64,000 nucleotides of DNA from a virus, in the IMG/VR virus record IMGVR_UViG_3300027806_000039, positions 1 through 64,000 of that record, one strand, 5' to 3'. Numbering within the stretch: the stretch's first letter is position 1; every line of letters begins with the position of its first letter. The notes beneath the pieces are model-generated. The model did not search any database. It saw only the letters and a list, made by a program, of their open reading frames with translations, and was not told where the DNA came from. The position numbers and the translations under genes were made by a program. Shown one piece after another: positions 1 through 64,000 of the stretch.

Positions 1-752
1 GGGTAGGCCATGAGCCGTTGATCGGGAATCCACTGGGCCCACGGCACCGCGTGGCCGTTGCGGCCCACGCTCACGACCAGGCCGTGCAGCACGAGGCACA
101 CGGCCTGCTCATAGCTCTCGGGAAAGATCACCTCGAGCGGGCGGAACTGCCTGGCGGTTTCCTCCCAGCCCTCCGGGAACCGCGACACCGACACCCACGG
201 CCCGCCGGCCTGGTTGAGTCCGCCCTTGCCGGACGTGCCCACGATCGCATGCTTGAACTGGTAGTCGCGCGGCTGCACCGTCTCGGGGAGCATGCCGCGA
301 CGGACGGCGATTTCGAGCACGGCCCGGACGTTGGCCCCGCCCCACTTCCGCGGGTTGGCATCCGCATAGACCGACAGCGGCGAGAGCCAGACGGACCCGA
401 AGTCTTTCGATTCCTGGTAACGGAAGTCCTTTTTCGGGCCGCCGTAGTTCACGCCGCGGGCCCGGTTGCGGGCCGCTTCCGCGTTCGCCCGGAGACTGTG
501 GCACGTGCATTCGTGGGTCGGATTCTGGTTCGTGAACCGGTCGAGGAAGTTCATACCCCACGATCCGGCCGCGTCGTTCTCACGGGCCTTGGCGACCCAG
601 TCGCGCGGCTCGATCCAGAGCGACTCCGGGAACTCGCGCGAGGCGTCCCCGCATGCGTCGCGGAGAGCGTCGGTCGTGTCCTCCGCGGCCAGCTCGGCCG
701 GGTAGCCGTCGTGCTCGTGCGGAAAGAAGTCGATCAGGGAGGGGTCAATCAC
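1..752 (-). CDS. papain-like cysteine protease, 3' end cut by the window edge
   Basis: The gene starts with GTG at 752, overlapping the upstream stop as GTGA, and reads open to base 1, so at least 250 residues are present without the C-terminus. Around residues 76-86 it has Gln-Asn-Pro-Thr-His-Glu-Cys-Thr-Cys-His, which lines up with the active-site region of the protease at 20177-21175 (Gln, Cys, His). A later Gly-His-Ala near the end would be the catalytic His region. The Asn of the triad would lie beyond the edge. It is last in a cassette of small membrane proteins, so a cell-wall or envelope role at lysis or entry is possible, but this is inference. Which of Cys82 and Cys84 is the nucleophile is unclear. 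Confidence 0.6.
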   Translation of the reverse strand, partial: MIDPSLIDFFPHEHDGYPAELAAEDTTDALRDACGDASREFPESLWIEPRDWVAKARENDAAGSWGMNFLDRFTNQNPTHECTCHSLRANAEAARNRARGVNYGGPKKDFRYQESKDFGSVWLSPLSVYADANPRKWGGANVRAVLEIAVRRGMLPETVQPRDYQFKHAIVGTSGKGGLNQAGGPWVSVSRFPEGWEETARQFRPLEVIFPESYEQAVCLVLHGLVVSVGRNGHAVPWAQWIPDQRLMAY

Positions 753-1126
753 GGCACGGCCTCCATCACCGCGGCTTCGCTCGCCGGGGCCGGCGTCACG
801 CGGATCACCTGCCCGCCAGCCAGGGCCACGACCGCGGGCAGCCCGGCCTTGCGGGCCGCCTCCAGGGCGAGCCGATACTGCGTCGGAATCTCTCCGTCGC
901 CGTTGGTCGTGTCGTCCTCGAGGAGCGTGGCCACGATCTTCCGTTCACGGTTCAGCCGGTTGACCGCCACGGTCACGTAGGCCGGGATCGCGTGGTCGTC
1001 CTTTTCGTAGACGTACACAGCGGCGGTTGCCGGCCCGGCTGTCTGCTGAGTCGTGGCGCGGCAGCCCTCCACACGCGGCAGAGTGAGCAGCAGCAGGCCA
1101 GCGACGATGAAGGCGAACGGCCTCAC
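749..1126 (-). CDS. small exported, probably lipoprotein-like protein
   Basis: A 125-residue product if read from the GTG at 1126, which overlaps the upstream stop as GTGA; longer in-frame extensions run into the neighbouring gene and are implausible. The N-terminus (residues 1-20) is hydrophobic and ends in Val-Glu-Gly-Cys, a loose lipobox, followed by a short polar linker and a globular domain of about 90 residues. No family is recognised. It sits between a one-TM protein and the protease, as does the lipoprotein at 19878-20180 in the second phage, so the two cassettes look organised alike. A spanin-like or envelope role is conceivable but unproven. Confidence 0.6.
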   Translation of the reverse strand: MRPFAFIVAGLLLLTLPRVEGCRATTQQTAGPATAAVYVYEKDDHAIPAYVTVAVNRLNRERKIVATLLEDDTTNGDGEIPTQYRLALEAARKAGLPAVVALAGGQVIRVTPAPASEAAVMEAVP

Positions 1127-1377
1127 GGCTTCGGTGCCTCCGGCTTCAGCAGCTCGTCGAGGAGCTGCTGGCACACGGCCACGGCCTGCGTCTTCCCGGC
1201 GTCGCGGAGCCGGGCCGCGAGGTCGATCACGAGCCGAAGGTCGTCCACCGGGGCCCGCTCGCGGCGGCGGCCGAGCAGTCCGCGGATCCACTGGCCGCCC
1301 TTGGTGGCGAGCAGGATCAGGCCGTAGCCGACGCATGCCGCGGCGAGGGCGTATTGGGCTATCGTCAAGTAGTTCAC
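1123..1377 (-). CDS. small single-TM membrane protein
   Basis: 84 residues. One hydrophobic segment at about residues 5-24 is followed by a basic stretch (Gly-Arg-Arg-Arg-Glu-Arg) and a soluble helical tail, suggesting N-out/C-in topology. It overlaps both neighbours by four bases, so it is translationally coupled in the late cassette. Size, topology and position beside an exported lipoprotein and a protease fit a holin or antiholin candidate, but no specific holin family is recognised. Confidence 0.6.
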   Translation of the reverse strand: MNYLTIAQYALAAACVGYGLILLATKGGQWIRGLLGRRRERAPVDDLRLVIDLAARLRDAGKTQAVAVCQQLLDELLKPEAPKP

Positions 1378-1640
1378 GGCGTCTTCTCCAGATCGGCGGC
1401 GAGGGCGACGAACCAGCGGACGAGGGCCGCGCCCTCCGCGGTCTTCAGGATGGCGGCCACGTGGCCGGCCAATTCGTCATCGACCCGGCTTTCGGTCTTC
1501 GACGCCAGCCATTCGAGGGCGTCGCCGATGATGACGTTTCGCTTGCCGGCGTCGGTCTCGGCAGAGAACCGCCGGGCGTAGCCGAGCAGGGGAGCCCACT
1601 CGGCGAGGAGCCGGATGTTTTCGATCGCCTGGAGCGGCAT
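1374..1640 (-). CDS. conserved phage protein, homologue of the gene at 21788-22093
   Basis: 88 residues of unknown function. The C-terminal half clearly resembles the product at 21788-22093: both contain Leu-Ala-Ser-Lys-Thr-(Glu/Asp)-Ser followed by Asp-Asp-Glu-Leu, then (Ile/Leu)-Leu-Lys-Thr and Leu-Val-Arg-Trp at the same spacing. The shared protein, in the same late-cassette position in both phages, supports a conserved virion or lysis-related role. No transmembrane segment is apparent and the protein looks all-helical. One base separates its start from the upstream stop. Confidence 0.7.
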   Translation of the reverse strand: MPLQAIENIRLLAEWAPLLGYARRFSAETDAGKRNVIIGDALEWLASKTESRVDDELAGHVAAILKTAEGAALVRWFVALAADLEKTP

Positions 1641-1641
1641 G

Positions 1642-2025
1642 TCAGGCGGTCCTCACGAGCGGTAGCACTTGCTCCACGGCACCGCTCGCGATTGCGAGAA
1701 CGAGCGAACGGACGGCCGGGCGGGCGAGCACCCAGAGCGGGTACACGGCCGACGGCACGGCCTTATCGGCGACGAGGTCGAACAGGCTGCCGGCCGCCTC
1801 GAGCACGATCGCCTTCTTCTCGGCCCCGGTGAGCCCGCTCACGTGGTCGAGCGTTTCGCAGCTCACCCGCAGCAGCGCCACGAGCAGCTCGCCGAACTCA
1901 CGCCACGACAGGCCGTCGGCGGCGGCCGCCTTCGCGGATTGCAGGAACGCGGAGACACGCTGGGCGATGTCGGTGTAGTGGCTGGCGGCGGCGAGCGGCG
2001 GGTTTGCGATCGATCCTGTGGTCAT
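1642..2025 (-). CDS. hypothetical helical phage protein
   Basis: 127 residues from the ATG at 2025, which overlaps the upstream stop as ATGA; an earlier in-frame ATG lies deep inside the neighbour and was not used. The sequence is Ala/Leu/Val-rich and predicted helical, with a hydrophobic C-terminal third (Ser-Leu-Val-Leu-Ala-Ile-Ala-Ser region) that could be membrane-associated. No family recognised. It is coupled between two other small genes of the late cassette. Confidence 0.55.
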   Translation of the reverse strand: MTTGSIANPPLAAASHYTDIAQRVSAFLQSAKAAAADGLSWREFGELLVALLRVSCETLDHVSGLTGAEKKAIVLEAAGSLFDLVADKAVPSAVYPLWVLARPAVRSLVLAIASGAVEQVLPLVRTA

Positions 2026-2309
2026 TTGATGAGCCCTTGTTCCCAGAGTTTCTTTGCCGTGTCGACGTTGCAGCCCAGTTCGTAAGCGAGCACCTCGAAG
2101 AAGGTGACCGTGGGCTTCGGCCGGCTCGTGATGCACCCGATGCCGACCGACTTCTTTGGCTGGTAGTGAACGTGCTCGCCGCCTTCGCCCGGGGGCGCGA
2201 GAGCCTCCCGGCCGTGAGCCGTGTGGCGGAACATCGACTCGTTGATTCGGGCCCGTGAGATCACGTCGGCTCTCCTACCACCATTGTACGTTTGTCCACG
2301 TTTGCCCAT
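2022..2309 (-). CDS. hypothetical phage protein
   Basis: 95 residues. The N-terminus is basic, the middle has a His/Lys-rich stretch, and the C-terminus reads like a helical motif that ends in Leu-Trp-Glu-Gln-Gly-Leu-Ile-Lys. It overlaps the downstream gene by ATGA and follows the kinase gene by 42 bases. I do not recognise the family. The C-terminal 35 residues could form a small helix-turn-helix, but the evidence is thin. Confidence 0.5.
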   Translation of the reverse strand: MGKRGQTYNGGRRADVISRARINESMFRHTAHGREALAPPGEGGEHVHYQPKKSVGIGCITSRPKPTVTFFEVLAYELGCNVDTAKKLWEQGLIK

Positions 2310-2351
2310 GGTTGCAGTGCTCCCCGTCGTCGCGGGCCTGGAGTAGGCCGC

Positions 2352-3227
2352 CTAGAGTTCCGGCCCCCACGCCTCGAGCACGACCTTGCGCAGATCGTCG
2401 AGCGTGCCGTCGTTGTCGATCACGCGGTCCCAGATTGCCTGCATGATGCCGTGCTCGCTCGCGTGCTCCGCAGGCCCTTCGACCCCTGGCCGCAGCACAT
2501 GCCACACGCTCCCTCCGCGGTCCTGGCGGATGTAGTCGGCCTCGTTTTCAAACCGTACGTCGGCCACGGCAATCGTCGTGATGCCGGACTCGATCAGCTT
2601 CGTGATCCGCCGATCGAGGAGCCTGATCCAGATGTCGTCGCACACGTGCCCGCGACCCCATTCCGTGCCGAGAGTCTGGAGCAGCTGCCGCACGCTCTTG
2701 CCAACCCACGGGATCGGCGACTCCTTGAACTTCCGCTGCCGAAGAATCGCCTCCGGAATGTCGAGCATGGTCGAGAGCATGGCGTAGAGCGGATCGGCCA
2801 AGCCGATCACGAACGCTCCAGGGATCATGGACGCGACCGCGTTTTTCCCGGCCCCGGCCCGGCCGGTGATTCCGATGACCGTGGCCTCCACGCCGGCGTC
2901 GGCCGACCAGACCAGCTCGGCCGTCTCCGCGGCGGCCTCCGGCTCGCGGGCCATCTGCCGCGTGCGGTCGGCCTTCTCGCGGATCCCGGCCCAGGCGGCG
3001 GCGAGTTGCCCTTCTGGCATTGTCGCGCCGAGCAGGAACGGCTCAGGCTCGCGGACCTCGACGGGCTGGACCGGCGTCAGTTCGATGCCTGCGATCGAGT
3101 CGAGAAACGCTTGCGGCACGTCGGGCAGGATGGCCGCAGCCTGGGCGGCATCCTTTGCAGCCGTAGCCGCCATCCGGGCCGCGACGGCCTCCCGGAGCGT
3201 GCGGTTGATTTCGTCCATGTTGCTCAT
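2352..3227 (-). CDS. deoxynucleoside monophosphate kinase-like P-loop protein with N-terminal extension
   Basis: 291 residues, started at the ATG at 3227 that overlaps the upstream stop as ATGA. Residues 120-130 contain a P-loop (Gly-Arg-Ala-Gly-Ala-Gly-Lys). It is followed by Leu-Ala-Asp-Pro-Leu, Leu-Leu-Gln-Thr-Leu-Gly-Thr-Glu-Trp-Gly-Arg and Val-Ala-Asp-Val-Arg-Phe, a motif series typical of phage dNMP kinases, which phosphorylate dNMPs to feed DNA synthesis. About 110 residues precede the kinase. The extension opens with Thr-Leu-Arg-Glu-Ala-Val-Ala-Ala-Arg-Met-Ala-Ala-Thr, nearly repeated at the start of the protein at 39384-39890. A late-operon position is unusual for such an enzyme. Confidence 0.75.
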   Translation of the reverse strand: MSNMDEINRTLREAVAARMAATAAKDAAQAAAILPDVPQAFLDSIAGIELTPVQPVEVREPEPFLLGATMPEGQLAAAWAGIREKADRTRQMAREPEAAAETAELVWSADAGVEATVIGITGRAGAGKNAVASMIPGAFVIGLADPLYAMLSTMLDIPEAILRQRKFKESPIPWVGKSVRQLLQTLGTEWGRGHVCDDIWIRLLDRRITKLIESGITTIAVADVRFENEADYIRQDRGGSVWHVLRPGVEGPAEHASEHGIMQAIWDRVIDNDGTLDDLRKVVLEAWGPEL

Positions 3228-4408
3228 CGCGTCGTCATCCTCGGGCCGGCCACGTGCATCGACGCCAGCCCGCCGGCCGTGTCGTAGAGAAACAGTTCCA
3301 TCGCCTGCCGCGGGCCGATGTAGCCCTCGCTCGCGTGCCAATCGTCTGCCGGGCAGATGGCCGGGGCCGTCCGCACGATCACGCCGTCGATCGTGTCGAT
3401 CGGCCGCGTGACCTCTGCGGCCTGGTGGTGGAGGTGGGCGGTGTGCCATTCGCGATATGGGCACTTAGACCACCGGTCGGCGGCCTCGATCGCCATAAGC
3501 TGCGGCAGCTTCTTGCGGGCCTTCGTGTGGCCGTGGGTAAAGCCCAAAAGATTTCGGCCGTGGGTCAGGTACTTCCGCGGCGTGAATTCCCCCTCGACCC
3601 GCACCCGCTTATCGTTTCGGAACCGCTCGGCGAGGATGCGCTGAAAGGCGAACGTCATCGCTTCGTCGTGATTGCCGGCGACGACCAGCGTGTCGCACTG
3701 GGCCACGCCGGAAGCCGCATCGACCAGGGCGAGCATCGCGTCGGTGCCGGTGCCGAGCATCTTCGGCAGCCGTCCGTCTCGTTCCAGCGGCGTGCCGCCC
3801 GTGGTGGTGCCGTGCGGCGAATCGTAATGGAAGACATCGCCAAGCATTGCCACCGTGATCCGCTCCGGGGCATGCACGGCCGCGACCTCGAGCAGTTGTT
3901 CCGATGCCTCGCGCACGAGCCGCGCCGCGATGTCGAGGTCGTAGTCTGCCCCGGCCGTCCGCCGCCAGGCATACTTGCCGAAGTGGGGGTCGGCCACGAT
4001 GAGCACTGCCCAGCCGTCGGCATGCTTCTCTCGTTTGGCCTTTGGGCGAATTGGCTGGCGAATCTCACCCTTCGCCGCCTGAATCATCGCCTCGACGCAT
4101 TCCCGAACGGTCGGCCCAGGCCGCGGCTTCAGCCGCACGAACACGCGGTGCAGCTCGGTCACCACCGGCTCGCCAGTGGCCTTGTCCGCCGTCAGACCCT
4201 CCCACTTCGTAGCCTCGCTCGTCGCCACCTCAAACTTGGTGAGGTCGGCTTCGATGTGCCTCAGGAGGTCGTCGACTGTGCGGATCCGCGTGGACACACT
4301 GCGGGCCTCACGGCAGCCGCCTTCGGTGTCCTTCGTGTTGACCTCTTCGATCGTGATGTCACCGGCCGCCACCGCGGCCTTGGCAACTACGCTTTTCGTC
4401 GGAGCCAA
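3224..4408 (-). CDS. calcineurin-like metallophosphoesterase
   Basis: About 394 residues if started at the TTG at 4408, which has a GGGGG stretch seven bases upstream; the exact start is uncertain because no ATG lies near the upstream stop. Metallophosphoesterase motifs appear in order: Ala-Asp-Pro-His-Phe-Gly, Leu-Gly-Asp-Val-Phe-His, Ala-Gly-Asn-His-Asp-Glu, Thr-His-Gly-His and His-Leu-His-His, giving the usual two-metal ligand set. The family hydrolyses phosphodiesters, often nucleic acids; the substrate here is unknown. A distant counterpart lies at 39887-40957 in the second phage, and both follow a small basic protein. Confidence 0.8.
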   Translation of the reverse strand: MAPTKSVVAKAAVAAGDITIEEVNTKDTEGGCREARSVSTRIRTVDDLLRHIEADLTKFEVATSEATKWEGLTADKATGEPVVTELHRVFVRLKPRPGPTVRECVEAMIQAAKGEIRQPIRPKAKREKHADGWAVLIVADPHFGKYAWRRTAGADYDLDIAARLVREASEQLLEVAAVHAPERITVAMLGDVFHYDSPHGTTTGGTPLERDGRLPKMLGTGTDAMLALVDAASGVAQCDTLVVAGNHDEAMTFAFQRILAERFRNDKRVRVEGEFTPRKYLTHGRNLLGFTHGHTKARKKLPQLMAIEAADRWSKCPYREWHTAHLHHQAAEVTRPIDTIDGVIVRTAPAICPADDWHASEGYIGPRQAMELFLYDTAGGLASMHVAGPRMTTR

Positions 4409-4635
4409 TTCTGCACCCCCTGTCGCTGCACGGTCGCAATACCCAGTTCCTTCAGCGTCTTTGCGATCGCATCCGCCGCCGGAGCCAGCCGCGTGCCGAG
4501 CTTGCCGGCCTTCCATGCGGCTTCGAGCTCGTCGAGCGTCGGCTGGTGTTTGGGATCGATCCGGTGCCACCATCCGAGCAGCCGCGGGCCCGGCAGATGT
4601 GCGAGGACCATTTCGACGGCGTTCGGCTTTCCCAT
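4387..4635 (-). CDS. small probable DNA-binding protein
   Basis: 82 residues. GGAGG lies a few bases before the ATG. The C-terminal half reads as two helices with a turn, then Val-Gln-Asn-Trp-Leu-Arg-Arg-Lys, a pattern like a helix-turn-helix recognition helix. It immediately precedes the metallophosphoesterase. In the second phage the 85-residue protein at 40939-41196 occupies the same place and ends in Met-Ser-Glu-Trp-Leu. Function is inferred from shape only; a TerS-like or regulatory role is possible. Confidence 0.55.
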   Translation of the reverse strand: MGKPNAVEMVLAHLPGPRLLGWWHRIDPKHQPTLDELEAAWKAGKLGTRLAPAADAIAKTLKELGIATVQRQGVQNWLRRKA

Positions 4636-4702
4636 CGCTCCTCCGCAGGTGGGGGTGTCGCATGACAGACTGCCACACCTGAAAACGTGGTCAATGCCGG
4701 AA

Positions 4703-5149
4703 TCAGTCTTTTGCCTTCGCCCCGGCCCTGCGGCAGGCGAGCAGCACCAGTTGCGTCGCCCCGAAGTCAGTCCACGGCAGCCGCGTGCGGCCGTCTGACC
4801 ACCGCTTGGCGTGCTCCGTCCGCATGACGCCGAGTATTTCCGCTAGGCCCGCCTCAGACTCGCACCAGTCGGGGCCAAGGGCGTTCATTCGCGACGCCAT
4901 CGACTTGCACCCGCATCCAGCGTCGGCCTCGATGCCAAGCCAATCTCGGAGGATGGCGGCAAGTTCGTCGCCTGGGAGTGGCCTGCGAGTCGGCTTTTCC
5001 CTGGCAGCGCCATAGCCTTGGCTCATCCGGCATACGGCAACAGGCGGCCTTTCGGACTGAAGCCGCACTCGCCTGCCGCACACGCCGCAAAGCCACGCAT
5101 CATCATCGCGGCGAAAGTCGCATGGCGTTATGACGGAGCGATCGTGCAT
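4703..5149 (-). CDS. Cys-rich phage protein with an N-terminal zinc-finger-like motif
   Basis: 148 residues from the ATG at 5149, overlapping the end of the long tail protein by 22 bases. The N-terminus has Trp-Leu-Cys-Gly-Val-Cys-Gly-Arg-Arg-Val and a further Cys (residues about 22-45), like half of a zinc ribbon. The middle has Gly-Cys-Gly-Cys-Lys followed by a Met-Ala-Ser-Arg-Met-Asn helix. Its position directly after the last tail gene matches the zinc-finger protein at 41532-41993 of the second phage. Function unknown; a tail-tip accessory or post-tail regulator are both possible. Confidence 0.6.
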   Translation of the reverse strand: MHDRSVITPCDFRRDDDAWLCGVCGRRVRLQSERPPVAVCRMSQGYGAAREKPTRRPLPGDELAAILRDWLGIEADAGCGCKSMASRMNALGPDWCESEAGLAEILGVMRTEHAKRWSDGRTRLPWTDFGATQLVLLACRRAGAKAKD

Positions 5150-8100
5150 TTGATTGGCCCGTTTCCAAAGTCGAAAAACGTGACATCCCAGCGCGGCGCG
5201 TTTCCGTAGAAGGTCGGCACCTGCACGATGGTGTGGCACCACTCGGCCCCTTCAAGGCCGTCTCCATAAGCGTCGCCGTGAGGCGACGACCCACCCCACG
5301 CCATGCTGTAGTCCTTTGACAGCAGTTCGCTTGGGCATGGATTGAGCGAGACGCGGTTTTGATACGGCTCTCTTTTGTCCCAGAAATGACCGCAATCGAG
5401 AGGGTCTTGTGGGTCTGGCGTTGGTGGCGTCTCGTTGCCAGTCAGCGTCGCAAGATGCCCGACAGGCGAGTTGATTGTCAGCCCCCACCCGGTGCCAGAC
5501 GTTTTGTAATCGGACCCCGGCTGCGTAACAGAGATTGACGTAACCTGCCCGAACGTCGGCGAGCCGACTTCGCCATCTACGGTCGCGGTCGCCTCCGCTC
5601 CAGAGCCTACGAGGCTGATAATAAACACGGCCGGCTCGTCAACATCAGCCGTGCCAGTCGATTCAGACAGGTAATACGACCCTGGCTCCCAGACCGTCAC
5701 CGACTCAATAATTCCAGTCGATTTGTAGTATTCGCCGCCGCCGCCATACCACGGGAAATTGACCGACGAAATCACCCCAGTATCGCGGTAATACGAACCA
5801 CCCTGCGAAATGCCAATTCCAGTGATGGCCCCGCTGCCATCGACCGACGAGACGTAGAGGTACGAGCCAGACGCCTCAATGTCGCCCGTGGAGATAAGCA
5901 CCTGATCCCACTGGCTGTATCCGCTGCCGCCGTTGGTGATGGCGACCGACGACACCGTCCACGAGTCGCCAGACGCCGACAGCGACGGGGCCAGCACCGC
6001 ACCGCTTCCGCTGCTGTACGGCAGGCTTGCGGTTACGTCCGGTTGGCTTCGCACAGTACTGATCGTGGCCGACGCGCCGTAGACCTCCGTACCGTCAGTC
6101 ACGGTGAACGTGACGTTTGTGCCGTCTGTATAGCCAGTGCCACCGTTGGTTACAGTGACCGACGACACGCTCCAAATATCGAGGCCGTTCCAGTCCGTTG
6201 ATTGCCCGAGCGTGACGGAAAGACTAGCCCCCGAACCGCCAGAAACAGACGCCTTTACCGTTGGCTCGACTCGCCCGGTCACGATATAGGCCGATGCCGG
6301 ATAGTCCGTTGTCGCCCCTTCTTCTGGCGTGAACACGACCGCTTCGTTTCCGGCGTATCCGGTGCCGCCATTTTTGACGGCTACGGACTTCACGCCCCAC
6401 GTCGCCGACTCGCCGGTGCCGCTCTGCGTCAGCGTGGCCGTCAGCGCGGCCCCGCTGCCAGTGCCACCAGACAACGTGACGGTCATGTCTGGCTCTGTCC
6501 GCGTGAAGATTTCGCGGGCGTAGCCTTCGCCTGGATTCGTGATCGTGATTCCAGTTATGCCGCCCTCGCCGTCAACTGACGTAACCTCGGCCGTTGCTGC
6601 GAATCCAGCATTTGTCGGCGCGGCAATGTTTACGGTGGTTGCAAGGCCGACCGGCACTATTGAAACACTGACCGGAACGTCCAGCCCGCCGCCGCAACTG
6701 ACTGATGTGAAATTCCCCGAGAAGCCGGACTCGCTAGGCGGCAACGGCATAAAGCCCGTGTATTCAATTCCGCAGCCTTCCAGGCGGTCGAGGACTACCG
6801 TGCAGTCCTGCTGAACAAGGCTGCCGCTCCATCCGCTTATGCCAGACAACGTGCCGCCGCCACGAAGCAGCATCGTGTAGGTCTTTCCGCATTGGTCGCA
6901 AAATGGACTGTAAGGAACGAAATTCGGCCACTGCTGGCCGTCTCTCTCGTAAGTGCCTCCAGCCGGGTCTGGACACGGCTGCATTCCAACGACGCCGCTA
7001 TTACGCGACCCCCAGACGTAGATATCCCCCATGCCGGACAGCGTTAGGGTTATCTGTTCTGGCAAGTCGCACCCACTTTGCGACGACTCCCCGCACTCCC
7101 CTTCGGCAATCGTCACCGTGCCATTCGTCATGCACGAGTATTGTCCCGAGAAGTGTTCGGCGTCGAACGTCAGGTCGGTGCAAGGGATTGGGTTGCCCTC
7201 GTCGTCAAGCGATGGCCGCGATCCCGACAGCAAGGTTGTTGCCGCATTGTTCGCCGCCCTCCGCACGACTGTCATCGTGTGATTCGTCGCACCAAGGCTC
7301 AACGACATCTGAAGCGTGCCGCCGTAGTTGTCTGGGCAGACTGAACACACGCGATCGCTGACATACTCGCAGGCGTTCTGCCCGAATATCTGACCGCCAT
7401 CCACAAGCTTAACCGCCGTGATGACACCCGGCTTGTAGTAGCGGCCAGCGGTGAGAAGCTCGACGGCAGTTGGACGCCCATTCGTGTCGTAATACTCGCC
7501 ACCGTCAGTGATCGTGAACGATGTGATAGCTCCGCTTTCATTCACGGCTATCGTTGCCGTCGCTGCCCGTACCGTGGTCGCAGTGGTTCCGGTCATGTAA
7601 AACGAGACGGTGTCAGACGCGGTGAAGTCGCTGGGGAACCACCACCCAATCCCGACAGACGAGACAGACCACACCTCGCGTCCGTTCGCGTCGGTTCCTT
7701 GCGTGCGGCCCACAACCAGCCCGCCGTCGAACGCGCCACCGCCAGCGCGATTTATGCGGACGCCGAATGTCGGGGCGGCGCGGTTGATCTGCGTGATCCG
7801 CACCGTGGCGGCTTCCTGAACAACCACGCCCGGCTCGGGTACATAACTAAATGTCGATGGTATGTAGACAATCGCTGGCGTCAGCGTGACGGTGGCCCCT
7901 TCTGTGTACCCAGACCCTCCAATCGCCGATCCGATGCTTGCAACCCGCCAGTACGGGTTGCCGTCTTCTGCGGCCTGTTGCTCATACGTTACCGGGACGC
8001 TGGCAACACTCATGCCTGAAGGCACTACAGCCGGCGTCATCCGCAGCGAAGTCGCCGCCGGCTGCGTCGTGGCAATCGTGATCGTCGCCTCTGGCTGTTC

Positions 8101-8466
8101 TGTGATGCAGCCATTTGACGAAAACACGACCTTGTCGCCGATGGAGTAGTTCGCCCCGCCGTTGGTGAGCTTGATTCCTGTCACGGCGTAGCTGCCGTCC
8201 GTCGCGCTACGGGCCGTTGTGACCGAGAACGTCGCTCCCGATCCGGTCGCTGATGGCACCGACGCCGTTACCGACAGTGTCGGGTCTGGCGGCCGCTTCA
8301 ACTGGAACGTCACGTTGTCAAGGAACGAGCACTCGTTGCAGTTCTCGGTGCCGTGGGCGAAACCCGAGAACGTTGCCGTGAGGCAGAGCGGAGCGCAGCG
8401 GGGGCATGGCTGGCATGGCGGCTCGCCACCGCCGCAGCATCCGCATGGCGTGCCGGGTAGGAACAT
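5128..8466 (-). CDS. large tail-tip/fibre protein with repeated Gly-Gly-x-Gly-Tyr modules
   Basis: 1112 residues, started at the ATG at 8466 one base after the upstream stop. The first 50 residues are packed with Cys (Cys-Gly-Cys-Cys and several Cys-Pro pairs). Most of the remainder is beta-rich repeats marked by Gly-Gly-(Ser/Thr)-Gly-Tyr motifs with a following Asp/Gly turn; at least seven copies are visible (for example Asn-Gly-Gly-Thr-Gly-Tyr and Asn-Gly-Gly-Ser-Gly-Tyr). Such repeats occur in phage structural and adhesion proteins. With its place after the tail-tip genes, a host-contact role at the tail end is likely. No enzymatic domain was seen. Confidence 0.75.
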   Translation of the reverse strand: MFLPGTPCGCCGGGEPPCQPCPRCAPLCLTATFSGFAHGTENCNECSFLDNVTFQLKRPPDPTLSVTASVPSATGSGATFSVTTARSATDGSYAVTGIKLTNGGANYSIGDKVVFSSNGCITEQPEATITIATTQPAATSLRMTPAVVPSGMSVASVPVTYEQQAAEDGNPYWRVASIGSAIGGSGYTEGATVTLTPAIVYIPSTFSYVPEPGVVVQEAATVRITQINRAAPTFGVRINRAGGGAFDGGLVVGRTQGTDANGREVWSVSSVGIGWWFPSDFTASDTVSFYMTGTTATTVRAATATIAVNESGAITSFTITDGGEYYDTNGRPTAVELLTAGRYYKPGVITAVKLVDGGQIFGQNACEYVSDRVCSVCPDNYGGTLQMSLSLGATNHTMTVVRRAANNAATTLLSGSRPSLDDEGNPIPCTDLTFDAEHFSGQYSCMTNGTVTIAEGECGESSQSGCDLPEQITLTLSGMGDIYVWGSRNSGVVGMQPCPDPAGGTYERDGQQWPNFVPYSPFCDQCGKTYTMLLRGGGTLSGISGWSGSLVQQDCTVVLDRLEGCGIEYTGFMPLPPSESGFSGNFTSVSCGGGLDVPVSVSIVPVGLATTVNIAAPTNAGFAATAEVTSVDGEGGITGITITNPGEGYAREIFTRTEPDMTVTLSGGTGSGAALTATLTQSGTGESATWGVKSVAVKNGGTGYAGNEAVVFTPEEGATTDYPASAYIVTGRVEPTVKASVSGGSGASLSVTLGQSTDWNGLDIWSVSSVTVTNGGTGYTDGTNVTFTVTDGTEVYGASATISTVRSQPDVTASLPYSSGSGAVLAPSLSASGDSWTVSSVAITNGGSGYSQWDQVLISTGDIEASGSYLYVSSVDGSGAITGIGISQGGSYYRDTGVISSVNFPWYGGGGEYYKSTGIIESVTVWEPGSYYLSESTGTADVDEPAVFIISLVGSGAEATATVDGEVGSPTFGQVTSISVTQPGSDYKTSGTGWGLTINSPVGHLATLTGNETPPTPDPQDPLDCGHFWDKREPYQNRVSLNPCPSELLSKDYSMAWGGSSPHGDAYGDGLEGAEWCHTIVQVPTFYGNAPRWDVTFFDFGNGPIKCTIAPS

Positions 8467-8467
8467 C

Positions 8468-9148
8468 TCAGCACTCCGCAGCGACGAGCATCCACGTCGT
8501 TTCGACAAGGGTGCACATCACAAACCGCGTACCCGCTTCCGCCGGTGCAGCCAGGGTTGCAAACTGGTTCAACGCCGAAAATGTCTGCGACGGCGTGTAT
8601 TCGCTCCCGTCTGGGTACAGTCGCGTCACGGTTGCCACGGCACCTTTATTCCAGGCCGACGACACTTCTCCAAATCTCGCCCCTCCATCGCCAAGCATTA
8701 CCAGCGACCAATCCGAACCTTTCCAGATCACGGACTTGATCGCAAGGGACTCAAGGTCTTCGTCGCGGACCTGAACAACCCCAGCAACGGCAACTCGCCC
8801 GATGCCGTTGGCCGCGATTGGCTCAATCGCCACGCAAAACGCAGTTGTTGAAGAAGTCGGGTTGTCGATTGTGGCAATCGGCACCTCTTGAAATTGAACC
8901 GTCTCGGCATCGCTGTCTGTGTTCGTTGGAACGACGGCCATGCCGGTGATTGCCTTCACGCCCCATCGCGGTACTGCCGCCGCGCTGCTTGCGTATATCC
9001 ACGAATACGGAGCGTGTGGTCCGGAAGGTATTCCACTGCCGCCAAATCCAGCGTTTACCCGCAGCAGGCGATTCAGTCCGTTCACCTGCTCGGCGGCTAG
9101 CCGAAGCCGCTGCCCTGGCAGAACGTTGTGACGTGGGTCAGATGCCAT
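8468..9148 (-). CDS. tail-associated structural protein
   Basis: 226 residues. The N-terminus (Leu-Arg-Leu-Ala-Ala-Glu-Gln-Val-Asn-Gly-Leu-Asn-Arg-Leu) is a helical start seen in many minor tail proteins, followed by a beta-rich region. It lies between two tail proteins in an all-minus tail operon and one base before the start of the repeat-rich protein. No catalytic motifs. It holds the same map position as the 149-residue product at 42838-43287. A minor tail or baseplate-like role is inferred from context. Confidence 0.65.
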   Translation of the reverse strand: MASDPRHNVLPGQRLRLAAEQVNGLNRLLRVNAGFGGSGIPSGPHAPYSWIYASSAAAVPRWGVKAITGMAVVPTNTDSDAETVQFQEVPIATIDNPTSSTTAFCVAIEPIAANGIGRVAVAGVVQVRDEDLESLAIKSVIWKGSDWSLVMLGDGGARFGEVSSAWNKGAVATVTRLYPDGSEYTPSQTFSALNQFATLAAPAEAGTRFVMCTLVETTWMLVAAEC

Positions 9149-9159
9149 CAGTCACCACC

Positions 9160-10140
9160 TCACGCGATGTTGCCGCCGCCGGCCGGAGCCTGCTGACCTT
9201 GGACGCCAGCCCTGGCCCTGCCGACCTTCTTGGCAGGGTCTGCAATTAGCAACCCTTCGGCAAACCAGTTCTTTTTCTCAAAGACTTTGTTTTTGTAGAC
9301 GTACTTTGGCCGTCGAATGAGCGTGCTGCCGCTCACCGCGTCTTCGTATTTGATCCAGATGTATTCCCAGCCTTCCTTTGGGATGGTGTAGCCAATGCCA
9401 GGCGTATACCACTCTGCGTTTGGTGCCATCTGGTTTGGTCGGCACTCAAACTCAAACGTCACCGGGGCATACGGCTGGTCTCCCTGCCATTGGCAGCGGC
9501 CTCCCATGAATAGTGATTCCCCGGGCTCAAACACTCGAAACTTCGCGTTGTTCACGGTGCCAGTGAGCTTGTGAACGGCTCCCACGAATGCGTCAGACAG
9601 TGCAATAGACGCCGGCAAAATCCACGTTTCCGAATACCGCATGCTGGGGCGCACGACGTCGATGCCTTCGACGGCGTTACCAGACACGTTGATAGCGCCC
9701 TCCATGGTTGGTGTTTCCGGATCCTCCGGATACTTCGTCTCCTCGAGGGCCTGATAGATCCGTTCCGTATGGCCTGTCGTGTCCCACGCGATTCCACCTG
9801 GCTGCGGTTTTTCAATTCCTCCGCCGCCGCCGCCGCCACCACCGCCGCTGTCGTTGTTGTCAAACTTCGGAACCAGCGTCTGGTAGGTCGCCGTGCAGTC
9901 GAAGTAGCGGTTTCCGACGCCGGCCACGTCGAGCCGCTTCCGCACCCAGAAAATTCCGGCTCCGTCGCTCAGCACGTATGGCGGTGCGTAGAGGCTGATT
10001 TGAGTGACGCAGTCGTTGAAGCCAAAGCATCGCCCGATGAGGTATCGCCGCTTCACCTCGAGGGTTTCGCCAGACTCCATCTCGTTGGTGACGGAGCCGG
10101 ACATTGAATCCTGAAGCTCGTAGCAAACTTCCACGCTCAT
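9160..10140 (-). CDS. distal tail / tail-tip protein with a poly-glycine linker
   Basis: 326 residues directly downstream of the tape measure, overlapping it as ATGA. Residues about 90-110 are a run of ten glycines encoded by a GCC/GGC-type simple repeat, separating an N-terminal beta domain of about 95 residues from a larger beta-rich C-terminal domain. In siphoviruses the gene after the tape measure usually encodes a distal tail or hub component, and the product at 43292-44173 has the same place in the second phage. I do not recognise a named family. Confidence 0.7.
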   Translation of the reverse strand: MSVEVCYELQDSMSGSVTNEMESGETLEVKRRYLIGRCFGFNDCVTQISLYAPPYVLSDGAGIFWVRKRLDVAGVGNRYFDCTATYQTLVPKFDNNDSGGGGGGGGGGIEKPQPGGIAWDTTGHTERIYQALEETKYPEDPETPTMEGAINVSGNAVEGIDVVRPSMRYSETWILPASIALSDAFVGAVHKLTGTVNNAKFRVFEPGESLFMGGRCQWQGDQPYAPVTFEFECRPNQMAPNAEWYTPGIGYTIPKEGWEYIWIKYEDAVSGSTLIRRPKYVYKNKVFEKKNWFAEGLLIADPAKKVGRARAGVQGQQAPAGGGNIA

Positions 10141-12746
10141 GCAAACGTTTCCCCGGTGCGAGCCGTGTTGTTGGCGATGACCTTCAGGATTTGTCCGTTG
10201 GCGACGGTCGCGGCCGTTCCTTGCGCGACTGCCTGCACAACTGCATTGAGTCCGTCGCTCGTGACTTGGCTGAGCCTTCGCAGTTCCTCAAACACCTGCA
10301 TGCCTGCCTGCACGCCGCCGGCCTGTCGTTCGATTGCTGGTGCCGATGCGCCTGCCGCAACAGAGCCGCCAGTTGCCGGTCCTACGGCAGGCAGGGCGGT
10401 CCTCACGGCCCCCATGGCAGTTGCCGCCGGCGAGCCTGCCACCGCCCCCATGGCAAGTTGCTGCTGTAAGGCGGCTATCTGGGCCTCGATCTCCGCCGTG
10501 TCTGGCATCACGCCGGGAGCCGTCCGGCGGGCGGGGTCGAGGGCGTCTGGGTTTGGCATCGCGTCCAGGGCCCCGCCGGCGGCCTTGGCCCGCAAGGCGG
10601 CGATCTGGGCCTCGATCTCGTCGCGGTTGGCCAACTGCTGCACCATCTGGGCGGTGTTCTCGGCCGTGGCCTTAGACGAGTCTTCGAGCGTGTTCAGTTC
10701 CGGCCCGATGCCGAGGCCCTCGCCGGAGCCGAACGTGCCGACCGATCGACTTCCGCCAGCCGCCCCAGCCTTGTCATCAGCGGTGGCACCCACTGGCATC
10801 ACGCCACGATCCACCGCAGCCGCTGCGGCGGCACCACCGGCAGCTGTGGCCTCAATGCTTCCCCGCACCACACCGTTGGCCCGGTCGCGAGCGCGGTCCG
10901 CGTCTTTCTGCATTTCTGCGATCGTGTCGAGCCAACCTTGTGCGTTCTTATCGTCGGCAGCCTGCCGCTTCCCGGCAGCCGCCCCACGAGCCGCGTCTCG
11001 GTCTGCCGCGCGGGCGTCTGCCGTCGGGGCCCGCTCGCGGGCACGGGCCACCTCGGCATCGACCTCCTTCAATGCCCGGCGCAGCCCGTTGATGGCGAAG
11101 TTCCAATCGAAAGCCGCCTGGAAGTAGAGCCCGAGCTTTTGGAAGCCGCTCTGGAGCGTGAGAATGTCGGCCCCAAAAAGGCCCATGAACCGGTCGAGTC
11201 CATCGGCCAGCTTGTCGCCGATGAATGCCGCGGCATTCGTGACGAGCGTGCGGATGTCTCGGAATGCCATGTCCCATCCGGCGACGATCCTCGTCAGCAC
11301 GATGTTCATGTTGGCCTGGAGCAGACCAAACGCGGCCCCAAAGTCGAGCCTCGACAGGGCCGCTCCGATCGCGTCGGTCTCGCGGCGAAACGTCGGGCTC
11401 AACTGACGGCCAATCACGATCGCCGCCGTGACGCCCGAGGCAAACACCGCGGCGGCGAGTCCAGCGGGTGTGAACAGGGCCGGGAGCAGCCGCACGCCGG
11501 CGGCGATCAGGCTGGCTCCCTTGCTCATCACTTGCAGGCCAATGCCTCCGACGATGGCCGCGGCCCCGAGCCCCAGCATGCCGCCGGCGACCGCGGCAAC
11601 CGTGGCGACGAGCTGCGGGTTCCGCTCGATGAACATCGTGACAACTTGCAGCATCCGGCCGAGGCCGTTGACAGTGGCCGTTGCCGTCTCGCCCATGCTC
11701 GTGATCGTTGCGATCTTCAGGTCGGCAAACAGGGCTCCCAGCCGCCGGACGGCACCGCCAAACGAGTCGAGCACCTGGGCCGCCTTGCCGCTGGCCGCTC
11801 CTGCGGAATTTTGGATCTCGCCCATGATCCGGGCGAACTCGCCGCCCAGATTCGAAAGCGTGATCGCGGCCCTCGCCCCGCGGATGTCGAAGATGTCCAT
11901 GAAGGCCGCCAGCCGGTCGGCGTTGTTCATGCCGGCCGTCGCGCCACCGAGGTCGCGGATCACGTCCATGAAGGGCCGGAGGTTGCCGGTGGCGTCCCGC
12001 ACGCTCACGCCCAGGGCGTTGAACTTGGCCTCCTCGGAGGTCATCGCCTCGAGCACGCGGGCGAGCTGCGTGCCGGCCATGCTGCCGCGGATGCCGCCCT
12101 GTGCGAGGGCACCCATGGCCGCGAGCACGTCGTCGAGCGATTGGCCTGCGGCCTGAGCCTGCGGGCCCACGTAGCTGAGCGACTCGCCGATCAGGTCCAC
12201 GCTCGTCACCGACGCATTGGCCGCCGCCTGGAGCCGGTCGGCGATGCTGCCGAAGTCGCCGGTCGAAAGCCCAAACTGGCTCATCGTGCCGATCACGACC
12301 TCGACGGCACGGGCGAGCTCCATGTTGTCGGCCGCGGCCAGGGCGAGCACCGGCCCGATACCGGCGATGACGCCGTCCGCGTTCACGCCGGCCTTCGCCA
12401 GTTCGTTCATGGCGTTGGCCACTTCCGTCGGGCTCTGGCCCATCTGCACGCCCATCTGCCGGGCGGCGGCGTTGAGCTTGGCGAACTGGTCCTCGGTGGC
12501 CTTCGTGTTGGCCCGAACCTGCGCCATCGACAGCGTGAAGTTCGCCGCCTCGCGGGCCGCGATCACGAACGGAGCCCCGAGCGCAGCCCCGCCCAGCGAC
12601 AGATTCGTCCCCATCTGCCGCATGGCCGTCCCCACGGCCTTCAGCTTGTTTTGCACGCGGGTCATCGCCTGCTGAAACGCGCCGTCCTTGGCGAAGATTT
12701 CAACGTAGGCTCCACCCGCACGAACGGCACCGGCACCGGCTGCCAT
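10137..12746 (-). CDS. tail tape measure protein (TP901 type)
   Basis: 869 residues. The N-terminal 350 residues read as a TP901/PhageMin_Tail core: coiled-coil start, then Leu-Ala-Lys-Ala-Gly-Val-Asn-Ala-Asp, repeated Ser-Val-Asp/Ala-Leu-Ala-Gln-Gly-Gly motifs and Gly-Ala-Arg-Ala-Ala. A hydrophobic transmembrane-rich section follows at about 370-440, then coiled coil and low-complexity Ala/Gln regions. It spans the tail tube, sets tail length and may enter the host envelope. At roughly 0.15 nm per residue a tail near 130 nm would be expected; this is extrapolation. It follows the chaperone genes with a one-base TAATG-type junction. Confidence 0.92.
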   Translation of the reverse strand: MAAGAGAVRAGGAYVEIFAKDGAFQQAMTRVQNKLKAVGTAMRQMGTNLSLGGAALGAPFVIAAREAANFTLSMAQVRANTKATEDQFAKLNAAARQMGVQMGQSPTEVANAMNELAKAGVNADGVIAGIGPVLALAAADNMELARAVEVVIGTMSQFGLSTGDFGSIADRLQAAANASVTSVDLIGESLSYVGPQAQAAGQSLDDVLAAMGALAQGGIRGSMAGTQLARVLEAMTSEEAKFNALGVSVRDATGNLRPFMDVIRDLGGATAGMNNADRLAAFMDIFDIRGARAAITLSNLGGEFARIMGEIQNSAGAASGKAAQVLDSFGGAVRRLGALFADLKIATITSMGETATATVNGLGRMLQVVTMFIERNPQLVATVAAVAGGMLGLGAAAIVGGIGLQVMSKGASLIAAGVRLLPALFTPAGLAAAVFASGVTAAIVIGRQLSPTFRRETDAIGAALSRLDFGAAFGLLQANMNIVLTRIVAGWDMAFRDIRTLVTNAAAFIGDKLADGLDRFMGLFGADILTLQSGFQKLGLYFQAAFDWNFAINGLRRALKEVDAEVARARERAPTADARAADRDAARGAAAGKRQAADDKNAQGWLDTIAEMQKDADRARDRANGVVRGSIEATAAGGAAAAAAVDRGVMPVGATADDKAGAAGGSRSVGTFGSGEGLGIGPELNTLEDSSKATAENTAQMVQQLANRDEIEAQIAALRAKAAGGALDAMPNPDALDPARRTAPGVMPDTAEIEAQIAALQQQLAMGAVAGSPAATAMGAVRTALPAVGPATGGSVAAGASAPAIERQAGGVQAGMQVFEELRRLSQVTSDGLNAVVQAVAQGTAATVANGQILKVIANNTARTGETFA

Positions 12747-13036
12747 TACTTCGCCTCCTTCGGCACGAACTTGCCCAGGCCGAGAGCCCGCAGCATGGCG
12801 GGCGTGGCTTCAGGGAGTTCAGGGGAGGGGAGGTACGGGTGGAAATCGGCCGGCTGCGGCGGCGTGCCCTTGTCCGGATCGGTGTGCATCGCGGCGAAGA
12901 GGGCCATGAGGCTGCTCGTGTGATTCCACGTTTCGTTACTGCGGCCCCAGGCCATCCACTCCAACTGCCGCAGTGTGTACGGCCACGGGTCTACGCCGCA
13001 TTGTCCTGCGAGCTCGAAGCAGAGCTCGTATGGGTC
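12746..13036 (-). CDS. tail assembly chaperone, downstream (-1 frame) part
   Basis: The region before the tape measure encodes Pro-Tyr-Glu-Leu-Cys-Phe-Glu-Leu-Ala-Gly, then Trp-Pro-Tyr-Thr-Leu-Arg-Gln-Leu-Glu-Trp-Met-Ala-Trp-Gly-Arg and Asn-His-Thr-Ser-Ser-Leu. This looks like the conserved C-terminal (T) domain of a split tail chaperone. It is in the -1 frame of the gene at 12991-13464, and the conserved part begins before that gene's stop. No ATG, GTG or TTG lies in this frame from about 13140 down to the TTG at 12964. Production by -1 frameshifting is therefore likely, giving a G-T-like fusion. The left limit shown is approximate. Confidence 0.65.
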   Translation of the reverse strand, partial: DPYELCFELAGQCGVDPWPYTLRQLEWMAWGRSNETWNHTSSLMALFAAMHTDPDKGTPPQPADFHPYLPSPELPEATPAMLRALGLGKFVPKEAK

Positions 13037-13464
13037 TGGCGGATCAACGTCTCGAAGTCGATCGTCTCCAGCTTCGTCTCCACCTTTGCGAGGTCTTCGG
13101 CGCGAACCTTTGCGTGGGCGGCCTGATACTTCGCCAGCATCCTCTTCAGCAGCCCCTTCCGGGGCTCCTGGAAAAAATCGGCAACTTCGCCGATCAGCGC
13201 CTCCACTGCCTGCTCGATGCAGGTGCCGTCGATGACCGACAGGAAGTCTTCAGTCGTCTTGCCGGCGGCCTCGAGCTGCGGGCGGATCACCGCAGCCAGC
13301 ACAAGGCAGAATTGCACGTCGTCGGAGAAGAAACCCTGAACCTGTCGATCTGTCGCAAACAGGTCGGTGAGTTTCAGGCCCGTTTCGTCGAGACACCGCT
13401 TGACGGTGCCGACGGTCACGTCGACCGTCCACTCGGCTCCATCCTTCGTCTTGAACGTTCTCAT
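12991..13464 (-). CDS. tail assembly chaperone, upstream (G-like) part
   Basis: 157 residues. Located between the tail-tube genes and the tape measure, the classic place of gpG-like chaperones, which bind the tape measure and recruit tube subunits. The N-terminus has a short basic beta strand (Arg-Thr-Phe-Lys-Thr-Lys-Asp-Gly) and a central helical domain; the last 15 residues are a disordered Ser-rich tail. The adjacent -1 frame carries a conserved chaperone domain. Start overlaps the upstream tube gene's stop as ATGA. Confidence 0.75.
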   Translation of the reverse strand: MRTFKTKDGAEWTVDVTVGTVKRCLDETGLKLTDLFATDRQVQGFFSDDVQFCLVLAAVIRPQLEAAGKTTEDFLSVIDGTCIEQAVEALIGEVADFFQEPRKGLLKRMLAKYQAAHAKVRAEDLAKVETKLETIDFETLIRQTHTSSASSSQDNAA

Positions 13465-13829
13465 GTGCCGTACACCATGCTCTTGAGCGTGACTTCCCAG
13501 GCGACGTTACCGTTGATCGGCGACTTCACCTGCACGTTGCTGACCGAAAATTGGGCACTGAACAGCCCAGCGACCGCCAAGGTGAGGAGCTGGCCTGTGG
13601 CTGGGTGTTTGTTGAACTTGCTTGCGAAGGTCGCGTAGTTCTCTTCCCAGTAGATGAGTAGTTTCACCGTGGCGCTCGCGCAGATGACGATGCTGCTCGT
13701 CCATGCGTGCTGCCAGTTGGTGATGTCGAACTCCTTGCCGGACAGGTCGAGGTCAAAGTCCCGCATTCCCTGGATGGCCGCTCCATTGAGCGTCATCACT
13801 TGGTTGTGGCCGAGGACGATGCGGGCCAT
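13461..13829 (-). CDS. tail-tube-like protein (third of three)
   Basis: 122 residues, beta-rich. Contains Asp-Phe-Asp-Leu-Asp-Leu-Ser-Gly-Lys-Glu-Phe-Asp-Ile-Thr, like the strand pairs of major tail proteins, and ends in a strand that matches the end of its neighbour in character. Two similar-sized beta-rich proteins precede it, so three tube-like subunits lie in a row. One would be the major tail protein and others could be terminators or tip adaptors; which is which cannot be told from sequence. Confidence 0.6.
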   Translation of the reverse strand: MARIVLGHNQVMTLNGAAIQGMRDFDLDLSGKEFDITNWQHAWTSSIVICASATVKLLIYWEENYATFASKFNKHPATGQLLTLAVAGLFSAQFSVSNVQVKSPINGNVAWEVTLKSMVYGT

Positions 13830-13832
13830 GCG

Positions 13833-14189
13833 TCAAGCCTCTGGGGCTGCCTTCATGCCGTAGGAGACCGTGTATTCCCGCATGCCCTTCGGCGTTACGC
13901 CCATCTTCACCTCGGTGACGATGGCATCGAGCTGCATCGTGCTTCCGTCCAGGCCGCCGATGACGAATGCGCCGCTGTCGCCTCGCTGTGCGTCCGTGTC
14001 CGTGCAAACGATCTCGAACGTGATGTCGACGAGGCCGATCATCGTTTCGATCTGGGTGAGCGGCGTGGCCTTGAACACCGTCACGTCCTGCTCGCTGCCT
14101 GAAACCTTGAGCGACGCCGACTTGATGTCGTCGTTATCGACGCCAGGGGCCGTGGTGATCTGCTTGCGGCCGATCTTGTACGTAGGCAT
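13833..14189 (-). CDS. tail-tube-like protein (second of three)
   Basis: 118 residues, beta-rich, with Ile-Lys-Ser-Ala-Ser-Leu-Lys-Val-Ser-Gly-Ser-Glu-Gln-Asp-Val-Thr near the N-terminus. That is the same strand-turn-strand pattern as the two flanking genes. It lies 19 bases after the first tube-like gene and 3 bases before the third. The probable fold is that of siphophage tail tube proteins; no named family is claimed. Confidence 0.6.
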   Translation of the reverse strand: MPTYKIGRKQITTAPGVDNDDIKSASLKVSGSEQDVTVFKATPLTQIETMIGLVDITFEIVCTDTDAQRGDSGAFVIGGLDGSTMQLDAIVTEVKMGVTPKGMREYTVSYGMKAAPEA

Positions 14190-14208
14190 GTGCGGAGTTG
14201 TCCTTTCG

Positions 14209-14568
14209 TCAGATGAAGTCGATCTGATCGGCCGTGTCGAGCGGCGTGCCCGGGGTGAGCGTGAGCTTCACGCTCACGACGCCGTCGTCCGGCTCGTCGT
14301 ACTGGGCGTCGAGCACGATCACCGTTCCGCTGTACGCAGATGAGGTGACCGCAACGCTCTGCCCGAGCTTGTAGCTCGTGGTGTCGTCCACGAGGATCGT
14401 GGCCTCAAGCGTGATCTTGGTCAGGCCCGCCTCGACGTGCTTTACGGGCTTTGAGCCGGAGCGGGTCGTGGCGTCGATCGTGTCGCCGCCGTGGGTGAGC
14501 GTGAGATCGCTCACGTTCGACAAAGCGCCCGAAATCGTGAAATCCTTGCCGAGGCTGATCGTGGCCAC
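14209..14568 (-). CDS. tail-tube-like protein (first of three), candidate major tail protein
   Basis: 119 residues. Asn-Val-Ser-Asp-Leu-Thr-Leu-Thr-His-Gly-Gly-Asp-Thr-Ile-Asp-Ala-Thr-Thr and a later Ile-Thr-Leu-Glu-Ala-Thr form the strand pattern of tail tube subunits. It is the first beta-rich gene after the neck genes, where major tail proteins usually sit. Assignment as major tail protein is from position; the three paralogue-like genes make this uncertain. Confidence 0.6.
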   Translation of the reverse strand: MATISLGKDFTISGALSNVSDLTLTHGGDTIDATTRSGSKPVKHVEAGLTKITLEATILVDDTTSYKLGQSVAVTSSAYSGTVIVLDAQYDEPDDGVVSVKLTLTPGTPLDTADQIDFI

Positions 14569-14636
14569 TGTGCCCTCGCCGGTTGACGGTATGGCGGCTC
14601 GCTGGCCACCTATACGTCAGTATACCGGTGAGTGTG

Positions 14637-15383
14637 TCACAACCCGCCGACCTTGAAGCGGTTGGCGAACTCTTTGGCGATGCGTCCCGTCGAGATGGCC
14701 TTCGCGAAAGCGGGCCGCATGTAGGGCCGCTCCGGATAGGGCACGTTCTCGCGGAAGCTCGTCTGCTCCCAGCGGTTGAGCCGCTTCGGGCTGCGGCCCA
14801 CGCGCCAGTAGCCGATGATGCCGGCCCGGTAGCTTCGCGGCCACCGCGGGATCCACGCCCACCCGATCATTTGCTCGGTGCCGCCGAACTCGTGCAGGGC
14901 GGCCAGCCACGCGATGCTCGGCGAGCCTTGCCCAACGACCACCGATTCCGAGGTCGGATCGTAGGCGTAGACGATGCCGGGCCGGTCGCGGAGGTTTCCG
15001 CGGTGGGTGTGCGGCGGTGTGCCCGGAGCCGACGGGGCCTTGGCCTGGATCTCGAGCAGCCTACGCCGCAGCTGGTTCGCCTGCCGGCGGTTTCCGCTGG
15101 CCTCGCTCATGCCGATCAGGTCGCGGATCGTCTGGTCCGGGTTCTCGTTCATCACCTGTAGCTTCGGCCGGGCCATGCCCTGCCGCTTGATCGACCGGCG
15201 GGCGATCTGCATCACCACCGACCCGCCCTTGTAGAGGGCCGCCCGCTTTGCCTTCGACATCGCGTTGATGACCCGCGACCGGTCGAAGAAATACTCGTAG
15301 TTGATCCCGGCCGGAATCCTCGCGCCGGCGTTGAGGCTCAGCCCGGCCCCTAGGTTGGGCATCGAAGGCAGCAGGGCCCCCAT
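14637..15383 (-). CDS. HK97 gp10-like neck/tail completion protein
   Basis: 248 residues. The central Ala-Pro-Ser-Ala-Pro-Gly-Thr-Pro-Pro-His-Thr-His-Arg-Gly-Asn-Leu-Arg, then Leu-His-Glu-Phe-Gly-Gly and C-terminal Pro-Glu-Arg-Pro-Tyr-Met-Arg-Pro-Ala-Phe, are the hallmark sequence points of gp10-like proteins, which connect head and tail. It lies directly after the tail completion gene, sharing one base. The second phage has a divergent member at 49301-50083. Confidence 0.8.
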   Translation of the reverse strand: MGALLPSMPNLGAGLSLNAGARIPAGINYEYFFDRSRVINAMSKAKRAALYKGGSVVMQIARRSIKRQGMARPKLQVMNENPDQTIRDLIGMSEASGNRRQANQLRRRLLEIQAKAPSAPGTPPHTHRGNLRDRPGIVYAYDPTSESVVVGQGSPSIAWLAALHEFGGTEQMIGWAWIPRWPRSYRAGIIGYWRVGRSPKRLNRWEQTSFRENVPYPERPYMRPAFAKAISTGRIAKEFANRFKVGGL

Positions 15384-15886
15384 CAGCCACCCCCAAGCAC
15401 GGCCGGCGGTGCGGCGACCTTATCCTTCGGGACGAGGTAGGTCACCTCGATCTGCGACATGAACACGTTGCGGTCTTGCAGGGCGTCCCTGTCATAGGGC
15501 ATCGGCAGGGCCAGCTCGCTCCAATCGGTCCCCTCCGGGGCGTCCTCCGGCTCGACGATGTGCGACCGGATCGCGTCGAGAATCGCCTGGTTGAGATCCT
15601 CGAGGTCGGCGATGTCGTCCTCGCTGCCGACGTGTTTGGCGATCACGACGCCCAGCGTGATTTCGAAGAAGTCGCACCCGCGCGGAGCCCGTTCGTTGGC
15701 CTGGTTGACGGCCACCGGACCCGGCACCACCGAAACCTTGAGCGTGCCGAGATCCTCGAGCTTGTAGTCCGGCGTCCGGCGGTAGACCGCCGTGATGGCC
15801 GGCAGGGAGTCGGTCCAGGTGTGGTCCGACATGGCGGCAGCGAGGCCGGTGCCGATCTGACGGGAGAGGTGCGGGTCGGTTGGCAT
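15383..15886 (-). CDS. tail completion / head-tail joining protein
   Basis: 167 residues from the ATG at 15886; the open frame extends into the repeated methyltransferase segment that begins at 15914, but that part belongs to the repeat. It has a typical mixed alpha-beta minor neck pattern with Trp-Thr-Asp-Ser-Leu-Pro-Ala-Ile near the N-terminus and Phe-Phe-Glu-Ile-Thr-Leu-Gly-Val-Val-Ile in the middle. It comes just before gp10, as tail completion proteins do. Its start is only 28 bases from the repeat border, and the head genes expected upstream are absent, so a recombination or assembly junction sits exactly here. Confidence 0.65.
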   Translation of the reverse strand: MPTDPHLSRQIGTGLAAAMSDHTWTDSLPAITAVYRRTPDYKLEDLGTLKVSVVPGPVAVNQANERAPRGCDFFEITLGVVIAKHVGSEDDIADLEDLNQAILDAIRSHIVEPEDAPEGTDWSELALPMPYDRDALQDRNVFMSQIEVTYLVPKDKVAAPPAVLGGG

Positions 15887-15913
15887 ACCCTTATTAGACC
15901 ACGCGAGCGGCAA

Positions 15914-16447
15914 CACTTTCGCTCGGTAACGCCTCTTCACACCGCCGACAGTAGCGGAGTCTCAATGTACGCGCCCCACTGGTCGGCCATCGCCGCTGCG
16001 ATCCCTTCGTAGGTCTTGCTTCTGATCTTCCAGCGGTCGGGCGACGGGGCCAGTTTGTTCTGCCCGCTCGCGGTCTGGTTCTCCCAGCGATCCCGGTGCT
16101 CCAGCACGTTCGTCGCCCGCAGATGAGGCAAGCCCTTTAGCCAGAGACAGGTAGCCTTCGACTCTGGGTGGCCGAACTGCCAAGGCTGGATGGTCTGGTC
16201 GGGCTTCCGCCAGAGCGATGACATGATGCAGACCGGGTTTTCTATGGCAATGTGCGGTATATCGGCCTTTGCTAGCCGCATGAAAAACGACACGCTCGCC
16301 TGCTGCCTGCCGTCCATTCGCTTCGCTTGGAAGTGCCTCGCCCCGCTTACGGACAGGTCGGTGCATGGCGGGTGGGCGATCATCAAGTCCCACGGGTAGT
16401 CCAGAACATCGCGGACATCGCCTTGGTAGTGCGGGCCGGGCGTCTCG
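15914..16447. repeat. direct repeat, left copy (C5-methyltransferase segment)
   Basis: These 534 bases recur, apparently without difference, at 63467-64000. The match starts at 15914/63467, 23 bases downstream of the methyltransferase stop, where flanks diverge sharply, and continues to the window end, so its full length is unknown. The spacing is 47553 bases. Identity this high between two phage modules means recent duplication, recent recombination or an assembly join. Confidence 0.95.
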
Positions 16448-16545
16448 GTCGGCAGAAGGTCGCATGACATCGCCTCATGCCCGAGAGCCAAGAAGGCGTC
16501 CCGCACGGCACCACTGTACTCACAAGCGATCAGCACCCTTGCCAT
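15937..16545 (-). CDS. C5-type DNA cytosine methyltransferase-like protein (left copy)
   Basis: 202 residues. Motif I-like Val-Leu-Ile-Ala-Cys-Glu-Tyr-Ser-Gly near the N-terminus would bind SAM. His-Pro-Pro-Cys-Thr-Asp-Leu-Ser-Val-Ser-Gly has the Pro-Pro-Cys of the cytosine-C5 active site, and Ile-Ala-Ile-Glu-Asn-Pro matches the ENV-type motif VI. It is short for the family and has little room for a target recognition domain, as in several phage enzymes. A promoter just upstream places the transcript start at or near the ATG. It is a free-standing moron-like unit between phage A's neck genes and phage B, and could protect DNA from restriction. Confidence 0.75.
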   Translation of the reverse strand: MARVLIACEYSGAVRDAFLALGHEAMSCDLLPTETPGPHYQGDVRDVLDYPWDLMIAHPPCTDLSVSGARHFQAKRMDGRQQASVSFFMRLAKADIPHIAIENPVCIMSSLWRKPDQTIQPWQFGHPESKATCLWLKGLPHLRATNVLEHRDRWENQTASGQNKLAPSPDRWKIRSKTYEGIAAAMADQWGAYIETPLLSAV

Positions 16546-16551
16546 GACCGC

Positions 16552-16579
16552 AGATTACCGAGCGTGGCAACTGGGTCAA
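16552..16579 (-). promoter_or_regulatory. sigma70-like promoter of the methyltransferase, probably leaderless
   Basis: On the minus strand TTGACC (16574-16579) is separated by 16 bases from TAATCT (16552-16557). The ATG at 16545 lies six bases after the -10 box, so the transcript should begin at or next to the start codon. The block GAGCGTTGACCC and the sequence CTGCGGTCATG recur at the gene at 17592-17807. Confidence 0.65.
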
Positions 16580-16611
16580 CGCTCGTTCAGAAGCGCGACC
16601 GCACCTGATTT

Positions 16612-16842
16612 CTATCGTTTGGTCCGCTCCAGAAGCGCCCGCAGCGCTGACGAAATACGCAGGCACTCGTCCTTGTCTGGTGGACGATGATGGCCGATTG
16701 CACTCAGTTCTGAGTCGGCAGCGACAATCGCTTCCAGTTCCGCGTCGGTGAGCGTGAGCCGATGGCTCCAAGAATCAACGGTTTGTAACGACCCGTCCTC
16801 GTTCACTCCGATGATCGGCCGTGCTGGCGTCCACTTGTCCAT
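16612..16842 (-). CDS. small hypothetical phage protein
   Basis: 76 residues from the ATG at 16842, with GAGGGA a few bases upstream. The N-terminal part (Trp-Thr-Pro-Ala-Arg-Pro-Ile-Ile-Gly) is followed by a helical C-terminus ending in Leu-Leu-Glu-Arg-Thr-Lys-Arg. No family recognised. It lies in a group of single, separately spaced genes rather than a tight operon. Confidence 0.55.
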   Translation of the reverse strand: MDKWTPARPIIGVNEDGSLQTVDSWSHRLTLTDAELEAIVAADSELSAIGHHRPPDKDECLRISSALRALLERTKR

Positions 16843-16874
16843 CGCGTCCCTCTCTGATTTCAGTAGCGCAATTG

Positions 16875-17210
16875 CTAAAAGTCGCCGCCGCATGACCCAG
16901 AATCAAAACTGCTTCCTGAGTCATACGAGCCACTGTCGTAACTGCTGCCTCCAGAATCGTATGAACTAGAGTCATACGACCCAGCCCCAGAATCTACCTC
17001 CGGCGTCTGGTGGCAGTGGTGGTCTTCCGATGTGTTCATCATGTCGCCAAGCATCCCTCCAGCGAGGTTGCCGCCAAGCAATCCGCCTACAAGTCCGTCG
17101 TTCGTGGCGTAGCCGAGGGCAACAGACTGCACAAAACCATCGTCAGACGATGCAGGCACGGCAGTGACGATTGCGTGCTTCGGCTTCTTTTTTCTGAGCC
17201 AGCCAAACAT
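16875..17210 (-). CDS. Ser/Asp/Tyr-repeat protein
   Basis: 111 residues. AAGGAG lies six bases before the ATG. After a basic start (Arg-Lys-Lys-Lys-Pro-Lys) comes a Gly-rich stretch (Gly-Gly-Leu-Leu-Gly-Gly), a His-Cys-His cluster and a tail of repeated Tyr-Asp-Ser and Gly-Ser-Tyr-Asp-Ser units ending Cys-Gly-Gly-Asp-Phe. This low-complexity tail resembles those of bacterial small membrane or envelope proteins of unknown function. It is transcribed away from the noncoding region to its right, so its promoter should lie there. Confidence 0.7.
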   Translation of the reverse strand: MFGWLRKKKPKHAIVTAVPASSDDGFVQSVALGYATNDGLVGGLLGGNLAGGMLGDMMNTSEDHHCHQTPEVDSGAGSYDSSSYDSGGSSYDSGSYDSGSSFDSGSCGGDF

Positions 17211-17330
17211 GGAAACTCCTTTGGTTTCGTAGATAAGAAACGTCTTTACCTGCGGCGTGTAGTGTCAGGTTCCTTCGCAAAAAAACTGCCGGATCATACG
17301 TGCAATCCGACGAGATTCGTTGCATTTTGC

Positions 17331-17352
17331 ATATGTTGCGGGCGTAACATAT
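17331..17352. promoter_or_regulatory. 7-bp inverted repeat, operator candidate
   Basis: ATATGTT at 17331-17337 is mirrored by AACATAT at 17346-17352 with an 8-base spacer. A third half-site ATATGTT occurs at 17361-17367. The symmetry and spacing suit a dimeric repressor. Confidence 0.5.
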
Positions 17353-17379
17353 CGAATCAGATATGTTTCACAAACGAGA

Positions 17380-17415
17380 TTCTGTAAGCATTAGCGGTGC
17401 ATTTCTCTTACAGAA
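17380..17415. promoter_or_regulatory. 9-bp inverted repeat with 18-base loop
   Basis: TTCTGTAAG at 17380-17388 pairs perfectly with CTTACAGAA at 17407-17415. There is no T-run, so a binding site or RNA hairpin fits better than a terminator. Confidence 0.5.
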
Positions 17416-17524
17416 CAGAGCCTGTCACTTTTCGACAGTTTGTGTAGTGCCGGTGCCTGCGGGTCGCGGTGCCGGTTTATCTTTCCGGTCGCTGCCGCAA
17501 GCTGTCGCCGCCGGCGCGGCGTTG

Positions 17525-17589
17525 CTGTCCCGCTCGGGATCGTCGGCATCGAAATCGCACGTTTTCGACTCGGTCTGTCCCGCTCGGGA
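17525..17589. repeat. duplicated 15-mer containing a palindrome
   Basis: CTGTCCCGCTCGGGA occurs at 17525-17539 and again at 17575-17589, 50 bases apart. Each copy holds the near-palindrome TCCCG-CT-CGGGA. The second ends three bases before the stop of the 71-residue gene. Protein-binding sites or short hairpins are possible. Confidence 0.6.
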
Positions 17590-17591
17590 AA

Positions 17592-17807
17592 TCATACGAG
17601 AAGCTCCACAAGCTCATGCGGGATCAACTCGCGAACGGCTTCCAGTTCGCGTGTCGCCTCGTCACCGATCTCGGCGTATTTGAGCCGGCCCCGAATCGCC
17701 TGCTGGATCGCCTCCAGGGCGATCAAGGCGTCCCGGCCCGCGAGGCAGTACCGATGCTCGCGGGCGTCGTCGGGGTCGCTGCAATCGAACCGGAGGATGG
17801 CTTGCAT
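17592..17807 (-). CDS. small conserved phage-type protein
   Basis: 71 residues: short beta start (Gln-Ala-Ile-Leu-Arg-Phe-Asp-Cys), then Arg-Glu-His-Arg-Tyr-Cys-Leu-Ala-Gly and a long amphipathic helix with Glu-Leu-Glu-Ala-Val-Arg-Glu. Function unknown. It stands alone with its own promoter, which closely resembles that of the methyltransferase, so it is probably another moron or early-expressed host-takeover gene. Confidence 0.6.
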   Translation of the reverse strand: MQAILRFDCSDPDDAREHRYCLAGRDALIALEAIQQAIRGRLKYAEIGDEATRELEAVRELIPHELVELLV

Positions 17808-17813
17808 GACCGC

Positions 17814-17841
17814 AGCCTATGCGATGCGTCAATCGGGTCAA
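17814..17841 (-). promoter_or_regulatory. promoter of the 71-residue gene, same design as the methyltransferase promoter
   Basis: On the minus strand TTGACC (17836-17841), 16 bases, then TAGGCT (17814-17819), with ATG at 17807 six bases further. It shares GAGCGTTGACCC and CTGCGGTCATG with the promoter at 16552-16579. The -10 box is weak, so the conserved flanks carry the argument. Confidence 0.5.
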
Positions 17842-18031
17842 CGCTCGTTTTATCGCGATTTGCGATTAGCGAAATGCCACTGGGGCGGCCCACTCGTCGC
17901 CAAGCCGTTGTCGGGCTGCGTTACGTCTCGCCCCTGCCCGCCGCCAGCCTGCGCGAGGCGTTAGCTCCAGTGTGGCACTGGGCGACTGGCGGAAGGCTTA
18001 GTGTTTTGGTCTGTACTCTGTGGGTGTACGG

Positions 18032-18349
18032 TCACTCGCGCGGCGGATCGGGCGGGAGCAACGCGACCGCTTCGGCCCAAGGCAGCACCTCCACCGCAGC
18101 GCTCAGCACCGTCTTGTCCGCAGCCTCCCACATTGCGTGCAGAAGCCCGCCGGGTTCGATCTCTGTGAGAACATCGGCACACAGCATCAACCGCCCATCG
18201 GTCAGCGTGCGAGGCACAGGGACGCAGTTAGGCGAGCCATAAACCGCGTGCAAATCCGCGAGCCGAAAGGCAAGCTGCGAATTGAAAACCAACGCGAGGC
18301 TCTTAGCTTCGGCGTCAGAGATTGGAAGTGTCAGTTCGCTTAGTTTCAT
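18032..18349 (-). CDS. small phage protein coupled to the fibre-like gene
   Basis: 105 residues, starting inside the stop of the fibre-like gene (ATGA). A soluble alpha-beta protein with Met-Lys-Leu-Ser-Glu-Leu-Thr-Leu-Pro at the start and an Ala-Met-Trp-Glu-Ala-Ala-Asp helix in the middle. Its position downstream of a fibre-like gene suggests an assembly helper or tip component. No family recognised. Confidence 0.55.
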   Translation of the reverse strand: MKLSELTLPISDAEAKSLALVFNSQLAFRLADLHAVYGSPNCVPVPRTLTDGRLMLCADVLTEIEPGGLLHAMWEAADKTVLSAAVEVLPWAEAVALLPPDPPRE

Positions 18350-19230
18350 GTTCGATTTAGTGCAGAGCGGAAAGCTGACATTGCGGTTGTGTAAGCAGAC
18401 ACTTGCGATGCAGTCATAGTTTGTCCGATTGAATACGCACTTATCCGTGCGTTGACCCTCTCGCCCACAGTTTGAGCCGCGCCATGCGCCCCGCCAAAAA
18501 CGGCGAAGCCGTGCGCGTCTGGGTAGGTGATGGATGTTGTTGCGTCAGTGCCTTCGGGTGCGCCATTGCGATAAAACGTAGGCCAAGCGCCGACAAGGTG
18601 GCCGGCACCAATGTCGGATGCGTTTATCAAAGTCCCAAAATCACCAGAGTACGGGCCGTAGACGCCAAACGTGCAGCATCTATTTGTGCTGCCCGTTCTG
18701 GCGTCCAAGTTTGCAAGCCAACCGCCAAAAGACCCCGTCTCACCGGCCTGCCTGGCTCTATAGACGCTGATTATTGAACGAAAGCTGGTTTGCGTGTTTG
18801 CAGAGCGAATGTCTGCCGATAGGTGTAGATTTGCCGCTGCGGTGACGTTGCCAGGAACCCCAGTCAGCAGTGACTTGGTGCTTCCATTGCCTTGCAATCC
18901 AGCCGACGATCCTGTGTTATTGAAATCAGTGCCGACGAAATTGTTATTGGTATCGGTGACAAGTCCACGCGCCGACGCCGTCAGGCTCTCAGCCCTATAA
19001 AGCGGCACCAGAGCCGCCGCAAGCTGGTCGCCGCAGAACAGGTTCAGCCGGTAGAAGCGGTCGCGGATGCCAGCGGCGTTGATGCTGGCACAGAACGTCG
19101 AAACCGCCGCCAGCGTGTTGCTGCTGACGGTGCCGCCGTTGGTCGTGACGCGGGTCACCCAGTCCAGGGCGTCCGGGTGGACGGCGGTGCCGCTGGCTCG
19201 CGGGCGCAGGAGTCGTGGGCTAAGTGGCAT
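18346..19230 (-). CDS. tail-fibre-like structural protein with a lectin-type beta domain
   Basis: 294 residues. The N-terminal 60 residues contain Ala-Gly-Ile-Arg-Asp-Arg-Phe-Tyr-Arg-Leu-Asn-Leu-Phe-Cys-Gly-Asp, which I associate with phage tail or appendage proteins. The rest is a Gly/Ser/Thr-rich beta region resembling a LamG/concanavalin-type sandwich (for example Phe-Gly-Gly-Trp-Leu-Ala-Asn). Host binding is the likely role. It is the first gene of the left late cassette of phage B and lies next to the holin candidate. Confidence 0.65.
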   Translation of the reverse strand: MPLSPRLLRPRASGTAVHPDALDWVTRVTTNGGTVSSNTLAAVSTFCASINAAGIRDRFYRLNLFCGDQLAAALVPLYRAESLTASARGLVTDTNNNFVGTDFNNTGSSAGLQGNGSTKSLLTGVPGNVTAAANLHLSADIRSANTQTSFRSIISVYRARQAGETGSFGGWLANLDARTGSTNRCCTFGVYGPYSGDFGTLINASDIGAGHLVGAWPTFYRNGAPEGTDATTSITYPDAHGFAVFGGAHGAAQTVGERVNARISAYSIGQTMTASQVSAYTTAMSAFRSALNRT

Positions 19231-19261
19231 GGCGCGGCGTTACTGTAGGGATGTAAGGTCG

Positions 19262-19522
19262 TCAGTTCTGGTCGCGCCCAGCGTCGGTGCCGGTCGCGGT
19301 CATCTTCGGCTGTAGGGCGTACAGGAGCTTCGTCTGCTCCGTGATCGCCTTGGCAATCTCTCGCTGCGTCTCCCGCAGTTCCTTCACCGTTGTACGGTGT
19401 TCGTCAAGCAACGGGATCAACAGGTCGGTGCGGATGAACCACGCCAGAAACACGGCGACCAGTGACGGGAAGCCGTACTTCGAGAGCAGCTCGAACATGG
19501 TGTCTTTGGCGGCGTCGGTCAT
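19262..19522 (-). CDS. holin-like small membrane protein
   Basis: 86 residues. One clear transmembrane segment at about residues 17-33 (Phe-Pro-Ser-Leu-Val-Ala-Val-Phe-Leu-Ala-Trp-Phe-Ile) follows a short N-terminal amphipathic helix. A coiled-coil tail follows (Val-Lys-Glu-Leu-Arg-Glu-Thr-Gln-Arg-Glu). This is the layout of XhlA/class-III-like holins or phage membrane-anchored lysis accessories. It overlaps the next membrane protein by ATGA within a cassette that also encodes a lipoprotein and a protease. Confidence 0.6.
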   Translation of the reverse strand: MTDAAKDTMFELLSKYGFPSLVAVFLAWFIRTDLLIPLLDEHRTTVKELRETQREIAKAITEQTKLLYALQPKMTATGTDAGRDQN

Positions 19523-19881
19523 TTCGTTAGCTCATGTTGCATCACTGTCAGTAGCGCCCGATGTGACAGTCGCTCCAACCACCACTTCACGAGCCACTGT
19601 ACTACTGCGACCGCAACGGCTTGCAGCAGGAACACCCAGATGAACCCGTACTCGCCAGGCTCCTGTCCGCTCATGGCCTGATGCTCACGCTTCACCGCAG
19701 TAAGCAGGGCATGCACGTAAACGTCACGCTGCTGGTTGTCGCGGCAGGCCGTGAGGTAGTCGCCAGACCAGTTGGCGACCGACAACTGCACGAGGTCGTT
19801 CACGGCGGCTCGGCCCACGAGCCTCTTGCGGATCGGCGGCAGGGCGGCCCAGCATGCTGACTGGAGGTCGGCGAGCGTCAT
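19519..19881 (-). CDS. small membrane protein of the lysis-type cassette
   Basis: 120 residues from the ATG at 19881, which overlaps the upstream lipoprotein stop as ATGA. The N-terminal 70 residues are soluble and helical (with Arg-Arg/Lys-Arg patches). A hydrophobic segment at about residues 78-100 (Gly-Phe-Ile-Trp-Val-Phe-Leu-Leu) follows, ending in a basic Trp-Leu-Glu-Arg-Leu tail. It may be an antiholin or second holin component; only topology supports this. Confidence 0.6.
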   Translation of the reverse strand: MTLADLQSACWAALPPIRKRLVGRAAVNDLVQLSVANWSGDYLTACRDNQQRDVYVHALLTAVKREHQAMSGQEPGEYGFIWVFLLQAVAVAVVQWLVKWWLERLSHRALLTVMQHELTK

Positions 19882-20180
19882 GGCCGGCACTTTCCATCTG
19901 GGCAGGGCTGAGCCGCCTTCGGCTTTTTGCAGACGCAGGTCGGCGGGCATGGGCACGGCGTGCGGTGGCCGTCGCCATGCGTGATGTATCCCGTGCCTTT
20001 GCATTGCGTGCAGCACTCGCCCGGCTTCGGTGCAGGCTCGGGGGCGGGCGGCAACTGCCGCATCCGCACAACCTCCCGAGCCACCTCACACGCTAGGTCG
20101 GCGGTCAACGAATCATCGGCGGGCAGGCTGGCGACGCAGCCCACGAACGCCACCGTCAGAACGATCAGCCACCGAGTCAC
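19878..20180 (-). CDS. lipoprotein with DnaJ-type Cys-x-x-Cys zinc motif
   Basis: 100 residues from the GTG at 20180 (GTGA overlap with the protease stop). Residues 1-15 form a hydrophobic signal ending Ala-Phe-Val-Gly-Cys, a lipobox. The C-terminal half has Cys-Cys-Thr-Gln-Cys-Lys-Gly-Thr-Gly-Tyr, the core of DnaJ-like zinc centres (CxxCxGxG), followed by many Cys-Pro pairs. An exported, zinc- or disulfide-bearing lipoprotein is predicted. Position between protease and holin-like genes suggests a spanin-like or envelope role. Confidence 0.65.
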   Translation of the reverse strand: MTRWLIVLTVAFVGCVASLPADDSLTADLACEVAREVVRMRQLPPAPEPAPKPGECCTQCKGTGYITHGDGHRTPCPCPPTCVCKKPKAAQPCPDGKCRP

Positions 20181-21175
20181 AGGATGCCTCCAGTCCAATC
20201 GGGCAACTGCTTGGCAGGCCATCCGTTGACGCCAGAGAACGCGATGGCGTATCGGCCTTTGCAGTCCGACCATCTCGACCAGAACGCCCCATGCGGGATC
20301 TCAAGCTGCGTGCCAAGGACCGACCGGCCACCGCTGTTCCACTTTCCCCAACTGTTTTGGATCAGCACCAGCGGTTCGCCGTAGGCCCGCTTGATTTCGT
20401 CGCGGTCATCGACGCCAAGGTAGGCGAGAGCGTGAGCCCAGCCCTGCGAAGTGCGGCGGCTGACGCCGTTGGAATCCCTTGTCTCTGACCACGATTCGCC
20501 ACCACACGAAGAGATGCAGTAGCCGTTCGCCAAAAGGTCTCGCACTTCCTCGAACGTCCTGGCCCTGGTCGCCGTTCGCACGAGATGCTCAGCCCCGATC
20601 TTGCGAATCTCGGCCCCCGGCTTGGACGCTCCCCACTTACCAGCCAGCTTGCCGTCGTACCGCGTGAGGTCGATGCCGAGTTGTTCGTACCGCTTGCGGA
20701 GCCACAGGCCTGACTCTTTCAACACCACTTCGGCGGCGTGGTCGCAGCTCCACCCGTCCCCACCGTGCGAGCGAAACCAGTAGATCGCTTCACACGAGAG
20801 CACGCCGTCTCGGCGGGCCTCGTCGCTGATGTCTGGGGCACCCTCACGCAGGCCCGTCACCTCGTCAGGCTGGCCAGCGGCGATCTCGCAGGCGAGCGTG
20901 CCTAGGCAGGCGTTCCGCGTCGAGTGAGCCACACAGTCGCCACGGGTCTGAGCCGACGCGGGCAGCGAGCCGGGGAAGACTTGCTCGATCACGGCCCACG
21001 GAGCCGACAGCTTGCCAGCCCCGGAGCCGACGAGCCCGTAGCGGCGACAGGTCGTGCCGCCGTCCGGTGCCTGTCCTTGCTGGAGAAGGTACTGCGTCAG
21101 CCTCTCAGACGCGGCAGGATCGGCGTATACGCCGACCAGCCCACGCAGATACTCCTCCTGAGGGTTCCACGGCAT
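20177..21175 (-). CDS. papain-like (C1-type) cysteine protease
   Basis: 332 residues from the ATG at 21175. Catalytic residues fit papain order: Gln76 and Cys81 in Gln-Thr-Arg-Gly-Asp-Cys-Val-Ala-His, His248 in Gly-Trp-Ala-His-Ala-Leu, and Asn274 in Gln-Asn-Ser-Trp-Gly. This looks like a complete triad plus oxyanion Gln. There is no signal peptide. In this cassette of lipoprotein and membrane proteins it may be an endolysin-like peptidase cutting cell-wall peptides or a virion protease; the substrate is unknown. The cut-off protein at 1-752 appears to be a relative in phage A. Confidence 0.8.
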   Translation of the reverse strand: MPWNPQEEYLRGLVGVYADPAASERLTQYLLQQGQAPDGGTTCRRYGLVGSGAGKLSAPWAVIEQVFPGSLPASAQTRGDCVAHSTRNACLGTLACEIAAGQPDEVTGLREGAPDISDEARRDGVLSCEAIYWFRSHGGDGWSCDHAAEVVLKESGLWLRKRYEQLGIDLTRYDGKLAGKWGASKPGAEIRKIGAEHLVRTATRARTFEEVRDLLANGYCISSCGGESWSETRDSNGVSRRTSQGWAHALAYLGVDDRDEIKRAYGEPLVLIQNSWGKWNSGGRSVLGTQLEIPHGAFWSRWSDCKGRYAIAFSGVNGWPAKQLPDWTGGIL

Positions 21176-21179
21176 GGGG

Positions 21180-21791
21180 TCACCCTCGCGGCGGCAGGGC
21201 CGCCCAGGCGATGGCGCGGCACAGTTCGGCAAATTCCTTCCGCAGTTCCGGCGTCACCGTCACCACGTCCTTGCCGATCACGTTGGCAAACGCGGCCTCG
21301 GTCGCCTCCCGCAGCCCGGCGTACTTGCCCGGCTGGTTGCCACCGATCCGACGCCAGCCAATGTCGAGAGCCAGAACGACGAACGCCCGCAGCGAGCGAG
21401 TGTCGGTGAAGACCACCTCGCCCACGATGGCATCGCCGCCGACCACGACCGCCGCCTTCGTCCACAACTGCGCCCAAAGCATGCGGTCTGACATAGGGGC
21501 AGAGGCGAACGCATCTGCCACCGGCTTCACTTTCAACTGCATCGCATCACTCGGCGTCTCGACCTTCACCGACTGCACCACGCCCGGCAACGCCAGCGAC
21601 GGCATCGGCACCTTGCCCCACGCCGCCGCGACAATCAGAGCGGCTGCTGCAATCCGTGCGAGGAGTCCGGCTTTTTCTTTGCCGGCTTCCAACGCACGGT
21701 GCGCGAGGGCTTGGATTTGTGCCCGGTAGGGAGCAAGCAATAGAGCCGCCGCAGCAAGTACGGCAGCGGCACGAAGCGAAGAGTCATTCAC
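21180..21791 (-). CDS. membrane-associated late protein
   Basis: 203 residues from the GTG at 21791, overlapping the upstream stop as GTGA. Two Ala/Leu-rich hydrophobic segments lie in the first 65 residues (about 5-22 and 43-60), followed by a soluble domain of about 140 residues with Arg-Arg-Ile-Gly-Gly-Asn-Gln and a C-terminal amphipathic helix. No family recognised. It is encoded between the protease and the conserved 101-residue gene, so it is probably part of the same late function. Confidence 0.6.
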   Translation of the reverse strand: MNDSSLRAAAVLAAAALLLAPYRAQIQALAHRALEAGKEKAGLLARIAAAALIVAAAWGKVPMPSLALPGVVQSVKVETPSDAMQLKVKPVADAFASAPMSDRMLWAQLWTKAAVVVGGDAIVGEVVFTDTRSLRAFVVLALDIGWRRIGGNQPGKYAGLREATEAAFANVIGKDVVTVTPELRKEFAELCRAIAWAALPPRG

Positions 21792-22093
21792 CGACGCATC
21801 CCTTCGATCTTGTCCACGGCCCACCTGACCAGCTGCTCGCCCTCTTTGGTTTTGAGCAGGGCCGCGACGTGCTTTACCAACTCGTCGTCCAGGCCGCTGT
21901 CGGTCTTGCTTGCCAGCCATTCGCACGCTTCTCCAACCACAACCGCCTTGGCATACGGATCAAACGCCGAGAGGTAGCGCTGCCCGAACGTCAGGAGCGG
22001 GGCGAAAGAATTCAGCAGCGCGAGCTTCTCCCAAATGGTGAGGTTCGCACCGTACTGCCCGACTTCCTCGGGCGTCATTTCAAAAGCGGGCAT
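21788..22093 (-). CDS. conserved phage protein, homologue of the gene at 1374-1640
   Basis: 101 residues. The C-terminal half shares Leu-Ala-Ser-Lys-Thr-(Asp/Glu)-Ser, Asp-Asp-Glu-Leu, Leu-Leu-Lys-Thr and Leu-Val-Arg-Trp with the product at 1374-1640. An extra N-terminal stretch (Glu-Glu-Val-Gly-Gln-Tyr-Gly) is present here. All-helical and soluble. The two copies show that the phages share this late cassette module by descent or exchange. Confidence 0.7.
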   Translation of the reverse strand: MPAFEMTPEEVGQYGANLTIWEKLALLNSFAPLLTFGQRYLSAFDPYAKAVVVGEACEWLASKTDSGLDDELVKHVAALLKTKEGEQLVRWAVDKIEGMRR

Positions 22094-22098
22094 GGGCG

Positions 22099-22365
22099 TC
22101 AGTCCTCCTTCTCAGAGTCTGCCGGTTCATCGCCCGCCTCTGGCAGAGGGAAAACGACCGTGTCGTTTATCCAGTCCCAGAGGTAATCCCACGTGGCTTT
22201 TGCGTCCTCGCGCACTTCGGCAAGCGAAAGCGTGTACGGCTGCCGCCAGATTTCCTCGGCCTCCCCGACGACCTTACCGCCCTCGGTCTCCATCCTGGCG
22301 TAGATGTAACGACGCCCAAACTCGAGCGTGATCCGCCGGTCGATGTAGTCCTTGTCGGCGGGCAT
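22099..22365 (-). CDS. small hypothetical phage protein
   Basis: 88 residues with a charged Glu/Asp/Trp-rich sequence (Tyr-Leu-Trp-Asp-Trp-Ile-Asn) and an acidic tail (Asp-Ser-Glu-Lys-Glu-Asp). Start shares one base with the stop of the upstream HTH gene. No recognised family; it could be an antirepressor-like or nucleic-acid mimic, but nothing specific supports that. Confidence 0.5.
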   Translation of the reverse strand: MPADKDYIDRRITLEFGRRYIYARMETEGGKVVGEAEEIWRQPYTLSLAEVREDAKATWDYLWDWINDTVVFPLPEAGDEPADSEKED

Positions 22366-22757
22366 CAGTCATCCCACGACTCCATCGCGTCGCGGGCCTC
22401 GTCGGTGAGTTCAATTCTGGTGAGCGAAAACATCGTCGGCTTCGTCACCTGCCGCTCATGTCGCGTCGCTTCCGTCCACGATATTTGCACGCAGGTCACT
22501 CTTGCAGCGATCATCGGCGCGAGACTCAGGCTCGACTCCGATGCCGCAATCTCCTCTGGCGTCGGTGCCGCAAGCCGCTCAGGCTTCTTCCGCAGCTTGC
22601 GGTCGTGACGCTTCGGCAGATGCCAGTAGTCACGAAGACGCACGACTTGGTCGCGGCTCACCGAGTAGCGGTCGCACAGATCACGCATCGTCACATGCGC
22701 CATCCAGTCGGCGTGAAACGCGGTGACGACGATGGTGGCGGTGTTACCGCGTGGCAT
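22365..22757 (-). CDS. putative helix-turn-helix DNA-binding protein
   Basis: 130 residues. Residues 15-42 contain Met-Arg-Asp-Leu-Cys-Asp-Arg-Tyr-Ser-Val-Ser-Arg-Asp-Gln-Val-Val-Arg-Leu, a good HTH pattern, followed by a basic stretch (Leu-Pro-Lys-Arg-His-Asp-Arg-Lys). The general plan (HTH then basic linker) resembles the protein at 26411-26746. A late-gene regulator is plausible; the target is unknown. Confidence 0.6.
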   Translation of the reverse strand: MPRGNTATIVVTAFHADWMAHVTMRDLCDRYSVSRDQVVRLRDYWHLPKRHDRKLRKKPERLAAPTPEEIAASESSLSLAPMIAARVTCVQISWTEATRHERQVTKPTMFSLTRIELTDEARDAMESWDD

Positions 22758-22766
22758 CCTTGCTGC

Positions 22767-23477
22767 TCATTTTTTCTTTCGAGTCTTTGCAGGAGCCGTG
22801 ATCCTAGCCGCGTATGCAAATCCAAACATTCGCTGCGGCTCTGGAGGCTTTGCGCCCTTTTTGACGTTGTCCATGGCCCACATTGGCCTGAGATTCTTGT
22901 AGTTGAACGCAGCTAATTGCTGCTTTTCATCGCGCAAATCAAAAAGAGCAAGCGGGATGATGTGATCTATGTGCCACTTCCCTCTGTTATCCCAGCTCAT
23001 TCCGTCCGTAAACTGCGACTCAATATGAGCAACCAAAGTATCGATGTCGCATCCGACATATGCGATTGTTCTGCCGCTTTTGGGCTTTTCTCTGTTGTTG
23101 AGTACTCCGCACAAGCGAACGCGAACTCTTTGCCGAAGCCAGAACGCATAATCAGTTGAAAGTTTTTTCTTTACATACCGAAGGTTGTATTCCCTTACGC
23201 GATCTTTATTCCTTTTCCGCCATGCCGTTTCTCGGACGCGGTCGGCTTTTGCCCTCCGTTTAGCAGCTGCCTTTCCTTGCTCTCGCAGCCTGTCCCTATT
23301 GGCCTTGTAATATGCTTTTCTGCTCTCACGAATCCTGTCTGCATTTTTTTCTGCATACTCCCTCGATCTCTGCAAAATCCGATCTTTGTTCGCTTGGTAA
23401 TAGGCTTTTTCGTATGCGGATCTGGCCCGCTTTCTTGCCAGAAGTTCTTCTTCTTTTGGCTGTGTAGAATCAGCCAT
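22767..23477 (-). CDS. HNH endonuclease with N-terminal Lys/Arg-rich repeats
   Basis: 236 residues from the ATG at 23477; AGGAG with 8-base spacing fits this start better than the ATG six bases upstream. The N-terminal 100 residues repeat Lys-Ala-Tyr-Tyr-x-Ala-Asn-(Lys/Arg)-Asp-Arg units of charged helix. The nuclease part has Trp-His-Ile-Asp-His-Ile-Ile-Pro-Leu followed by Phe-Asn-Tyr-Lys-Asn-Leu-Arg-Pro-Met-Trp, the usual His-Asn-(His/Asn) core of this phage HNH class. It may be a free-standing homing nuclease rather than a structural component. Confidence 0.8.
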   Translation of the reverse strand: MADSTQPKEEELLARKRARSAYEKAYYQANKDRILQRSREYAEKNADRIRESRKAYYKANRDRLREQGKAAAKRRAKADRVRETAWRKRNKDRVREYNLRYVKKKLSTDYAFWLRQRVRVRLCGVLNNREKPKSGRTIAYVGCDIDTLVAHIESQFTDGMSWDNRGKWHIDHIIPLALFDLRDEKQQLAAFNYKNLRPMWAMDNVKKGAKPPEPQRMFGFAYAARITAPAKTRKKK

Positions 23478-23513
23478 AGCCATCTCTCCTATGTCAGTAG
23501 GGGTGCTGGTTAG

Positions 23514-23550
23514 AGACGGCGGCGGGCTGCAATCCCGTCGCCGTTTCGTC
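23514..23550 (+). terminator. GC hairpin followed by a T-run, plus-strand orientation
   Basis: On the plus strand CGGCGGCGGG pairs with CCCGTCGCCG (one G-T wobble) around a 7-base loop CTGCAAT, and TTTCGTCTTTTT follows. The T-run makes it a terminator only for plus-strand transcripts, although both neighbours are on the minus strand. The loop resembles a tRNA-Cys anticodon loop but no T-arm is present. Confidence 0.4.
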
Positions 23551-23553
23551 TTT

Positions 23554-24504
23554 TTATACCCCCTCACTAGGCGGATCACAACTGTGCATCCATCGCATAA
23601 ACGTCCTTTGCGATGGGTTCACGAACATTCGCTTCCCTGTCTTTTTGGCGATAGCGCGATGCGCCGAAGTGTGTTCGCAGTCCGATGAGCCGTCGTACTC
23701 CGCGTGCAGGTAATCCTCTGTCCTGTAGATGCAGAGTCCGCCGAACGCGCTGGCGACCACGACTGGAGATGATCCGACAGGCGGAAGCCAGTTGTGTTTC
23801 CAGCCTCCTTCTCCTCGCGTGTAGTCGTCAAAATAAACATCTGGCTGACCAATCCCCCTGGCTGCCCAGCAGTCGTAGTGAAGCCAGGAGCGGCTCACCA
23901 CGGGATGGCCGCGATCGTCTTGCTTTAGCGATGGATGCTCGAGCAGCGACACGCTGGCCATTCCGAACGCACCCTGTAAATCAACCATCCAGCCGATGCC
24001 GTTTAGCACGCCGTCATGCCACCAACCGCCCCAGGCGTCGAAGTCCACCGCCATCACGTAGTCGCAGTCGGCGGCGTTTTCCCGCACCCATCGCTGGCAC
24101 GCCGTGCGGTACTCCGCAAGCTGCACCGTTCGACGCCCGCCGAACTCGCCGCTGTAGCTCTCTCGCCCGAGACGCTGTGAAGCGAACGTCGCCTGCCGAT
24201 ACTCTGAGGCGAAGTCGGCGAGCACCTGCACTGTGTCGTCGGCCGAGTCGTTTTCCTCAATGTGCAGCCGCCACGACTCACACTCGCCGGCTATCCGCAG
24301 CACGCGAGACAGGTTGCCGGCGAGGGCCGATGCACAGTCGCGGGCCAGCCCGACGAAGCACACCTTGGCATGCCGCAGCCGGTAGCGGCCAAGCTGCACC
24401 TGGGCTGCGTAGTCTGCCGCGAACTCCGGCAGCGGCAGCACCAGATGCTCATGCACCTGCGGCGCGGGAGGCAAGATCGCGGATCGTTCCAAGCCTGTCG
24501 GCAT
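23554..24504 (-). CDS. glycosyltransferase-like protein (Cryptococcal mannosyltransferase/CAP59 type)
   Basis: 316 residues. Val-Cys-Phe-Val-Gly-Leu-Ala-Arg-Asp-Cys-Ala and Ile-Glu-Glu-Asn-Asp-Ser-Ala-Asp-Asp-Thr are the leading motifs of CAP59-like mannosyltransferase families. A DxD-like metal site lies in Ala-Val-Asp-Phe-Asp-Ala-Trp, and the C-terminus has Gly-Gly-Leu-Cys-Ile-Tyr-Arg. It should transfer a sugar from an activated donor, probably to a cell-surface glycan or virion component. It overlaps the next glycosyltransferase by 56 bases, so a slightly later start is possible. Confidence 0.65.
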   Translation of the reverse strand: MPTGLERSAILPPAPQVHEHLVLPLPEFAADYAAQVQLGRYRLRHAKVCFVGLARDCASALAGNLSRVLRIAGECESWRLHIEENDSADDTVQVLADFASEYRQATFASQRLGRESYSGEFGGRRTVQLAEYRTACQRWVRENAADCDYVMAVDFDAWGGWWHDGVLNGIGWMVDLQGAFGMASVSLLEHPSLKQDDRGHPVVSRSWLHYDCWAARGIGQPDVYFDDYTRGEGGWKHNWLPPVGSSPVVVASAFGGLCIYRTEDYLHAEYDGSSDCEHTSAHRAIAKKTGKRMFVNPSQRTFMRWMHSCDPPSEGV

Positions 24505-25084
24505 ATTGGGTCACGTGCATGAAGTAAGGACTGTCGCACTTGCGTCGGTCTGCTGGGTGATGGTTCCACTCAGGCCCGAGAAACGTTGTGCGGTGATAGA
24601 GCGTGGTCGGTGTGTCAAGCCGGCCGACCGGCCCCGGCTCTACCGCGTAGCCCATCAGCCGCATGATGGCGGCCTGCTCCCACCACGGGTGATGCGGGAA
24701 CTCTGCCCCAATGTTCCACGCCTTGAGCAGCACGTCTTGCATAGCCTGCGTCACGGCCCACACGCCGCAGTTCGGGACGCGCCCGCACTCGGTGTGATGT
24801 TCAACAAGAGCGTGATCCGTATCGGGCCTCAACTCTACGAACACATCATGCCACGGCTGGATGATCACAACATCGGCATCGAGCCAGAGTACGCGGTCAA
24901 AATAGCCGAGCATGCCATGAACAACAGGTAACTTGCTCCACGACGCAGGCCGTTGGCTCTGCAACTCAAACGACCGAAACTCACAGCCGTGTCGCTCCGC
25001 ATACTTCGCCATGAGCGGAGCCGTGATCTCGCTCATCTGCCGATGCTCGTCGCCGCTCCATCCTGTGACGATGCACGCTTTCAC
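24449..25084 (-). CDS. GT-A fold glycosyltransferase (galactosyltransferase/MNN10-like)
   Basis: 211 residues. Arg-Val-Leu-Trp-Leu-Asp-Ala-Asp-Val-Val supplies the DxD motif that holds the nucleotide-sugar metal. The N-terminus (Ile-Val-Thr-Gly-Trp-Ser-Gly) starts the Rossmann-like half, and Asn-Cys-Gly-Val-Trp-Ala-Val follows. Layout fits GMA12/MNN10-type (GT34-like) enzymes. It is ATGA-coupled to the methyltransferase upstream, so the three gene products probably act on one glycan. Confidence 0.65.
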   Translation of the reverse strand: MKACIVTGWSGDEHRQMSEITAPLMAKYAERHGCEFRSFELQSQRPASWSKLPVVHGMLGYFDRVLWLDADVVIIQPWHDVFVELRPDTDHALVEHHTECGRVPNCGVWAVTQAMQDVLLKAWNIGAEFPHHPWWEQAAIMRLMGYAVEPGPVGRLDTPTTLYHRTTFLGPEWNHHPADRRKCDSPYFMHVTQYADRLGTIRDLASRAAGA

Positions 25085-25608
25085 TTGACCCCCACGAACA
25101 TCTGCCGGCCGCGAGCGTCAGGCTCAAGAACCATCGTGCGGCCGAAGCGCTTGGCTATTGCGGACTGCGAGGTCGGCGACAGCTGCTCCCAATCGTGAAT
25201 CGCGAGCGTGTCGCACAGCCCGGCCGCAGTGAGGTACTCAGGCAAAACGGCATCGCCATGGCATGCGTCGTGAAAGATCATGTCCCACGGCTCCAGCCCA
25301 AGCTGGCAATCACGCAGGAACCGCCCGGCATCGGCCTGCACCGGCTGGATGTTCTCCAGTTCGAGCAGCGCCCAGTACGCCACGCGATCCGCCTCACAAA
25401 CCGTGTCGCACAGATCCACGCTGACGACCATCGACTCTGGAGCCGCGATGGCGAGCGCCGCCGTACTGATGCCGGCGTGGCTCCCAAGCTCAAGAATCCG
25501 CCAGCCATCCTGGCCGGCGACGATCTCGCACAGAAACGCAATGTGCTCTCGCGCAGTCGTCATCTGGTGCGAGTCATCGACGCCGGCCAGGTATTCCTCA
25601 TAGGTCAT
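25081..25608 (-). CDS. class I SAM-dependent methyltransferase (CmcI-like)
   Basis: 175 residues. Motif I is Ile-Leu-Glu-Leu-Gly-Ser-His-Ala-Gly-Ile-Ser-Thr, then an acidic Val-Val-Ser-Val-Asp-Leu strand end that would bind the SAM ribose, and Met-Ile-Phe-His-Asp-Ala-Cys-His in the active-site position. Length and motifs fit the CmcI/Methyltransf_24 group, which O-methylates small molecules or sugars. Coupled to two glycosyltransferases, it probably caps or modifies the same glycan. Confidence 0.7.
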   Translation of the reverse strand: MTYEEYLAGVDDSHQMTTAREHIAFLCEIVAGQDGWRILELGSHAGISTAALAIAAPESMVVSVDLCDTVCEADRVAYWALLELENIQPVQADAGRFLRDCQLGLEPWDMIFHDACHGDAVLPEYLTAAGLCDTLAIHDWEQLSPTSQSAIAKRFGRTMVLEPDARGRQMFVGVK

Positions 25609-25612
25609 GGCG

Positions 25613-25918
25613 TCACTCGTAGCGGATCACGGCGAACCAGCCGCGGCGAACTGGCGACCACGCCACCGCTTTCTCAACGATGCGATACCGCCCGTAGTAG
25701 CAGCACGACCGCAGGGCCGCATCGGGGCCAGCCGTCGAGAATCCGATCCCTTCACGCCGCCCGCCGTTGCGGCCACAGTGCCGCAGGATGCCCGTGCGTG
25801 CCATCTCGTCGGCATCGATCTGGGCCGACGAGATATTCACGCGGCGAGCGTAGATGTTCGTGTCGGCGGAAGCCGAGCACGCGAGCATGGCCAGGGCAAG
25901 AGTCAGGATGAAACGCAT
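25613..25918 (-). CDS. small secreted protein
   Basis: 101 residues from the ATG at 25918, with GGAG seven bases upstream. Met-Arg-Phe-Ile-Leu-Thr-Leu-Ala-Leu-Ala-Met-Leu-Ala is a signal peptide, cleaved after Ser-Ala-Ser-Ala or lipidated at the preceding Cys. The mature part has Gly-Arg-Asn-Gly-Gly-Arg-Arg-Glu and Ser-Cys-Cys-Tyr-Tyr-Gly, implying disulfide bonding outside the cytoplasm. It could be a moron affecting the envelope, for example superinfection exclusion, but this is speculation. Confidence 0.6.
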   Translation of the reverse strand: MRFILTLALAMLACSASADTNIYARRVNISSAQIDADEMARTGILRHCGRNGGRREGIGFSTAGPDAALRSCCYYGRYRIVEKAVAWSPVRRGWFAVIRYE

Positions 25919-25981
25919 GGTCACTCTCCGTGGTGAAATTCGCCCGTCCGTGGGCGACGTGCGGAGAGTCTGCCGAGAGTG

Positions 25982-26389
25982 TCAAGCGATCCGAACCGTC
26001 GTGCGGCCTTGGTTGCCGTAGCTCTTCTCGACCACCACTCGCCCGACCTGCGTATCGTCCACCCACGCCACGCCATTCAAGGCGTCCTCTATCCCCTTGA
26101 GGCAGTTCGAGCAGTCCGCCCGCGGCAGCTTCGGAGCCGTTGCCTTCAGCCCGCTCTTCAGGAAGTGGCTCTTCGGGCGGGCGAACACGAGATCGACAAT
26201 CAGCGTGATTGGGGCCGCGTCAGTCGGCGTCGCACCGGCCTGCCGGGCGGCGGCAGCAATCGCCGCCCGGTAGGAGTGAATCGGATGGCTTGCAGGCGTA
26301 TACGCATGCCCGTGCCGGCCGCGAGTGGAGATGCGTGGCCGCGGCTGCGGCACTGGATCGCCCGGCACCTCGAATGAAATCGCTTTCAT
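25982..26389 (-). CDS. rusA: RusA-like Holliday junction resolvase
   Basis: 135 residues, the normal length. Gly-Asp-Pro-Val-Pro-Gln-Pro-Arg-Pro-Arg starts the family, and Asp-Cys-Ser-Asn-Cys-Leu-Lys-Gly-Ile-Glu-Asp-Ala-Leu-Asn-Gly-Val-Ala-Trp holds the conserved acidic residues, followed by Val-Asp-Asp-Thr-Gln-Val. RusA resolves four-way DNA junctions made during phage recombination and replication. It lies upstream of a cluster of replication genes. Confidence 0.85.
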   Translation of the reverse strand: MKAISFEVPGDPVPQPRPRISTRGRHGHAYTPASHPIHSYRAAIAAAARQAGATPTDAAPITLIVDLVFARPKSHFLKSGLKATAPKLPRADCSNCLKGIEDALNGVAWVDDTQVGRVVVEKSYGNQGRTTVRIA

Positions 26390-26410
26390 TCCGGCATCGT
26401 GGCGATGCCG

Positions 26411-26746
26411 TCAAGCAACCCACTCGCCAGCGATCTTCAACTCACGAATTCGCGACAGCACCCACGGCGATAGCTCGAGCGTCTCCATCGGCTCGGGCTC
26501 GCCCCAATCGTCTGGACAGCCGCCAATCTCATGGCGAACCACGGCAGCACGCTTCGGCAACGCATGCTTCTTCGCCAGGAGGTACAGCTGCTTGTCGGTG
26601 ATCCCGAGCTTGCGGGCCACCTCAATCGTCGTCAGCCGCTGGTCGGCCCACGCGGCGAAGAGATTCTTCACTGGTACCGCGCTGGCCCGTTTCATCATGC
26701 GGGCGTTTGACTTTCGTACGGGCACTGCATCAAACAATCCGGCCAT
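26411..26746 (-). CDS. putative helix-turn-helix regulator
   Basis: 111 residues. Thr-Thr-Ile-Glu-Val-Ala-Arg-Lys-Leu-Gly-Ile-Thr-Asp-Lys-Gln-Leu-Tyr-Leu-Leu-Ala-type helices at residues 38-60 form an HTH, followed by a basic patch. The start has a basic N-terminus (Lys-Arg-Ala-Ser-Ala-Val-Pro-Val-Lys). The same HTH-plus-linker plan is seen at 22365-22757. A transcription regulator of the replication or late block is likely. Confidence 0.65.
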   Translation of the reverse strand: MAGLFDAVPVRKSNARMMKRASAVPVKNLFAAWADQRLTTIEVARKLGITDKQLYLLAKKHALPKRAAVVRHEIGGCPDDWGEPEPMETLELSPWVLSRIRELKIAGEWVA

Positions 26747-26817
26747 CGTCGCTTCCTACTTGGTGTGTTGGATGATGCCGCCGCGCCGACCCGATGCCGA
26801 CGCGGCGGCACTGTCAG

Positions 26818-27963
26818 TCAATCCTTCGCCAGCGGCATCACGATGCAGCGGCAGTCCTGTGCTCGCAGCACGACCGCCGACTGCTCGTTCTCGGCCTCGA
26901 TCTCAATCGTCTCCTCGTCATCGAACGACCCGCAGCCGAGCCACTCCGTGACGAACCGCGGGTCGAGGCTCACGCTGCACGTGTCGCCCGACTCGACCAG
27001 ATCACACGTGCATGACGCCTCGCCGGCCTCGGCAGAACAGCTCGTCAGATGCAGCCCCTCGCCCGTGAAGGCAAACGTCACGCCCTTCGACTGCTCCGAG
27101 GTGCAGATCGCGGCCTGCCGGCACGCCGCACGCAGCGCCCCGACCACAGCCGACGACGGCTTCACCGTCCGCGTCGGCTCTACGTCACGCCAGTTCGGGA
27201 ACCGGCCATCGACTAGCACCGCCCGGATCGTCGTGCCGCCGATCTCGGCCACGATCATCCGGTCACTTGCGTCGATCTGGATGCGGTCATCCGATCCCGC
27301 CAGCCGGCACAGCACATCGACCACCCGTCGCGGCACAATCGGGGCTCGCCGCTGCCCGTTCTTCGGCTCACGCACGAAGTCATCGGTGGACACGTCCACC
27401 TCGCACTCAGCCACGCACATCCGCCGGCCATCGGTGCCGATAAGCGACAGCATGCCCTTGTAGAACTCGATCAGCACACCACCGAGGGCGTAGCGGCTGC
27501 TCTCGTTATCCGTGGCGAAACGGACGGAATTCATCAGCGTGACGAACTGGTCACCCGGCAGATGTACCATCGGCTTCGCGTCCACCTCGCCGGCTGCCGG
27601 GAACTCCCGAGCGTCTTCGACAGGCAGTCGCCACTGGCCACGGCCCGAGCGGACGATGCACGACGTGCCGTCCGCCAGTAGTTCCACGGTGTCGCCCTGG
27701 TCGAGCGACCCGACGATCTTGGTCAGCCGCTCATGCGGCAGTAGCAGATCCGGCCCGTCATAGCAGTCGAGAGGCGTCGTGATCCGCAGTTCGAGGTCCG
27801 TGCCCGTCAGCGTCTCGCCGGAGAGCAAAACGTTCGACAGGATCGGCTTCGGGCTGCGGGCCTGAACAGCCGGGGCCACGGCGTGCAGCGCACGCTTGAG
27901 GTCTGCCACCGACACGCTCGTGCCGGTCACACGCTTCTTTCGTTCCTTCGTTGCTGTCGTCAT
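26818..27963 (-). CDS. dnaN: DNA polymerase III beta subunit (sliding clamp)
   Basis: 381 residues, the family length. The chain starts the three-domain clamp with Leu-Lys-Arg-Ala-Leu-His-Ala-Val-Ala-Pro-Ala-Val, then Lys-Pro-Ile-Leu-Ser-Asn-Val-Leu-Leu. Domain 2 contains Leu-Ile-Gly-Thr-Asp-Gly-Arg-Arg-Met and Asn-Gly-Gln-Arg-Arg-Ala-Pro-Ile-Val-Pro. It ends with Asp-Cys-Arg-Cys-Ile-Val-Met-Pro-Leu, in the place of the common Met-Pro-(Val/Met) strand. It should encircle DNA and tether a polymerase; no phage DNA polymerase was found, so it likely competes for or supports the host enzyme. Confidence 0.88.
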   Translation of the reverse strand: MTTATKERKKRVTGTSVSVADLKRALHAVAPAVQARSPKPILSNVLLSGETLTGTDLELRITTPLDCYDGPDLLLPHERLTKIVGSLDQGDTVELLADGTSCIVRSGRGQWRLPVEDAREFPAAGEVDAKPMVHLPGDQFVTLMNSVRFATDNESSRYALGGVLIEFYKGMLSLIGTDGRRMCVAECEVDVSTDDFVREPKNGQRRAPIVPRRVVDVLCRLAGSDDRIQIDASDRMIVAEIGGTTIRAVLVDGRFPNWRDVEPTRTVKPSSAVVGALRAACRQAAICTSEQSKGVTFAFTGEGLHLTSCSAEAGEASCTCDLVESGDTCSVSLDPRFVTEWLGCGSFDDEETIEIEAENEQSAVVLRAQDCRCIVMPLAKD

Positions 27964-28075
27964 TGCGAGATTCCTTTCTCAACTGGAGTGAAACACCTAC
28001 CGCCACCCCGAGTGCGAACGTGCACGCGAGGAGAAGTTCGCCAATCGCCACCATCACGAAGTCACTGATGGTCAT
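27758..28075 (-). CDS. possible short membrane protein overlapping dnaN
   Basis: An open frame from the ATG at 28075 (ATGA overlap with its neighbour) encodes Met-Thr-Ile-Ser-Asp-Phe-Val and a clear transmembrane segment at about residues 7-30. It then runs 206 bases into dnaN, where the translation looks shadow-like. Only the first 35-40 residues look natural. It may be a real small protein with an accidental long tail or a spurious frame. Confidence 0.35.
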   Translation of the reverse strand: MTISDFVMVAIGELLLACTFALGVAVGVSLQLRKESRNDDSNEGTKEACDRHERVGGRPQACAARRGPGCSGPQPEADPVERFALRRDADGHGPRTADHDASRLL

Positions 28076-28305
28076 GCCGCACCGCCTTTCTGTTCGCCGT
28101 AGCAGACCCGACGAAGCAAGTCGCGCTCCGCTTCCGCCACCTCCACCGCCGACGCCAGCGTCACGCAGCGGTCGGCGGTCTTGTCGATGGCCTTCGCCGC
28201 CAGGAGCAAGACGATGGCGGTCATGTTCACCGTGTGCTCGTCGCGGGCAGCCGCCCGGCACTGCTCCGCGATGTCGCGGAGGCTGAGGGGTTCAAGGCCG
28301 CTCAT
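28072..28305 (-). CDS. small hypothetical helical protein
   Basis: 77 residues, all-helical and charged, with Ala-Ile-Asp-Lys-Thr-Ala-Asp-Arg-Cys in the centre. Coupled as ATGA to the LexA-like gene upstream. The family is unknown. It lies between the LexA-like regulator and dnaN and probably belongs to the replication block. Confidence 0.55.
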   Translation of the reverse strand: MSGLEPLSLRDIAEQCRAAARDEHTVNMTAIVLLLAAKAIDKTADRCVTLASAVEVAEAERDLLRRVCYGEQKGGAA

Positions 28306-28568
28306 GCGCCACCTCCGACAAGCTCGAGGCCGGCTGGCGTGAGGCGGATCGTGCGGCCGGAGCGGTCGCAGTAGGTCAGCATCCCGCGTTCGCGGAGTAG
28401 CCGTACGTGCGTCTGGCTTGCGTTGGGACTCGCGAAGCCGAAGGCACGGCAGATTTCCCGCCGCGTCGGGCCGTAGCCCTTCTCCGCGATGTAGGAGGCC
28501 ACCCAGCGGAGGATCTCCACTTGGCGGGTGGTTGGGGGTGGGGATTCGATTGTCGTGGTCATGGTCAT
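28302..28568 (-). CDS. LexA-type winged-helix DNA-binding domain protein
   Basis: 88 residues: Pro-Pro-Thr-Thr-Arg-Gln-Val-Glu-Ile-Leu, then Tyr-Ile-Ala-Glu-Lys-Gly-Tyr-Gly-Pro-Thr-Arg-Arg-Glu-Ile-Cys-Arg-Ala-Phe-Gly-Phe, the LexA N-terminal wHTH pattern. There is no Ser-Lys autoprotease domain, so RecA-driven self-cleavage is not expected. It may be a phage repressor or an SOS-operator competitor. Coupled to both neighbours by ATGA-type overlaps. Confidence 0.75.
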   Translation of the reverse strand: MTMTTTIESPPPTTRQVEILRWVASYIAEKGYGPTRREICRAFGFASPNASQTHVRLLRERGMLTYCDRSGRTIRLTPAGLELVGGGA

Positions 28569-29074
28569 GCTCCGATGGCTATTGGCTGGATGTCACCGCT
28601 CGGCGTCACGCGGCCGAACTGCGGAATCTCCCCGAGCAGCCGACGCCGTGCGTAATTCAGCAGGCGAACGGCAGATCGCGAGTGCATCTGCGGCAGCTTG
28701 TCCAAAACTCGCTGCTCGATGTCGTCAAAGTCAGCAGCCGACGACATGTCGATCAGCACAACGAAGTCTTGCGAAAGCCGCTTGTCTTCGTCGTCGTTGA
28801 TGTTCAGTTCCAGCTTCGGCTCGGGCTTCGTCGTCTGACGCATCGCTTTCCTCTGCGACAGCCCTAGCTCGCGGTATTCGTCCAGAATCCACTTGAGTTG
28901 CGGGTACAGCGTGTCGCGGGTTCGCTTCACGTTCTTCAACGCCGCGTAGAGCAAGTCCTGATCGACTCGCTCGTGGCTCAAGTCGTCCTTCCACAGACGG
29001 CGTTCCTCGTCTGACCACTGGCACTGCGGCCAGAGCTGGTTGATCGACGTTCGGTTTTCGTCCCACGTTCTCAC
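28565..29074 (-). CDS. replication-associated hypothetical protein
   Basis: 169 residues, helical and acidic in the centre (Asn-Ile-Asn-Asp-Asp-Glu-Asp). It follows directly (ATGA) from the iteron-bearing initiator gene, where phages often encode a helicase loader. I see no Walker motifs, so a lambda P-type or DnaT-like loader is one guess. Position is the only support. Confidence 0.5.
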   Translation of the reverse strand: MRTWDENRTSINQLWPQCQWSDEERRLWKDDLSHERVDQDLLYAALKNVKRTRDTLYPQLKWILDEYRELGLSQRKAMRQTTKPEPKLELNINDDEDKRLSQDFVVLIDMSSAADFDDIEQRVLDKLPQMHSRSAVRLLNYARRRLLGEIPQFGRVTPSGDIQPIAIGA

Positions 29075-29874
29075 AGGTTCCCTCCTGCTGGCTGACGTTC
29101 TCGGTGCTTCCGTGCATCATGCTTGGGGTGGTCAAACTCCCCAGCCAAGATCTTGTCTACGAACTCAAAGAACTTCGTGACCGCCAACGGCTTCTCGAAG
29201 AACTGGCACCGTGGCAATCGCTCCATTGCCAGCCGTGCGCGATCCAGCCAACCTGGCGTAGCGGCGTAGTCCACCCACGCCGAAGGGGCGATGAGAGGCT
29301 CCCAGCGGGCCGCCCGATCCGTGACGTTCCAGAGGGGCACAAACTCAGCCCATGCCTCTGCTGCCCAGCCAGGACGGCGAAACTCGTTTCCGCTGTGTGT
29401 GTGTGTGTTTTCTAAGGGAGAAGGGTTAAGGGAATGGGGAGAGGGGAGAAGGGAGAAGGCCCGGCTAGTTCCGGAATTTCCGTGACCGGCCGCGGAAGTT
29501 CCGTGACTAGTCATGGAATTTCCGTGACTTTGCGTTTCGCCCGTGTTTTGTGGGGGTTCTGGCAGTCCCTCAGACGTTTCCTTTGGGTGCGGGTTCTGGT
29601 GCTTGGCGAACCCGTTCACTTGAACGAACGTCCTGCCGTCAACGGTGTACAGCTGGACAAAGCCGCGGGCCGCAAGCTGCTCCATTAGGCCAGCCACATC
29701 GCAGTTGTCGTATGGCAACAGCTGCGCCTTGATCTTGGCGTGGCGGCACTCCATGCGGCCGTCGCGGTCAACGAGCGTCCAGAGGCCAGCGAACAGCAGG
29801 CGGGCCAGCGGGTCGCACTCGGCCAGCATGTCATTAGAGAAAAAGCCGGGCTTAAGAAGGCGTGTCCGTGCCAT
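29071..29874 (-). CDS. phage replication initiator-like protein carrying an internal origin
   Basis: 267 residues from the ATG at 29874. The start Met-Ala-Arg-Thr-Arg-Leu-Leu-Lys-Pro-Gly-Phe-Phe-Ser-Asn is characteristic of phage replication proteins with an N-terminal winged helix (DnaD/O-like). Residues about 110-140 are a linker of 7-residue repeats (Ser-His-Gly-Asn-Ser-Met-Thr type). The DNA encoding the repeats is three 21-bp iterons, so the gene probably contains the origin it activates, as lambda O does. A C-terminal domain of about 100 residues ends in Arg-Lys-His-Arg-Glu-Arg. Coupled to the downstream candidate loader. Confidence 0.7.
   Translation of the reverse strand: MARTRLLKPGFFSNDMLAECDPLARLLFAGLWTLVDRDGRMECRHAKIKAQLLPYDNCDVAGLMEQLAARGFVQLYTVDGRTFVQVNGFAKHQNPHPKETSEGLPEPPQNTGETQSHGNSMTSHGTSAAGHGNSGTSRAFSLLPSPHSLNPSPLENTHTHSGNEFRRPGWAAEAWAEFVPLWNVTDRAARWEPLIAPSAWVDYAATPGWLDRARLAMERLPRCQFFEKPLAVTKFFEFVDKILAGEFDHPKHDARKHRERQPAGGNL
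29394..29528. other. candidate replication origin: three 21-bp iterons, purine tract and GT repeat
   Basis: GGAATTTCCGTGAC, GGAAGTTCCGTGAC and GGAATTTCCGTGAC start at 29473, 29494 and 29515, spaced exactly 21 bases. Each contains the palindromic core GGAA(T/G)TTCC. To the left are a purine-only-like stretch (about 29413-29459) and a (GT)n run (29394-29408). The array lies inside the initiator gene, the arrangement used by lambdoid origins. Confidence 0.6.
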
Positions 29875-30676
29875 CCGTGGCTCCTTCAGTTTGCGGTGGT
29901 CCGGAGTTGATCTCGTCGAGCACCTGGCTTTGAAACTGCGTCCATGACGTGACTCGCTTAGCGAGCCACTCCAGCCACTCAATGCTGACGCCGACGGCCT
30001 TGGCGTCCTCTAGCAATTGCATGCATCGCCAATCGTTCAGGTAGCGGCATCGGTTCCGAAGGATGCCGCGGATGTAAAAGAGCTTTGCAGCGCCAGGGTT
30101 CTTTTCATCAGCCTTTCGGACGGCCACTACGCGGCCGATCTTCCAGAACCACTCATTCGTGACGCCATCGCGATCATCCTCGACGCGTGATGACTGCATC
30201 GCCCTGTCGGCTGCTTCGTGTATCGCGCTACAGATAGCGTCAAACCCGTGGCGTTTGATTAGCTTTCTGATTTCGTCACGCGCGGATGGAGTCCATGTGC
30301 AGCCCGCTTGGCCGATTGACTCAAACCAAAGCGACTGGGCCAGATCGACGGCCTGGTCATTGAGGTCAACGAGCGACATATGCCACTGATGCAGCATTTC
30401 CAGTTGCTGCCGTCGCTCTTCAAGGTCTTCTAGTTGCGACCGCCGCTTTTCAATCGCGGACGAATCCGAGAGTCGCTTATCCGACTTGCCAGCGTTGCAC
30501 GCGCGGCAGGCTGTCGCGAGGTTCAGCAAGTCATTGGTGCCACCTGCCGCGACGGGCGTGATGTGGTCAATCTCTAGCACCACGTCAGGGGCCTTGCCGC
30601 CACAGTATTGGCACGTGAATGAGTCTCGCTTAAAGACCTCGAACCTCACCGACTTCCGAATTGCTTCTCTTTCCAT
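29852..30676 (-). CDS. HNH endonuclease-domain protein
   Basis: 274 residues. The first 65 hold the nuclease: Phe-Thr-Cys-Gln-Tyr-Cys-Gly-Gly, then Leu-Glu-Ile-Asp-His-Ile-Thr-Pro-Val and Asn-Leu-Ala-Thr-Ala-Cys-Arg-Ala-Cys-Asn, with four zinc Cys and the His-Asn core. About 200 residues of helical sequence follow, suggesting DNA binding or a partner. It overlaps the initiator gene by 23 bases and may have inserted into or be part of the replication operon. Confidence 0.75.
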   Translation of the reverse strand: MEREAIRKSVRFEVFKRDSFTCQYCGGKAPDVVLEIDHITPVAAGGTNDLLNLATACRACNAGKSDKRLSDSSAIEKRRSQLEDLEERRQQLEMLHQWHMSLVDLNDQAVDLAQSLWFESIGQAGCTWTPSARDEIRKLIKRHGFDAICSAIHEAADRAMQSSRVEDDRDGVTNEWFWKIGRVVAVRKADEKNPGAAKLFYIRGILRNRCRYLNDWRCMQLLEDAKAVGVSIEWLEWLAKRVTSWTQFQSQVLDEINSGPPQTEGATDGTDTPS

Positions 30677-30694
30677 CTCTTCTTTCCTTTGTGT

Positions 30695-31165
30695 TCAGCG
30701 GCGAGGGTCTTTCAGCATTTGCCGCAAGTTGGCAAACGCCATCTCCATGTCGCGGAAGACTGAGTGGCCCCAAGGCTTGCTATAGAGGTGCATCATCAAC
30801 AAATCGTCAAACAGCCTCTTGCCCTCAATAAACCCGTAGAGTTGCTTTTCCACCCCTACAGCGTCATCGCAAAAAACGATTGACCACTCTCCGAACGTCT
30901 TGTGCACGTACCACCCTTCTTCGTCATCCATGCGCTCAATAAGATCGTGCGGGAAGACAATCGTGTTTGACTTCCTTCCATTGCACGTCTTGCAAGCAGT
31001 CACTTTATTGATGTCGTGGTCGCTTCCGCCTCGTGATCTCGGTATCAGGTGATCAACTTCAAGCGCATCTGAACCAGGCATTGCGCCGCAATAGCGGCAC
31101 GCAAACCTGTCTCTGTGCAAGATCTTGAACCTCGCCGTCCTGTCTTGACGCCATGCAGTCTTCAT
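30695..31165 (-). CDS. HNH endonuclease
   Basis: 156 residues. Phe-Ala-Cys-Arg-Tyr-Cys-Gly-Ala, Leu-Glu-Val-Asp-His-Leu-Ile-Pro-Arg-Ser-Arg-Gly-Gly-Ser-Asp and Val-Thr-Ala-Cys-Lys-Thr-Cys-Asn form the complete four-Cys, His-Asn HNH core. The C-terminal 90 residues are unlike other HNH proteins I know. It is next to another HNH gene, so two nucleases lie side by side; a homing origin for one is possible. Confidence 0.8.
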   Translation of the reverse strand: MKTAWRQDRTARFKILHRDRFACRYCGAMPGSDALEVDHLIPRSRGGSDHDINKVTACKTCNGRKSNTIVFPHDLIERMDDEEGWYVHKTFGEWSIVFCDDAVGVEKQLYGFIEGKRLFDDLLMMHLYSKPWGHSVFRDMEMAFANLRQMLKDPRR

Positions 31166-31395
31166 TCGATTACTCCTTCCTCAACGATCACCACTTCCGC
31201 CTTCATCTTCCCCCTCGTCTGCAACCATTCCCTCCGATACGCCTCAAACGAACGCGGCCCAAAGTCCTTGACCCAGTTCACGTACGCGATCACGCACTGC
31301 TCGATCTCGGGATCGCGGTTCTGCTCATCTCGCTGCTTGCGTGCGGCGAGTTCATCTCGCTGCTTCTCCTCTTTCCATGACAGTTCTTTGGCCAT
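31162..31395 (-). CDS. small hypothetical basic protein
   Basis: 77 residues from the ATG at 31395, preceded by AAGGAG with six-base spacing. It is very rich in Glu/Lys/Arg at the N-terminus (coiled coil), then has Tyr-Val-Asn-Trp-Val-Lys-Asp-Phe-Gly-Pro-Arg. ATGA-coupled to the HNH gene downstream. No family recognised. Confidence 0.55.
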   Translation of the reverse strand: MAKELSWKEEKQRDELAARKQRDEQNRDPEIEQCVIAYVNWVKDFGPRSFEAYRREWLQTRGKMKAEVVIVEEGVIE

Positions 31396-31467
31396 CCGTA
31401 GCTCCTTTTCCATTCCGCCCCGCCGCGTCGAAGCGGCTTTCGCGCCTATCGCGAGGGCGGCCTGCAC

Positions 31468-32295
31468 CTACAGCCACGGGCAGTCAGGAATCGGGAATCG
31501 TGCATCAGCCCTGCAATACAACTTGCTGAGGCTGCGTCCTTCGAGAAACGCGCGAAGCGCCGTGCATGAACGCATAAACAACTCCTGCCTCGCTTCACTT
31601 CCGCCTGCATTCAGCGGAGTTGTCAGCAGGAACTCACGCAGCTTGATGGCCGCACTCTCGTCCGGTGCAGCACCGACTCCCGAGTGAAGCAAAGACTTGA
31701 ACCGTTCCAAGTCAACGTGACTCTGAGTGAACCAAGCGGAAGCAATCGCCGCAGACACTGCGGAATTTGAAAGACCCCTGCACGCCTTCGGCGGAACCGC
31801 AAACGCCATGGCATCGGCGACGTGCTCGCAAAAAATGGCGAACTTTCCAGTGTCAAAACACTGGTTGTTCCATACCGTCTCGTTCCTTGCCGCGTGGTAG
31901 TCCTGCCACAACGCCCGACAAATTGCCACCTCCGTCTGCGACAACTTCATTCCCATGAAGTTGAGGACGTTGGTGATGGAACGCGGCCTGCCACTGTCGA
32001 TGGCATGAATCAGTTCTTGCGAAAGCCCCCACGTGACCATCATTTCAACAGGCGTATCGCCGCTGGCGATTGCGGCCAAGCGATGCTGACCATCGGCCAA
32101 GCTGCCGTCAGCGTAAAAGGCGATGCCTTGGTGCGTTATCTTCCACTTGCCTTCAGCAATTTGCTGACGCATCAGAGAAACGCGATGCTGATTGATCGGC
32201 CTGTTGTTCTCGTTCTTAAGCAACCACTCGGATGCCATCTCTGGTGTCACAAGCACGCGCCGCGTCGAAAACCCATCGCACACTGCGGTAGCCAT
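31468..32295 (-). CDS. ParB/sulfiredoxin-fold phage protein
   Basis: 275 residues. Asp-Gly-Ser-Leu-Ala-Asp-Gly-Gln-His-Arg-Leu-Ala-Ala is the Asp-Gly-x-His-Arg motif of ParB N-terminal-fold proteins, which bind and cleave nucleoside triphosphates or act as nucleases. It is preceded by Ser-Leu-Met-Arg-Gln-Gln-Ile. The rest is helical. Phage members of this fold often act as regulators or in DNA modification. The role here is unclear. Confidence 0.65.
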   Translation of the reverse strand: MATAVCDGFSTRRVLVTPEMASEWLLKNENNRPINQHRVSLMRQQIAEGKWKITHQGIAFYADGSLADGQHRLAAIASGDTPVEMMVTWGLSQELIHAIDSGRPRSITNVLNFMGMKLSQTEVAICRALWQDYHAARNETVWNNQCFDTGKFAIFCEHVADAMAFAVPPKACRGLSNSAVSAAIASAWFTQSHVDLERFKSLLHSGVGAAPDESAAIKLREFLLTTPLNAGGSEARQELFMRSCTALRAFLEGRSLSKLYCRADARFPIPDCPWL

Positions 32296-32344
32296 ATCTC
32301 GTCTCCTTTGCTCTCGCGATTCCTTTCACCAACCCGGCCGCACG

Positions 32345-32647
32345 TCAACGCGACGCCGCCGCAACTTTCCATTCCCGCTCGTGCCGCCCACTCGCGCTCC
32401 TCACCAGCCGGCCCGTCTCAGCGATCAACCCGGCCTTGGCGAGTTCATGCAGCCGCCTCCCGATCTGATGCGGGACTAGGCCGCAACGCGCCGCGATTGC
32501 TGACGCACCGCCTGGAGCCGCGGCCAGCGCCTCGAGGATCTGCCGGTGGTGCTCGCCGCGGAACCGCTTGGCATCCGCAGCAGCGATCCGGCTCGTCACC
32601 GGGTCGGTGCGGCGAAAGAGCGGGAGGTCTTCTAGGTCTGTTGTCAT
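32345..32647 (-). CDS. winged-helix DNA-binding protein
   Basis: 100 residues from the ATG at 32647. Asp-Pro-Val-Thr-Ser-Arg-Ile-Ala-Ala, then Ala-Ala-Arg-Cys-Gly-Leu-Val-Pro-His-Gln-Ile-Gly-Arg-Arg-Leu-His-Glu-Leu and a wing at Thr-Gly-Arg-Leu-Val-Arg, a MarR-like wHTH. It lies next to the integrase gene, so it may direct lysogeny or excision. Confidence 0.65.
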   Translation of the reverse strand: MTTDLEDLPLFRRTDPVTSRIAAADAKRFRGEHHRQILEALAAAPGGASAIAARCGLVPHQIGRRLHELAKAGLIAETGRLVRSASGRHEREWKVAAASR

Positions 32648-32676
32648 GTGTCGGCACTCCTTTGCCTTTGTCCGTT

Positions 32677-33498
32677 TCACATCAACTGAGGAGGCTTCGG
32701 AGTCTTGCTCCGCAGCTGGGACCAATCGCAATATGCCTGCTCGAAAAGTGCAGGCGACCGATGCCCGAGGTGAAGCCGGCCTGAGCCAGCCTGGGCCATC
32801 TCGCAATGAGTCGCTGAAGAACGCCTCAGGAACTTCGACGTGCCAGCGACTCCGCAGCCGTCGAGGTGCGACCGCATGATCCGCATGCATTGGCGAGGCT
32901 TGGCCACCCACCCCAGAATCCGCCCGTCGGGCGAGCGGGCCAGCATAGCGTGCACGGCTTCAAGGCACGCAGGGGAAAGGGTTCGCGTCAACGGATCGCC
33001 CGTCTTGCTCTGCGTCCACGAAAGCGAATCGCCGTCGAGCTGGTCGCCGCGGAACGACATGACATCTCCGAACCTCGCGCCGGTTTCGTAGCCAAGAAGC
33101 AGCCACGCTCGCAAAAACGTGCCGTGATCGGCACCGCTGCGCAGTCGCTTGCCATCATGCTTGCTCGCGTTGGCGACGACGGCCTGGAGTTGCGATACCG
33201 TCCACGCCTTCGTGGGCTTGCGGCGAGCCTTCATCCGCATCACGCCGCGAGGCGCGACATCCATCAAGCCGGTTTCGTAAGCCCAGCGCCAGAGCGAAAG
33301 CAGGATCGTCCGCTCACTGCGGACGGTGATGCCGCTGACCTTCTCAACGCGGGCCAGCAAGTAGCGGTTGATCCGCTCGGCCGCGACGACGCCCGCGCGT
33401 CCAGCAATCCGCCTCACATTGTGCGAGTAGAGATTGGAGACATGTCGCTCAGCGAGATAGAGCGGTGCGATCTCTGAGAATGTCGTGGGCGTGCTCAT
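32677..33498 (-). CDS. tyrosine recombinase (integrase-like)
   Basis: 273 residues from the ATG at 33498. Catalytic set: Arg142 (Gly-Ala-Arg-Phe-Gly-Asp), Lys165 in Thr-Gln-Ser-Lys, Arg225 in Lys-Phe-Leu-Arg-Arg, His246 (Leu-Gly-His) and Tyr256. The usual box II His three residues before Arg225 is Lys222, a tolerated but less common variant. This is the second tyrosine recombinase of phage B; the other is on the plus strand at 38064. It lies within the early block on the minus strand, unlike a standard attP-adjacent integrase. Confidence 0.8.
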   Translation of the reverse strand: MSTPTTFSEIAPLYLAERHVSNLYSHNVRRIAGRAGVVAAERINRYLLARVEKVSGITVRSERTILLSLWRWAYETGLMDVAPRGVMRMKARRKPTKAWTVSQLQAVVANASKHDGKRLRSGADHGTFLRAWLLLGYETGARFGDVMSFRGDQLDGDSLSWTQSKTGDPLTRTLSPACLEAVHAMLARSPDGRILGWVAKPRQCMRIMRSHLDGCGVAGTSKFLRRSSATHCEMAQAGSGRLHLGHRSPALFEQAYCDWSQLRSKTPKPPQLM

Positions 33499-33666
33499 TG
33501 CAGGTATTCCATTCCTTCCGTGTATTGGCCGCGTGACGTGCGGCATCCGGTCGAGTTACTCTTGGGAGGCGCGAGCCTCGACTGCGGTGGTCTGTGCGAT
33601 ACTCCCGCGGAACGACCCATGCGGCTCCGATGACAGCCGCTCGGCAAGGGTGTGCCGGTCGCAAAG

Positions 33667-33912
33667 TCAGTAGCCAAGACGATCCGCCAACGCTTCCTCT
33701 TGCTCCGTGCGTGGTCCGTTCGTGCCACCTCGCAGCCGCACCGGCGGCAGGTTTCGCCACCGCTCGCGAGCCGCCGCCTCTCGCCTCCGCTCCTCGATGG
33801 CTTCTGCTCGCGACTCCTCTTCGATGTCGCGATCAATGGAATCGAGGTAGGCGTTCCATCGCCGGTTCGACTGCATCCGATCCTCGTCAGGTTCGCGGTC
33901 GTCAGCGTCCAT
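33667..33912 (-). CDS. small highly charged helical protein
   Basis: 81 residues from the ATG at 33912, of which over half are charged (Asp-Asp-Arg-Glu-Pro-Asp-Glu-Asp, then Arg-Arg-Glu-Ala-Ala-Ala-Arg-Glu-Arg). Predicted coiled coil. 16 bases separate its start from the stop of the next upstream gene. Function unknown. Confidence 0.5.
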   Translation of the reverse strand: MDADDREPDEDRMQSNRRWNAYLDSIDRDIEEESRAEAIEERRREAAARERWRNLPPVRLRGGTNGPRTEQEEALADRLGY

Positions 33913-33928
33913 GCGTCTCGTCTTTCGA

Positions 33929-34405
33929 TCAGAAGGGGATGTGGTCAGCATCAACCGCAACCTTCGCGGCTGCCGTTCGCGGTGCCGCCTTCGGCTTGCT
34001 CGCCGCCGCCGGCTGGGCAGGCAGGTACTTCTTGACGACGGCCGAGACCTTGCCAGCCTTCGACGTGTAGTGACTCACCTCGACCGTGATGACACGCCCG
34101 ACCAGATCGTTCGGATTCAGGCTGAGCACGCCGCCGGCCACGTCGTTGCCGCACGCCGCGGCCAGCTGCTTCGCACGCCAGCCGAGATGCTGCGGGATGT
34201 CGTCAAAGACAAACCGGAACCGGCCGTTCACGGCCGACAGACGCAGCGACAAGCAGTCGCCGTTCGGGTTCTCGTCGCACTGCTTGTAGGGGTTCGCCTT
34301 CTCTTCCGCCGACTTGATCTCCATCAGATGCGTGCCCGCCGGCACGATGTCGAACTCGGCAGGCGTGGTGGTCATGGGGTCGTCTTGCTGAATGGTGAAG
34401 TCCAT
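33929..34405 (-). CDS. DUF669-like protein, probable single-strand DNA-binding partner of the ATPase
   Basis: 158 residues from the ATG at 34405, in the frame where Met-Asp-Phe-Thr-Ile-Gln-Gln-Asp and Val-Pro-Ala-Gly-Thr-His-Leu-Met-Glu-Ile-Lys-Ser-Ala-Glu open the chain. Phage DUF669 proteins start this way and commonly lie next to Sak4/RecA-like ATPases, as here. The C-terminal Ala/Lys/Pro linker and last residues Asp-His-Ile-Pro-Phe resemble the acidic tip of SSB proteins. Involvement in recombination or replication is likely. Confidence 0.65.
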   Translation of the reverse strand: MDFTIQQDDPMTTTPAEFDIVPAGTHLMEIKSAEEKANPYKQCDENPNGDCLSLRLSAVNGRFRFVFDDIPQHLGWRAKQLAAACGNDVAGGVLSLNPNDLVGRVITVEVSHYTSKAGKVSAVVKKYLPAQPAAASKPKAAPRTAAAKVAVDADHIPF

Positions 34406-34425
34406 TTCTCTCGGTCCTTTCTGTT

Positions 34426-35376
34426 TCAGGCCACATGGGCCGGGGTGTTGCTGTTCTCGAACGCCAGAGCGACGCGCCTCTGCGAGGCGATCCGCCCAAT
34501 CTCTTCCGCCGTAGCCTGCGTCATGCGTCCACTCACGACTCGGTCGGCCAAGGCCATGACAAGCTGGTCGATCCGCTCCACCGTGGTGGCGTCGGCAATC
34601 GCCTTGCTGGCTGACGCCACGACGTTCATGTCGATGTCCACCGGGAACGGTGCCGGCGAAGCCACCGGCTCGCTGTCTGACAGCCACGCAGCAAGCTTGC
34701 GGCCCGTCTCGACCGTGATGGGCTTCGGATCGCCGGAGAAAAGTCCAGTGCGGTCCTTGCTCACCGTGGCGTAGTGCCCGTTGTGAATCAGATCCAGGCA
34801 GACCGTGAACTCGTACTCCAGGCCGTCGCGGGCCTCGAGCTTCATGCCGAGCTTCTCGACTCGCTTCTTTCCGTTCGGGCCTTCCGACTGAGCAGTCTCG
34901 GTCTTTGCCCGCCCGGTGCAGATCATGTGCTTGGGCGAGTGGATGATCCGATCTACGAACCGCCGCCACCGCGGAGTGATGACGCTCCAGGCGCTCCACG
35001 TATTTCCCTTGAACGATGCCTTGGCAACGTCGTCAAGGATTTCAAGGCATCCGCCGGGGCCGCTCCAGCACTGCGTCACCGAGTCGATGACGATCACGTC
35101 GTAGCCAGCCTTTTCGGCTGCGTCGATGGCTTCGATGTAGGCTTCCGGCGTGAACGGTGGCCTCAAGTCAATGACATCGAATTCATAATCCGAGAAGTTC
35201 GGATGCCTCTGGTCGTAGGCGTCGCTTGAGCCTTCTTCCGTGTCGATGACGACACATCGACCACCGAGCCCGCGGGCAAGTTCCAGCCCGCCCCATGTCT
35301 TTCCGCTGCCGCTCGGTCCTGAGAGCAGTAGCCGCAGTTTGGTGGCACTGCGGCGGGCCTTTCTGATCTGAACCAT
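34426..35376 (-). CDS. AAA/RecA-like ATPase (Sak4-type)
   Basis: 316 residues from the ATG at 35376. Walker A is Gly-Pro-Ser-Gly-Ser-Gly-Lys-Thr at residues 20-27, and Walker B lies in Val-Ile-Val-Ile-Asp-Ser-Val-Thr. Length and motif spacing match phage Sak4-like recombination ATPases, which assist strand annealing. The partner DUF669-like gene follows 20 bases after its stop. The preceding leader contains AAGGGAA about ten bases before the ATG. Confidence 0.75.
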   Translation of the reverse strand: MVQIRKARRSATKLRLLLSGPSGSGKTWGGLELARGLGGRCVVIDTEEGSSDAYDQRHPNFSDYEFDVIDLRPPFTPEAYIEAIDAAEKAGYDVIVIDSVTQCWSGPGGCLEILDDVAKASFKGNTWSAWSVITPRWRRFVDRIIHSPKHMICTGRAKTETAQSEGPNGKKRVEKLGMKLEARDGLEYEFTVCLDLIHNGHYATVSKDRTGLFSGDPKPITVETGRKLAAWLSDSEPVASPAPFPVDIDMNVVASASKAIADATTVERIDQLVMALADRVVSGRMTQATAEEIGRIASQRRVALAFENSNTPAHVA

Positions 35377-35519
35377 GTCGAGTTCCCTTCGTTTTCGTTC
35401 CGTTGTGAAATCCCGCTCTGCGTCATGCTCGGCGGGCTGATCCATCCCTTCCGTGGTCTGCCGGTTCCACCGGCTCCTTTCCGCCCGCTGGCCTCCTGCC
35501 GGCTGGCGTTCCTTGTTCG

Positions 35520-35792
35520 CTAGAACGGCACCGCCTGGGCGTCGGTGACCGCGTAGTGCAGGCTGCCGCGATCCGGCACATGACGCCGAACGTGGTAGGT
35601 GTCGTCGGTGAGCACCTCGACCACGACGCCAGCGAGCAACTCGCCGGCTTCGTGCCACTTGATCCGGTCGCCAACGGCGTAGGTCGTCGTGAGCTTGCCG
35701 TCGCGGATGACGCCGCGACCGCCGTAGGTCTCGTTCATCGCGGCCACAGCACCGTGGTATTCCGCATCACCGGGCATCATTTCGCTGTTCAT
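35520..35792 (-). CDS. small hypothetical early protein
   Basis: 90 residues, started at the ATG at 35792 with GAGGAG about eight bases upstream. Tyr-Ala-Val-Gly-Asp-Arg-Ile-Lys-Trp and Gly-Val-Val-Val-Glu-Val-Leu-Thr-Asp-Asp-Thr-Tyr-His-Val look like a small SH3-type beta barrel. Its promoter region contains a 5-bp inverted repeat. Function unknown. Confidence 0.6.
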   Translation of the reverse strand: MNSEMMPGDAEYHGAVAAMNETYGGRGVIRDGKLTTTYAVGDRIKWHEAGELLAGVVVEVLTDDTYHVRRHVPDRGSLHYAVTDAQAVPF

Positions 35793-35820
35793 GCGTCAAA
35801 CTCCTCTGGTTGGGGGGCGT

Positions 35821-35848
35821 AATGTACCCGCGTACATATATGGGTCAA
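35821..35848 (-). promoter_or_regulatory. sigma70-like promoter with overlapping palindrome
   Basis: On the minus strand TTGACC (35843-35848), 16 bases, TACATT (35821-35826). The inverted repeat TGTAC-CCGC-GTACA (35823-35836) overlaps the -10 box and downstream part, suiting repression. The gene at 35520-35792 begins about 30 bases after it. Confidence 0.55.
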
Positions 35849-35923
35849 GGGTCTACTAAACGATTTTTTGTGCCATGTTTTCCCGTGCGAAACGCACATT
35901 GGCGGTACTCGATTGCAGTAGCG

Positions 35924-36451
35924 TCATTGAGCCCCCACCAACGGTGCCGCAATGCCTAGGTCGGCGAGCGTCAGCACGGCGGGATCGCACTGCTGCGGGG
36001 AAACCAGCCACGAATAGGACCGACCGCTCGGGTGAATCGAAGGCGGCAGCACGCTCTGCGCTGGCCTTCCGCCCATGCGTATCTCCAAGCCACCACGCTT
36101 TACCCAGCCGCGAGCCGGCAGCGGGTCCGCAAGGCGAAACAGGTGGTGCATGCCACGCTGGCTCGACCAGCACGGCGTCTCGATCTCGCAGAGCGGCGTG
36201 CCGTCTGCCGTCTCAAGCTGGCGGAACATCTCGCAGCCCGCGATGTCGTCGTATTCGATGTCGATCAGCCCGCCCGATCCGCAGAGCAGCCCGACGTTGT
36301 CGCCGGCCGCGAGCCACGCGGCGATCTCGGAGGGGTCGGAACTGGCGAGCGTGTTCCACGCCATGCCGAGCGGCGTCTTGCCGCGACGGGCAACGCGGAC
36401 GCAGGAGGCACCGCAATCGAGCAGGGCGAGCATGTCAGGGTCGAGGGGCAT
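35924..36451 (-). CDS. bifunctional primase/polymerase N-terminal domain protein (prim-pol)
   Basis: 175 residues from the ATG at 36451, which has GGAG eight bases upstream and follows a strong promoter; the ATG at 36502 would lie upstream of transcription. Gly-Leu-Ile-Asp-Ile-Glu-Tyr-Asp-Asp at residues 61-69 is the archaeo-eukaryotic primase acidic motif, and Gly-Met-His-His-Leu-Phe supplies the later His motif. There is no helicase domain. It may prime phage DNA synthesis in replication. Confidence 0.7.
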   Translation of the reverse strand: MPLDPDMLALLDCGASCVRVARRGKTPLGMAWNTLASSDPSEIAAWLAAGDNVGLLCGSGGLIDIEYDDIAGCEMFRQLETADGTPLCEIETPCWSSQRGMHHLFRLADPLPARGWVKRGGLEIRMGGRPAQSVLPPSIHPSGRSYSWLVSPQQCDPAVLTLADLGIAAPLVGAQ

Positions 36452-36503
36452 CGGAGGGGCTCCAGGGTCATGGGCAAGCTTGGTTTCGTACGATTCGTGC
36501 ATA

Positions 36504-36532
36504 TGTATACGCAGGTCTTTGCATATCGTCAA
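36504..36532 (-). promoter_or_regulatory. strong sigma70-like promoter of the prim-pol gene
   Basis: TTGACG (36527-36532), exactly 17 bases, TATACA (36504-36509) on the minus strand. Both boxes are close to consensus. The expected transcript start is about 36497, giving a leader of about 46 bases to the ATG at 36451. Confidence 0.7.
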
Positions 36533-36774
36533 CGGACAATTCCTAGGGCAGCGTCGGCAAGGTCGAGAGTCGCCCTGCCAAGCTGCCGCAGACGCCCAGG
36601 CTCGGGATGCGGCTGGGGCATCGGCTGATAGGCAGGCTGGGCGTAGGGTTGCTGGCTGGCGATCCGCGTGGCGATCTCCAGCATGGCGAGCCGCTGGCGG
36701 GTCTCGACCAGCATGGAGCAGCCGGCGGCGAGCACGGCGATGATGAGCAGGGCTCGAAGCGTATCGTGGATCAT
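36529..36774 (-). CDS. small lipoprotein-like protein
   Basis: 81 residues. Leu-Leu-Ile-Ile-Ala-Val-Leu-Ala-Ala-Gly-Cys is a signal with lipobox, followed by a helix and a Pro/Gln/Tyr-rich linker (Gln-Pro-Tyr-Ala-Gln-Pro-Ala-Tyr-Gln-Pro). A membrane-anchored outer or periplasmic role is predicted. In an early region this suggests a moron acting on the envelope; function unknown. Confidence 0.6.
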   Translation of the reverse strand: MIHDTLRALLIIAVLAAGCSMLVETRQRLAMLEIATRIASQQPYAQPAYQPMPQPHPEPGRLRQLGRATLDLADAALGIVR

Positions 36775-36855
36775 GGCAGTCCTTTGTGTGTTCGGTTGCC
36801 ACCCGTTTCGCGGCTGTCGGCTGGCCGGGTGGCCCCACCTAAATAGTCGTTTCGC

Positions 36856-37053
36856 CTAGCTGGCACGCGATGGCAGTCTGCCGGCATTCCCCTCCAGCAC
36901 AGCCCGTTCGTATTCGGCAATACGCAAATTGCGGCGAGCAGCTTCAGCGAGGGCCGCCTCCTTGTGGCTCATCCGGCAAGAAGGCTTGCCCTGCACGACT
37001 GCCAAGTACCACCCGCGACTATCTCGAAACACCTTCCAGTTGACGCTCTTCAT
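36856..37053 (-). CDS. small basic hypothetical protein
   Basis: 65 residues from the ATG at 37053 with GAGGA upstream. Trp-Lys-Val-Phe-Arg-Asp-Ser-Arg-Gly-Trp-Tyr-Leu-Ala-Val gives a beta hairpin, then a helix rich in Ala/Arg/Glu. No family recognised. Confidence 0.5.
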   Translation of the reverse strand: MKSVNWKVFRDSRGWYLAVVQGKPSCRMSHKEAALAEAARRNLRIAEYERAVLEGNAGRLPSRAS

Positions 37054-37121
37054 TGACGTGTCCTCGTGTTCGTGGTGATGTTGCCCGCCGGCCCTGTTTT
37101 GCCGGCGGGCGAGCTGATTGG

Positions 37122-37364
37122 TCAGGCAAAGCAACTGAGTGGCAGGCGAATGGTCGCCTTGTCGATGCCGCGTCCGATTGAGCGAAAATCCGGGCTGACA
37201 GTCAGAACGTATTCACCGATGAGATGAGCCCACTCGACCTGCCGAACGACGTAGTGCCCGCCACCATTCTTGGTGCAAATCTCGTCGCCAGCCTTGACCG
37301 TGCATCCACCAGCGACCATCTCGTCAGCCATCATCCGAATCCCCTTGATCGTTGCGGCGTTCAT
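37122..37364 (-). CDS. small hypothetical early protein
   Basis: 80 residues from the ATG at 37364, with GGGAG eight bases upstream. Gly-Gly-Cys-Thr-Val-Lys-Ala-Gly-Asp-Glu-Ile-Cys and Tyr-Val-Val-Arg-Gln-Val-Glu-Trp suggest a small beta barrel. The promoter at 37416-37444 fires into it. Function unknown. Confidence 0.55.
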   Translation of the reverse strand: MNAATIKGIRMMADEMVAGGCTVKAGDEICTKNGGGHYVVRQVEWAHLIGEYVLTVSPDFRSIGRGIDKATIRLPLSCFA

Positions 37365-37415
37365 CGTTTCGTCTCCCGGTTGGCGTCTGCGAGTCTCATT
37401 CGCTCGCATGCCCCA

Positions 37416-37444
37416 ATCATATCGGCAGATCATTGCATATTCAA
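37416..37444 (-). promoter_or_regulatory. sigma70-like promoter, left member of a duplicated site
   Basis: TTGAAT (37439-37444), 17 bases, TATGAT (37416-37421) on the minus strand. The block CATGCCCCAATCATATCG (plus strand) covers its -10 box and recurs at the promoter at 37842-37869. Confidence 0.65.
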
Positions 37445-37484
37445 TAGGGGTAAATGCCGGGGAAACTCACTTTCCGAAAATTTT

Positions 37485-37835
37485 TCAGCCGCCCTTGGCT
37501 TTGCGGGCGGGTCGGGCTGACTTTGCAGCCCGCTTGGCTGGCCTCTTGGGATCGGCCGTGGCGTCGTCGTCCTGCCCGCTGCGGTCCCGGCCACGCGGGA
37601 ATCCCACGCCGGCAGGCCGCGCCGCCTCCTCTTCGAGGAACTTTGCCACGCTCTTCCTCTGGATCATCCAGCCGTGGCCCGGAATGAGCGTGCCAGCCAG
37701 CCGCTTGCCCTGCGGACGGGGCTTTTCTTCGTCATAAGCCAACCGCGTGACGGTACTCGGGGCGCGAGCCCCGATTTCCTCCATCACCTGCCGAACGGTC
37801 ATGTAGCCCGCGAACGGGTTCGCCATTGCAATCAT
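37485..37835 (-). CDS. excisionase-like / HTH DNA-binding protein
   Basis: 116 residues. Tyr-Met-Thr-Val-Arg-Gln-Val-Met-Glu-Glu-Ile-Gly with Ser-Thr-Val-Thr-Arg-Leu gives a small winged HTH of the excisionase/MerR type at residues 11-32. A basic Lys/Arg/Ala tail (Lys-Arg-Pro-Ala-Lys-Arg-Ala-Ala-Lys) follows. The promoter's -10 box ends six bases before the ATG, so the mRNA is probably leaderless. It is encoded next to and divergent from the plus-strand integrase, the usual place for an Xis or lysogeny regulator. Confidence 0.7.
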   Translation of the reverse strand: MIAMANPFAGYMTVRQVMEEIGARAPSTVTRLAYDEEKPRPQGKRLAGTLIPGHGWMIQRKSVAKFLEEEAARPAGVGFPRGRDRSGQDDDATADPKRPAKRAAKSARPARKAKGG

Positions 37836-37841
37836 GCCCCA

Positions 37842-37869
37842 ATCATATCGTCGGATCAGTGCAGATCAA
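37842..37869 (-). promoter_or_regulatory. sigma70-like promoter of the excisionase-like gene, probably leaderless
   Basis: TTGATC (37864-37869), 16 bases, TATGAT (37842-37847). The start codon at 37835 is six bases after the -10 box. It shares the 18-base block with the promoter at 37416, so both could be bound by one regulator. Confidence 0.6.
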
Positions 37870-37896
37870 ACCGCCGTGGTGAGTCATGGTCGGCTT

Positions 37897-37979
37897 GGTC
37901 GGCAGCCGACCACGACAGACCACACCCGCGACTTTCAATCCTCCCCTTTGCCTCCGGCGAGCCGATCCGCGTAGGATCG
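37897..37979. promoter_or_regulatory. pair of inverted repeats between the divergent integrase and HTH genes
   Basis: GGTCGGC-A-GCCGACC at 37897-37911 is a perfect 7-bp inverted repeat. CGATCC-GCGTA-GGATCG at 37963-37979 is a 6-bp inverted repeat. Both are in the 228-base gap between divergent genes and could be operators or parts of an attachment site. Confidence 0.5.
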
Positions 37980-38063
37980 ACTGCCGGGGCAAAGTTTCAA
38001 CGGAGAGGGCTCCGATGAAGTTTTGTACACCTCGGTAGACTAGGGGCCAAAAGGAGGTGTGCG

Positions 38064-38975
38064 ATGACGATGCGAGAGTTGCTTGAGCGGTACGCATTGC
38101 TGATGAACCTGTCGGATCGGTCGGTGACGCTGTACGGTCACACCATCGACAAGATGCAGGAGTTCCTCGGGCGTGAGCCACTGGTCGCGGATCTCGAAGA
38201 CGTGACCGTGTCCAAGTTCCTGAAGTGGCGGGGCACGAACGTGGCTCGCGGGCGGCTCGTGAGCCCGCACACAGTCGCCAAAGACCGCAGCCAGTTGCTC
38301 GCGATCTGGAACTGGGCCTGCAAAAAGAAGCTGCACCCAGGCGAGTGGCCCGGGCTGCCGCGACAGAAGAAAGTCAAAAGGACTCCGACCGCCTACACCT
38401 TGGACGAAATGAGCCGTCTAGTGCGTGCCGCCAAGGCCCGACGCGGCAGAATGTCTGGCCTGCCGGCGGCGTGGTGGTGGGGGACGATTCTCCAAGCCGC
38501 ATGGCAGACCGGCGAGCGGATCGGTGCCCTGCTCGATCTGCGGTGGCGGGAGGTCGATACGGCACGGTGCAGGCTCGTGTTCCTCGCCGAAACCCGGAAA
38601 GGGCGCGAGCGGGATCTGGTCTCGCCCATCACGCCCGAGCTTGCCGCCGAACTGGAGTCACGTAGGGGCTCACCTGAAGCCCTGGTGTGGCCCAGGACGG
38701 GCCATCCGCTCTCGCACTACGCAAGCATGCGGCTGCTCTGCAAAACCGCAGGCGTGCCCTCCAGGGCGTTCCACGCGATCCGCAAGGCGTCAGCCTCCTA
38801 CGTGGCGGCTGCCGGCGGTGATGCCACTGCTCACCTGGGGCACGCCGACCCGGCGATGACGAGGGGGCACTATCTCGATCCCCGGATCACCGAGACAAAG
38901 CGGGGGCTGGATTTCCTGCCGCCGCTGAATCTCTCCGACCCGCCAGCCGAAGGCGGCGACCGACCGGCGGCATAA
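38064..38975 (+). CDS. int: tyrosine recombinase (phage integrase)
   Basis: 303 residues; the only convincing plus-strand gene. GGAGG lies seven bases before the ATG. The catalytic set is complete: Arg152 (Thr-Gly-Glu-Arg-Ile-Gly), Lys179 (Thr-Arg-Lys-Gly), His237 and Arg240 (His-Ala-Ile-Arg-Lys), His260 (Leu-Gly-His) and Tyr270 (Gly-His-Tyr-Leu-Asp). An SAM-like N-terminal domain occupies residues 1-100. It should integrate the phage at an attachment site, probably in the adjacent gap. Divergent to an excisionase-like gene, with an inverted repeat at its 3' end. Confidence 0.85.
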   Translation: MTMRELLERYALLMNLSDRSVTLYGHTIDKMQEFLGREPLVADLEDVTVSKFLKWRGTNVARGRLVSPHTVAKDRSQLLAIWNWACKKKLHPGEWPGLPRQKKVKRTPTAYTLDEMSRLVRAAKARRGRMSGLPAAWWWGTILQAAWQTGERIGALLDLRWREVDTARCRLVFLAETRKGRERDLVSPITPELAAELESRRGSPEALVWPRTGHPLSHYASMRLLCKTAGVPSRAFHAIRKASASYVAAAGGDATAHLGHADPAMTRGHYLDPRITETKRGLDFLPPLNLSDPPAEGGDRPAA

Positions 38976-39044
38976 GCCGGGCACGGCCGGGAGATGTTGA
39001 GGAAAGGGAGGGAAACTCAACACCATCGACCGACCGGCCCGGCT
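38975..39044. terminator. nested inverted repeats between convergent genes
   Basis: Outer arms AGCCGGGC (38975-38982) and GCCCGGCT (39037-39044) and inner arms TGTTGAG (38995-39001) and CTCAACA (39016-39022) are perfect. They lie between the ends of the plus-strand integrase and the minus-strand gene at 39044. There is no T-run, so a Rho-independent mechanism is unproven; an att-related role is an alternative. Confidence 0.45.
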
Positions 39045-39271
39045 CAGTCTCCGCGAATCAGCGACAGGTCGGGCCGCTCATCCCGCTGTGCAATCGTCAC
39101 CGCCAACTTGCCCTTCACCCGCGACAACTCGAACAGCAGCCGCATGACGTGGGCCGCGAGTACGCCGCTCGTGCCCTGGTCCCAGCAGCCGCTGAACTTG
39201 CGGGCGTCGAACTCGCACTGCTGGAGATAGGCGTCGCTCAGCGGCTCGCGTGGCGTGTCGGGGTGGCTCAC
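39044..39271 (-). CDS. small hypothetical protein
   Basis: 75 residues from the GTG at 39271, overlapping the upstream stop as GTGA. It has Cys-Glu-Phe-Asp-Ala-Arg and a helix with Leu-Phe-Glu-Leu-Ser-Arg-Val-Lys. It is last of the minus-strand operon facing the integrase. No family recognised. Confidence 0.5.
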   Translation of the reverse strand: MSHPDTPREPLSDAYLQQCEFDARKFSGCWDQGTSGVLAAHVMRLLFELSRVKGKLAVTIAQRDERPDLSLIRGD

Positions 39272-39387
39272 TTCGTCGCCTCCATGTATGCCGCCCATGC
39301 AGCTAGTTCGGCTGGCGTCAGACTGTCACGCAACGCGGCTGGCGTTGTGCCAAGCAAGGTGGCGAGGCGGAAGACGAAGCGGCTCAT
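39268..39387 (-). CDS. 39-residue mini-protein resembling the tail chaperone T domain
   Basis: 39 residues, between two overlaps (ATGA at its start, GTGA at its end). Phe-Val-Phe-Arg-Leu-Ala-Thr-Leu-Leu-Gly-Thr-Thr matches Phe-Leu-Phe-Arg-Leu-Ala-Gly-His-Leu-Gly-Met-Thr of the tail chaperone T domain at 47401-47715. It also has a Leu-Thr-Pro-Ala-Glu-Leu-Ala-Ala-Trp helix where that domain has Met-Arg-Glu-Leu-Ala-Glu-Trp. It may be a detached homologue acting on the tape measure or a chance similarity. Confidence 0.55.
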   Translation of the reverse strand: MSRFVFRLATLLGTTPAALRDSLTPAELAAWAAYMEATK

Positions 39388-39890
39388 TCGCCACGCTCCT
39401 CGCGGTGCAGTAGCAGAGCGAGCAGCGAGTAGCTGGCGAGGTCGAACAGGTTGTCCTCCAGGCTCTCGTTCTCCAGCCGCCCGGTCGCGTTGTACGCGGC
39501 AAGCCTCGTCACCTTGTCGCTCAGCCGCACCATCGCCCCCTTCCACGATGGGATGCCCACGAACCGCGCCCCGTTGCGGATGTTTGCCAGCGGGTCTTCG
39601 CCGCTCGGGCAGCCATAGTCTCGACTCTTTTTTCGGTGCATTTCCTTCAAGGCATCGCACAGATCAAAGAACGCCTGGCTCGTCGGGTGAACTTCGCTCT
39701 TCAACAGCGAGTCGCCACGCTGCTGCTGGTCGTACGTCCTCGTCCACCCAGGCACCTCGGTCGGCTCTGGGTCGCCCTGGTCGATCTTGTAGCCCACGAG
39801 CTTCGGGTCGTTCGGATCGGTCGCTGCCATGCGGGCAGCGACGGCGTCGCGTAGCGTTGAGTTGGCAGCGTCGAGGAGTGCAGCAGTCAC
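39384..39890 (-). CDS. MazG/DUF1599-like nucleotide-metabolism protein
   Basis: 168 residues, GTG start with AAAGGA upstream. Met-His-Arg-Lys-Lys-Ser-Arg-Asp-Tyr-Gly, then Asp-Pro-Leu-Ala-Asn-Ile-Arg-Asn-Gly, Val-Arg-Leu-Ser-Asp-Lys-Val-Thr-Arg and Leu-Glu-Asp-Asn-Leu-Phe-Asp-Leu-Ala-Ser-Tyr match the DUF1599/MazG-like all-alpha group, which hydrolyses or modifies dNTPs. Its N-terminus begins with Thr-Leu-Arg-Asp-Ala-Val-Ala-Ala-Arg-Met-Ala-Ala-Thr, almost identical to the dNMP kinase extension at 2352-3227. Confidence 0.7.
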   Translation of the reverse strand: MTAALLDAANSTLRDAVAARMAATDPNDPKLVGYKIDQGDPEPTEVPGWTRTYDQQQRGDSLLKSEVHPTSQAFFDLCDALKEMHRKKSRDYGCPSGEDPLANIRNGARFVGIPSWKGAMVRLSDKVTRLAAYNATGRLENESLEDNLFDLASYSLLALLLHREERGE

Positions 39891-40957
39891 TTGGATTCCT
39901 TTCGCAAATCACGGTCGCAGAACAATGGGTACGCTTTCGTCACCTCTCGCCGCCCGTGGTCGATCACGATGGCGGCCTGGCACGGCGGCTCATAGGTGGC
40001 TTTGATTCGCACAGCGTACGCCGAGTGTCCAATCACACTGCCGTTCGATACGTAGCGGCCACCTCGCCCCCACGAGAACTGGTGCCAGTGGCCGAGGCAT
40101 GTGAGGTCAGCTGGCGTGGTCGTGTTCCATGCCGCGATGGCCTTGGCGAGCGGCACATGGATGCCGCCGATGCCGCCTTGGTATCGGATCGCATGCCCGT
40201 GGCAGAAACGAACAGTGAACCCATCAAGGTCGAGATAGTTGAGATGCCCTTCGCCAATCTGCCATCTCACGTTTGGCTTCGTCTCGGCGGCCCGCATCGT
40301 CAGATAGAGGTGATGTTCGTAGCTGGTATCGGCTTCGTTCGTCCGCAGCTTTTCAGTCGTTCGCCCGTGGTTCCCGCACGAGGTAGCCACCACCACCTCG
40401 CGGGCGTTGTCAGCCACCGCATCTAGGAAGCCACGCAGCCGTTCGCCCACCCAGCGAATCGCCGCGAGCGGGTGCAGGCTGTTCTCTTCGGCGAGTTCAG
40501 GATGGATCATGCCGCTGATAAGGTCGCCGCCCATCCACACCACCACGCGGTCGATGTCGCACAGCGTCCGCTCGTGAGCGAGCATGGTAAAGAATCGTTC
40601 CTGTAGTTCGGTCAGCCTGGACTCGCACACATCGAGGTCGTAGGCGTTCAGCCCGTTGACCGTCTCGGGCCGCACCGTTTCCTCGCAGTGAATGTCAGAT
40701 AGCAGTACGACCATTGTGGCCGCGTGCTTCTTCGCCTTGGCAGTTTTGGTCAAGGCCCGCTTCGCCGGCTTGATCCCCTGGAGCGAGACAAGGGCATCCG
40801 CCCGCTCGCGTTCCTTGTCGATCTGGGCCAACGCCGCCTTATACCTATTTCGGTATGACGCCAACTCCGCACGCAGCCTCGCCAGTTCGGCGTCGGCAGC
40901 CAACTGCGTCGCGTCAGCCACGGCAGCGTCGATCTCTGTCAGTTGCTTGCGAGCCAT
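39887..40957 (-). CDS. calcineurin-like metallophosphoesterase
   Basis: 356 residues. Residues 1-65 are a coiled coil. The phosphoesterase part carries Leu-Ser-Asp-Ile-His-Cys, Met-Gly-Gly-Asp-Leu-Ile, Ser-Cys-Gly-Asn-His-Gly-Arg, Cys-His-Gly-His and Leu-Gly-His-Trp-His, the complete metal-ligand series. Nucleic-acid or nucleotide substrates are likely, because it is coupled to a nucleotide-metabolism gene. It is the counterpart of the gene at 3224-4408. Confidence 0.8.
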   Translation of the reverse strand: MARKQLTEIDAAVADATQLAADAELARLRAELASYRNRYKAALAQIDKERERADALVSLQGIKPAKRALTKTAKAKKHAATMVVLLSDIHCEETVRPETVNGLNAYDLDVCESRLTELQERFFTMLAHERTLCDIDRVVVWMGGDLISGMIHPELAEENSLHPLAAIRWVGERLRGFLDAVADNAREVVVATSCGNHGRTTEKLRTNEADTSYEHHLYLTMRAAETKPNVRWQIGEGHLNYLDLDGFTVRFCHGHAIRYQGGIGGIHVPLAKAIAAWNTTTPADLTCLGHWHQFSWGRGGRYVSNGSVIGHSAYAVRIKATYEPPCQAAIVIDHGRREVTKAYPLFCDRDLRKESK

Positions 40958-41196
40958 TCGGACATCCTCTTGGTGTCACAGACCTTCCACCCGTGCTTCG
41001 TCGCGTGATCGACCAACACCCGAGCGAGTGCGTACCGCGCGATTTCGTACCCGCCCGCATGGAACTTGTCCCTCGCCGCCACCAGCAGCTGCTGTGCGTC
41101 GCTTGGCAGACAGTCGAACCACGTCTTTCGACGCGCCGCCTCGGCGGTCACAGCCACTGCGGAGTCGATCTCGTCAAGCAGAGTTGCCTTTCCCAT
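40939..41196 (-). CDS. small probable DNA-binding protein
   Basis: 85 residues from the ATG at 41196; AAAGGAG five bases upstream decides this start. The C-terminal region (Gly-Tyr-Glu-Ile-Ala-Arg-Tyr-Ala-Leu-Ala-Arg-Val then Met-Ser-Glu-Trp-Leu) resembles the corresponding half of the protein at 4387-4635, and both lie just before a metallophosphoesterase. An HTH adaptor or TerS-like protein is possible. Confidence 0.55.
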   Translation of the reverse strand: MGKATLLDEIDSAVAVTAEAARRKTWFDCLPSDAQQLLVAARDKFHAGGYEIARYALARVLVDHATKHGWKVCDTKRMSEWLASN

Positions 41197-41198
41197 CG

Positions 41199-41495
41199 CT
41201 ACTCCTTTCGTCGCCATCCCAATCCCCATAGCAGACGAGCCAGATCCCGAGCGTGCTGGGATACCACCGACTCGTCATAGGACGGGTTCAGCGCGTGATA
41301 CGCCTCGTGAATGAGCAGTTCGAGGGCGGCCCGGTTCGCTTTGCGGTACGTGCCCTCGTCAATCAGAATCCGCTCGTTGACGTTCGGATTCTTCTCGTCC
41401 GCGAGGAACGTCCAGCCGATAGCCGAACCGCGCAGCCGCGTGAAGCGGATCAACCAGCGTTTCCCGGCGAGCGTGTAGGCGTGATCCTCTGGCAC
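41199..41495 (-). CDS. HExxH zinc-site protein
   Basis: 98 residues, started with GTG. Leu-Leu-Ile-His-Glu-Ala-Tyr-His-Ala-Leu has the His-Glu-x-x-His metal motif, and a Glu is present in the following helix. Size and motif fit small SprT/ImmA-like or phage metallopeptidase-like proteins. The substrate is unknown; a regulatory protease is possible. Confidence 0.65.
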   Translation of the reverse strand: MPEDHAYTLAGKRWLIRFTRLRGSAIGWTFLADEKNPNVNERILIDEGTYRKANRAALELLIHEAYHALNPSYDESVVSQHARDLARLLWGLGWRRKE

Positions 41496-41531
41496 GGGCG
41501 TTCCCTTTCGCCCGTCACCGTACGCGGGGTG

Positions 41532-41993
41532 TCAACTCTGGGGCGTCTCTTTGCCCCACTTCCCGACCGGGCACTCGCTGTCGGCCCAAGAGAGCTTGCT
41601 GACGTACTGCTTCGCCCTGACGATGGGGCATCCGCACTTGGTGCAAGCCCCGTCCTTCATGAACTCGCAGCCCATACAGATGTCATGGCGGCGAAGAATC
41701 TCGGCGTCGCTTGCCATCGGCATCCCAGCGGCTACGTGCTGGGCAGCGGCCTTGGTGAAGTTTTTGATCTTCTGGAGAAACGAAGGGGCGTCAGTGCGGG
41801 TGAGGTCAGGGGGCGGTTCAGCGGGCTTCGGCGGCGTGAACCCCGGCTTCGGCGCACGCGGATACGCCGGGTGGTCAACGTCTACGGTGATCTGGTCGCC
41901 TTCTTCGCTGACGATGCATGGGCGCACTTCGTCTAGTGTGTAGCCGCGCTGTGAGCACCGCTGGAGAAGGTATTTTTTTGTTGTGGCGATCAT
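41532..41993 (-). CDS. zinc-finger phage protein
   Basis: 153 residues from the ATG at 41993, ATGA-coupled to the Cys-rich protein. The N-terminus Thr-Lys-Lys-Tyr-Leu-Leu-Gln-Arg-Cys is basic and helical; the linker is Pro-rich. The C-terminus has Cys-Met-Gly-Cys-Glu-Phe-Met-Lys-Asp-Gly and Cys-Thr-Lys-Cys-Gly-Cys-Pro, which should hold a zinc ion. It follows the last tail gene, as the zinc-motif protein at 4703-5149 does in phage A. Confidence 0.65.
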   Translation of the reverse strand: MIATTKKYLLQRCSQRGYTLDEVRPCIVSEEGDQITVDVDHPAYPRAPKPGFTPPKPAEPPPDLTRTDAPSFLQKIKNFTKAAAQHVAAGMPMASDAEILRRHDICMGCEFMKDGACTKCGCPIVRAKQYVSKLSWADSECPVGKWGKETPQS

Positions 41994-42838
41994 GGAAGAG
42001 GATTGTTGTAGCCGCAAGGATCATCCTCGCACGATGTCGCTCCGTAGACAAAAACAGCCCAAGGCTCAGTGCAAAGAGCAGTTAGCTCGTCAATCGGCCC
42101 ACTAACACCTGTGTAACGGCTTATGTTATCCCAACATTGCTGAGGGTTCGGTGCGGGCCAGCACACAACGCCAAAAACGTCTGTTCGCCCGCAAAAGTGA
42201 TGGTAAGGCGGGCCGCTATTGTTTTCGGCGTTGGCTGAGTTGCAGCAAGGGATTCCGTCTGGGCACTGAAACGACACGACCTCTTGCCCATTGCCATATC
42301 TGCATGGCTCCTGCACATCGCACGTACCGATTGGATATGTAACCCATTGCCCGCAATTTCCGGTGCTAGTGCATCCCTCGGAATAGCAATATCCGTTGCA
42401 CTGGCCGCAAGATGATGGGTATGTAGTACGGTAACAGCCACCCCAGCCATCAGACTGCCATCCTTCTGGACATGACTGCCCTTCTTCTACGTACATGTAC
42501 TCATCGCACTGAGTGTATTCACATTCCGTAACGCACTCTTCGCACTCCGCTTCGGTTGTGATCGTATGATCGACGGCACCACTCCTTACACACTCGCCGC
42601 CGTATGACGTTGGCGACGACGTATTGCAACCGCACCCAAGCACGCATTTGTTGTACTTGTCGCAAGGGCCGGAACATGGAGGCGAGACGCACTGCCCATT
42701 CACGCACACGCACGGCGGCTGGCACTCCGTTCCGGTCGGGCAAGTCGCTGGATTGCACTGCCCGCAGCAACACCCCGACCCGCTGGCGAGTGCGCCGTTT
42801 TGCAGCAACAACTTCCCGCCCTGGTTGATAAGACCCAT
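41990..42838 (-). CDS. Cys-rich EGF-like structural protein
   Basis: 282 residues from the ATG at 42838, which shares one base with the upstream stop. I count 37 Cys (about 13%), beginning Gly-Cys-Cys-Cys-Gly-Gln-Cys-Asn, with repeated Cys-Val-Asn-Gly-Gln-Cys-type EGF-like pairs. It is the last of the tail-tip series. A disulfide-stabilised or metal-knit adhesion or spike protein is plausible. The unusual density is not seen in ordinary phage tail proteins. Confidence 0.65.
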   Translation of the reverse strand: MGLINQGGKLLLQNGALASGSGCCCGQCNPATCPTGTECQPPCVCVNGQCVSPPCSGPCDKYNKCVLGCGCNTSSPTSYGGECVRSGAVDHTITTEAECEECVTECEYTQCDEYMYVEEGQSCPEGWQSDGWGGCYRTTYPSSCGQCNGYCYSEGCTSTGNCGQWVTYPIGTCDVQEPCRYGNGQEVVSFQCPDGIPCCNSANAENNSGPPYHHFCGRTDVFGVVCWPAPNPQQCWDNISRYTGVSGPIDELTALCTEPWAVFVYGATSCEDDPCGYNNPLP

Positions 42839-43287
42839 TACGAAGCCGCCGTTGAGCAAGTCGTAACCGAGATAGCCACAGTGGACGCCGTGCCCAGCGA
42901 CGGCACGTTGATGCGGGCGAACTCAAGCGACGCAGTACCAAGAGTAGCGCCGCTGAGAGCCGTGGACGCATCCCACTGCCACTGGATCAAGTGCCATGCG
43001 GTGCCGTCCTTTGCGATGGCACAGTTACGCTGCCCGTTATCTGGCAGGCTCAGGAAGAGGTTTACTGCCAGCAGTGTCGCTGTTGATCCGCGCAGCGTTA
43101 CCGTGTTCGTTTGATCCGCAGGCCAACTGCCCGTGTAGGTGCCAAGGCGGATCGCTTTCCTTCCGACATCATTTAGCACTGCCCCAAACGTTAGCGGCCT
43201 TGCCCGCCTCGGCTCCTGCTCCACCGCACGCACGACGCGGGCTATCCGCACCGCACTCGGAAAGTCAAACTGCGTGAGGTCAGCCAT
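42838..43287 (-). CDS. tail-associated structural protein
   Basis: 149 residues, beta-rich, with Ile-Arg-Leu-Gly-Thr-Tyr-Thr-Gly-Ser-Trp and Ala-Val-Asn-Leu-Phe-Leu-Ser-Leu. It lies between the distal-tail-like gene and the Cys-rich protein and occupies the same map place as 8468-9148. No catalytic motifs; a minor tail or baseplate role is inferred. Confidence 0.6.
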   Translation of the reverse strand: MADLTQFDFPSAVRIARVVRAVEQEPRRARPLTFGAVLNDVGRKAIRLGTYTGSWPADQTNTVTLRGSTATLLAVNLFLSLPDNGQRNCAIAKDGTAWHLIQWQWDASTALSGATLGTASLEFARINVPSLGTASTVAISVTTCSTAAS

Positions 43288-43291
43288 GAGA

Positions 43292-44173
43292 CTAGATCGC
43301 TGGCGGTGTCACGGGCGGCGTGCCGAACAGTGAGGCAAAGTTCGCCTCGGGGTTCACGCGGCGGTTCAGGATCGCAGGAACGCCAAGCGTGAGCCCGCCG
43401 CTGCCATCGAGCCCCACCGGATTCGGGCTGGCGATCCACTCTGAGTTCTCGAAGTCGAACACCATCGCTCGCCGCTTCTGCCCGCCGCCGATGAAGTTCC
43501 AGCCGATGTCGGGCAACTGAAGATTGTGTCCGCTCTGCCGGTAGTGCAGTTCCGCCGTCGCCTGCCAGTAGCTCACAAGATTTGCGCCGAACTGCTCCCG
43601 CGTGGTCGCCACTTTCACCTTCTGAACCTTGATCGCGTGAGCCGGGCAGCCGAGGTACGTGGCGTTATTCACGCAGTTTTGCGCGGCGTACCACGACGAC
43701 GGGAACTGAGCGAAGTTCTTTGACACCGTTGCGACCACCGTCGATTCTTGCGTCACGAGCCCAGGAAAGTAGTCGTACGCGCTATTGGTCAGCGGTCGCA
43801 GCGTCGTGCCATCATAGTAGGTGAGCGCCGGGACTTCGCCGGGCTGCGAGTCAAAGTCCCACACAGGCGAGCGATTCACTGGCGTCACGAGTTCGTCGGC
43901 CGTCACCACGCCGTACTCGAACAGCACATGCGTGTGATACGGCGAGCCGTCAAAGCCCTCCGTGAGCTTCATGCTTCGCACGCGATGGTCGGTGTACGTC
44001 GGGTGCGATGATCCCAGGTCGATGCCCAGGTGCGTAAAAATCTCGTTCTCGGCGGTCGGTGCAGTGATCGTGTCGTCAGACAAGATGCACACGAACTCCC
44101 GCGTGAGCTTGCGGGGCTGGCCGATTGCGTACTCGGCCTTGCGCGGCAGTTCTTTGGATGACACGACGCCCAT
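43292..44173 (-). CDS. distal tail / tail-tip protein
   Basis: 293 residues, the first gene after the tape measure. Beta-rich throughout, with two candidate domains split near residue 120 (Pro-Val-Asn-Arg-Ser-Pro-Val-Trp-Asp-Phe). Position and length fit a distal tail or hub protein such as Dit-like components. The counterpart in phage A is at 9160-10140. No family is named with confidence. Confidence 0.65.
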   Translation of the reverse strand: MGVVSSKELPRKAEYAIGQPRKLTREFVCILSDDTITAPTAENEIFTHLGIDLGSSHPTYTDHRVRSMKLTEGFDGSPYHTHVLFEYGVVTADELVTPVNRSPVWDFDSQPGEVPALTYYDGTTLRPLTNSAYDYFPGLVTQESTVVATVSKNFAQFPSSWYAAQNCVNNATYLGCPAHAIKVQKVKVATTREQFGANLVSYWQATAELHYRQSGHNLQLPDIGWNFIGGGQKRRAMVFDFENSEWIASPNPVGLDGSGGLTLGVPAILNRRVNPEANFASLFGTPPVTPPAI

Positions 44174-44182
44174 GATTCAGCC

Positions 44183-47100
44183 CTAGAGAATGGTGACCGG
44201 CTGGCCCAGCCGCGTGAGGTCGCGGTCGATGCCTGCCGCGATCCGCTGAAGAAGCTTGTTCGTGAGCCGGGCTTGGATTAGCTGCGGATCCTGGGCATCA
44301 GCCGCCAGACCAAGCACGATGGCGGCCCCTTCCTGCGTGCGAACGTCGGCGGTCTGCACGGTGCGAGAGCCGAGCGTGTTCAAGGCGGTAATCCGCTCGA
44401 CTTGGCGGTTGTATTCAGCCTCGGCGGCCTTCTGCTGCTCCTCAAAAATTTTCTTCTGCTGTTCTTCGGCAGCCTGCCGTTGCTTTTGCTGCGCGTCCTG
44501 AATGGCCTTTTGCTGCTCTAAAAACTTTTCCCGCTGGCCAGCCGCACCACTGGCGATGTCTCGCTCTTTCGCCGCGACCTTGTCAATCTGGGCGATCCGC
44601 TGATTCGCCGCCTTGATGGCTTCCTTGTCGCCAGCATCTTGCGCGGCTTGAAGTTGCTTCTGAACGTTCGCCTTTTCTTCCTCGAGCTTGGCAAGATTCT
44701 CTGCTGCCTTGATCTGCGCTTGCTGCTGCTTGTCCAGCGAGTCGAAGATCATCTGATCGACTTCCTTCTGGACTTCTTCGCGGCGCTTCGCAGCGTCTTC
44801 GATGTTCTTGATTTCCTGCTCAAAAGCCTTCTGCTGCGCGGCAACCTGCTGATCTAGCCCTTCTTTGTTGAGGATGCCGTCCTTTGCTTGCTCCTGGGCC
44901 TGAGCAACGCCTTCTTGCAGGCGAGCAAACGCCTCTGCGCCGGCGTTGCCGAACTCAGCAGCCTGTGCCGCAGCGTCGTTCAGGCCGGAGTTGATTGCCT
45001 CAAAGGCGGGGCCAAAGCCGGCTTCTCCAAAGCCTTGCTCGGCAGCCTGAAGGTTCTCTTCCAGTTGTGCCTGCACTTGGTCAAGTTGCGTGACGCGGGC
45101 CGCAGCCGCATTTGCGGCATCGGCGTTGCCAGCATCACGAGCGGCAGCCTGTGCCTCTTCGGCACGCTGGATTTCACGAGTGACCGCGTCAAGGTCTTCC
45201 TGAATCTTGCCGGCTGCGTCATTGGTCTGGAGAAGACCTTCAATTCGTTTCTGGTCGGCTTCTGCTTGCTTCGCAGCGGCGTCAGCCGCTTCCTGACGCT
45301 TGGCAATCTCTTCGTCAAGCTTCTGGTTCAGTTGATCCATGAAGCCGTTCATGATCTGTATCTGCACCGGCAGCAGCTCGCCTTGCTTGACTTGTTCCTT
45401 GAAGATGTCGAGCGTCTCCATCGACTTCTTGAGCGTCTCGTCAGCACCGTCGCCGGCCGACTTGAAATACGCTTCAAGGCGTTGCTGTGACTCGTCCAGG
45501 TTTGTGGCTACCTTTACTTCTGGCAGCCGAGATCGCTCAATTTCTTCCTTGAGTCCACGCAGGTAATTTTGCGCTGCGCCTTGCCCCCGCTGCTCGGCGT
45601 TTGCAGTCCCACCGCCGAACGCAGCATTAAACGCATCGGCGGCATTTTTAGCCGCGCTTTGGGCTTCGATTTCGTTTTGGCGAATGGACTCCCTTGCCGA
45701 CGCGGCAATGGTCATCCCTGCCTGCTCCAGATCGTCGCTGACCCACGAACCAATTCCTTCAAGAAATTTTCCGAGTCCGAGCATCAGCGCATTTCCGATG
45801 CTCTCAAAAACATTGAATACAACGCGCAAAGTCTCCGCAACGCCAGCAATTAGGTTGCCAACAACTGAAAACACTTCGCCGGTGTACTCAAGAGAAACGT
45901 TGAACCCGTCAAAGGATGCAACGAACTTATCAAAGATGCCGGCAAAGTAATCGGCACCACGCAGCAGAGTGTCGGTTATCGCGTTGGCGATTCCACTGCC
46001 GCCCGTGCCTTGCGCGCCAGTTCCCTCAAACGTTTTTACAAACTCAAGAAACTGCTTCGTCACATCTGTGACCGCTGGGGCCAAGTTCCCAAGAACTTGC
46101 CCGACAATGCCCTGCACGGTTGCGAGAACCTTGTCAAAGCCGTCGTTCATCTTGGCTACGTTGTCGATCTGCGTTTGGCTGACAATGATGCCGAGCCGCT
46201 GGGCCTCTTGCTTCAACTCTTCAATGCTCGCTGAACCATCGCGAAACAGCGGAGCGAGTGCCGCGCCCTGCTTACCAAAAATCTCAACTGCGGCAGCGGC
46301 TCGGTCGGCGGCTGTCGGGAGTTGCGAGATGGCATCGCCAATCTCTGAGAACTGTTGCTCTGGCGACAACGCACGCAATTCGGCAACCGAAAGATTGATC
46401 TGACGCAGCGATTTGTCGAGATTGTCTCCGGGTGTCGCCTTGCCAATGTTTACGGCAAGCTTCTGCACAGCCGTTCCGAAAGCTTCGGTGTCAACGCCAG
46501 CGAGTTTGGCTGCGAGCGAGTAGCCTTGGAGGGCTTCGACGCCAATGCCAGTGCGGGCAGAGAAGTCGTTCAGCGTGTCGAGAGAGGAATTGACACTGGT
46601 GACGAGCGAAGCAATGTCGCCGCCGACGCGAGACACCGCATTGCTGATGAGTTGGATTCCATCGACAATCACGCGGCCAATCTCAATGGCGGCAATTACC
46701 TTTAGGCTGCGGCCCAGCTGAGAGATTCCAGCGTCTGCCTTGCCGGCTTCATTTCCGACTGCGTTTAAGTCTGACCGTGCCTTGTCGGCAGCACGGTTGA
46801 ACTGCTCCTGTGAGAGCCGGCCGGCATTGAGATGCTGGGCCAACTCTTGCATCTGCTGGTCGTACTTCTCCTGCGGCGTCAGGTTCGCCTGAATGATGCG
46901 GGATGCAGCGGCGGCAGCGTCGGCACGCTCACGCTCGGCACGGGCTGCTTCGGCGTTAGCGCCGCTCGCCTCTGCCGCAGCCCGGTTGTAGGTCTGCTGG
47001 TCGATGGCCCCGAGGTCAAGAAGCCGCGATAGCTTCTCCAGTTCAGCCGCCCTCCGCTCCTCTGCCGTGCGGTTCTGCTCCGTGATCCGCAGCCCGTCCT

Positions 47101-47401
47101 CGAACGCTGCGGCCGTGTCTTTGACTCCCTGCTCCAGGGCGGCGAACTGGCGAGCGTAGTCCTCAGCGTTCAGCCCATTAGCAAGCGCCTGCGCCAGCTT
47201 CTCAAAGTCGCCAGCCGCCTTGGCCTGCGCCGCAGCCGCCGCAGCCGACCCGCTCGCCAGCTTGTCGAGAACGCTGGTTGCCTTGTCGGCTTCCTTGCCG
47301 AGATTCGCCAGTGCACGCTCTACAGGCGTGAGTTGCTTGGGGACGGACGAACCATCCGCCGTCACCTTCATCGCCAGCGACAAGACCTTGGCGTTTGCCA
47401 T
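44183..47401 (-). CDS. tail tape measure protein
   Basis: 1072 residues. A coiled-coil N-terminus, a TP901-like middle with Gly-Lys-Gln-Gly-Ala-Ala-Leu-Ala-Pro-Leu-Phe, hydrophobic segments in the centre (Val-Gly-Asn-Leu-Ile-Ala-Gly-Val), and a long Gln/Glu/Lys-rich coiled coil at residues about 650-980 mark a tape measure. It governs tail length (around 160 nm by the usual rise; extrapolated). The start codon shares one base with the chaperone stop (TAATG). It is longer than the tape measure of phage A. Confidence 0.9.
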   Translation of the reverse strand: MANAKVLSLAMKVTADGSSVPKQLTPVERALANLGKEADKATSVLDKLASGSAAAAAAQAKAAGDFEKLAQALANGLNAEDYARQFAALEQGVKDTAAAFEDGLRITEQNRTAEERRAAELEKLSRLLDLGAIDQQTYNRAAAEASGANAEAARAERERADAAAAASRIIQANLTPQEKYDQQMQELAQHLNAGRLSQEQFNRAADKARSDLNAVGNEAGKADAGISQLGRSLKVIAAIEIGRVIVDGIQLISNAVSRVGGDIASLVTSVNSSLDTLNDFSARTGIGVEALQGYSLAAKLAGVDTEAFGTAVQKLAVNIGKATPGDNLDKSLRQINLSVAELRALSPEQQFSEIGDAISQLPTAADRAAAAVEIFGKQGAALAPLFRDGSASIEELKQEAQRLGIIVSQTQIDNVAKMNDGFDKVLATVQGIVGQVLGNLAPAVTDVTKQFLEFVKTFEGTGAQGTGGSGIANAITDTLLRGADYFAGIFDKFVASFDGFNVSLEYTGEVFSVVGNLIAGVAETLRVVFNVFESIGNALMLGLGKFLEGIGSWVSDDLEQAGMTIAASARESIRQNEIEAQSAAKNAADAFNAAFGGGTANAEQRGQGAAQNYLRGLKEEIERSRLPEVKVATNLDESQQRLEAYFKSAGDGADETLKKSMETLDIFKEQVKQGELLPVQIQIMNGFMDQLNQKLDEEIAKRQEAADAAAKQAEADQKRIEGLLQTNDAAGKIQEDLDAVTREIQRAEEAQAAARDAGNADAANAAAARVTQLDQVQAQLEENLQAAEQGFGEAGFGPAFEAINSGLNDAAAQAAEFGNAGAEAFARLQEGVAQAQEQAKDGILNKEGLDQQVAAQQKAFEQEIKNIEDAAKRREEVQKEVDQMIFDSLDKQQQAQIKAAENLAKLEEEKANVQKQLQAAQDAGDKEAIKAANQRIAQIDKVAAKERDIASGAAGQREKFLEQQKAIQDAQQKQRQAAEEQQKKIFEEQQKAAEAEYNRQVERITALNTLGSRTVQTADVRTQEGAAIVLGLAADAQDPQLIQARLTNKLLQRIAAGIDRDLTRLGQPVTIL

Positions 47402-47715
47402 TACCCACCCAGTTCACGCGATAGCTGCTCGATCACGTCGATCATCTGCTGCCGATGCTGCGGCGGCTTTTCGACAGGAACGAAATCAGAAGCCTTCGGT
47501 GCCTTTCCTTTTGGTGAGTAAGGGGCGAGGATCGCGGACGCAATCAGCCCCGTCTGTTGCCAGTGATTCGGTATCGCCTCGTAGTACCTCGTGAAAGCCA
47601 TCCACTCGGCAAGCTCTCGCATCGACATGCGACGCTCGATCTCGCCAACCGTCATCCCGAGGTGGCCCGCCAGACGAAACAGAAATTGCCTCGTCGGGCG
47701 GAGGTTCAGTTTTTT
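47401..47715 (-). CDS. tail assembly chaperone, -1 frame extension (T part)
   Basis: The -1 frame after the slippery site at 47709 encodes Leu-Asn-Leu-Arg-Pro-Thr-Arg-Gln-Phe-Leu-Phe-Arg-Leu-Ala-Gly and about 90 further residues up to the stop at 47401, which overlaps the tape measure start. It should be made only as a fusion to the upstream chaperone, as with lambda gpGT. The domain would bind the tape measure and tube subunits. The 39-residue product at 39268-39387 resembles its start. Confidence 0.75.
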   Translation of the reverse strand, partial: KKLNLRPTRQFLFRLAGHLGMTVGEIERRMSMRELAEWMAFTRYYEAIPNHWQQTGLIASAILAPYSPKGKAPKASDFVPVEKPPQHRQQMIDVIEQLSRELGG

Positions 47716-48053
47716 GCCAAGTCCTCCACGTCCTTCTCGGTCACGGCGTTGTGCTTCATGGCCAGGTCGAACAGCTTCGCCATCGCCTTGACGCTCTTGC
47801 TGCTCAACTGGTCGATCTGCTCCGGCGTGAACAACTGCTTGCCGTTCTTGTCGCAGAGGCAGCGCACAAGCAGCTTCGCCCGCCAGTCCTCCATCTTTTC
47901 GCGCTTCTCGGAGAACTCCCGCTGGTATCGCTCCATCTCCCCCACGCTCATCACGCGGATGTAGACGGTGCCGCCGCCCCACTCCTTCACTTCGACGGGA
48001 ACGAGCGAGAGGTCATCGGCTGCGAGAATGTCGGCTGCGGTCAGGTCGGCCAT
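47706..48053 (-). CDS. tail assembly chaperone (G-like)
   Basis: 115 residues from the ATG at 48053. Ile-Leu-Ala-Ala-Asp-Asp-Leu-Ser-Leu-Val-Pro-Val-Glu-Val-Lys-Glu-Trp-Gly-Gly is the usual tail chaperone N-terminus, and the helix Val-Gly-Glu-Met-Glu-Arg-Tyr-Gln-Arg follows. It ends at a TGA immediately after the slippery heptamer. Its place, between tube and tape measure, confirms the role. Confidence 0.85.
   Translation of the reverse strand: MADLTAADILAADDLSLVPVEVKEWGGGTVYIRVMSVGEMERYQREFSEKREKMEDWRAKLLVRCLCDKNGKQLFTPEQIDQLSSKSVKAMAKLFDLAMKHNAVTEKDVEDLAKN
47709..47715 (-). other. programmed -1 frameshift site A-AAA-AAC
   Basis: The minus-strand sequence GCA-AAA-AAC-TGA contains the canonical X-XXY-YYZ heptamer in the zero frame, ending directly at the stop. 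Slipping back one base gives AAA-AAA-CTG and opens the frame that continues to the tape measure start. Confidence 0.8.
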
Positions 48054-48055
48054 GC

Positions 48056-48433
48056 TTACTCCTTCACAATCTTGAACGTGCCTTGGTAACGCCACACGTC
48101 CTGAACCTTGCCGAGATTCTGAAGCGATTGGCAGATGGCCTTGGTGCTGAATCCGACCGTGACCACTTGGGAGGTCGCCGTCTGGTTCACTGCCGTGCCG
48201 CCAAACGCGAGCACTCCCTTGCGACCCCACTCGCTAATAGAGAGCCCGGCATTGCTCAGGGCACTCACATCTATAGTGCCAAGGTCAAGCGACCACGGCT
48301 CTGATGTAGTGCCCGTCGGAGTGGGTCCACGTGAGGTGGGAAGCCCGCCGCCGTAGGCCACCTTTAGCTCGGTGATCTCACCAAGCGTAGTGCCCCGCCA
48401 CGAAGCCGTAACGCCCGCTGCATAGTGCGCCAT
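48056..48433 (-). CDS. tail-tube-type protein
   Basis: 125 residues, beta-rich, with Trp-Arg-Gly-Thr-Thr-Leu-Gly-Glu-Ile-Thr-Glu-Leu-Lys-Val-Ala-Tyr at the N-terminus, as found in tail tube or terminator proteins. It precedes the chaperone gene by three bases. The other beta-rich protein of the pair is at 48453-48878; which is the major tail protein is undecided. Confidence 0.65.
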   Translation of the reverse strand: MAHYAAGVTASWRGTTLGEITELKVAYGGGLPTSRGPTPTGTTSEPWSLDLGTIDVSALSNAGLSISEWGRKGVLAFGGTAVNQTATSQVVTVGFSTKAICQSLQNLGKVQDVWRYQGTFKIVKE

Positions 48434-48452
48434 GACGGGCCTCCGTCACGGA

Positions 48453-48878
48453 CTAGCGGACAATACGGATCGTCGCCTGCCCGCGAACGGCATCCTGGGT
48501 GGCAAGCGTCAGCGTCGAAGACTGCACCGTGCCGCCCTTGCCGACAAGCGTTGAGCGCGAGGCAGTCGGGCCGTAGCTGATCGTGATCGTCCCGGTCTGC
48601 TTGTCCTCAATCAGTGACATGCCGACGTAATCAAACTGAACAGTGCGGCCAGTATCGCCAGAGGCGGCGCCGGCCAGCGGCAAGTCAAGCGTCTTGGCTA
48701 GTTCGCCCACAGTCTGACCGAGGTGCGCCACATTGATCTTCTCGTCCTCAGCAGTCGGATCGGTATACGAAATGACGATGTTCGTGACCGTATAGACGTG
48801 TGCCGTCGTGGCCGATCCGGTGGTCGGATTCCATGTGAGCAGGATGCCGCCGCTGTCATGGGGAGTCTCGAAAGCCAT
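48453..48878 (-). CDS. tail-tube-type protein, candidate major tail protein
   Basis: 141 residues. Val-Thr-Asn-Ile-Val-Ile-Ser-Tyr-Thr-Asp-Pro, Asp-Glu-Lys-Ile-Asn-Val-Ala-His-Leu-Gly and Val-Gln-Phe-Asp-Tyr-Val are typical strand and turn sections of tube subunits. The first tail gene after the completion gene is usually the tube protein. Twenty bases separate it from the second candidate. Confidence 0.65.
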   Translation of the reverse strand: MAFETPHDSGGILLTWNPTTGSATTAHVYTVTNIVISYTDPTAEDEKINVAHLGQTVGELAKTLDLPLAGAASGDTGRTVQFDYVGMSLIEDKQTGTITISYGPTASRSTLVGKGGTVQSSTLTLATQDAVRGQATIRIVR

Positions 48879-48881
48879 TCG

Positions 48882-49298
48882 TCAAATCTCCTGCCAGAGG
48901 ATCGAGAAAGTCAGTTGCACGGTGTAGACCGGCGGGAGGTCTCCGCCGGCCAGCGTCACGAACCCGTCCGCCTCGTTCGTGAGACTGACGTTCGCCACTC
49001 TTACATCGTTCACAGTGCCGCCCCACCCATCCAGAGCCTTCCGGCAAGCATCCGAAAGCTCCCTTACTGCCTCATATGTCTCTGCAAATACGTCGAGCGA
49101 GAGCAGCACCGTCGGCATCCCAATCGGGCCGGAAAGCCCCTGCTGACGCTGAACGCTGATTCGCCGCCACGTGGCAAACGGCAGATCCGCAGACGCCGGC
49201 GCGAGCACAGGGAAAATCTTGTTTCCGAGAATCGCGGCCACGCCGGCATCGGAGACGAGCTGCTGGCGGATGGCGACTTCGGGGCTTTTGAACGGCAT
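48882..49298 (-). CDS. tail completion protein (DUF3168-like)
   Basis: 138 residues from the ATG at 49298. Leu-Pro-Phe-Ala-Thr-Trp-Arg-Arg-Ile-Ser and a later Leu-Leu-Ser-Leu-Asp-Val-Phe-Ala-Glu-Thr-Tyr match this family, which closes the tail end that meets the head. Situated between the gp10-like gene and the tube genes, as expected. Confidence 0.75.
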   Translation of the reverse strand: MPFKSPEVAIRQQLVSDAGVAAILGNKIFPVLAPASADLPFATWRRISVQRQQGLSGPIGMPTVLLSLDVFAETYEAVRELSDACRKALDGWGGTVNDVRVANVSLTNEADGFVTLAGGDLPPVYTVQLTFSILWQEI

Positions 49299-49300
49299 GG

Positions 49301-50083
49301 CTACGCTCCGGTGACTGAGCCGCTGTCGCGGAGGATCAGTGCGTTCCACGCCCGCGACAGCGAGATGGCAAGCTCTTCTTGCAGGATCGCCGCCATCTGG
49401 CCGGAGGTGTCCTCAAACGCAGTCTGTACGGGCGGCTGACCAGCCACGCCACCGGCCGGCGTCGGCGGAATCTGGAACGGCACACTGGACGCCTTGAAGA
49501 ACGCCTTCGGATAGCCGGGCTCAGTCTCCACACGGCGGTTTTCGTCGTCGCGTGGCGTCTCTAACGTCCGAAACGGTCCAAGCCGATTGAACGACGAAGC
49601 GATGTACTGATTCTGCCCTGCCTTGACGACGTGCGGTCGAACCTCGACCGCCGGGCGTCCTGGCAGCCGCCGAGTGTGCCCACGCCTGCCGTATGGCGTC
49701 GTGCTCTTGCGGTTGATCTGGCGCGGCTTGGTGCCGAACTCTAACCACCATTGGTGGAACGCCCGGTCTTTTCCGGCTCGCACCGTGCCGCCTTGGGCGC
49801 TCTGGGAACTACCCACGCCTGACCGCTCGTAGCCAACCAGGGCCACCGCACCACCATCATTCGGATACGTCTTGATCTTCGTCGTGGCGGCCCGCAGCAG
49901 ATTGCCCGTCGGCCCCTGCGGCGTCACCTGCTGGAGCCGCTGGTACGCCGGCACGATTGCCTTCTTCAGGGCGGCACCGAGCAGCGTCGATGTCGCACGC
50001 GGTCTGCCAAGCGCCAAGAGGTCACGCCGGATTCGCTCCAGTTCCGTGAACTCGACCGAGATGCCGATGCCGGCGACAGCCAT
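49301..50083 (-). CDS. HK97 gp10-like neck protein
   Basis: 260 residues. Gln-Val-Thr-Pro-Gln-Gly-Pro-Thr-Gly-Asn-Leu-Leu-Arg-Ala-Ala and Trp-Trp-Leu-Glu-Phe-Gly-Thr-Lys are gp10-like signature parts. It is larger than usual because of an Arg-rich middle (Arg-Arg-Gly-His-Thr-Arg-Arg). It is preceded by the head-tail adaptor with no gap. Confidence 0.75.
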   Translation of the reverse strand: MAVAGIGISVEFTELERIRRDLLALGRPRATSTLLGAALKKAIVPAYQRLQQVTPQGPTGNLLRAATTKIKTYPNDGGAVALVGYERSGVGSSQSAQGGTVRAGKDRAFHQWWLEFGTKPRQINRKSTTPYGRRGHTRRLPGRPAVEVRPHVVKAGQNQYIASSFNRLGPFRTLETPRDDENRRVETEPGYPKAFFKASSVPFQIPPTPAGGVAGQPPVQTAFEDTSGQMAAILQEELAISLSRAWNALILRDSGSVTGA

Positions 50084-50401
50084 CTAGACCTGCTCCTGGC
50101 ACAGAGCCTCATGCTCGCTGCGGTTGTTGTGCTCGAGCAGCGACACGATCTCCAGTTTGCGGCCACGCCACGCGAATCGCATGTTCTGCGTCAGCCCATC
50201 GACGTACCGCAGCCGCACGCGATGGCTCATGTCGATCTGCTGCTGGCCAGCTTGCAGGAACTCTCGCGACGACACACCTTCGACGCTGGCCCACCGCTCC
50301 GCGAACGTCTCCCACTTCAGCACAGTTTCGCCGAGAGCGTTGCGGCTTTCGGTCGCCCGCTCAATCGTGACTCGCTCACGGAGCTTGCCGGGGTCGATCA
50401 C
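50084..50401 (-). CDS. head-tail adaptor
   Basis: 105 residues. Gly-Lys-Leu-Arg-Glu-Arg-Val-Thr-Ile-Glu-Arg-Ala, then Trp-Ala-Ser-Val-Glu-Gly-Val-Ser-Ser-Arg-Glu is the SPP1 gp16/TIGR01563-type adaptor pattern. It stacks on the connector and closes the head. Start overlaps the upstream stop by ATGA. Confidence 0.85.
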   Translation of the reverse strand: MIDPGKLRERVTIERATESRNALGETVLKWETFAERWASVEGVSSREFLQAGQQQIDMSHRVRLRYVDGLTQNMRFAWRGRKLEIVSLLEHNNRSEHEALCQEQV

Positions 50402-50853
50402 GTAACGGTTCCCTCACCGATGACGATGATGTCATACGTGACGCCCGCACCGCCCGATACGGTCAGCGTGTTGCCAGTGACGCCGTCGGCACTGGGATCG
50501 ACAATCACGACCATGCCATTTGGCTTGAGCGGCCACGCCGTGAAGGCACCGGAGAACGTGACCGAGAGTGTCGGGTGCGTGTTCTTCACGACCACCGCCT
50601 TGACCGCAGAGAAGGCGACCGTAACGGCCGCACCATCCCGCGTGTCTGAAATGCCGGTAAGCGTCAGCGACTCGGAGCCACTGGCAAGCGTGCGGGAGTC
50701 ACTCCACGAAATCTGAGCCTCGCTCGCCCCCGTGCCGTCAGTGAGTGACACCCAATAGCGGAAGGGCGTCGTGCGAATTTCACTCGACACGTCGTTCGAC
50801 CGCGTCTCGCGCACGTAGGCATCAACGAGAATCTGTGCCGCTTCCAGGCTCAT
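50398..50853 (-). CDS. structural protein of the neck region
   Basis: 151 residues from the ATG at 50853, ATGA-coupled to the connector gene. An N-terminal helix (Ala-Gln-Ile-Leu-Val-Asp-Ala-Tyr-Val-Arg-Glu) leads a beta-rich body with Leu-Thr-Leu-Thr-Gly-Ile-Ser-Asp. It may be a decoration or adaptor-associated protein. No family recognised. Confidence 0.55.
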   Translation of the reverse strand: MSLEAAQILVDAYVRETRSNDVSSEIRTTPFRYWVSLTDGTGASEAQISWSDSRTLASGSESLTLTGISDTRDGAAVTVAFSAVKAVVVKNTHPTLSVTFSGAFTAWPLKPNGMVVIVDPSADGVTGNTLTVSGGAGVTYDIIVIGEGTVT

Positions 50854-51449
50854 CGGTAGCTCCCCCACTTGGCCGCATCAAGCAACGCTTTGACGCCGAA
50901 CGGGATCTCGCTCAGGTTCGCCGCGTCAGCCGCCATGCGGCGTTCGTACCACATGCCCACAAGCCACAGGATCGCGTTCCGCACGCCTTGTGGCACATCG
51001 CTGCCGCTCGCCCCACGACCCGCCCACCACGTCACCGTGACGGCGTTGTAGTCCTCGAGGTAGGCAGGCCACGCCCCGCCATAGAGATGGCGGATGACGC
51101 CGGGCCGCGCGTCGCGGTCAACCCGGTACTGGGCAGTCGAGAGCGTGGCGGTGGTGCCGTTTTCGTTCTGCGTGTACGTGATCGTGGTGGCCGTGTGCGT
51201 ACCAGCCGTGGCCATCGGCGGCTTCGGCAGTTCGATCTCGGGCGGAAACCCGTCCATCTTCATGACGAGCTGCTGATGAATCAGAGCCTCGTCCAAGTAG
51301 GCTTCGACCCACTGGCGAGCCGCCGTGATGAGGGAGGACACGTAGGCATCATCTGCCGTCGTGTCGATCCGGCAGTGAGCCTTCGCCTCTGCCAGCGTGA
51401 CCGGCTCCACGGCGGGCTGGCTGGCGACACGCAGGGAGCGGTAGTGCAT
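50850..51449 (-). CDS. head-tail connector (HK97 gp6-like)
   Basis: 199 residues. Val-Glu-Pro-Val-Thr-Leu-Ala-Glu-Ala-Lys-Ala-His-Cys-Arg-Ile-Asp and Ile-Thr-Ala-Ala-Arg-Gln-Trp-Val-Glu-Ala-Tyr are the classic first and second motifs of gp6-type connectors. It forms a ring under the portal. The C-terminal Leu-Trp-Leu-Val-Gly-Met-Trp-Tyr-Glu helix is also typical. Confidence 0.85.
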   Translation of the reverse strand: MHYRSLRVASQPAVEPVTLAEAKAHCRIDTTADDAYVSSLITAARQWVEAYLDEALIHQQLVMKMDGFPPEIELPKPPMATAGTHTATTITYTQNENGTTATLSTAQYRVDRDARPGVIRHLYGGAWPAYLEDYNAVTVTWWAGRGASGSDVPQGVRNAILWLVGMWYERRMAADAANLSEIPFGVKALLDAAKWGSYR

Positions 51450-51452
51450 TGG

Positions 51453-51659
51453 TCACGCCTTGGGAGGTCTGCCGCGGCGTCGGGGGGTCGCGTCGGCTGA
51501 TTCGCCGCCGGGCTCCACCGCCGCCGTCTCGATCAAATCCATCTGCTGCTCACGGACGGCGAGCCCATCATTGATGAGCCGCACCGCCGTCACGTCCTCG
51601 CACTCGACCACGTCGCCCACGCGATAGGTCGAGTAGTTCTTGGTCAACTTGATTTTCAT
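51453..51659 (-). CDS. small phage head protein with an AT-hook-like tail
   Basis: 68 residues from the ATG at 51659, ATGA-coupled to the glycosyltransferase. The N-terminal Met-Lys-Ile-Lys-Leu-Thr-Lys-Asn-Tyr and Val-Gly-Asp-Val-Val-Glu-Cys form a small beta barrel. The end Arg-Arg-Arg-Gly-Arg-Pro-Pro-Lys is an AT-hook, suggesting DNA contact. Function unknown. Confidence 0.6.
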   Translation of the reverse strand: MKIKLTKNYSTYRVGDVVECEDVTAVRLINDGLAVREQQMDLIETAAVEPGGESADATPRRRGRPPKA

Positions 51660-52393
51660 GCTTCGGGCACCCTCCATGCAGTTTCCGGGCGTTTGTTCGT
51701 GCTGGTGAACTCGGTGGCGTACTGGTAGACGGGCTTGCTGAAGTCACGCCCCGGCCATGTCACGACGTATTCCCCGTGGCCGATGCAGACGCGGGGCGTG
51801 ACGAACACGCGATTGCCGCTGGCTCGCCAGTTCGCCCAGTAAAAAATGTCAGGGTCTAATCTGCCGTCTCCCCAGCTTCCGCTCGGGTCGGGCTTGCTCC
51901 AGAACCACGGCTTCTTCGCCCGCTTCAGAGCGGCCGTCGAGATAATCGTGCACCCAAAATGCGCCGTGTCGACAGGCTGCACGGGCTCCGCGAACCACTC
52001 TCGCGGCAGCGTGGTCGCTCCGCTTTCAGGCGGATTGTCGAGCGTGCCGAGCAACGTCAACATCGGCCTGCCGTCCTCGCGCTTCGTCTGGATCGGGGCG
52101 AGGGCATCGCACTGGAACGTGAGAGCCAATGCAAAGAGATGTTCGACATCTTCCTTTGTGTAGAAGGAATCGTAGTCGGTCAGGAGCAGATACTCCGCCT
52201 TGTCGATCATCTGCTCCATGCAGCGGGTATTCACCTGATCCCAAAAGCAGCCGGTGCCGATGGTCGGCCGGATGCCGAGCGGCGTCAGCGCCTGAGCCCA
52301 GCCGAACGTGTTGCTGGTAAACGTCAGGCGAGGCATCGACATGATTGCCTCGACGCGAACGTCCACCTGGGTATCGCCAACTCGCACGAGCAT
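51656..52393 (-). CDS. GT-A-type glycosyltransferase-like protein within the head operon
   Basis: 245 residues; GGAG eight bases before the ATG. Tyr-Leu-Leu-Leu-Thr-Asp-Tyr-Asp-Ser-Phe provides a DxD centre and Ala-Leu-Thr-Phe-Gln-Cys-Asp-Ala-Leu-Ala-Pro follows, with a later Trp-Gly-Asp-Gly-Arg-Leu-Asp-Pro-Asp. This is the core of a GT-A nucleotide-sugar transferase. It lies between capsid-associated and connector genes, so it may glycosylate the virion. Confidence 0.6.
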   Translation of the reverse strand: MLVRVGDTQVDVRVEAIMSMPRLTFTSNTFGWAQALTPLGIRPTIGTGCFWDQVNTRCMEQMIDKAEYLLLTDYDSFYTKEDVEHLFALALTFQCDALAPIQTKREDGRPMLTLLGTLDNPPESGATTLPREWFAEPVQPVDTAHFGCTIISTAALKRAKKPWFWSKPDPSGSWGDGRLDPDIFYWANWRASGNRVFVTPRVCIGHGEYVVTWPGRDFSKPVYQYATEFTSTNKRPETAWRVPEA

Positions 52394-52470
52394 CTATGCG
52401 GCTCCAAAAAAGAAACGGCTGGCAGAGGCAATCCCCTGCCAGCCGTCCAAGATGCTCTTGCTGTCAAGCG

Positions 52471-52920
52471 TCAGGAGTTGACGACCACCTGCACGCCAGA
52501 CGAAGCAGCGTCCGACGCACCGATCTCGCCGCGGCCGAGCCGCACGACGCTGGCCACCACGCTCGCAGCGGTCGGCGTGGCATTGACCCGCAGGTACCGC
52601 TTGCGGCCCCGGAGGTCGATGTTCAGCCGCACGACGTTGCTGCCAGCCGTCCGCGATCCGCTGGAGGGGATCGTGAAGCCGCCGGTGCCGCCGCCCACGA
52701 GGGCCGCGATGTCAGAGTAGCCGGTCGCCGAAGCGTCCGACTCCTCGACCTTGAGCGCCCGGCAGATGGCGTCGGTCGTGGCCGCGTTCGGCTCGAGCAC
52801 CACATCGATGGACGCATAGGCAAAGCCGAGCGTGTCGATGGTGTGCTGAGCAGTCTGCGAGGTCGTGGTGTCCGCAGTGCCGATGATGGCATCCGTCTTG
52901 GAACGAGCCAGATGAAGCAT
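52471..52920 (-). CDS. capsid-associated structural protein
   Basis: 149 residues, AAGGAG upstream of the ATG. Beta-rich, with Val-Asp-Leu-type strands, Gly-Gly-Gly-Thr-Gly-Gly in the middle and Tyr-Leu-Arg-Val-Asn-Ala-Thr at the end. It directly follows the capsid gene on the transcript, where decoration or head-stabilising proteins often sit. Family unrecognised. Confidence 0.6.
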   Translation of the reverse strand: MLHLARSKTDAIIGTADTTTSQTAQHTIDTLGFAYASIDVVLEPNAATTDAICRALKVEESDASATGYSDIAALVGGGTGGFTIPSSGSRTAGSNVVRLNIDLRGRKRYLRVNATPTAASVVASVVRLGRGEIGASDAASSGVQVVVNS

Positions 52921-52951
52921 GGGTCAGATTCTCCTTAGAAGGATGCTAGGG

Positions 52952-54316
52952 TCAGGCGGCGAACCGCAGGGCGACGATGGGACCGGCCTTGCTGTTGTTG
53001 CCCAGGTCGTGGGCCACGATGGCAACACGGCTGGTCGCGAACGTCAGGGTCTGGTCGAACTCCACGAACCGGCTGGTGTCGGTCTTGATCGTGATCGCCC
53101 GCCGCTCACCGAAGGTAGCAGCCTGCGACAGATCACCGAAGAGGCAGGCCACGCCGTTCGCGGTGCCCGACAGCCGGCTCTCAAGCGGATGGCAGAGGAC
53201 GACTGGAAATCCAAGGAACTGGAGGCCAGCCCCGCCGGCCACATCGGCCACGCTGTTGCCCGACGCAGCGACCATGAGCCGCAGCATCGAGGAGCCGTAG
53301 CCAGCCGGGGAGATGTACCACTTGGCGTTCCGGCGGGCGTAGAGCGGGAGCCGCGCCACGACAGCCGTGTAGTCGGTCAGCGTCAGATCCGCGAACACGT
53401 CGTTGTTGGTGGCGGCATTTACGACCGACGCGGTGTGCGTGCCGTCGATGATCGCCGTCGCCACGCCGACCGTGCCGTGGTAGGTCGAAGAACCGTCGCC
53501 GATGAGCCCGGCATTGTCGAAGGCTTCCGCGAACGACTGAGCCACCTCAACCGCCATTGCATCCGCAAGGTCGATGACGGAGTCTTCCATCAGCGAGTTC
53601 GGGATGCGGTTATCGATGCCCCAGAGCTTCGCAATCAGGTTGACGTTGTCGAACGTCACGTCGCTGGTCGCGGGAGCAGCGTTCTCGCCAATCGGGCGAG
53701 CCGACAGGCCACCAGTCCGACGAGCGAACAGCATCGAATCGCTGTTCATCGCGACCCGGCGAGCGTTGGCGGGGAACGCACCGAACTCCTCAACCAGACG
53801 CACGATCTCAGCGCTCATCTCGTCCGAGACAAGAACGCCACCGAGCGAGTTGATGCCGCCGGCCTGAGCCCGCGACTCAACGCCGTGATCGCGGCACCAC
53901 CGACGGGCTTCCTCGTCACCGAGCACGTAGCCCTTCAGGTGCATGCCGGCACGATAGGCCCGCTCCTCCGCGTTCGGACCACCGAACGCCTTGAGCCGGC
54001 CAGTAGCACGGGGGATCGCAAAATGACGCTTCTCCACAGTCGGCTCCTTCACCTCGGGGGCTTCGGTCTTCTCGATGGCCTTCGCGGGAGCGGCACGCTC
54101 CAGAACGCTGCGGAGTTCAAGCTCCTTGGCCTGGACGCGCTGCACGAACTCAATCTGCGAGCGAAGCTTGTCGGCCTTCTGCTCCAGGCTGCGGAGGGAC
54201 GCCTCCTGCTCCTCGGTCATCGCGGGGGCATCGCCCTCAGCGGGGGCTTGCGAGGTCGCCTCCATCTCGGCGACCACGGCGGCGAGTTCGTCCAGCAGCT
54301 TCTTGAGCTTGTCCAC
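52952..54316 (-). CDS. HK97-fold major capsid protein
   Basis: 454 residues. Residues 1-95 are a coiled-coil delta-like scaffolding domain, probably removed by the protease. The body has Gly-Gly-Val-Leu-Val-Ser-Asp-Glu-Met, Trp-Gly-Ile-Asp-Asn-Arg-Ile-Pro-Asn-Ser-Leu-Met-Glu-Asp-Ser and Trp-Tyr-Ile-Ser-Pro-Ala-Gly-Tyr, as in HK97-type capsids. It lies downstream of portal and protease, in standard order. Confidence 0.9.
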   Translation of the reverse strand: MDKLKKLLDELAAVVAEMEATSQAPAEGDAPAMTEEQEASLRSLEQKADKLRSQIEFVQRVQAKELELRSVLERAAPAKAIEKTEAPEVKEPTVEKRHFAIPRATGRLKAFGGPNAEERAYRAGMHLKGYVLGDEEARRWCRDHGVESRAQAGGINSLGGVLVSDEMSAEIVRLVEEFGAFPANARRVAMNSDSMLFARRTGGLSARPIGENAAPATSDVTFDNVNLIAKLWGIDNRIPNSLMEDSVIDLADAMAVEVAQSFAEAFDNAGLIGDGSSTYHGTVGVATAIIDGTHTASVVNAATNNDVFADLTLTDYTAVVARLPLYARRNAKWYISPAGYGSSMLRLMVAASGNSVADVAGGAGLQFLGFPVVLCHPLESRLSGTANGVACLFGDLSQAATFGERRAITIKTDTSRFVEFDQTLTFATSRVAIVAHDLGNNSKAGPIVALRFAA

Positions 54317-54423
54317 GTGCGATGCTCCTTGTTCGGGTTCAGACGGCCGCTGCCGTCCACAACGTCGAAACTAGGAGGACGCCCCCGCACCCATGCAGAT
54401 ATGCGGTCGTGACAGTAAAGAAC

Positions 54424-54594
54424 TCAGCCGACCTTCAGCCGCCGAACTTCGCCCGGTGGCACGATCTGCTTGTCGGTGCAGCCGCACCGGGCACAGCGGA
54501 GGTACCGCACTTGGTACTCTCCGCTCCGCTGCGACGATGCCACGGCGAGCTTGCCGTCTCGGCATCGCGGGCACGTTTCGCCACTAGCGGCCAT
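54424..54594 (-). CDS. 56-residue zinc-ribbon protein
   Basis: An overlooked small gene: ATG at 54594 overlaps the protease end by 11 bases, stop TGA at 54424. It encodes Cys-Pro-Arg-Cys at residues 8-11 and Cys-Ala-Arg-Cys at about 34-37, a four-Cys zinc ribbon, with basic sequence around it. The codon pattern fits a real gene better than chance. The role is unknown; it separates protease and capsid genes. Confidence 0.6.
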   Translation of the reverse strand: MAASGETCPRCRDGKLAVASSQRSGEYQVRYLRCARCGCTDKQIVPPGEVRRLKVG

Positions 54595-55600
54595 GCTGCC
54601 TCAGGAAATCGCGGAGAGACGCCGCCTTGCCGCGAGCCCGCAGCACGCGGTCGATCTCGGCTTTTCGCACTTCGGCTTCGGCGGAACGCCACGCATCAAA
54701 GGACCGCTTCGCCACGCTCACGTCAGCATCTGGATAGGCCGGGAACGTCACCGGCCCAACGTCGATTAGCGTGTCAATCTTCGTGACGGTGCGGATGCTG
54801 CGTCCGTCTTCCACGCTCCACGCTTCACCGCCTGGAGCAATCTGGAAACTGAAGCTGCTGCCGCGCACGATATTCGCTTCGATGTTGCTGGCAAGATCGC
54901 GCCCGTAGGTTGTGTCGGGCACGGGGAACTCATACCGCAGCCCGATCTCGTCCACGTTCATCCGCAGCGTGCCAGGGAACCTGGCCAGCGGATAGTTCGG
55001 ATCGTGGTTCCAGAGCGCCCGAGTCTCCAATGACTTCTTGCGGCCGCGTCGCTCCGCGACGATCCCGAACGCCTTGGGGTCGATCCGCTCGATAAATTGG
55101 CCGTCGAGTTCCAGCGAGTTCACGCCGAACTTTGCCGCGTAGCCGACGATCCACCGGCTTTCGCCCGCGCCGTCCTCAGACCGCGACTCCACGCGGAGCA
55201 GCGGCAGGGTGCCGGATTCTTCTTCGTACAGGCTGCGTCGTTCGATCATGCTTCGGTTCTCCTCGTCTGCCGCGTTGAGTTGCCGTACCAGTTTGTTTGC
55301 CCACGCCTGCCCGGCGTCACCGCCCCATAGCGCCCAAGCTATACGCCCTGCGCTGGGAAACCCTTGCTCTGATGGGCTGAATCCTTGGCCTTGCTTGTCG
55401 ATCTCGTGCCGGTCGAAATACGCCTTCATCCTGCGAGCCGTGTCGGGCGAGATGCTGACGCCGTTGCTCAGGTCACGGGCTCGAGCAACGCCTACCTCCG
55501 TGCCACCACGGTTGAACTCTCTTCGCCACTCTAGCCCGCGCGCCGCCTCCTCTCGCACACCCGAAGGTGGCGTGAAGTCGACATGGTCATACGTAGCCAT
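54584..55600 (-). CDS. HK97-type prohead protease with an N-terminal extra domain
   Basis: 338 residues. The protease (about residues 118-300) shows Gly-Arg-Lys-Lys-Ser-Leu-Glu-Thr-Arg-Ala-Leu-Trp-Asn-His-Asp (catalytic His) and Ile-Val-Arg-Gly-Ser-Ser-Phe-Ser-Phe (Ser nucleophile), in the U35 order. The first 110 residues are a separate domain with Arg-Gly-Gly-Thr-Glu-Val-Gly-Val-Ala-Arg-Ala-Arg-Asp-Leu and Trp-Ala-Leu-Trp-Gly-Gly-Asp-Ala-Gly, a module I have seen alone and fused in phages. It should trim the capsid delta domain. Overlaps portal by 14 bases. Confidence 0.85.
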   Translation of the reverse strand: MATYDHVDFTPPSGVREEAARGLEWRREFNRGGTEVGVARARDLSNGVSISPDTARRMKAYFDRHEIDKQGQGFSPSEQGFPSAGRIAWALWGGDAGQAWANKLVRQLNAADEENRSMIERRSLYEEESGTLPLLRVESRSEDGAGESRWIVGYAAKFGVNSLELDGQFIERIDPKAFGIVAERRGRKKSLETRALWNHDPNYPLARFPGTLRMNVDEIGLRYEFPVPDTTYGRDLASNIEANIVRGSSFSFQIAPGGEAWSVEDGRSIRTVTKIDTLIDVGPVTFPAYPDADVSVAKRSFDAWRSAEAEVRKAEIDRVLRARGKAASLRDFLRQHGR

Positions 55601-57698
55601 TGGGGGCTTCCGTCTTCGTGATATCAGTCACTTTCGCTCCAGCCTGCCCGTCGAACTCACCGCCATCCCACACGCTGACGAGCGCCGCCGGATCATCTGG
55701 CGTCGCCGGCAGTTCGAGGTCGCCAAGGTTCAGGACGCCTTCGGTCATCACATGATCGACGCGACCGATGCGACCGTCCGCGAGCGTCACCCAATCGCCT
55801 TCCGCAATGGTGCCGGGGGCGGCCCGCTTTGACGTTCGCTTGCGGCTCCGCTTCGCCTTCTTCTCCATCGGCGGCTTCACGGTTTGCGGCGAGTCGTCCA
55901 CCCACACGTCCACGGCGATGCCGGCTGCCTTGGCGGCGTCGTCCTTCAGCGTCTCACCGCCGATGAGCAGCACCTGCGAGAAATACGACTTCCACTCGCC
56001 CAGCGTGTCGGCAACCAGCTGCTGGTTCTCTGGCGTGTCCTCGCGCCGCGAAATCATCACGACCGTGTTGCCGCCCTCGACCGCGTCTTCCGCGAATTCG
56101 CCCCACAGCTTCGGGTCCGCAGCGAACGTGCGGTCGAAGTCGATGCTGAGCGTCAGCGAGCGAGACTCAGGCAGCGAGCGAGCCAGCGGAGCGGCAGGAC
56201 CTGCGGCCGGTTCTGTGGCCGGGGCCGGCACGGGCGTGTCTGGCACACCCGCCAGAATCGCGTCGATCTGCTGCTGCGGAATAGACGGGAAGGCTGCCGC
56301 GACCATTGCAGAGGCACCGGCCTTGGTAACGAGCCCCGTGCTCACCTGCTGAATGATCGCGATCAGCCCCGTGATTTGTGCACCGTTCAGCGAGACTTCC
56401 GCCACCTGCGGAGCGGCATCCGCGGCCGGCTGCGTGGCCGCATCGACGCCGCCTTCGACCGCCTGGCCGTCGATGCCACTGCCCGGCATCTGCTGCGCCA
56501 TCACATCGGTCGCGGTGGGGCTTTCCCCAAGCGTGCCCATGTTCAACGGCCGATGCCGCACGTCGCCGCCTTCGACCGGGTTCATGTCCTCCAAGGCGAG
56601 GATGTCGTTCGTGCTGAGCACGCCAATGTCCCACATCGAGCGGTAGTAGCTTGATCGGCTCGCCGCGTCACCGCGGAGCAGCCCGCGAACGTCAAACGAA
56701 ATCTGGTACCGCTCACGGCTCGCGTCATCCGGCATCAAGTCGCGGGTGAACGCCGACTCCAAGCGACGCAGCCACGGCAAAATCGTGTGCTGCACGAAGT
56801 CGAGGCCAGCATGCTCAATCGAGCCGTAGGAGCCGCCGCCTACCTGAAGCAGGTGCATCGGGATGCGGAACAGCCTGGCGATTTCCTCGAGCTGGTACCG
56901 CCGCAATTCCAAGAACTGCGAATCGCTATTGCTGGCATACGGGATCCCATAGGGCTTGAGGCCGCCCGTGAGCACCGCCGTTTCGAAAGCGTTGTGCGGG
57001 CCGCGATGCTTGCGGTTCCACCCTTCGGCCAGTTCCCGGCGAGCCTCCGCGTTGAGCGGATTGTCGGTGCTGAGAATGAAGCCGGGCCGGGCACCGCCGC
57101 CAAAGAATCTCGCCCCGTGAATCTCGCACGCCCGTGCCAGCGCAATCGCATCGCGGCACGACTCTGCGATGCTCTCGCCATGCACGCCGTCATCGCTCGG
57201 GCCGCGGACGTGCAGGATTTGCTCCTGCGAATAGACCGTCTGACGCCCCTTCGCCTCGCGATAGCTGTACCTCAGCCGGTCGTTCTCAATTGTCTCGACC
57301 TTCATCCGGCTCGGGTGCAGCGGCAGCACTTGGTCAGCCGCCCCCGACGCCCCCGGCTTGATCTCGCTGTAGGCGTCGCCCCACAACGCGACATGCCGCA
57401 CCAGCTGCTCCCGCCACTCAAACGAGGTCTGCCATGCGTTCGGCTGAGAGTGCAGCCGGCGATAGAGAGGCAGTTCCTTAGCCTGACGCTTGCCGCCGTT
57501 GCTCAGCCGCTCGAGCACATGGAGCGGCAGGCTCGCCACCGTCTCGCTCAGGATCCGCACGCACGCGAATACCGCCGCCACCATCGTGGCGTTGTCGGCA
57601 CTGATCCGCACACCCGCCGGGCTGCGGCTGCCGCCGTCTTCATCCCACGAACGCTCGTCGCCGGGTAGCCAGAGGATGCGATTTTCGTGGGCGATCAT
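55587..57698 (-). CDS. portal protein fused to a C-terminal HAD phosphatase-like domain
   Basis: 703 residues from the ATG at 57698 (ATGA with the terminase). Residues 1-400 are an HK97-family portal (Ala-Cys-Val-Arg-Ile-Leu-Ser-Glu-Thr-Val-Ala-Ser-Leu-Pro and Ile-Pro-Met-His-Leu-Leu-Gln-Val). Residues about 516-608 form a HAD domain: Asp520-Phe-Asp522-Arg-Thr (motif I), Ser550 after a hydrophobic strand (motif II), Lys585/590 (III) and Asp601-Asp602 (IV). A basic linker and a 50-residue SH3/KOW-like domain (Gly-Asp-Trp-Val-Thr-Leu-Ala-Asp-Gly) close the chain. The unfused part is a normal portal size. No stop or frameshift separates the parts, so the fusion is read directly from sequence. 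Confidence 0.85.
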   Translation of the reverse strand: MIAHENRILWLPGDERSWDEDGGSRSPAGVRISADNATMVAAVFACVRILSETVASLPLHVLERLSNGGKRQAKELPLYRRLHSQPNAWQTSFEWREQLVRHVALWGDAYSEIKPGASGAADQVLPLHPSRMKVETIENDRLRYSYREAKGRQTVYSQEQILHVRGPSDDGVHGESIAESCRDAIALARACEIHGARFFGGGARPGFILSTDNPLNAEARRELAEGWNRKHRGPHNAFETAVLTGGLKPYGIPYASNSDSQFLELRRYQLEEIARLFRIPMHLLQVGGGSYGSIEHAGLDFVQHTILPWLRRLESAFTRDLMPDDASRERYQISFDVRGLLRGDAASRSSYYRSMWDIGVLSTNDILALEDMNPVEGGDVRHRPLNMGTLGESPTATDVMAQQMPGSGIDGQAVEGGVDAATQPAADAAPQVAEVSLNGAQITGLIAIIQQVSTGLVTKAGASAMVAAAFPSIPQQQIDAILAGVPDTPVPAPATEPAAGPAAPLARSLPESRSLTLSIDFDRTFAADPKLWGEFAEDAVEGGNTVVMISRREDTPENQQLVADTLGEWKSYFSQVLLIGGETLKDDAAKAAGIAVDVWVDDSPQTVKPPMEKKAKRSRKRTSKRAAPGTIAEGDWVTLADGRIGRVDHVMTEGVLNLGDLELPATPDDPAALVSVWDGGEFDGQAGAKVTDITKTEAPNGYV

Positions 57699-59314
57699 AT
57701 GAAGAAGATTTCGGGTGTGGATGCCGAGTTGGTGACGCTGTTTGCTTCCCACCCGCCGAGCGCGAATATGCACGCCACGATGCCGTCAATGCGTCCAGTG
57801 CTCTTCTTCTTCACTGGCCGAATGTCCTCGAACGCATTGCTCTCCGTGCACACACACCCAGCCATCCACGACAGCACAGGATTTCCTCCGTGCCGAATCC
57901 GCTGCTGAAGCACAAGCGACTCAAGCAACTTCGTCGGGCTGCTCATGGAGCGGAAGCCTTGCCCGAATGATTCCACGGAGAGCCCTTCCCCTTGCAGTTC
58001 CACCCCCAGCTGCACAGCACCCGTCATGTCCATCAAGACGCGCTCCACCTTGTGCTTTTTCGCGTATTGCAGCACGTACTCGCGAATAACAGCGTGGTCG
58101 ATCACGTTGCCGTCGGTGGCCGTGATGTAGCCAGAGTTCACCCAGTGCTGGAACGGCTGGCGATCAGTCCGCTCGCGTTCCATAATCAGGTCGCGAGGCG
58201 CCCAAAACATCGCATCGATGTCGAAGGTTCCATCGTCAGACGGGAACAGAGCGACGCATGCCGAAAGGTCAGTGGACTTCGACAAGTCCATGCCGATGAT
58301 GCACTTCCTGCCGGCGAGTGGCTCTCGCGGCATTTCAGAGCAGGCCGCCCACTTCTCCGGGTCAAGCCACCTGTTCGTGCTCTCTACCCAGACCCCAAGC
58401 GAATATCTCAGCCAGCCATTGAGCTTCGACGGCTTATTCCTCGCCTCTTGAGCATCGGCCGCGAAGCTATCGACCGTCATGGTGATCCCCATGCCAGGAT
58501 TGCACCGCTTCCATACAGCCGGGTCGAAGTAGTCATCGGTCCCGTCGGCCTTGGCCGCGAAAATCTTCCCGTAGAACCTTGGGTCGTACTTCGGATCTGC
58601 CATCACCTGCTCGGCGTATTCGTGCTGCTCCCAGCAAATCGTGTCTCGTCGGTCGCCGGCCGTCGTGATCGTCGCGAGGAGCGGCTCTCGCCTTGAGCGT
58701 CCCGAGTAGCGAAGCGCCTCGAAAAGGCGTCGGTCGGGCCATGCATGCAGTTCGTCGCAGAACACGAACGAATAGGACGGCCCTTCAGCCGCACCGGCGT
58801 CGCGTGAAATCACCCGCATACTGCTGCCGGTCTGCTGGCAGACAATCGTCTTTCGCGAGTCGATCACTTCAAGCGACGCGGCCAACTCTGGCGAACGCTT
58901 CACCATCGCGGCTGTCTCGTCAAAGATGATCGCCGCCTGGTTTCGGTCTTTGGCAGCAATGCAACCCAACTCGCCGTCGCCCTCCATCAGCAAGTGCCAA
59001 ATGGAAAGACACGAAAGAAGCGTTGATTTAGCGTTTTTCTTCGGCACCTCAAGGTAGGCGAGCCGATACCGCCTGAGCCCGTCGTTCGTCTTCCACCCGT
59101 AGAGCGGCTCGATCACGTCGTGCTTGTGCCAGTCGAGCAGACGCATCGGCTCGCCGGCCTTCGCCGTTGGCGAGTCTTTCGTGTGGCAGCACACGGCCTC
59201 GAGGAATTTGATCACGAGGTCGGCGGCGTCACCGTTGTAGGTGTAGCCCTCGACCCACTCATGCCTTCTTCTTGAGGGCAAGGAACTTGGCGAGCGTGCT
59301 TTCTTGCTTGGCAT
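57695..59314 (-). CDS. terL: terminase large subunit
   Basis: 539 residues. The ATPase half has Walker A-like Val-Pro-Lys-Lys-Asn-Ala-Lys-Ser-Thr and Walker B Phe-Val-Phe-Cys-Asp-Glu-Leu-His-Ala-Trp. The nuclease half has Ile-Ile-Gly-Met-Asp-Leu-Ser and a later Val-Leu-Met-Asp-Met-Thr-Gly, as in HK97-type large subunits. It packages DNA into the prohead. The start overlaps the small subunit by 56 bases. Confidence 0.92.
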   Translation of the reverse strand: MPSKKARSPSSLPSRRRHEWVEGYTYNGDAADLVIKFLEAVCCHTKDSPTAKAGEPMRLLDWHKHDVIEPLYGWKTNDGLRRYRLAYLEVPKKNAKSTLLSCLSIWHLLMEGDGELGCIAAKDRNQAAIIFDETAAMVKRSPELAASLEVIDSRKTIVCQQTGSSMRVISRDAGAAEGPSYSFVFCDELHAWPDRRLFEALRYSGRSRREPLLATITTAGDRRDTICWEQHEYAEQVMADPKYDPRFYGKIFAAKADGTDDYFDPAVWKRCNPGMGITMTVDSFAADAQEARNKPSKLNGWLRYSLGVWVESTNRWLDPEKWAACSEMPREPLAGRKCIIGMDLSKSTDLSACVALFPSDDGTFDIDAMFWAPRDLIMERERTDRQPFQHWVNSGYITATDGNVIDHAVIREYVLQYAKKHKVERVLMDMTGAVQLGVELQGEGLSVESFGQGFRSMSSPTKLLESLVLQQRIRHGGNPVLSWMAGCVCTESNAFEDIRPVKKKSTGRIDGIVACIFALGGWEANSVTNSASTPEIFFI

Positions 59315-59750
59315 CAGGCTCCACCTTGAGCGACGAACGTGCCGCAGGCGACAGGCCGAAGTCGGCTTCCAACTGCCGCAGCTGCTGGGCCAGTTTGTGA
59401 GCGATGCTCACCTCTGGCCGTTGTGCGATGTACTTGATTTCGCCGCCATCGTTCAGGATCGGGTACGTGTCACCTTCTGCCTTCAATTTCGCACGAACGG
59501 CAAGCCACCATTCGTACGTGTCGCAGTACCGGGCGAGCGCCTCAACGTCGGCCCGCGTCATCACCTTGACCGCCTGGAGCATGGGGAGCAGTTCTTGCCA
59601 TCGCTTTGCCGCGATCTCTCCAAGGTGCAGCGGCATGGCGATGCCATCAGCTGGCGGCTCCGGCTCAGCACTATTCAGCCGTTGCTTGCCAGGATTGCCA
59701 CGAAGAATCTTGAATTTCGTCGGTGTAGGACGTGGTCCGCGTCGCCCCAT
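59259..59750 (-). CDS. terS: terminase small subunit (P27 family)
   Basis: 163 residues from the ATG at 59750. Met-Gly-Arg-Arg-Gly-Pro-Arg-Pro-Thr-Pro-Thr-Lys is the standard P27 start. The central helix pair (Arg-Trp-Gln-Glu-Leu-Leu-Pro-Met-Leu) and a Lys-rich end follow. It recognises the packaging site for the large subunit. Confidence 0.88.
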   Translation of the reverse strand: MGRRGPRPTPTKFKILRGNPGKQRLNSAEPEPPADGIAMPLHLGEIAAKRWQELLPMLQAVKVMTRADVEALARYCDTYEWWLAVRAKLKAEGDTYPILNDGGEIKYIAQRPEVSIAHKLAQQLRQLEADFGLSPAARSSLKVEPDAKQESTLAKFLALKKKA

Positions 59751-59752
59751 CG

Positions 59753-60742
59753 TCAGCACTCCACAAAAACTAGCCGCAATTGCCCGCCAGCCTTGTTGCT
59801 CTTCCTGCCGTTACATCTCCGGCAGAGGCACTGTGAATTGTCGAACGTGTTGCCTTTGCCTGGCACGCCCCATGACAGTGGCACGATGTGATCGTGCTCA
59901 GCGTTGCGTAGGCTGGCCTTGCGGGTTCGCTTATTGATCCGCCACGGTCCTTTATGGCACTTTGTGCCGCAGTTCTGGCAGACCCAACCGTCACGCTCGC
60001 ACACGGCCTCCCTAGTGCACACCGGGTCGAACGGGACGTTGTAGTGACGGCATTTCCGCCGAAGCGTGGTCGTTCGGGTTATCTTCGCCCAGCTCTCCCT
60101 GGCCTGGCCGGATCGCTCGGCACGCGGGCGATTCTTTCCCCATCGATGGTCCATTGAGCACTCGCGAGAGCAGAACTTGTTTTTGCCTTGCCACTCGTTC
60201 TTCAAGCTCCTCTTTGGAAATGGCTTGCCGCACTGAAGGCATTGAATCGAAGGACGGTGTCGCGTGTTGTGGAAACACGCCCGAGAGCAGAACTTGCCAT
60301 CGCCGGCTCGGCCCGCGCGCCGCTCAAACTGTTTCCCGCAGGCTGTGCAGTTGATTACGACCCGGCTGCGGCTGGCTGTGTGGCCGCACTGCGCGGAGCA
60401 GAATTTCTGCCGTGGCCGAGATGACAGAAATGCGTTCCCGCAATGCAGGCAGCAAAGCGAGTAGATTTTGTCTCTCCCTGCCCTGTGTCTTTCGCGACTG
60501 CGCGCGACCTCTTTTGCTGCCATGCATTTTGGGCACAACTTTGGGAACGGCCCTCTTCTTGGAAGCTGTGAAAGCGATGTTCCACAGCCGACGCACGCTG
60601 CGGAACTCCACTTTGTTGTCGCCCTTGATCTCAGCCTGGCGGAAGTGTTTTTCGACTTGCAAGACGGGCAGCGAATTGGCCAACGGCGTGCTGGCAACTG
60701 GCGTTGAAGTTGCGATCCGCAGTCGATGCATGCGCGAGACAT
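59753..60742 (-). CDS. HNH endonuclease with multiple zinc ribbons
   Basis: 329 residues. At least five Cys-x-x-Cys pairs (for example Cys-Ile-Asp-Cys, Cys-Pro-Ser-Cys, Cys-Val-Gly-Cys, Cys-Leu-His-Cys, Cys-Gln-Asn-Cys) spread over residues 1-260 suggest several zinc ribbons. The C-terminal nuclease has Asn-Ala-Glu-His-Asp-His-Ile-Val-Pro-Leu and Leu-Cys-Arg-Arg-Cys-Asn-Gly-Arg-Lys-Ser. It lies between the typical phage HNH gene at 60900 and terS, so it may be an inserted homing gene. Confidence 0.75.
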   Translation of the reverse strand: MSRACIDCGSQLQRQLPARRWPIRCPSCKSKNTSARLRSRATTKWSSAACVGCGTSLSQLPRRGPFPKLCPKCMAAKEVARSRERHRAGRDKIYSLCCLHCGNAFLSSRPRQKFCSAQCGHTASRSRVVINCTACGKQFERRAGRAGDGKFCSRACFHNTRHRPSIQCLQCGKPFPKRSLKNEWQGKNKFCSRECSMDHRWGKNRPRAERSGQARESWAKITRTTTLRRKCRHYNVPFDPVCTREAVCERDGWVCQNCGTKCHKGPWRINKRTRKASLRNAEHDHIVPLSWGVPGKGNTFDNSQCLCRRCNGRKSNKAGGQLRLVFVEC

Positions 60743-60899
60743 GCCAACAACATGCGGTGCCTGTCAAACGAGCAGCACCTACCCCCTGAGCGTTACCCTC
60801 GCTCACCCCTGTCGATTAGAACTTCTGGTTTCGCTCAGCAGCCCTCCAGAAAGCCTACCCCCTATGCGGTCATGCCTAGATTCTGCGCACGCGACGGCG

Positions 60900-61226
60900 T
60901 TATGCCCGGCTCTCTGCGTTCGTCTTCTTCTGGTGGCAATGCGCGCACAAACACTGGCCGCCGGCTACGTCATATCGCGACACCCCATTAACGCAGCGGT
61001 CGCTGCCGGCGACCACTGGCGAGATGTGATCGGCGTGCGCCTCTCCCTTCTTGGTGCAGAGCATGGAGCACCGGCGGCATCGCCATCCATCGCGGGTCAG
61101 CACAGCAAGACGCCACGCGAAGTGACGCTTGTCACAGTACCCACGGGAGGCAGCGTTCGGCCTAGACTCCGGCAGACTTGCTGGCCGGAGCCGAGCCTGC
61201 CGGAATCGGGGCACCCGCGTCGGCAT
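60900..61226 (-). CDS. HNH endonuclease of the packaging region
   Basis: 108 residues. Leu-Thr-Arg-Asp-Gly-Trp-Arg-Cys-Arg-Arg-Cys, Ala-Asp-His-Ile-Ser-Pro-Val-Val and Cys-Leu-Cys-Ala-His-Cys-His-Gln-Lys-Lys-Thr are the complete core. Size and position before terS match HK97-type HNH nucleases, which join the terminase in DNA cutting at cos-like ends. Confidence 0.85.
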   Translation of the reverse strand: MPTRVPRFRQARLRPASLPESRPNAASRGYCDKRHFAWRLAVLTRDGWRCRRCSMLCTKKGEAHADHISPVVAGSDRCVNGVSRYDVAGGQCLCAHCHQKKTNAESRA

Positions 61227-61229
61227 GCG

Positions 61230-61586
61230 TCAACTCTTCAGCGTCACGATCCCAGTGGTGCCGGTCGAGTTCGTGGTGCCACTCGCGATCCGCAGGAACG
61301 GCACGGCAAACGTCTCGTCAGGCAGCGGGTAGGCCCGGCCCTCAGTCGTGCTGGGACTCAGCGTGATCTCGCAGGCCGACCCGTCCACCTTCCGCAGACG
61401 ACGGTACGGCCCGGCCTCAGCCGACGCTGACCACATCTGGAGCGTGGTCGCGTTGGTGCTCATGGTGCCCAGATCGACCACGCCGCCGGCAAAGTCCTCG
61501 AGCCGCAGCGTGGTGCAGAGCGAGGTGGCGGTGTGCAGGGTGATCGAGACTTGGCGGGCACGCCGCCGCAGCTTCACTTCCGACAT
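61230..61586 (-). CDS. hypothetical beta-rich phage protein
   Basis: 118 residues, beta-rich with an Arg/Lys N-terminus (Lys-Leu-Arg-Arg-Arg-Ala-Arg) and a repeated Thr/Ser pattern at the end (Ser-Gly-Thr-Thr-Asn-Ser-Thr-Gly). Four bases before the HNH gene. It could be a small virion protein upstream of the packaging genes. Unknown family. Confidence 0.5.
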   Translation of the reverse strand: MSEVKLRRRARQVSITLHTATSLCTTLRLEDFAGGVVDLGTMSTNATTLQMWSASAEAGPYRRLRKVDGSACEITLSPSTTEGRAYPLPDETFAVPFLRIASGTTNSTGTTGIVTLKS

Positions 61587-61634
61587 GGCATATCTCCTGG
61601 GTAGGCACGGGGGATGGCCCGCGACGCGGCCTCA

Positions 61635-61829
61635 TCAGCCATCCAGCGTAGGCGTCAGATCCCGTAACCTTGCAGCCTCAGCCTCTAGTTCCTCCAGGCG
61701 GTCGGCAGCTTCGAGCAGGGCGGCACGCTGAAGCCGCACCACCTCGTCAACGTGCTGGAGGTGCACGGAGAGGTAGATATTCCCGTGGTATGACGCGAGC
61801 GTGCGGAGCTTGTCGGGAAGCGAGTGCAT
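61635..61829 (-). CDS. small coiled-coil protein
   Basis: 64 residues. Val-Val-Arg-Leu-Gln-Arg-Ala-Ala-Leu-Leu-Glu-Ala-Ala-Asp-Arg-Leu-Glu-Glu-Leu is a clear coiled coil. It stands alone between a beta protein and the DUF551 group. Unknown function. Confidence 0.55.
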   Translation of the reverse strand: MHSLPDKLRTLASYHGNIYLSVHLQHVDEVVRLQRAALLEAADRLEELEAEAARLRDLTPTLDG

Positions 61830-61850
61830 GACGGAAGGATATGGCGGTCG

Positions 61851-62048
61851 TCAATCGTCAGGCGGCTCCGGCAACGGCATCCAGTGGCTCACGTCTTGCA
61901 GTGCCGGGCGTGCCATCGCCCCAACCTCGCACTCGTAGGTGATGACCTTCACATCAACGTAGGCGTGCGGCCCGTGATGGTGGACAACGAGGTAGCGTCC
62001 CTCAGGGGGCTTGCGTTCGGCGACGGGAATCCATGCCGGCTGGCTCAT
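61851..62048 (-). CDS. DUF551-like protein (first of three)
   Basis: 65 residues: Trp-Ile-Pro-Val-Ala-Glu-Arg-Lys-Pro-Pro near the start and Ser-His-Trp-Met-Pro-Leu-Pro-Glu-Pro-Pro at the end, the two signatures of DUF551 proteins of phages and prophages. Function unknown. Two relatives lie at 62076 and 63243. Confidence 0.75.
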   Translation of the reverse strand: MSQPAWIPVAERKPPEGRYLVVHHHGPHAYVDVKVITYECEVGAMARPALQDVSHWMPLPEPPDD

Positions 62049-62075
62049 GCGCTTCTTCGCCGCAGTAGCGTCACT

Positions 62076-62384
62076 TCAGCCAGGCCACGCAGGGGGCTGC
62101 GGGAGCGGCATCCAGTGGGTCGCCCTGCCCATAACAATGCTCACGTCCTCAAGGAACTCCTCGCCAAAATAGGGGCATCTCCAATGCCCCTGAAACATAT
62201 GGGCAACCGTAACCGAGCGATCTGCCGGGTTATCTCCCTGGACGAAAACGGCAACGGCAATGCGCTCCTCTGGCAGCCGCTCCGTCACCGGAATCCAACC
62301 GTCAAGGATCGCTTGACGGTTCGCCGCAGAACCAGCGGATGCAAGAGACGGCTCAGCCGCGCCGTGCGTGTTGTCATCGCTCAT
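62076..62384 (-). CDS. DUF551-like protein (second of three)
   Basis: 102 residues with a disordered 30-residue leader, then Trp-Ile-Pro-Val-Thr-Glu-Arg-Leu-Pro and the end motif Thr-His-Trp-Met-Pro-Leu-Pro-Gln-Pro-Pro. Same domain as its neighbour with a changed middle. Function unknown. Confidence 0.75.
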   Translation of the reverse strand: MSDDNTHGAAEPSLASAGSAANRQAILDGWIPVTERLPEERIAVAVFVQGDNPADRSVTVAHMFQGHWRCPYFGEEFLEDVSIVMGRATHWMPLPQPPAWPG

Positions 62385-62417
62385 CGTTCGCCGCTCCTGA
62401 TCCTTGGCGTTCTACGG

Positions 62418-62660
62418 CTATCCGTTGCCGCACTCTTTGCACGCCGGTTTCTGGCCATCGCTGGCAATCTCCTGCGGAAACCTGTACTTGCCGCACCGCG
62501 CGCATCGTCGCTGCCTAAGTCCAGCCTTGTACTGAATGGCGGCCCACTCATCCCAATCGCAATACCCGGAAGGCGGTTGATCTCCCGGCTTATATGGCCC
62601 ACCCGAGAGCGTGATGAATCCAACTCTCCGACCGCGTGAATCCGTGATTGAAGCATCCAT
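62418..62660 (-). CDS. small zinc-ribbon protein
   Basis: 80 residues from the ATG at 62660. The end has Arg-Arg-Cys-Ala-Arg-Cys-Gly-Lys-Tyr and Ala-Cys-Lys-Glu-Cys-Gly-Asn-Gly, a zinc ribbon. The first half has Ile-Thr-Leu-Ser-Gly-Gly-Pro-Tyr. Nucleic-acid binding is possible. Confidence 0.6.
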   Translation of the reverse strand: MDASITDSRGRRVGFITLSGGPYKPGDQPPSGYCDWDEWAAIQYKAGLRQRRCARCGKYRFPQEIASDGQKPACKECGNG

Positions 62661-62683
62661 TGGAAATCCACAACGCTGGCGAC

Positions 62684-63226
62684 CTATGGCTCCAGAATGA
62701 AGGCTGCGATGTGCCGCCCCGTCCCCTTGCCCTTGGATCCGTCCTCGGTTGCGTGCCACCTAACGTCGCCAAGGTTTCGCACCTTCGCTGCCCCGCAGGC
62801 GGCAAGCATCATCAGAACCCACTTGTCCACCGGGTACACCACCACCGACAACTTGCCCTTCCGCTGCTCCTCAATCGCCTTTCGCATCCATGCCGTTGGC
62901 CCCTTCTTGCGGCCGTTGTGGATGATGGATCCGAATGGCGGGTTGACGTAGTTGCTGCTCCCCCACTCGCAAGTAAGTCCGTCGAATCCAGGTGGCACAG
63001 GGTACGGGCATGGGTCAAAGTCGAAATGAAACTCGGCGTCCAGTTCGGCGTATAGCTCTGGTGGCGTCAGCCAGTAGTGTTTGCCGTCGTCTCCGTTGCC
63101 GACGTGGAACTTGTTGAGGTGAGGCGGGAGCGTGCTCTGGTGCGCCGCCGTAGAACCAAGCGATGGAGCAGACGGCGGGAATGGAGTCCAAAGTGATAGC
63201 TGCGTCATGTGTCCGCCGCTGCTCAT
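62684..63226 (-). CDS. phage DNA N6-adenine methyltransferase (Dam, PF05869-type)
   Basis: 180 residues. Tyr-Trp-Leu-Thr-Pro-Pro-Glu-Leu-Tyr, Phe-Asp-Pro-Cys-Pro and Tyr-Val-Asn-Pro-Pro-Phe-Gly (motif IV with Asn-Pro-Pro-Phe) match this family of phage adenine methyltransferases. It may protect phage DNA or change regulation. Together with the C5-type enzyme next to it, phage B could modify both A and C. Confidence 0.85.
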   Translation of the reverse strand: MSSGGHMTQLSLWTPFPPSAPSLGSTAAHQSTLPPHLNKFHVGNGDDGKHYWLTPPELYAELDAEFHFDFDPCPYPVPPGFDGLTCEWGSSNYVNPPFGSIIHNGRKKGPTAWMRKAIEEQRKGKLSVVVYPVDKWVLMMLAACGAAKVRNLGDVRWHATEDGSKGKGTGRHIAAFILEP

Positions 63227-63242
63227 CGCCAGCGTTCTGTGG

Positions 63243-63461
63243 CTACTTGCCGTCCGTTGGCGGGGCCGGGAGCGGCATCCAGTGGGTCGGCGGGTCTATC
63301 GGTTCTGGGTAGCAGAACCAACCCGCTTCACGATCAATGCCGCCTCCGCTGCTGGCGTCGTGCCATTGGCACTCGAAGACCGGGTCGCCCGGACGCCACC
63401 CGAGGACCGACGTGCCATCTTGCGGCAGTCGTTCGCCCACCGAAATCCATTTGCTTTCCAT
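63243..63461 (-). CDS. DUF551-like protein (third of three)
   Basis: 72 residues from the ATG at 63461, only six bases from the edge of the repeated segment, so its ribosome-binding region lies in the repeat. Trp-Ile-Ser-Val-Gly-Glu-Arg-Leu-Pro and Thr-His-Trp-Met-Pro-Leu-Pro-Ala-Pro-Pro define it. The longer open frame continues into the repeat but that part is not native. Confidence 0.7.
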   Translation of the reverse strand: MESKWISVGERLPQDGTSVLGWRPGDPVFECQWHDASSGGGIDREAGWFCYPEPIDPPTHWMPLPAPPTDGK

Positions 63462-63466
63462 GCCCG

Positions 63467-64000
63467 CACTTTCGCTCGGTAACGCCTCTTCACACCGCCG
63501 ACAGTAGCGGAGTCTCAATGTACGCGCCCCACTGGTCGGCCATCGCCGCTGCGATCCCTTCGTAGGTCTTGCTTCTGATCTTCCAGCGGTCGGGCGACGG
63601 GGCCAGTTTGTTCTGCCCGCTCGCGGTCTGGTTCTCCCAGCGATCCCGGTGCTCCAGCACGTTCGTCGCCCGCAGATGAGGCAAGCCCTTTAGCCAGAGA
63701 CAGGTAGCCTTCGACTCTGGGTGGCCGAACTGCCAAGGCTGGATGGTCTGGTCGGGCTTCCGCCAGAGCGATGACATGATGCAGACCGGGTTTTCTATGG
63801 CAATGTGCGGTATATCGGCCTTTGCTAGCCGCATGAAAAACGACACGCTCGCCTGCTGCCTGCCGTCCATTCGCTTCGCTTGGAAGTGCCTCGCCCCGCT
63901 TACGGACAGGTCGGTGCATGGCGGGTGGGCGATCATCAAGTCCCACGGGTAGTCCAGAACATCGCGGACATCGCCTTGGTAGTGCGGGCCGGGCGTCTCG
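63467..64000. repeat. direct repeat, right copy (runs off the window)
   Basis: Matches 15914-16447 at a constant offset of 47553; no difference was noticed in the stretches compared by eye. The left border is sharp. The right border is unseen. Confidence 0.95.
63490..64000 (-). CDS. C5-type DNA cytosine methyltransferase-like protein (right copy, 5' end outside)
   Basis: The visible residues, including His-Pro-Pro-Cys-Thr-Asp-Leu and Ile-Ala-Ile-Glu-Asn-Pro, are identical to the copy at 15937-16545. About 33 N-terminal residues and any promoter lie beyond the edge. If the whole region is a real tandem arrangement, two identical enzymes are encoded; if it is a circular phage read twice, this is the same gene. 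Confidence 0.75.
   Translation of the reverse strand, partial: ETPGPHYQGDVRDVLDYPWDLMIAHPPCTDLSVSGARHFQAKRMDGRQQASVSFFMRLAKADIPHIAIENPVCIMSSLWRKPDQTIQPWQFGHPESKATCLWLKGLPHLRATNVLEHRDRWENQTASGQNKLAPSPDRWKIRSKTYEGIAAAMADQWGAYIETPLLSAV

Follow-up and report, generated by a model that had tools for sequence, protein, structure and literature searches.

The portal protein of an uncultured phage carries in its C-terminal part an intact, conserved and, judging from its motifs, apparently catalytic HAD phosphatase domain. Among related portals this domain is an exchangeable cassette, for which the portal tree requires no fewer than 18 to 28 switches. The usual view of portals is that of purely structural gates for DNA; the fusion means that the inner end of a portal can carry enzymes, in a set number of copies, next to the end of the DNA. 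Identical portals that differ in having or lacking the enzyme provide a clean natural experiment, and the fusion gives a functional lead for a family of stand-alone HAD proteins that many phages of E. coli, Klebsiella and Vibrio encode.

A portal gene continuing into a HAD domain

The sequence analysed (64,000 nucleotides, hereafter the window) corresponds to positions 1-64,000 of an IMG/VR virus record of 73,309 bases. On its minus strand are found, in this order, genes for the terminase small subunit, the terminase large subunit, the portal, the prohead protease (Peptidase_S78) and the major capsid protein. The features are as follows; residue numbers refer to a 728-aa or a 703-aa reading of the portal gene, as indicated.

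57695..59314 (-): terminase large subunit (PF20441, PF03354)
55587..57698 (-): portal-HAD-Tudor fusion gene, 703 aa from the conserved ATG (PF04860, E-value = 8e-95)
56586..57575 (-): phage portal domain, residues 67-396 (728), from PF04860 and AlphaFold
56250..56384 (-): three-helix bundle following a disordered stretch, residues 464-508 (728)
56163..56228 (-): Pro/Ala linker, disordered (pLDDT <50), residues 516-537 (728)
55875..56156 (-): capless HAD domain, predicted phosphatase, residues 540-633 (728) or 515-608 (703)
56141-56139, 56135-56133 (-): codons of D520 and D522 (703)
56051-56049, 56045-56043 (-): codons of S550 and R552 (703)
55946-55944, 55898-55893 (-): codons of K585 and D601/D602 (703)
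55815..55883 (-): basic disordered linker KPPMEKKAKRSRKRTSKRAAP between the HAD domain and the barrel
55605..55808 (-): Tudor/SH3-like barrel, homologous to tails matching Hva1_TUDOR
54584..55600 (-): prohead protease (Peptidase_S78) with an N-terminal domain (PF04586, E-value = 6.8e-36)

A reading of the window made from the sequence alone (the sequence-only reading) had claimed that the portal chain runs without a stop into a domain with all HAD motifs. One open frame (57773..55587, minus strand) indeed holds both. This frame reaches a GTG at 57773 (728 aa), and the start common to nearly all relatives is the ATG at 57698, 25 codons in (M26 of the 728-aa reading). Accordingly, the 703-aa numbering used in the sequence-only reading (Asp520) is right, and the HAD segment that it delimited (56153..55875) corresponds to residues 541-633 (728) or 516-608 (703). 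The ATG at 57698 overlaps the terminase stop codon, and the start of the prohead protease overlaps the end of the portal gene. The PF04860 match and the location of the gene between TerL and Peptidase_S78 identify the protein as a portal of the HK97 type.

The three-helix bundle has a counterpart in a Streptococcus phage portal. The Pro/Ala linker ends in ARSLPES, a joint that recurs among the relatives. The linker KPPMEKKAKRSRKRTSKRAAP is similar to the basic C-terminal tail of portals having the HAD domain only. The basic linker and the SH3/KOW-like tail had also been predicted, and the tails of relatives match Hva1_TUDOR (PF11160) at 1.1e-6, over the cutoff; the window portal's own tail, searched alone, did not reach the PF11160 cutoff.

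Motifs, fold and family of the HAD domain

The window domain exhibits D520-x-D522-x-T524, S550-x-R552, K585 and D601-D602 (703 numbering). The acidic residues are never lost in homologues: among 64 distinct copies D-x-D-x-T, S/T-x-R, K and DD show no variation, and stand-alone phage HADs conserve these residues too. In a profile of portal HADs and stand-alone phage HADs together, D12, D14, T16, R44, K77, D89, W91, D93, D94 and P96 are invariant.

A 102-residue piece of the window HAD matches phrog_4919 (E-value = 9e-14, positions 7-94 of 126) and phrog_4256 (E-value = 6e-11). These are stand-alone phage HADs, such as KNP2 gp168, CHOED_035 and the rV5_ev158 "polynucleotide kinase". They share with the portal HAD the motifs D-x-D-x-T, T/S-x-R, K and D-[VI]-W-[VIM]-D-D-x-P, a length of about 100 aa and the capless form. 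Unlike the portal HAD, they are encoded by a separate small gene, often in a replication/nucleotide region, with no fusion to a head protein. The Pfam and NCBIfam HAD models did not match the window domain, and PF00702 was matched by one of 18 members of the family (at 0.0076). Searching solved structures with the HAD profile returned only designed Rossmann folds and weak matches to AphA or BT0820.

Structure prediction bore out the fold assignment, AlphaFold (52 aligned sequences) giving a HAD fold at pLDDT >90. Neither outcome that the sequence-only reading had named as refuting it, a non-HAD fold or random loss of the acidic residues, was thus observed. When 1000 solved chains were realigned with VIA-align, the top five were T4 Pnkp entries, aligned through their 3'-phosphatase domain with Z 9.5 to 8.9 and 15% identity over some 96 residues (rmsd 3.2 for the best). 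MDP-1 is the next match (Z 8.2), followed by several other HADs (Z 6 to 7.5); other capless HADs are within about 1 to 2 Z units of the T4 Pnkp score. This realignment was clearer than Foldseek on the two-domain model, which gave weak E-values (0.02 to 0.1). The top BFVD structure matches were prohead proteases/XkdF proteins and unnamed proteins (A0A6J7WT14, H9YSG6 and D6PFE4 among them); the XkdF-type matches may run through the Tudor domain rather than the HAD domain.

The 3'-phosphatase domain of T4 Pnkp (PseT) is therefore the best solved structural match, with aligned motifs including the SxR arginine. The portal HAD differs from it in being shorter, fused to a portal and a phosphatase by prediction, at the low identity given above. 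The domains flanking the window HAD are portal and Tudor, and not a polynucleotide 5'-kinase domain. A profile comparison with T4 PseT (hhalign) aligned DxDxT, SxR, K and DD with weak statistics (P 0.0087, probability 4.6%). Because these statistics are weak though the motifs align, the likeness to Pnkp is a lead on the substrate, not proof of Pnkp membership.

Recurrence of the fusion

Scanning IMG/VR with the HAD domain identified 279 relatives, 80 of which were kept. Looking for the same fusion in other phages, as had been proposed, proved fruitful: over all loci fetched it is present in 82 distinct ORFs of IMG/VR contigs, plus four more with a truncated 5' end, and the remaining 16 comprise 13 stand-alone HADs from annotated phages together with L144, L145 and L106. 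The matches that tblastn gave for the HAD domain among annotated phages were, as far as we examined them, separate small genes, none of them an annotated portal.

Median dN/dS (Nei-Gojobori) was 0.21 for the HAD domain, 0.32 for the portal core and 0.61 for the Pro/Ala linker, at loci partly picked by HAD likeness, which biases the comparison of identities and may have somewhat lowered the HAD value. These ratios point to purifying selection that is stronger on the HAD domain than on the portal core.

Many uncultured phages thus carry the portal-HAD fusion, and their host is probably Planctomycetota. Genome collections gave two matches, both in Planctomycetota MAG contigs, one of which (14,915 bases) is probably the same contig as the IMG/VR record L067; for this reason the host assignment is tentative.

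Exchange of the portal tail

A search with the portal core alone gave 67 distinct portals with complete ends. The HAD domain is present in 25 of the 67 (ten of these also with Tudor, two with an HExxH tail), Tudor occurs without HAD in 34, and eight have neither. A tree built from 132 portal cores implies no fewer than 28 switches of the HAD state, 18 of which are forced by well-supported branches, in an unrooted count that does not tell gain from loss. Four sets of identical portal cores include members both with and without HAD, and an identical 339-residue core occurs in the two states. The tails found on identical cores are HAD, Tudor, both, neither, or zincin-like. The DNA of L022 and L037 illustrates the exchange: the two match at 91% before the joint and at 96% from roughly the stop codon onward, and between these points one has HAD, the other Tudor. 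Elsewhere in the records of fusion-less portals, which are fragments, no relocated HAD was found in 17 of 18.

The joint preceding the cassette tends to be [AG]RSxxExRA, whether a HAD, Tudor or zincin-like tail comes next. Of 84 distinct linkers, 56 have an R[SA]x joint at this place, as compared with 13% of shuffled ones. The tails of most portals in this group are basic: those with at least seven K/R in the last 30 residues number 91 out of 132, as compared with 5% of core stretches. Some of the switches may be assembly chimeras of co-occurring strains; this is unlikely for all of them, given the number of contigs.

Other domains at the same site

Besides Tudor, the tails and neighbours found at this site include a zincin-like HExxH domain, an LPD1-like part and an Ntox46-HAD protein, the zincin-like and LPD1 assignments both being under the curated cutoffs. 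In L133 the order is portal, HAD, a CGTGAGGFKPGNKC linker and a HEFGHH domain, with a weak match to LPD1 ("large polyvalent protein-associated"). L144 comes from a Phycisphaerales MAG. Its portal core closely resembles the cores of the HAD-fused L128 and L075, but the portal ends in a HEMGHH domain, and the HAD begins as a separate ORF just downstream. L145 encodes a 374-aa protein (1489-2613, minus strand) that combines Ntox46 (E-value = 1.1e-9) with the same HAD, between portal and protease, and its gene adjoins a zincin-like ORF. The N-terminal domain of the window's prohead protease (54584-55600, minus strand) corresponds to phrog_2859, which is a separate ORF in L145; the whole stretch from portal to protease is therefore modular.

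A Cys-Gly-rich linker (CGTGxGGFxxGNxC or FCPTGxGGGxDNSC, with a Gly/Ser run) precedes varied C-terminal domains of head-cluster proteins, in portal tails and neighbouring ORFs of L133, L084, L085, L032, L144 and L145. It may be a general cargo joint. In L032 (2914-5613, plus strand) a portal-Tudor protein has about 250 residues after a CGTGAGGF linker, for which no Pfam family match was found.

Comparison with known head-protein fusions

Enzyme-portal fusions are an already known kind. The head-protein fusions described include PBECR, 2H, InPase, Nudix and ART (PMC5512222, PMC9503650). The portal HAD resembles these portal/MuF-fused polyvalent effectors (Iyer et al. 2017, 2022; same references) in placing an enzyme on a head or portal protein within the head cluster, and in alternating with Tudor, zincin-like, LPD1-like and Ntox46 parts. 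Another parallel is with MuF polymorphic toxins (PMC5576092), where a phage head protein has a switching C-terminal domain; here the carrier is instead the portal, the cassette a predicted phosphatase, and no immunity gene was identified. What appears to be new is the HAD partner, its breadth and its swapping among near-identical portals. We did not find these described in the literature searched, which covers subscription journals thinly, and a HAD-portal fusion is not named in either survey of portal-fused enzymes (PMC5512222, PMC9503650), in keeping with the remark in the sequence-only reading that no described portal with an intact HAD enzyme was known.

Possible roles of the portal HAD

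The explanation that we prefer, with about even confidence, is that the HAD domain is a working capless phosphatase carried as optional, exchangeable virion cargo on the portal C-terminus, not a part of packaging, and that it would act on nucleic-acid ends or nucleotides. The C-terminal parts of portals face the capsid interior. About a dozen HAD copies would therefore ride in the head beside the DNA end (some 12 per virion, going by portal stoichiometry), tethered by flexible linkers to the inward-facing C-termini. Their likeliest work would be to take phosphates (3'-phosphates or cyclic phosphates) off the ends of nucleic acids, or to dephosphorylate nucleotides, when the DNA enters the cell or shortly afterwards, as repair or counter-defence. 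Since the portal normally stays in the virion, injection of the HAD domain would need cleavage; the enzyme responsible for release, if any, might be the prohead protease of the adjacent gene. The fusion, the HAD fold, its intact conserved motifs, the selection on it and its exchange are shown by the results above, and the activity, substrate class, place inside the capsid, release and injection are inferred. The stand-alone HAD relatives lie among genes for DNA polymerase, MazG, 5'-3' exonuclease and dNMP kinase. Enzyme domains fused to portal or MuF proteins have been interpreted as effectors that are packaged and injected (PMC5512222, PMC9503650), and in P22 the ejection proteins cluster around the portal's inner end (PMC4992974). 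A scan of the window genome (Pfam on 20 further ORFs; ARAGORN) revealed neither an RNA ligase nor a tRNA gene, so the ORFs scanned there do not corroborate an RNA-repair pathway.

A bolder version, which we regard as doubtful, makes the portal C-terminus a polymorphic docking site: near-identical phages would exchange cassettes (HAD, zincin-like peptidase, others) behind a shared RSxxExR joint, the prohead protease would detach each cassette for ejection along with the DNA, and the HAD would repair nucleic-acid ends broken by host defence nucleases.

Capless HADs more often use large substrates, and the sequence of the portal HAD points to no one small molecule. It is unlikely, in our estimate, that its substrate is a free small molecule, such as (d)NMPs or a phosphorylated signal of host defence, in the capsid or the newly infected cell, even though its stand-alone relatives adjoin MazG, dNMP kinase and DNA polymerase genes and the portal-fused InPase, Nudix and 2H domains have been proposed to act on nucleotides (PMC5512222, PMC9503650).

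The sequence-only reading proposed that a phosphatase at the DNA entry vertex could act on DNA ends or nucleotides as the genome is packaged or ejected. In one form of this idea the domain would stay at the portal and work on the end left by terminase cutting. Its placement at the DNA entry vertex, the basic tails adjoining it and a nearest fold that is a 3'-phosphatase acting on DNA and RNA ends would all suit such a role. However, terminases leave 3'-OH/5'-phosphate ends, which need no 3'-phosphatase, and two relatives (L144 and L145) encode the HAD apart from the portal, in a protein whose gene follows that of the portal. Packaging is also unlikely to need the HAD domain, because portals with an identical 339-residue core lack it. 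A role in packaging as such is weakened by these observations, and we consider this proposal a little less likely again.

The alternation of the HAD domain at one joint with a Tudor barrel, likely a binding domain, could mean that it too is a binding or structural module, its motifs kept by descent and without catalysis. This is improbable: all 64 distinct sequences retain the nucleophile, acid/base, SxR, Lys and DD, whereas the linker varies almost freely, and the stand-alone relatives conserve the same residues. Lastly, the contigs are metagenomic and L106 looks chimeric, but recurrence in 82 distinct open fusions, with dN/dS well under 1, rules out an artefact of assembly or frame, or a chance origin, to a negligible residue of doubt.

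Other genes of the window

An HNH endonuclease with zinc-ribbon-like repeats is encoded just upstream of the terminase genes (59753-60742, minus strand). An ORF at 39887-40957 (minus strand) exhibits a weak calcineurin-like phosphoesterase match (E-value = 3e-4, under the cutoff), and a phage-encoded DNA polymerase III beta clamp is located at 26818-27963 (minus strand).
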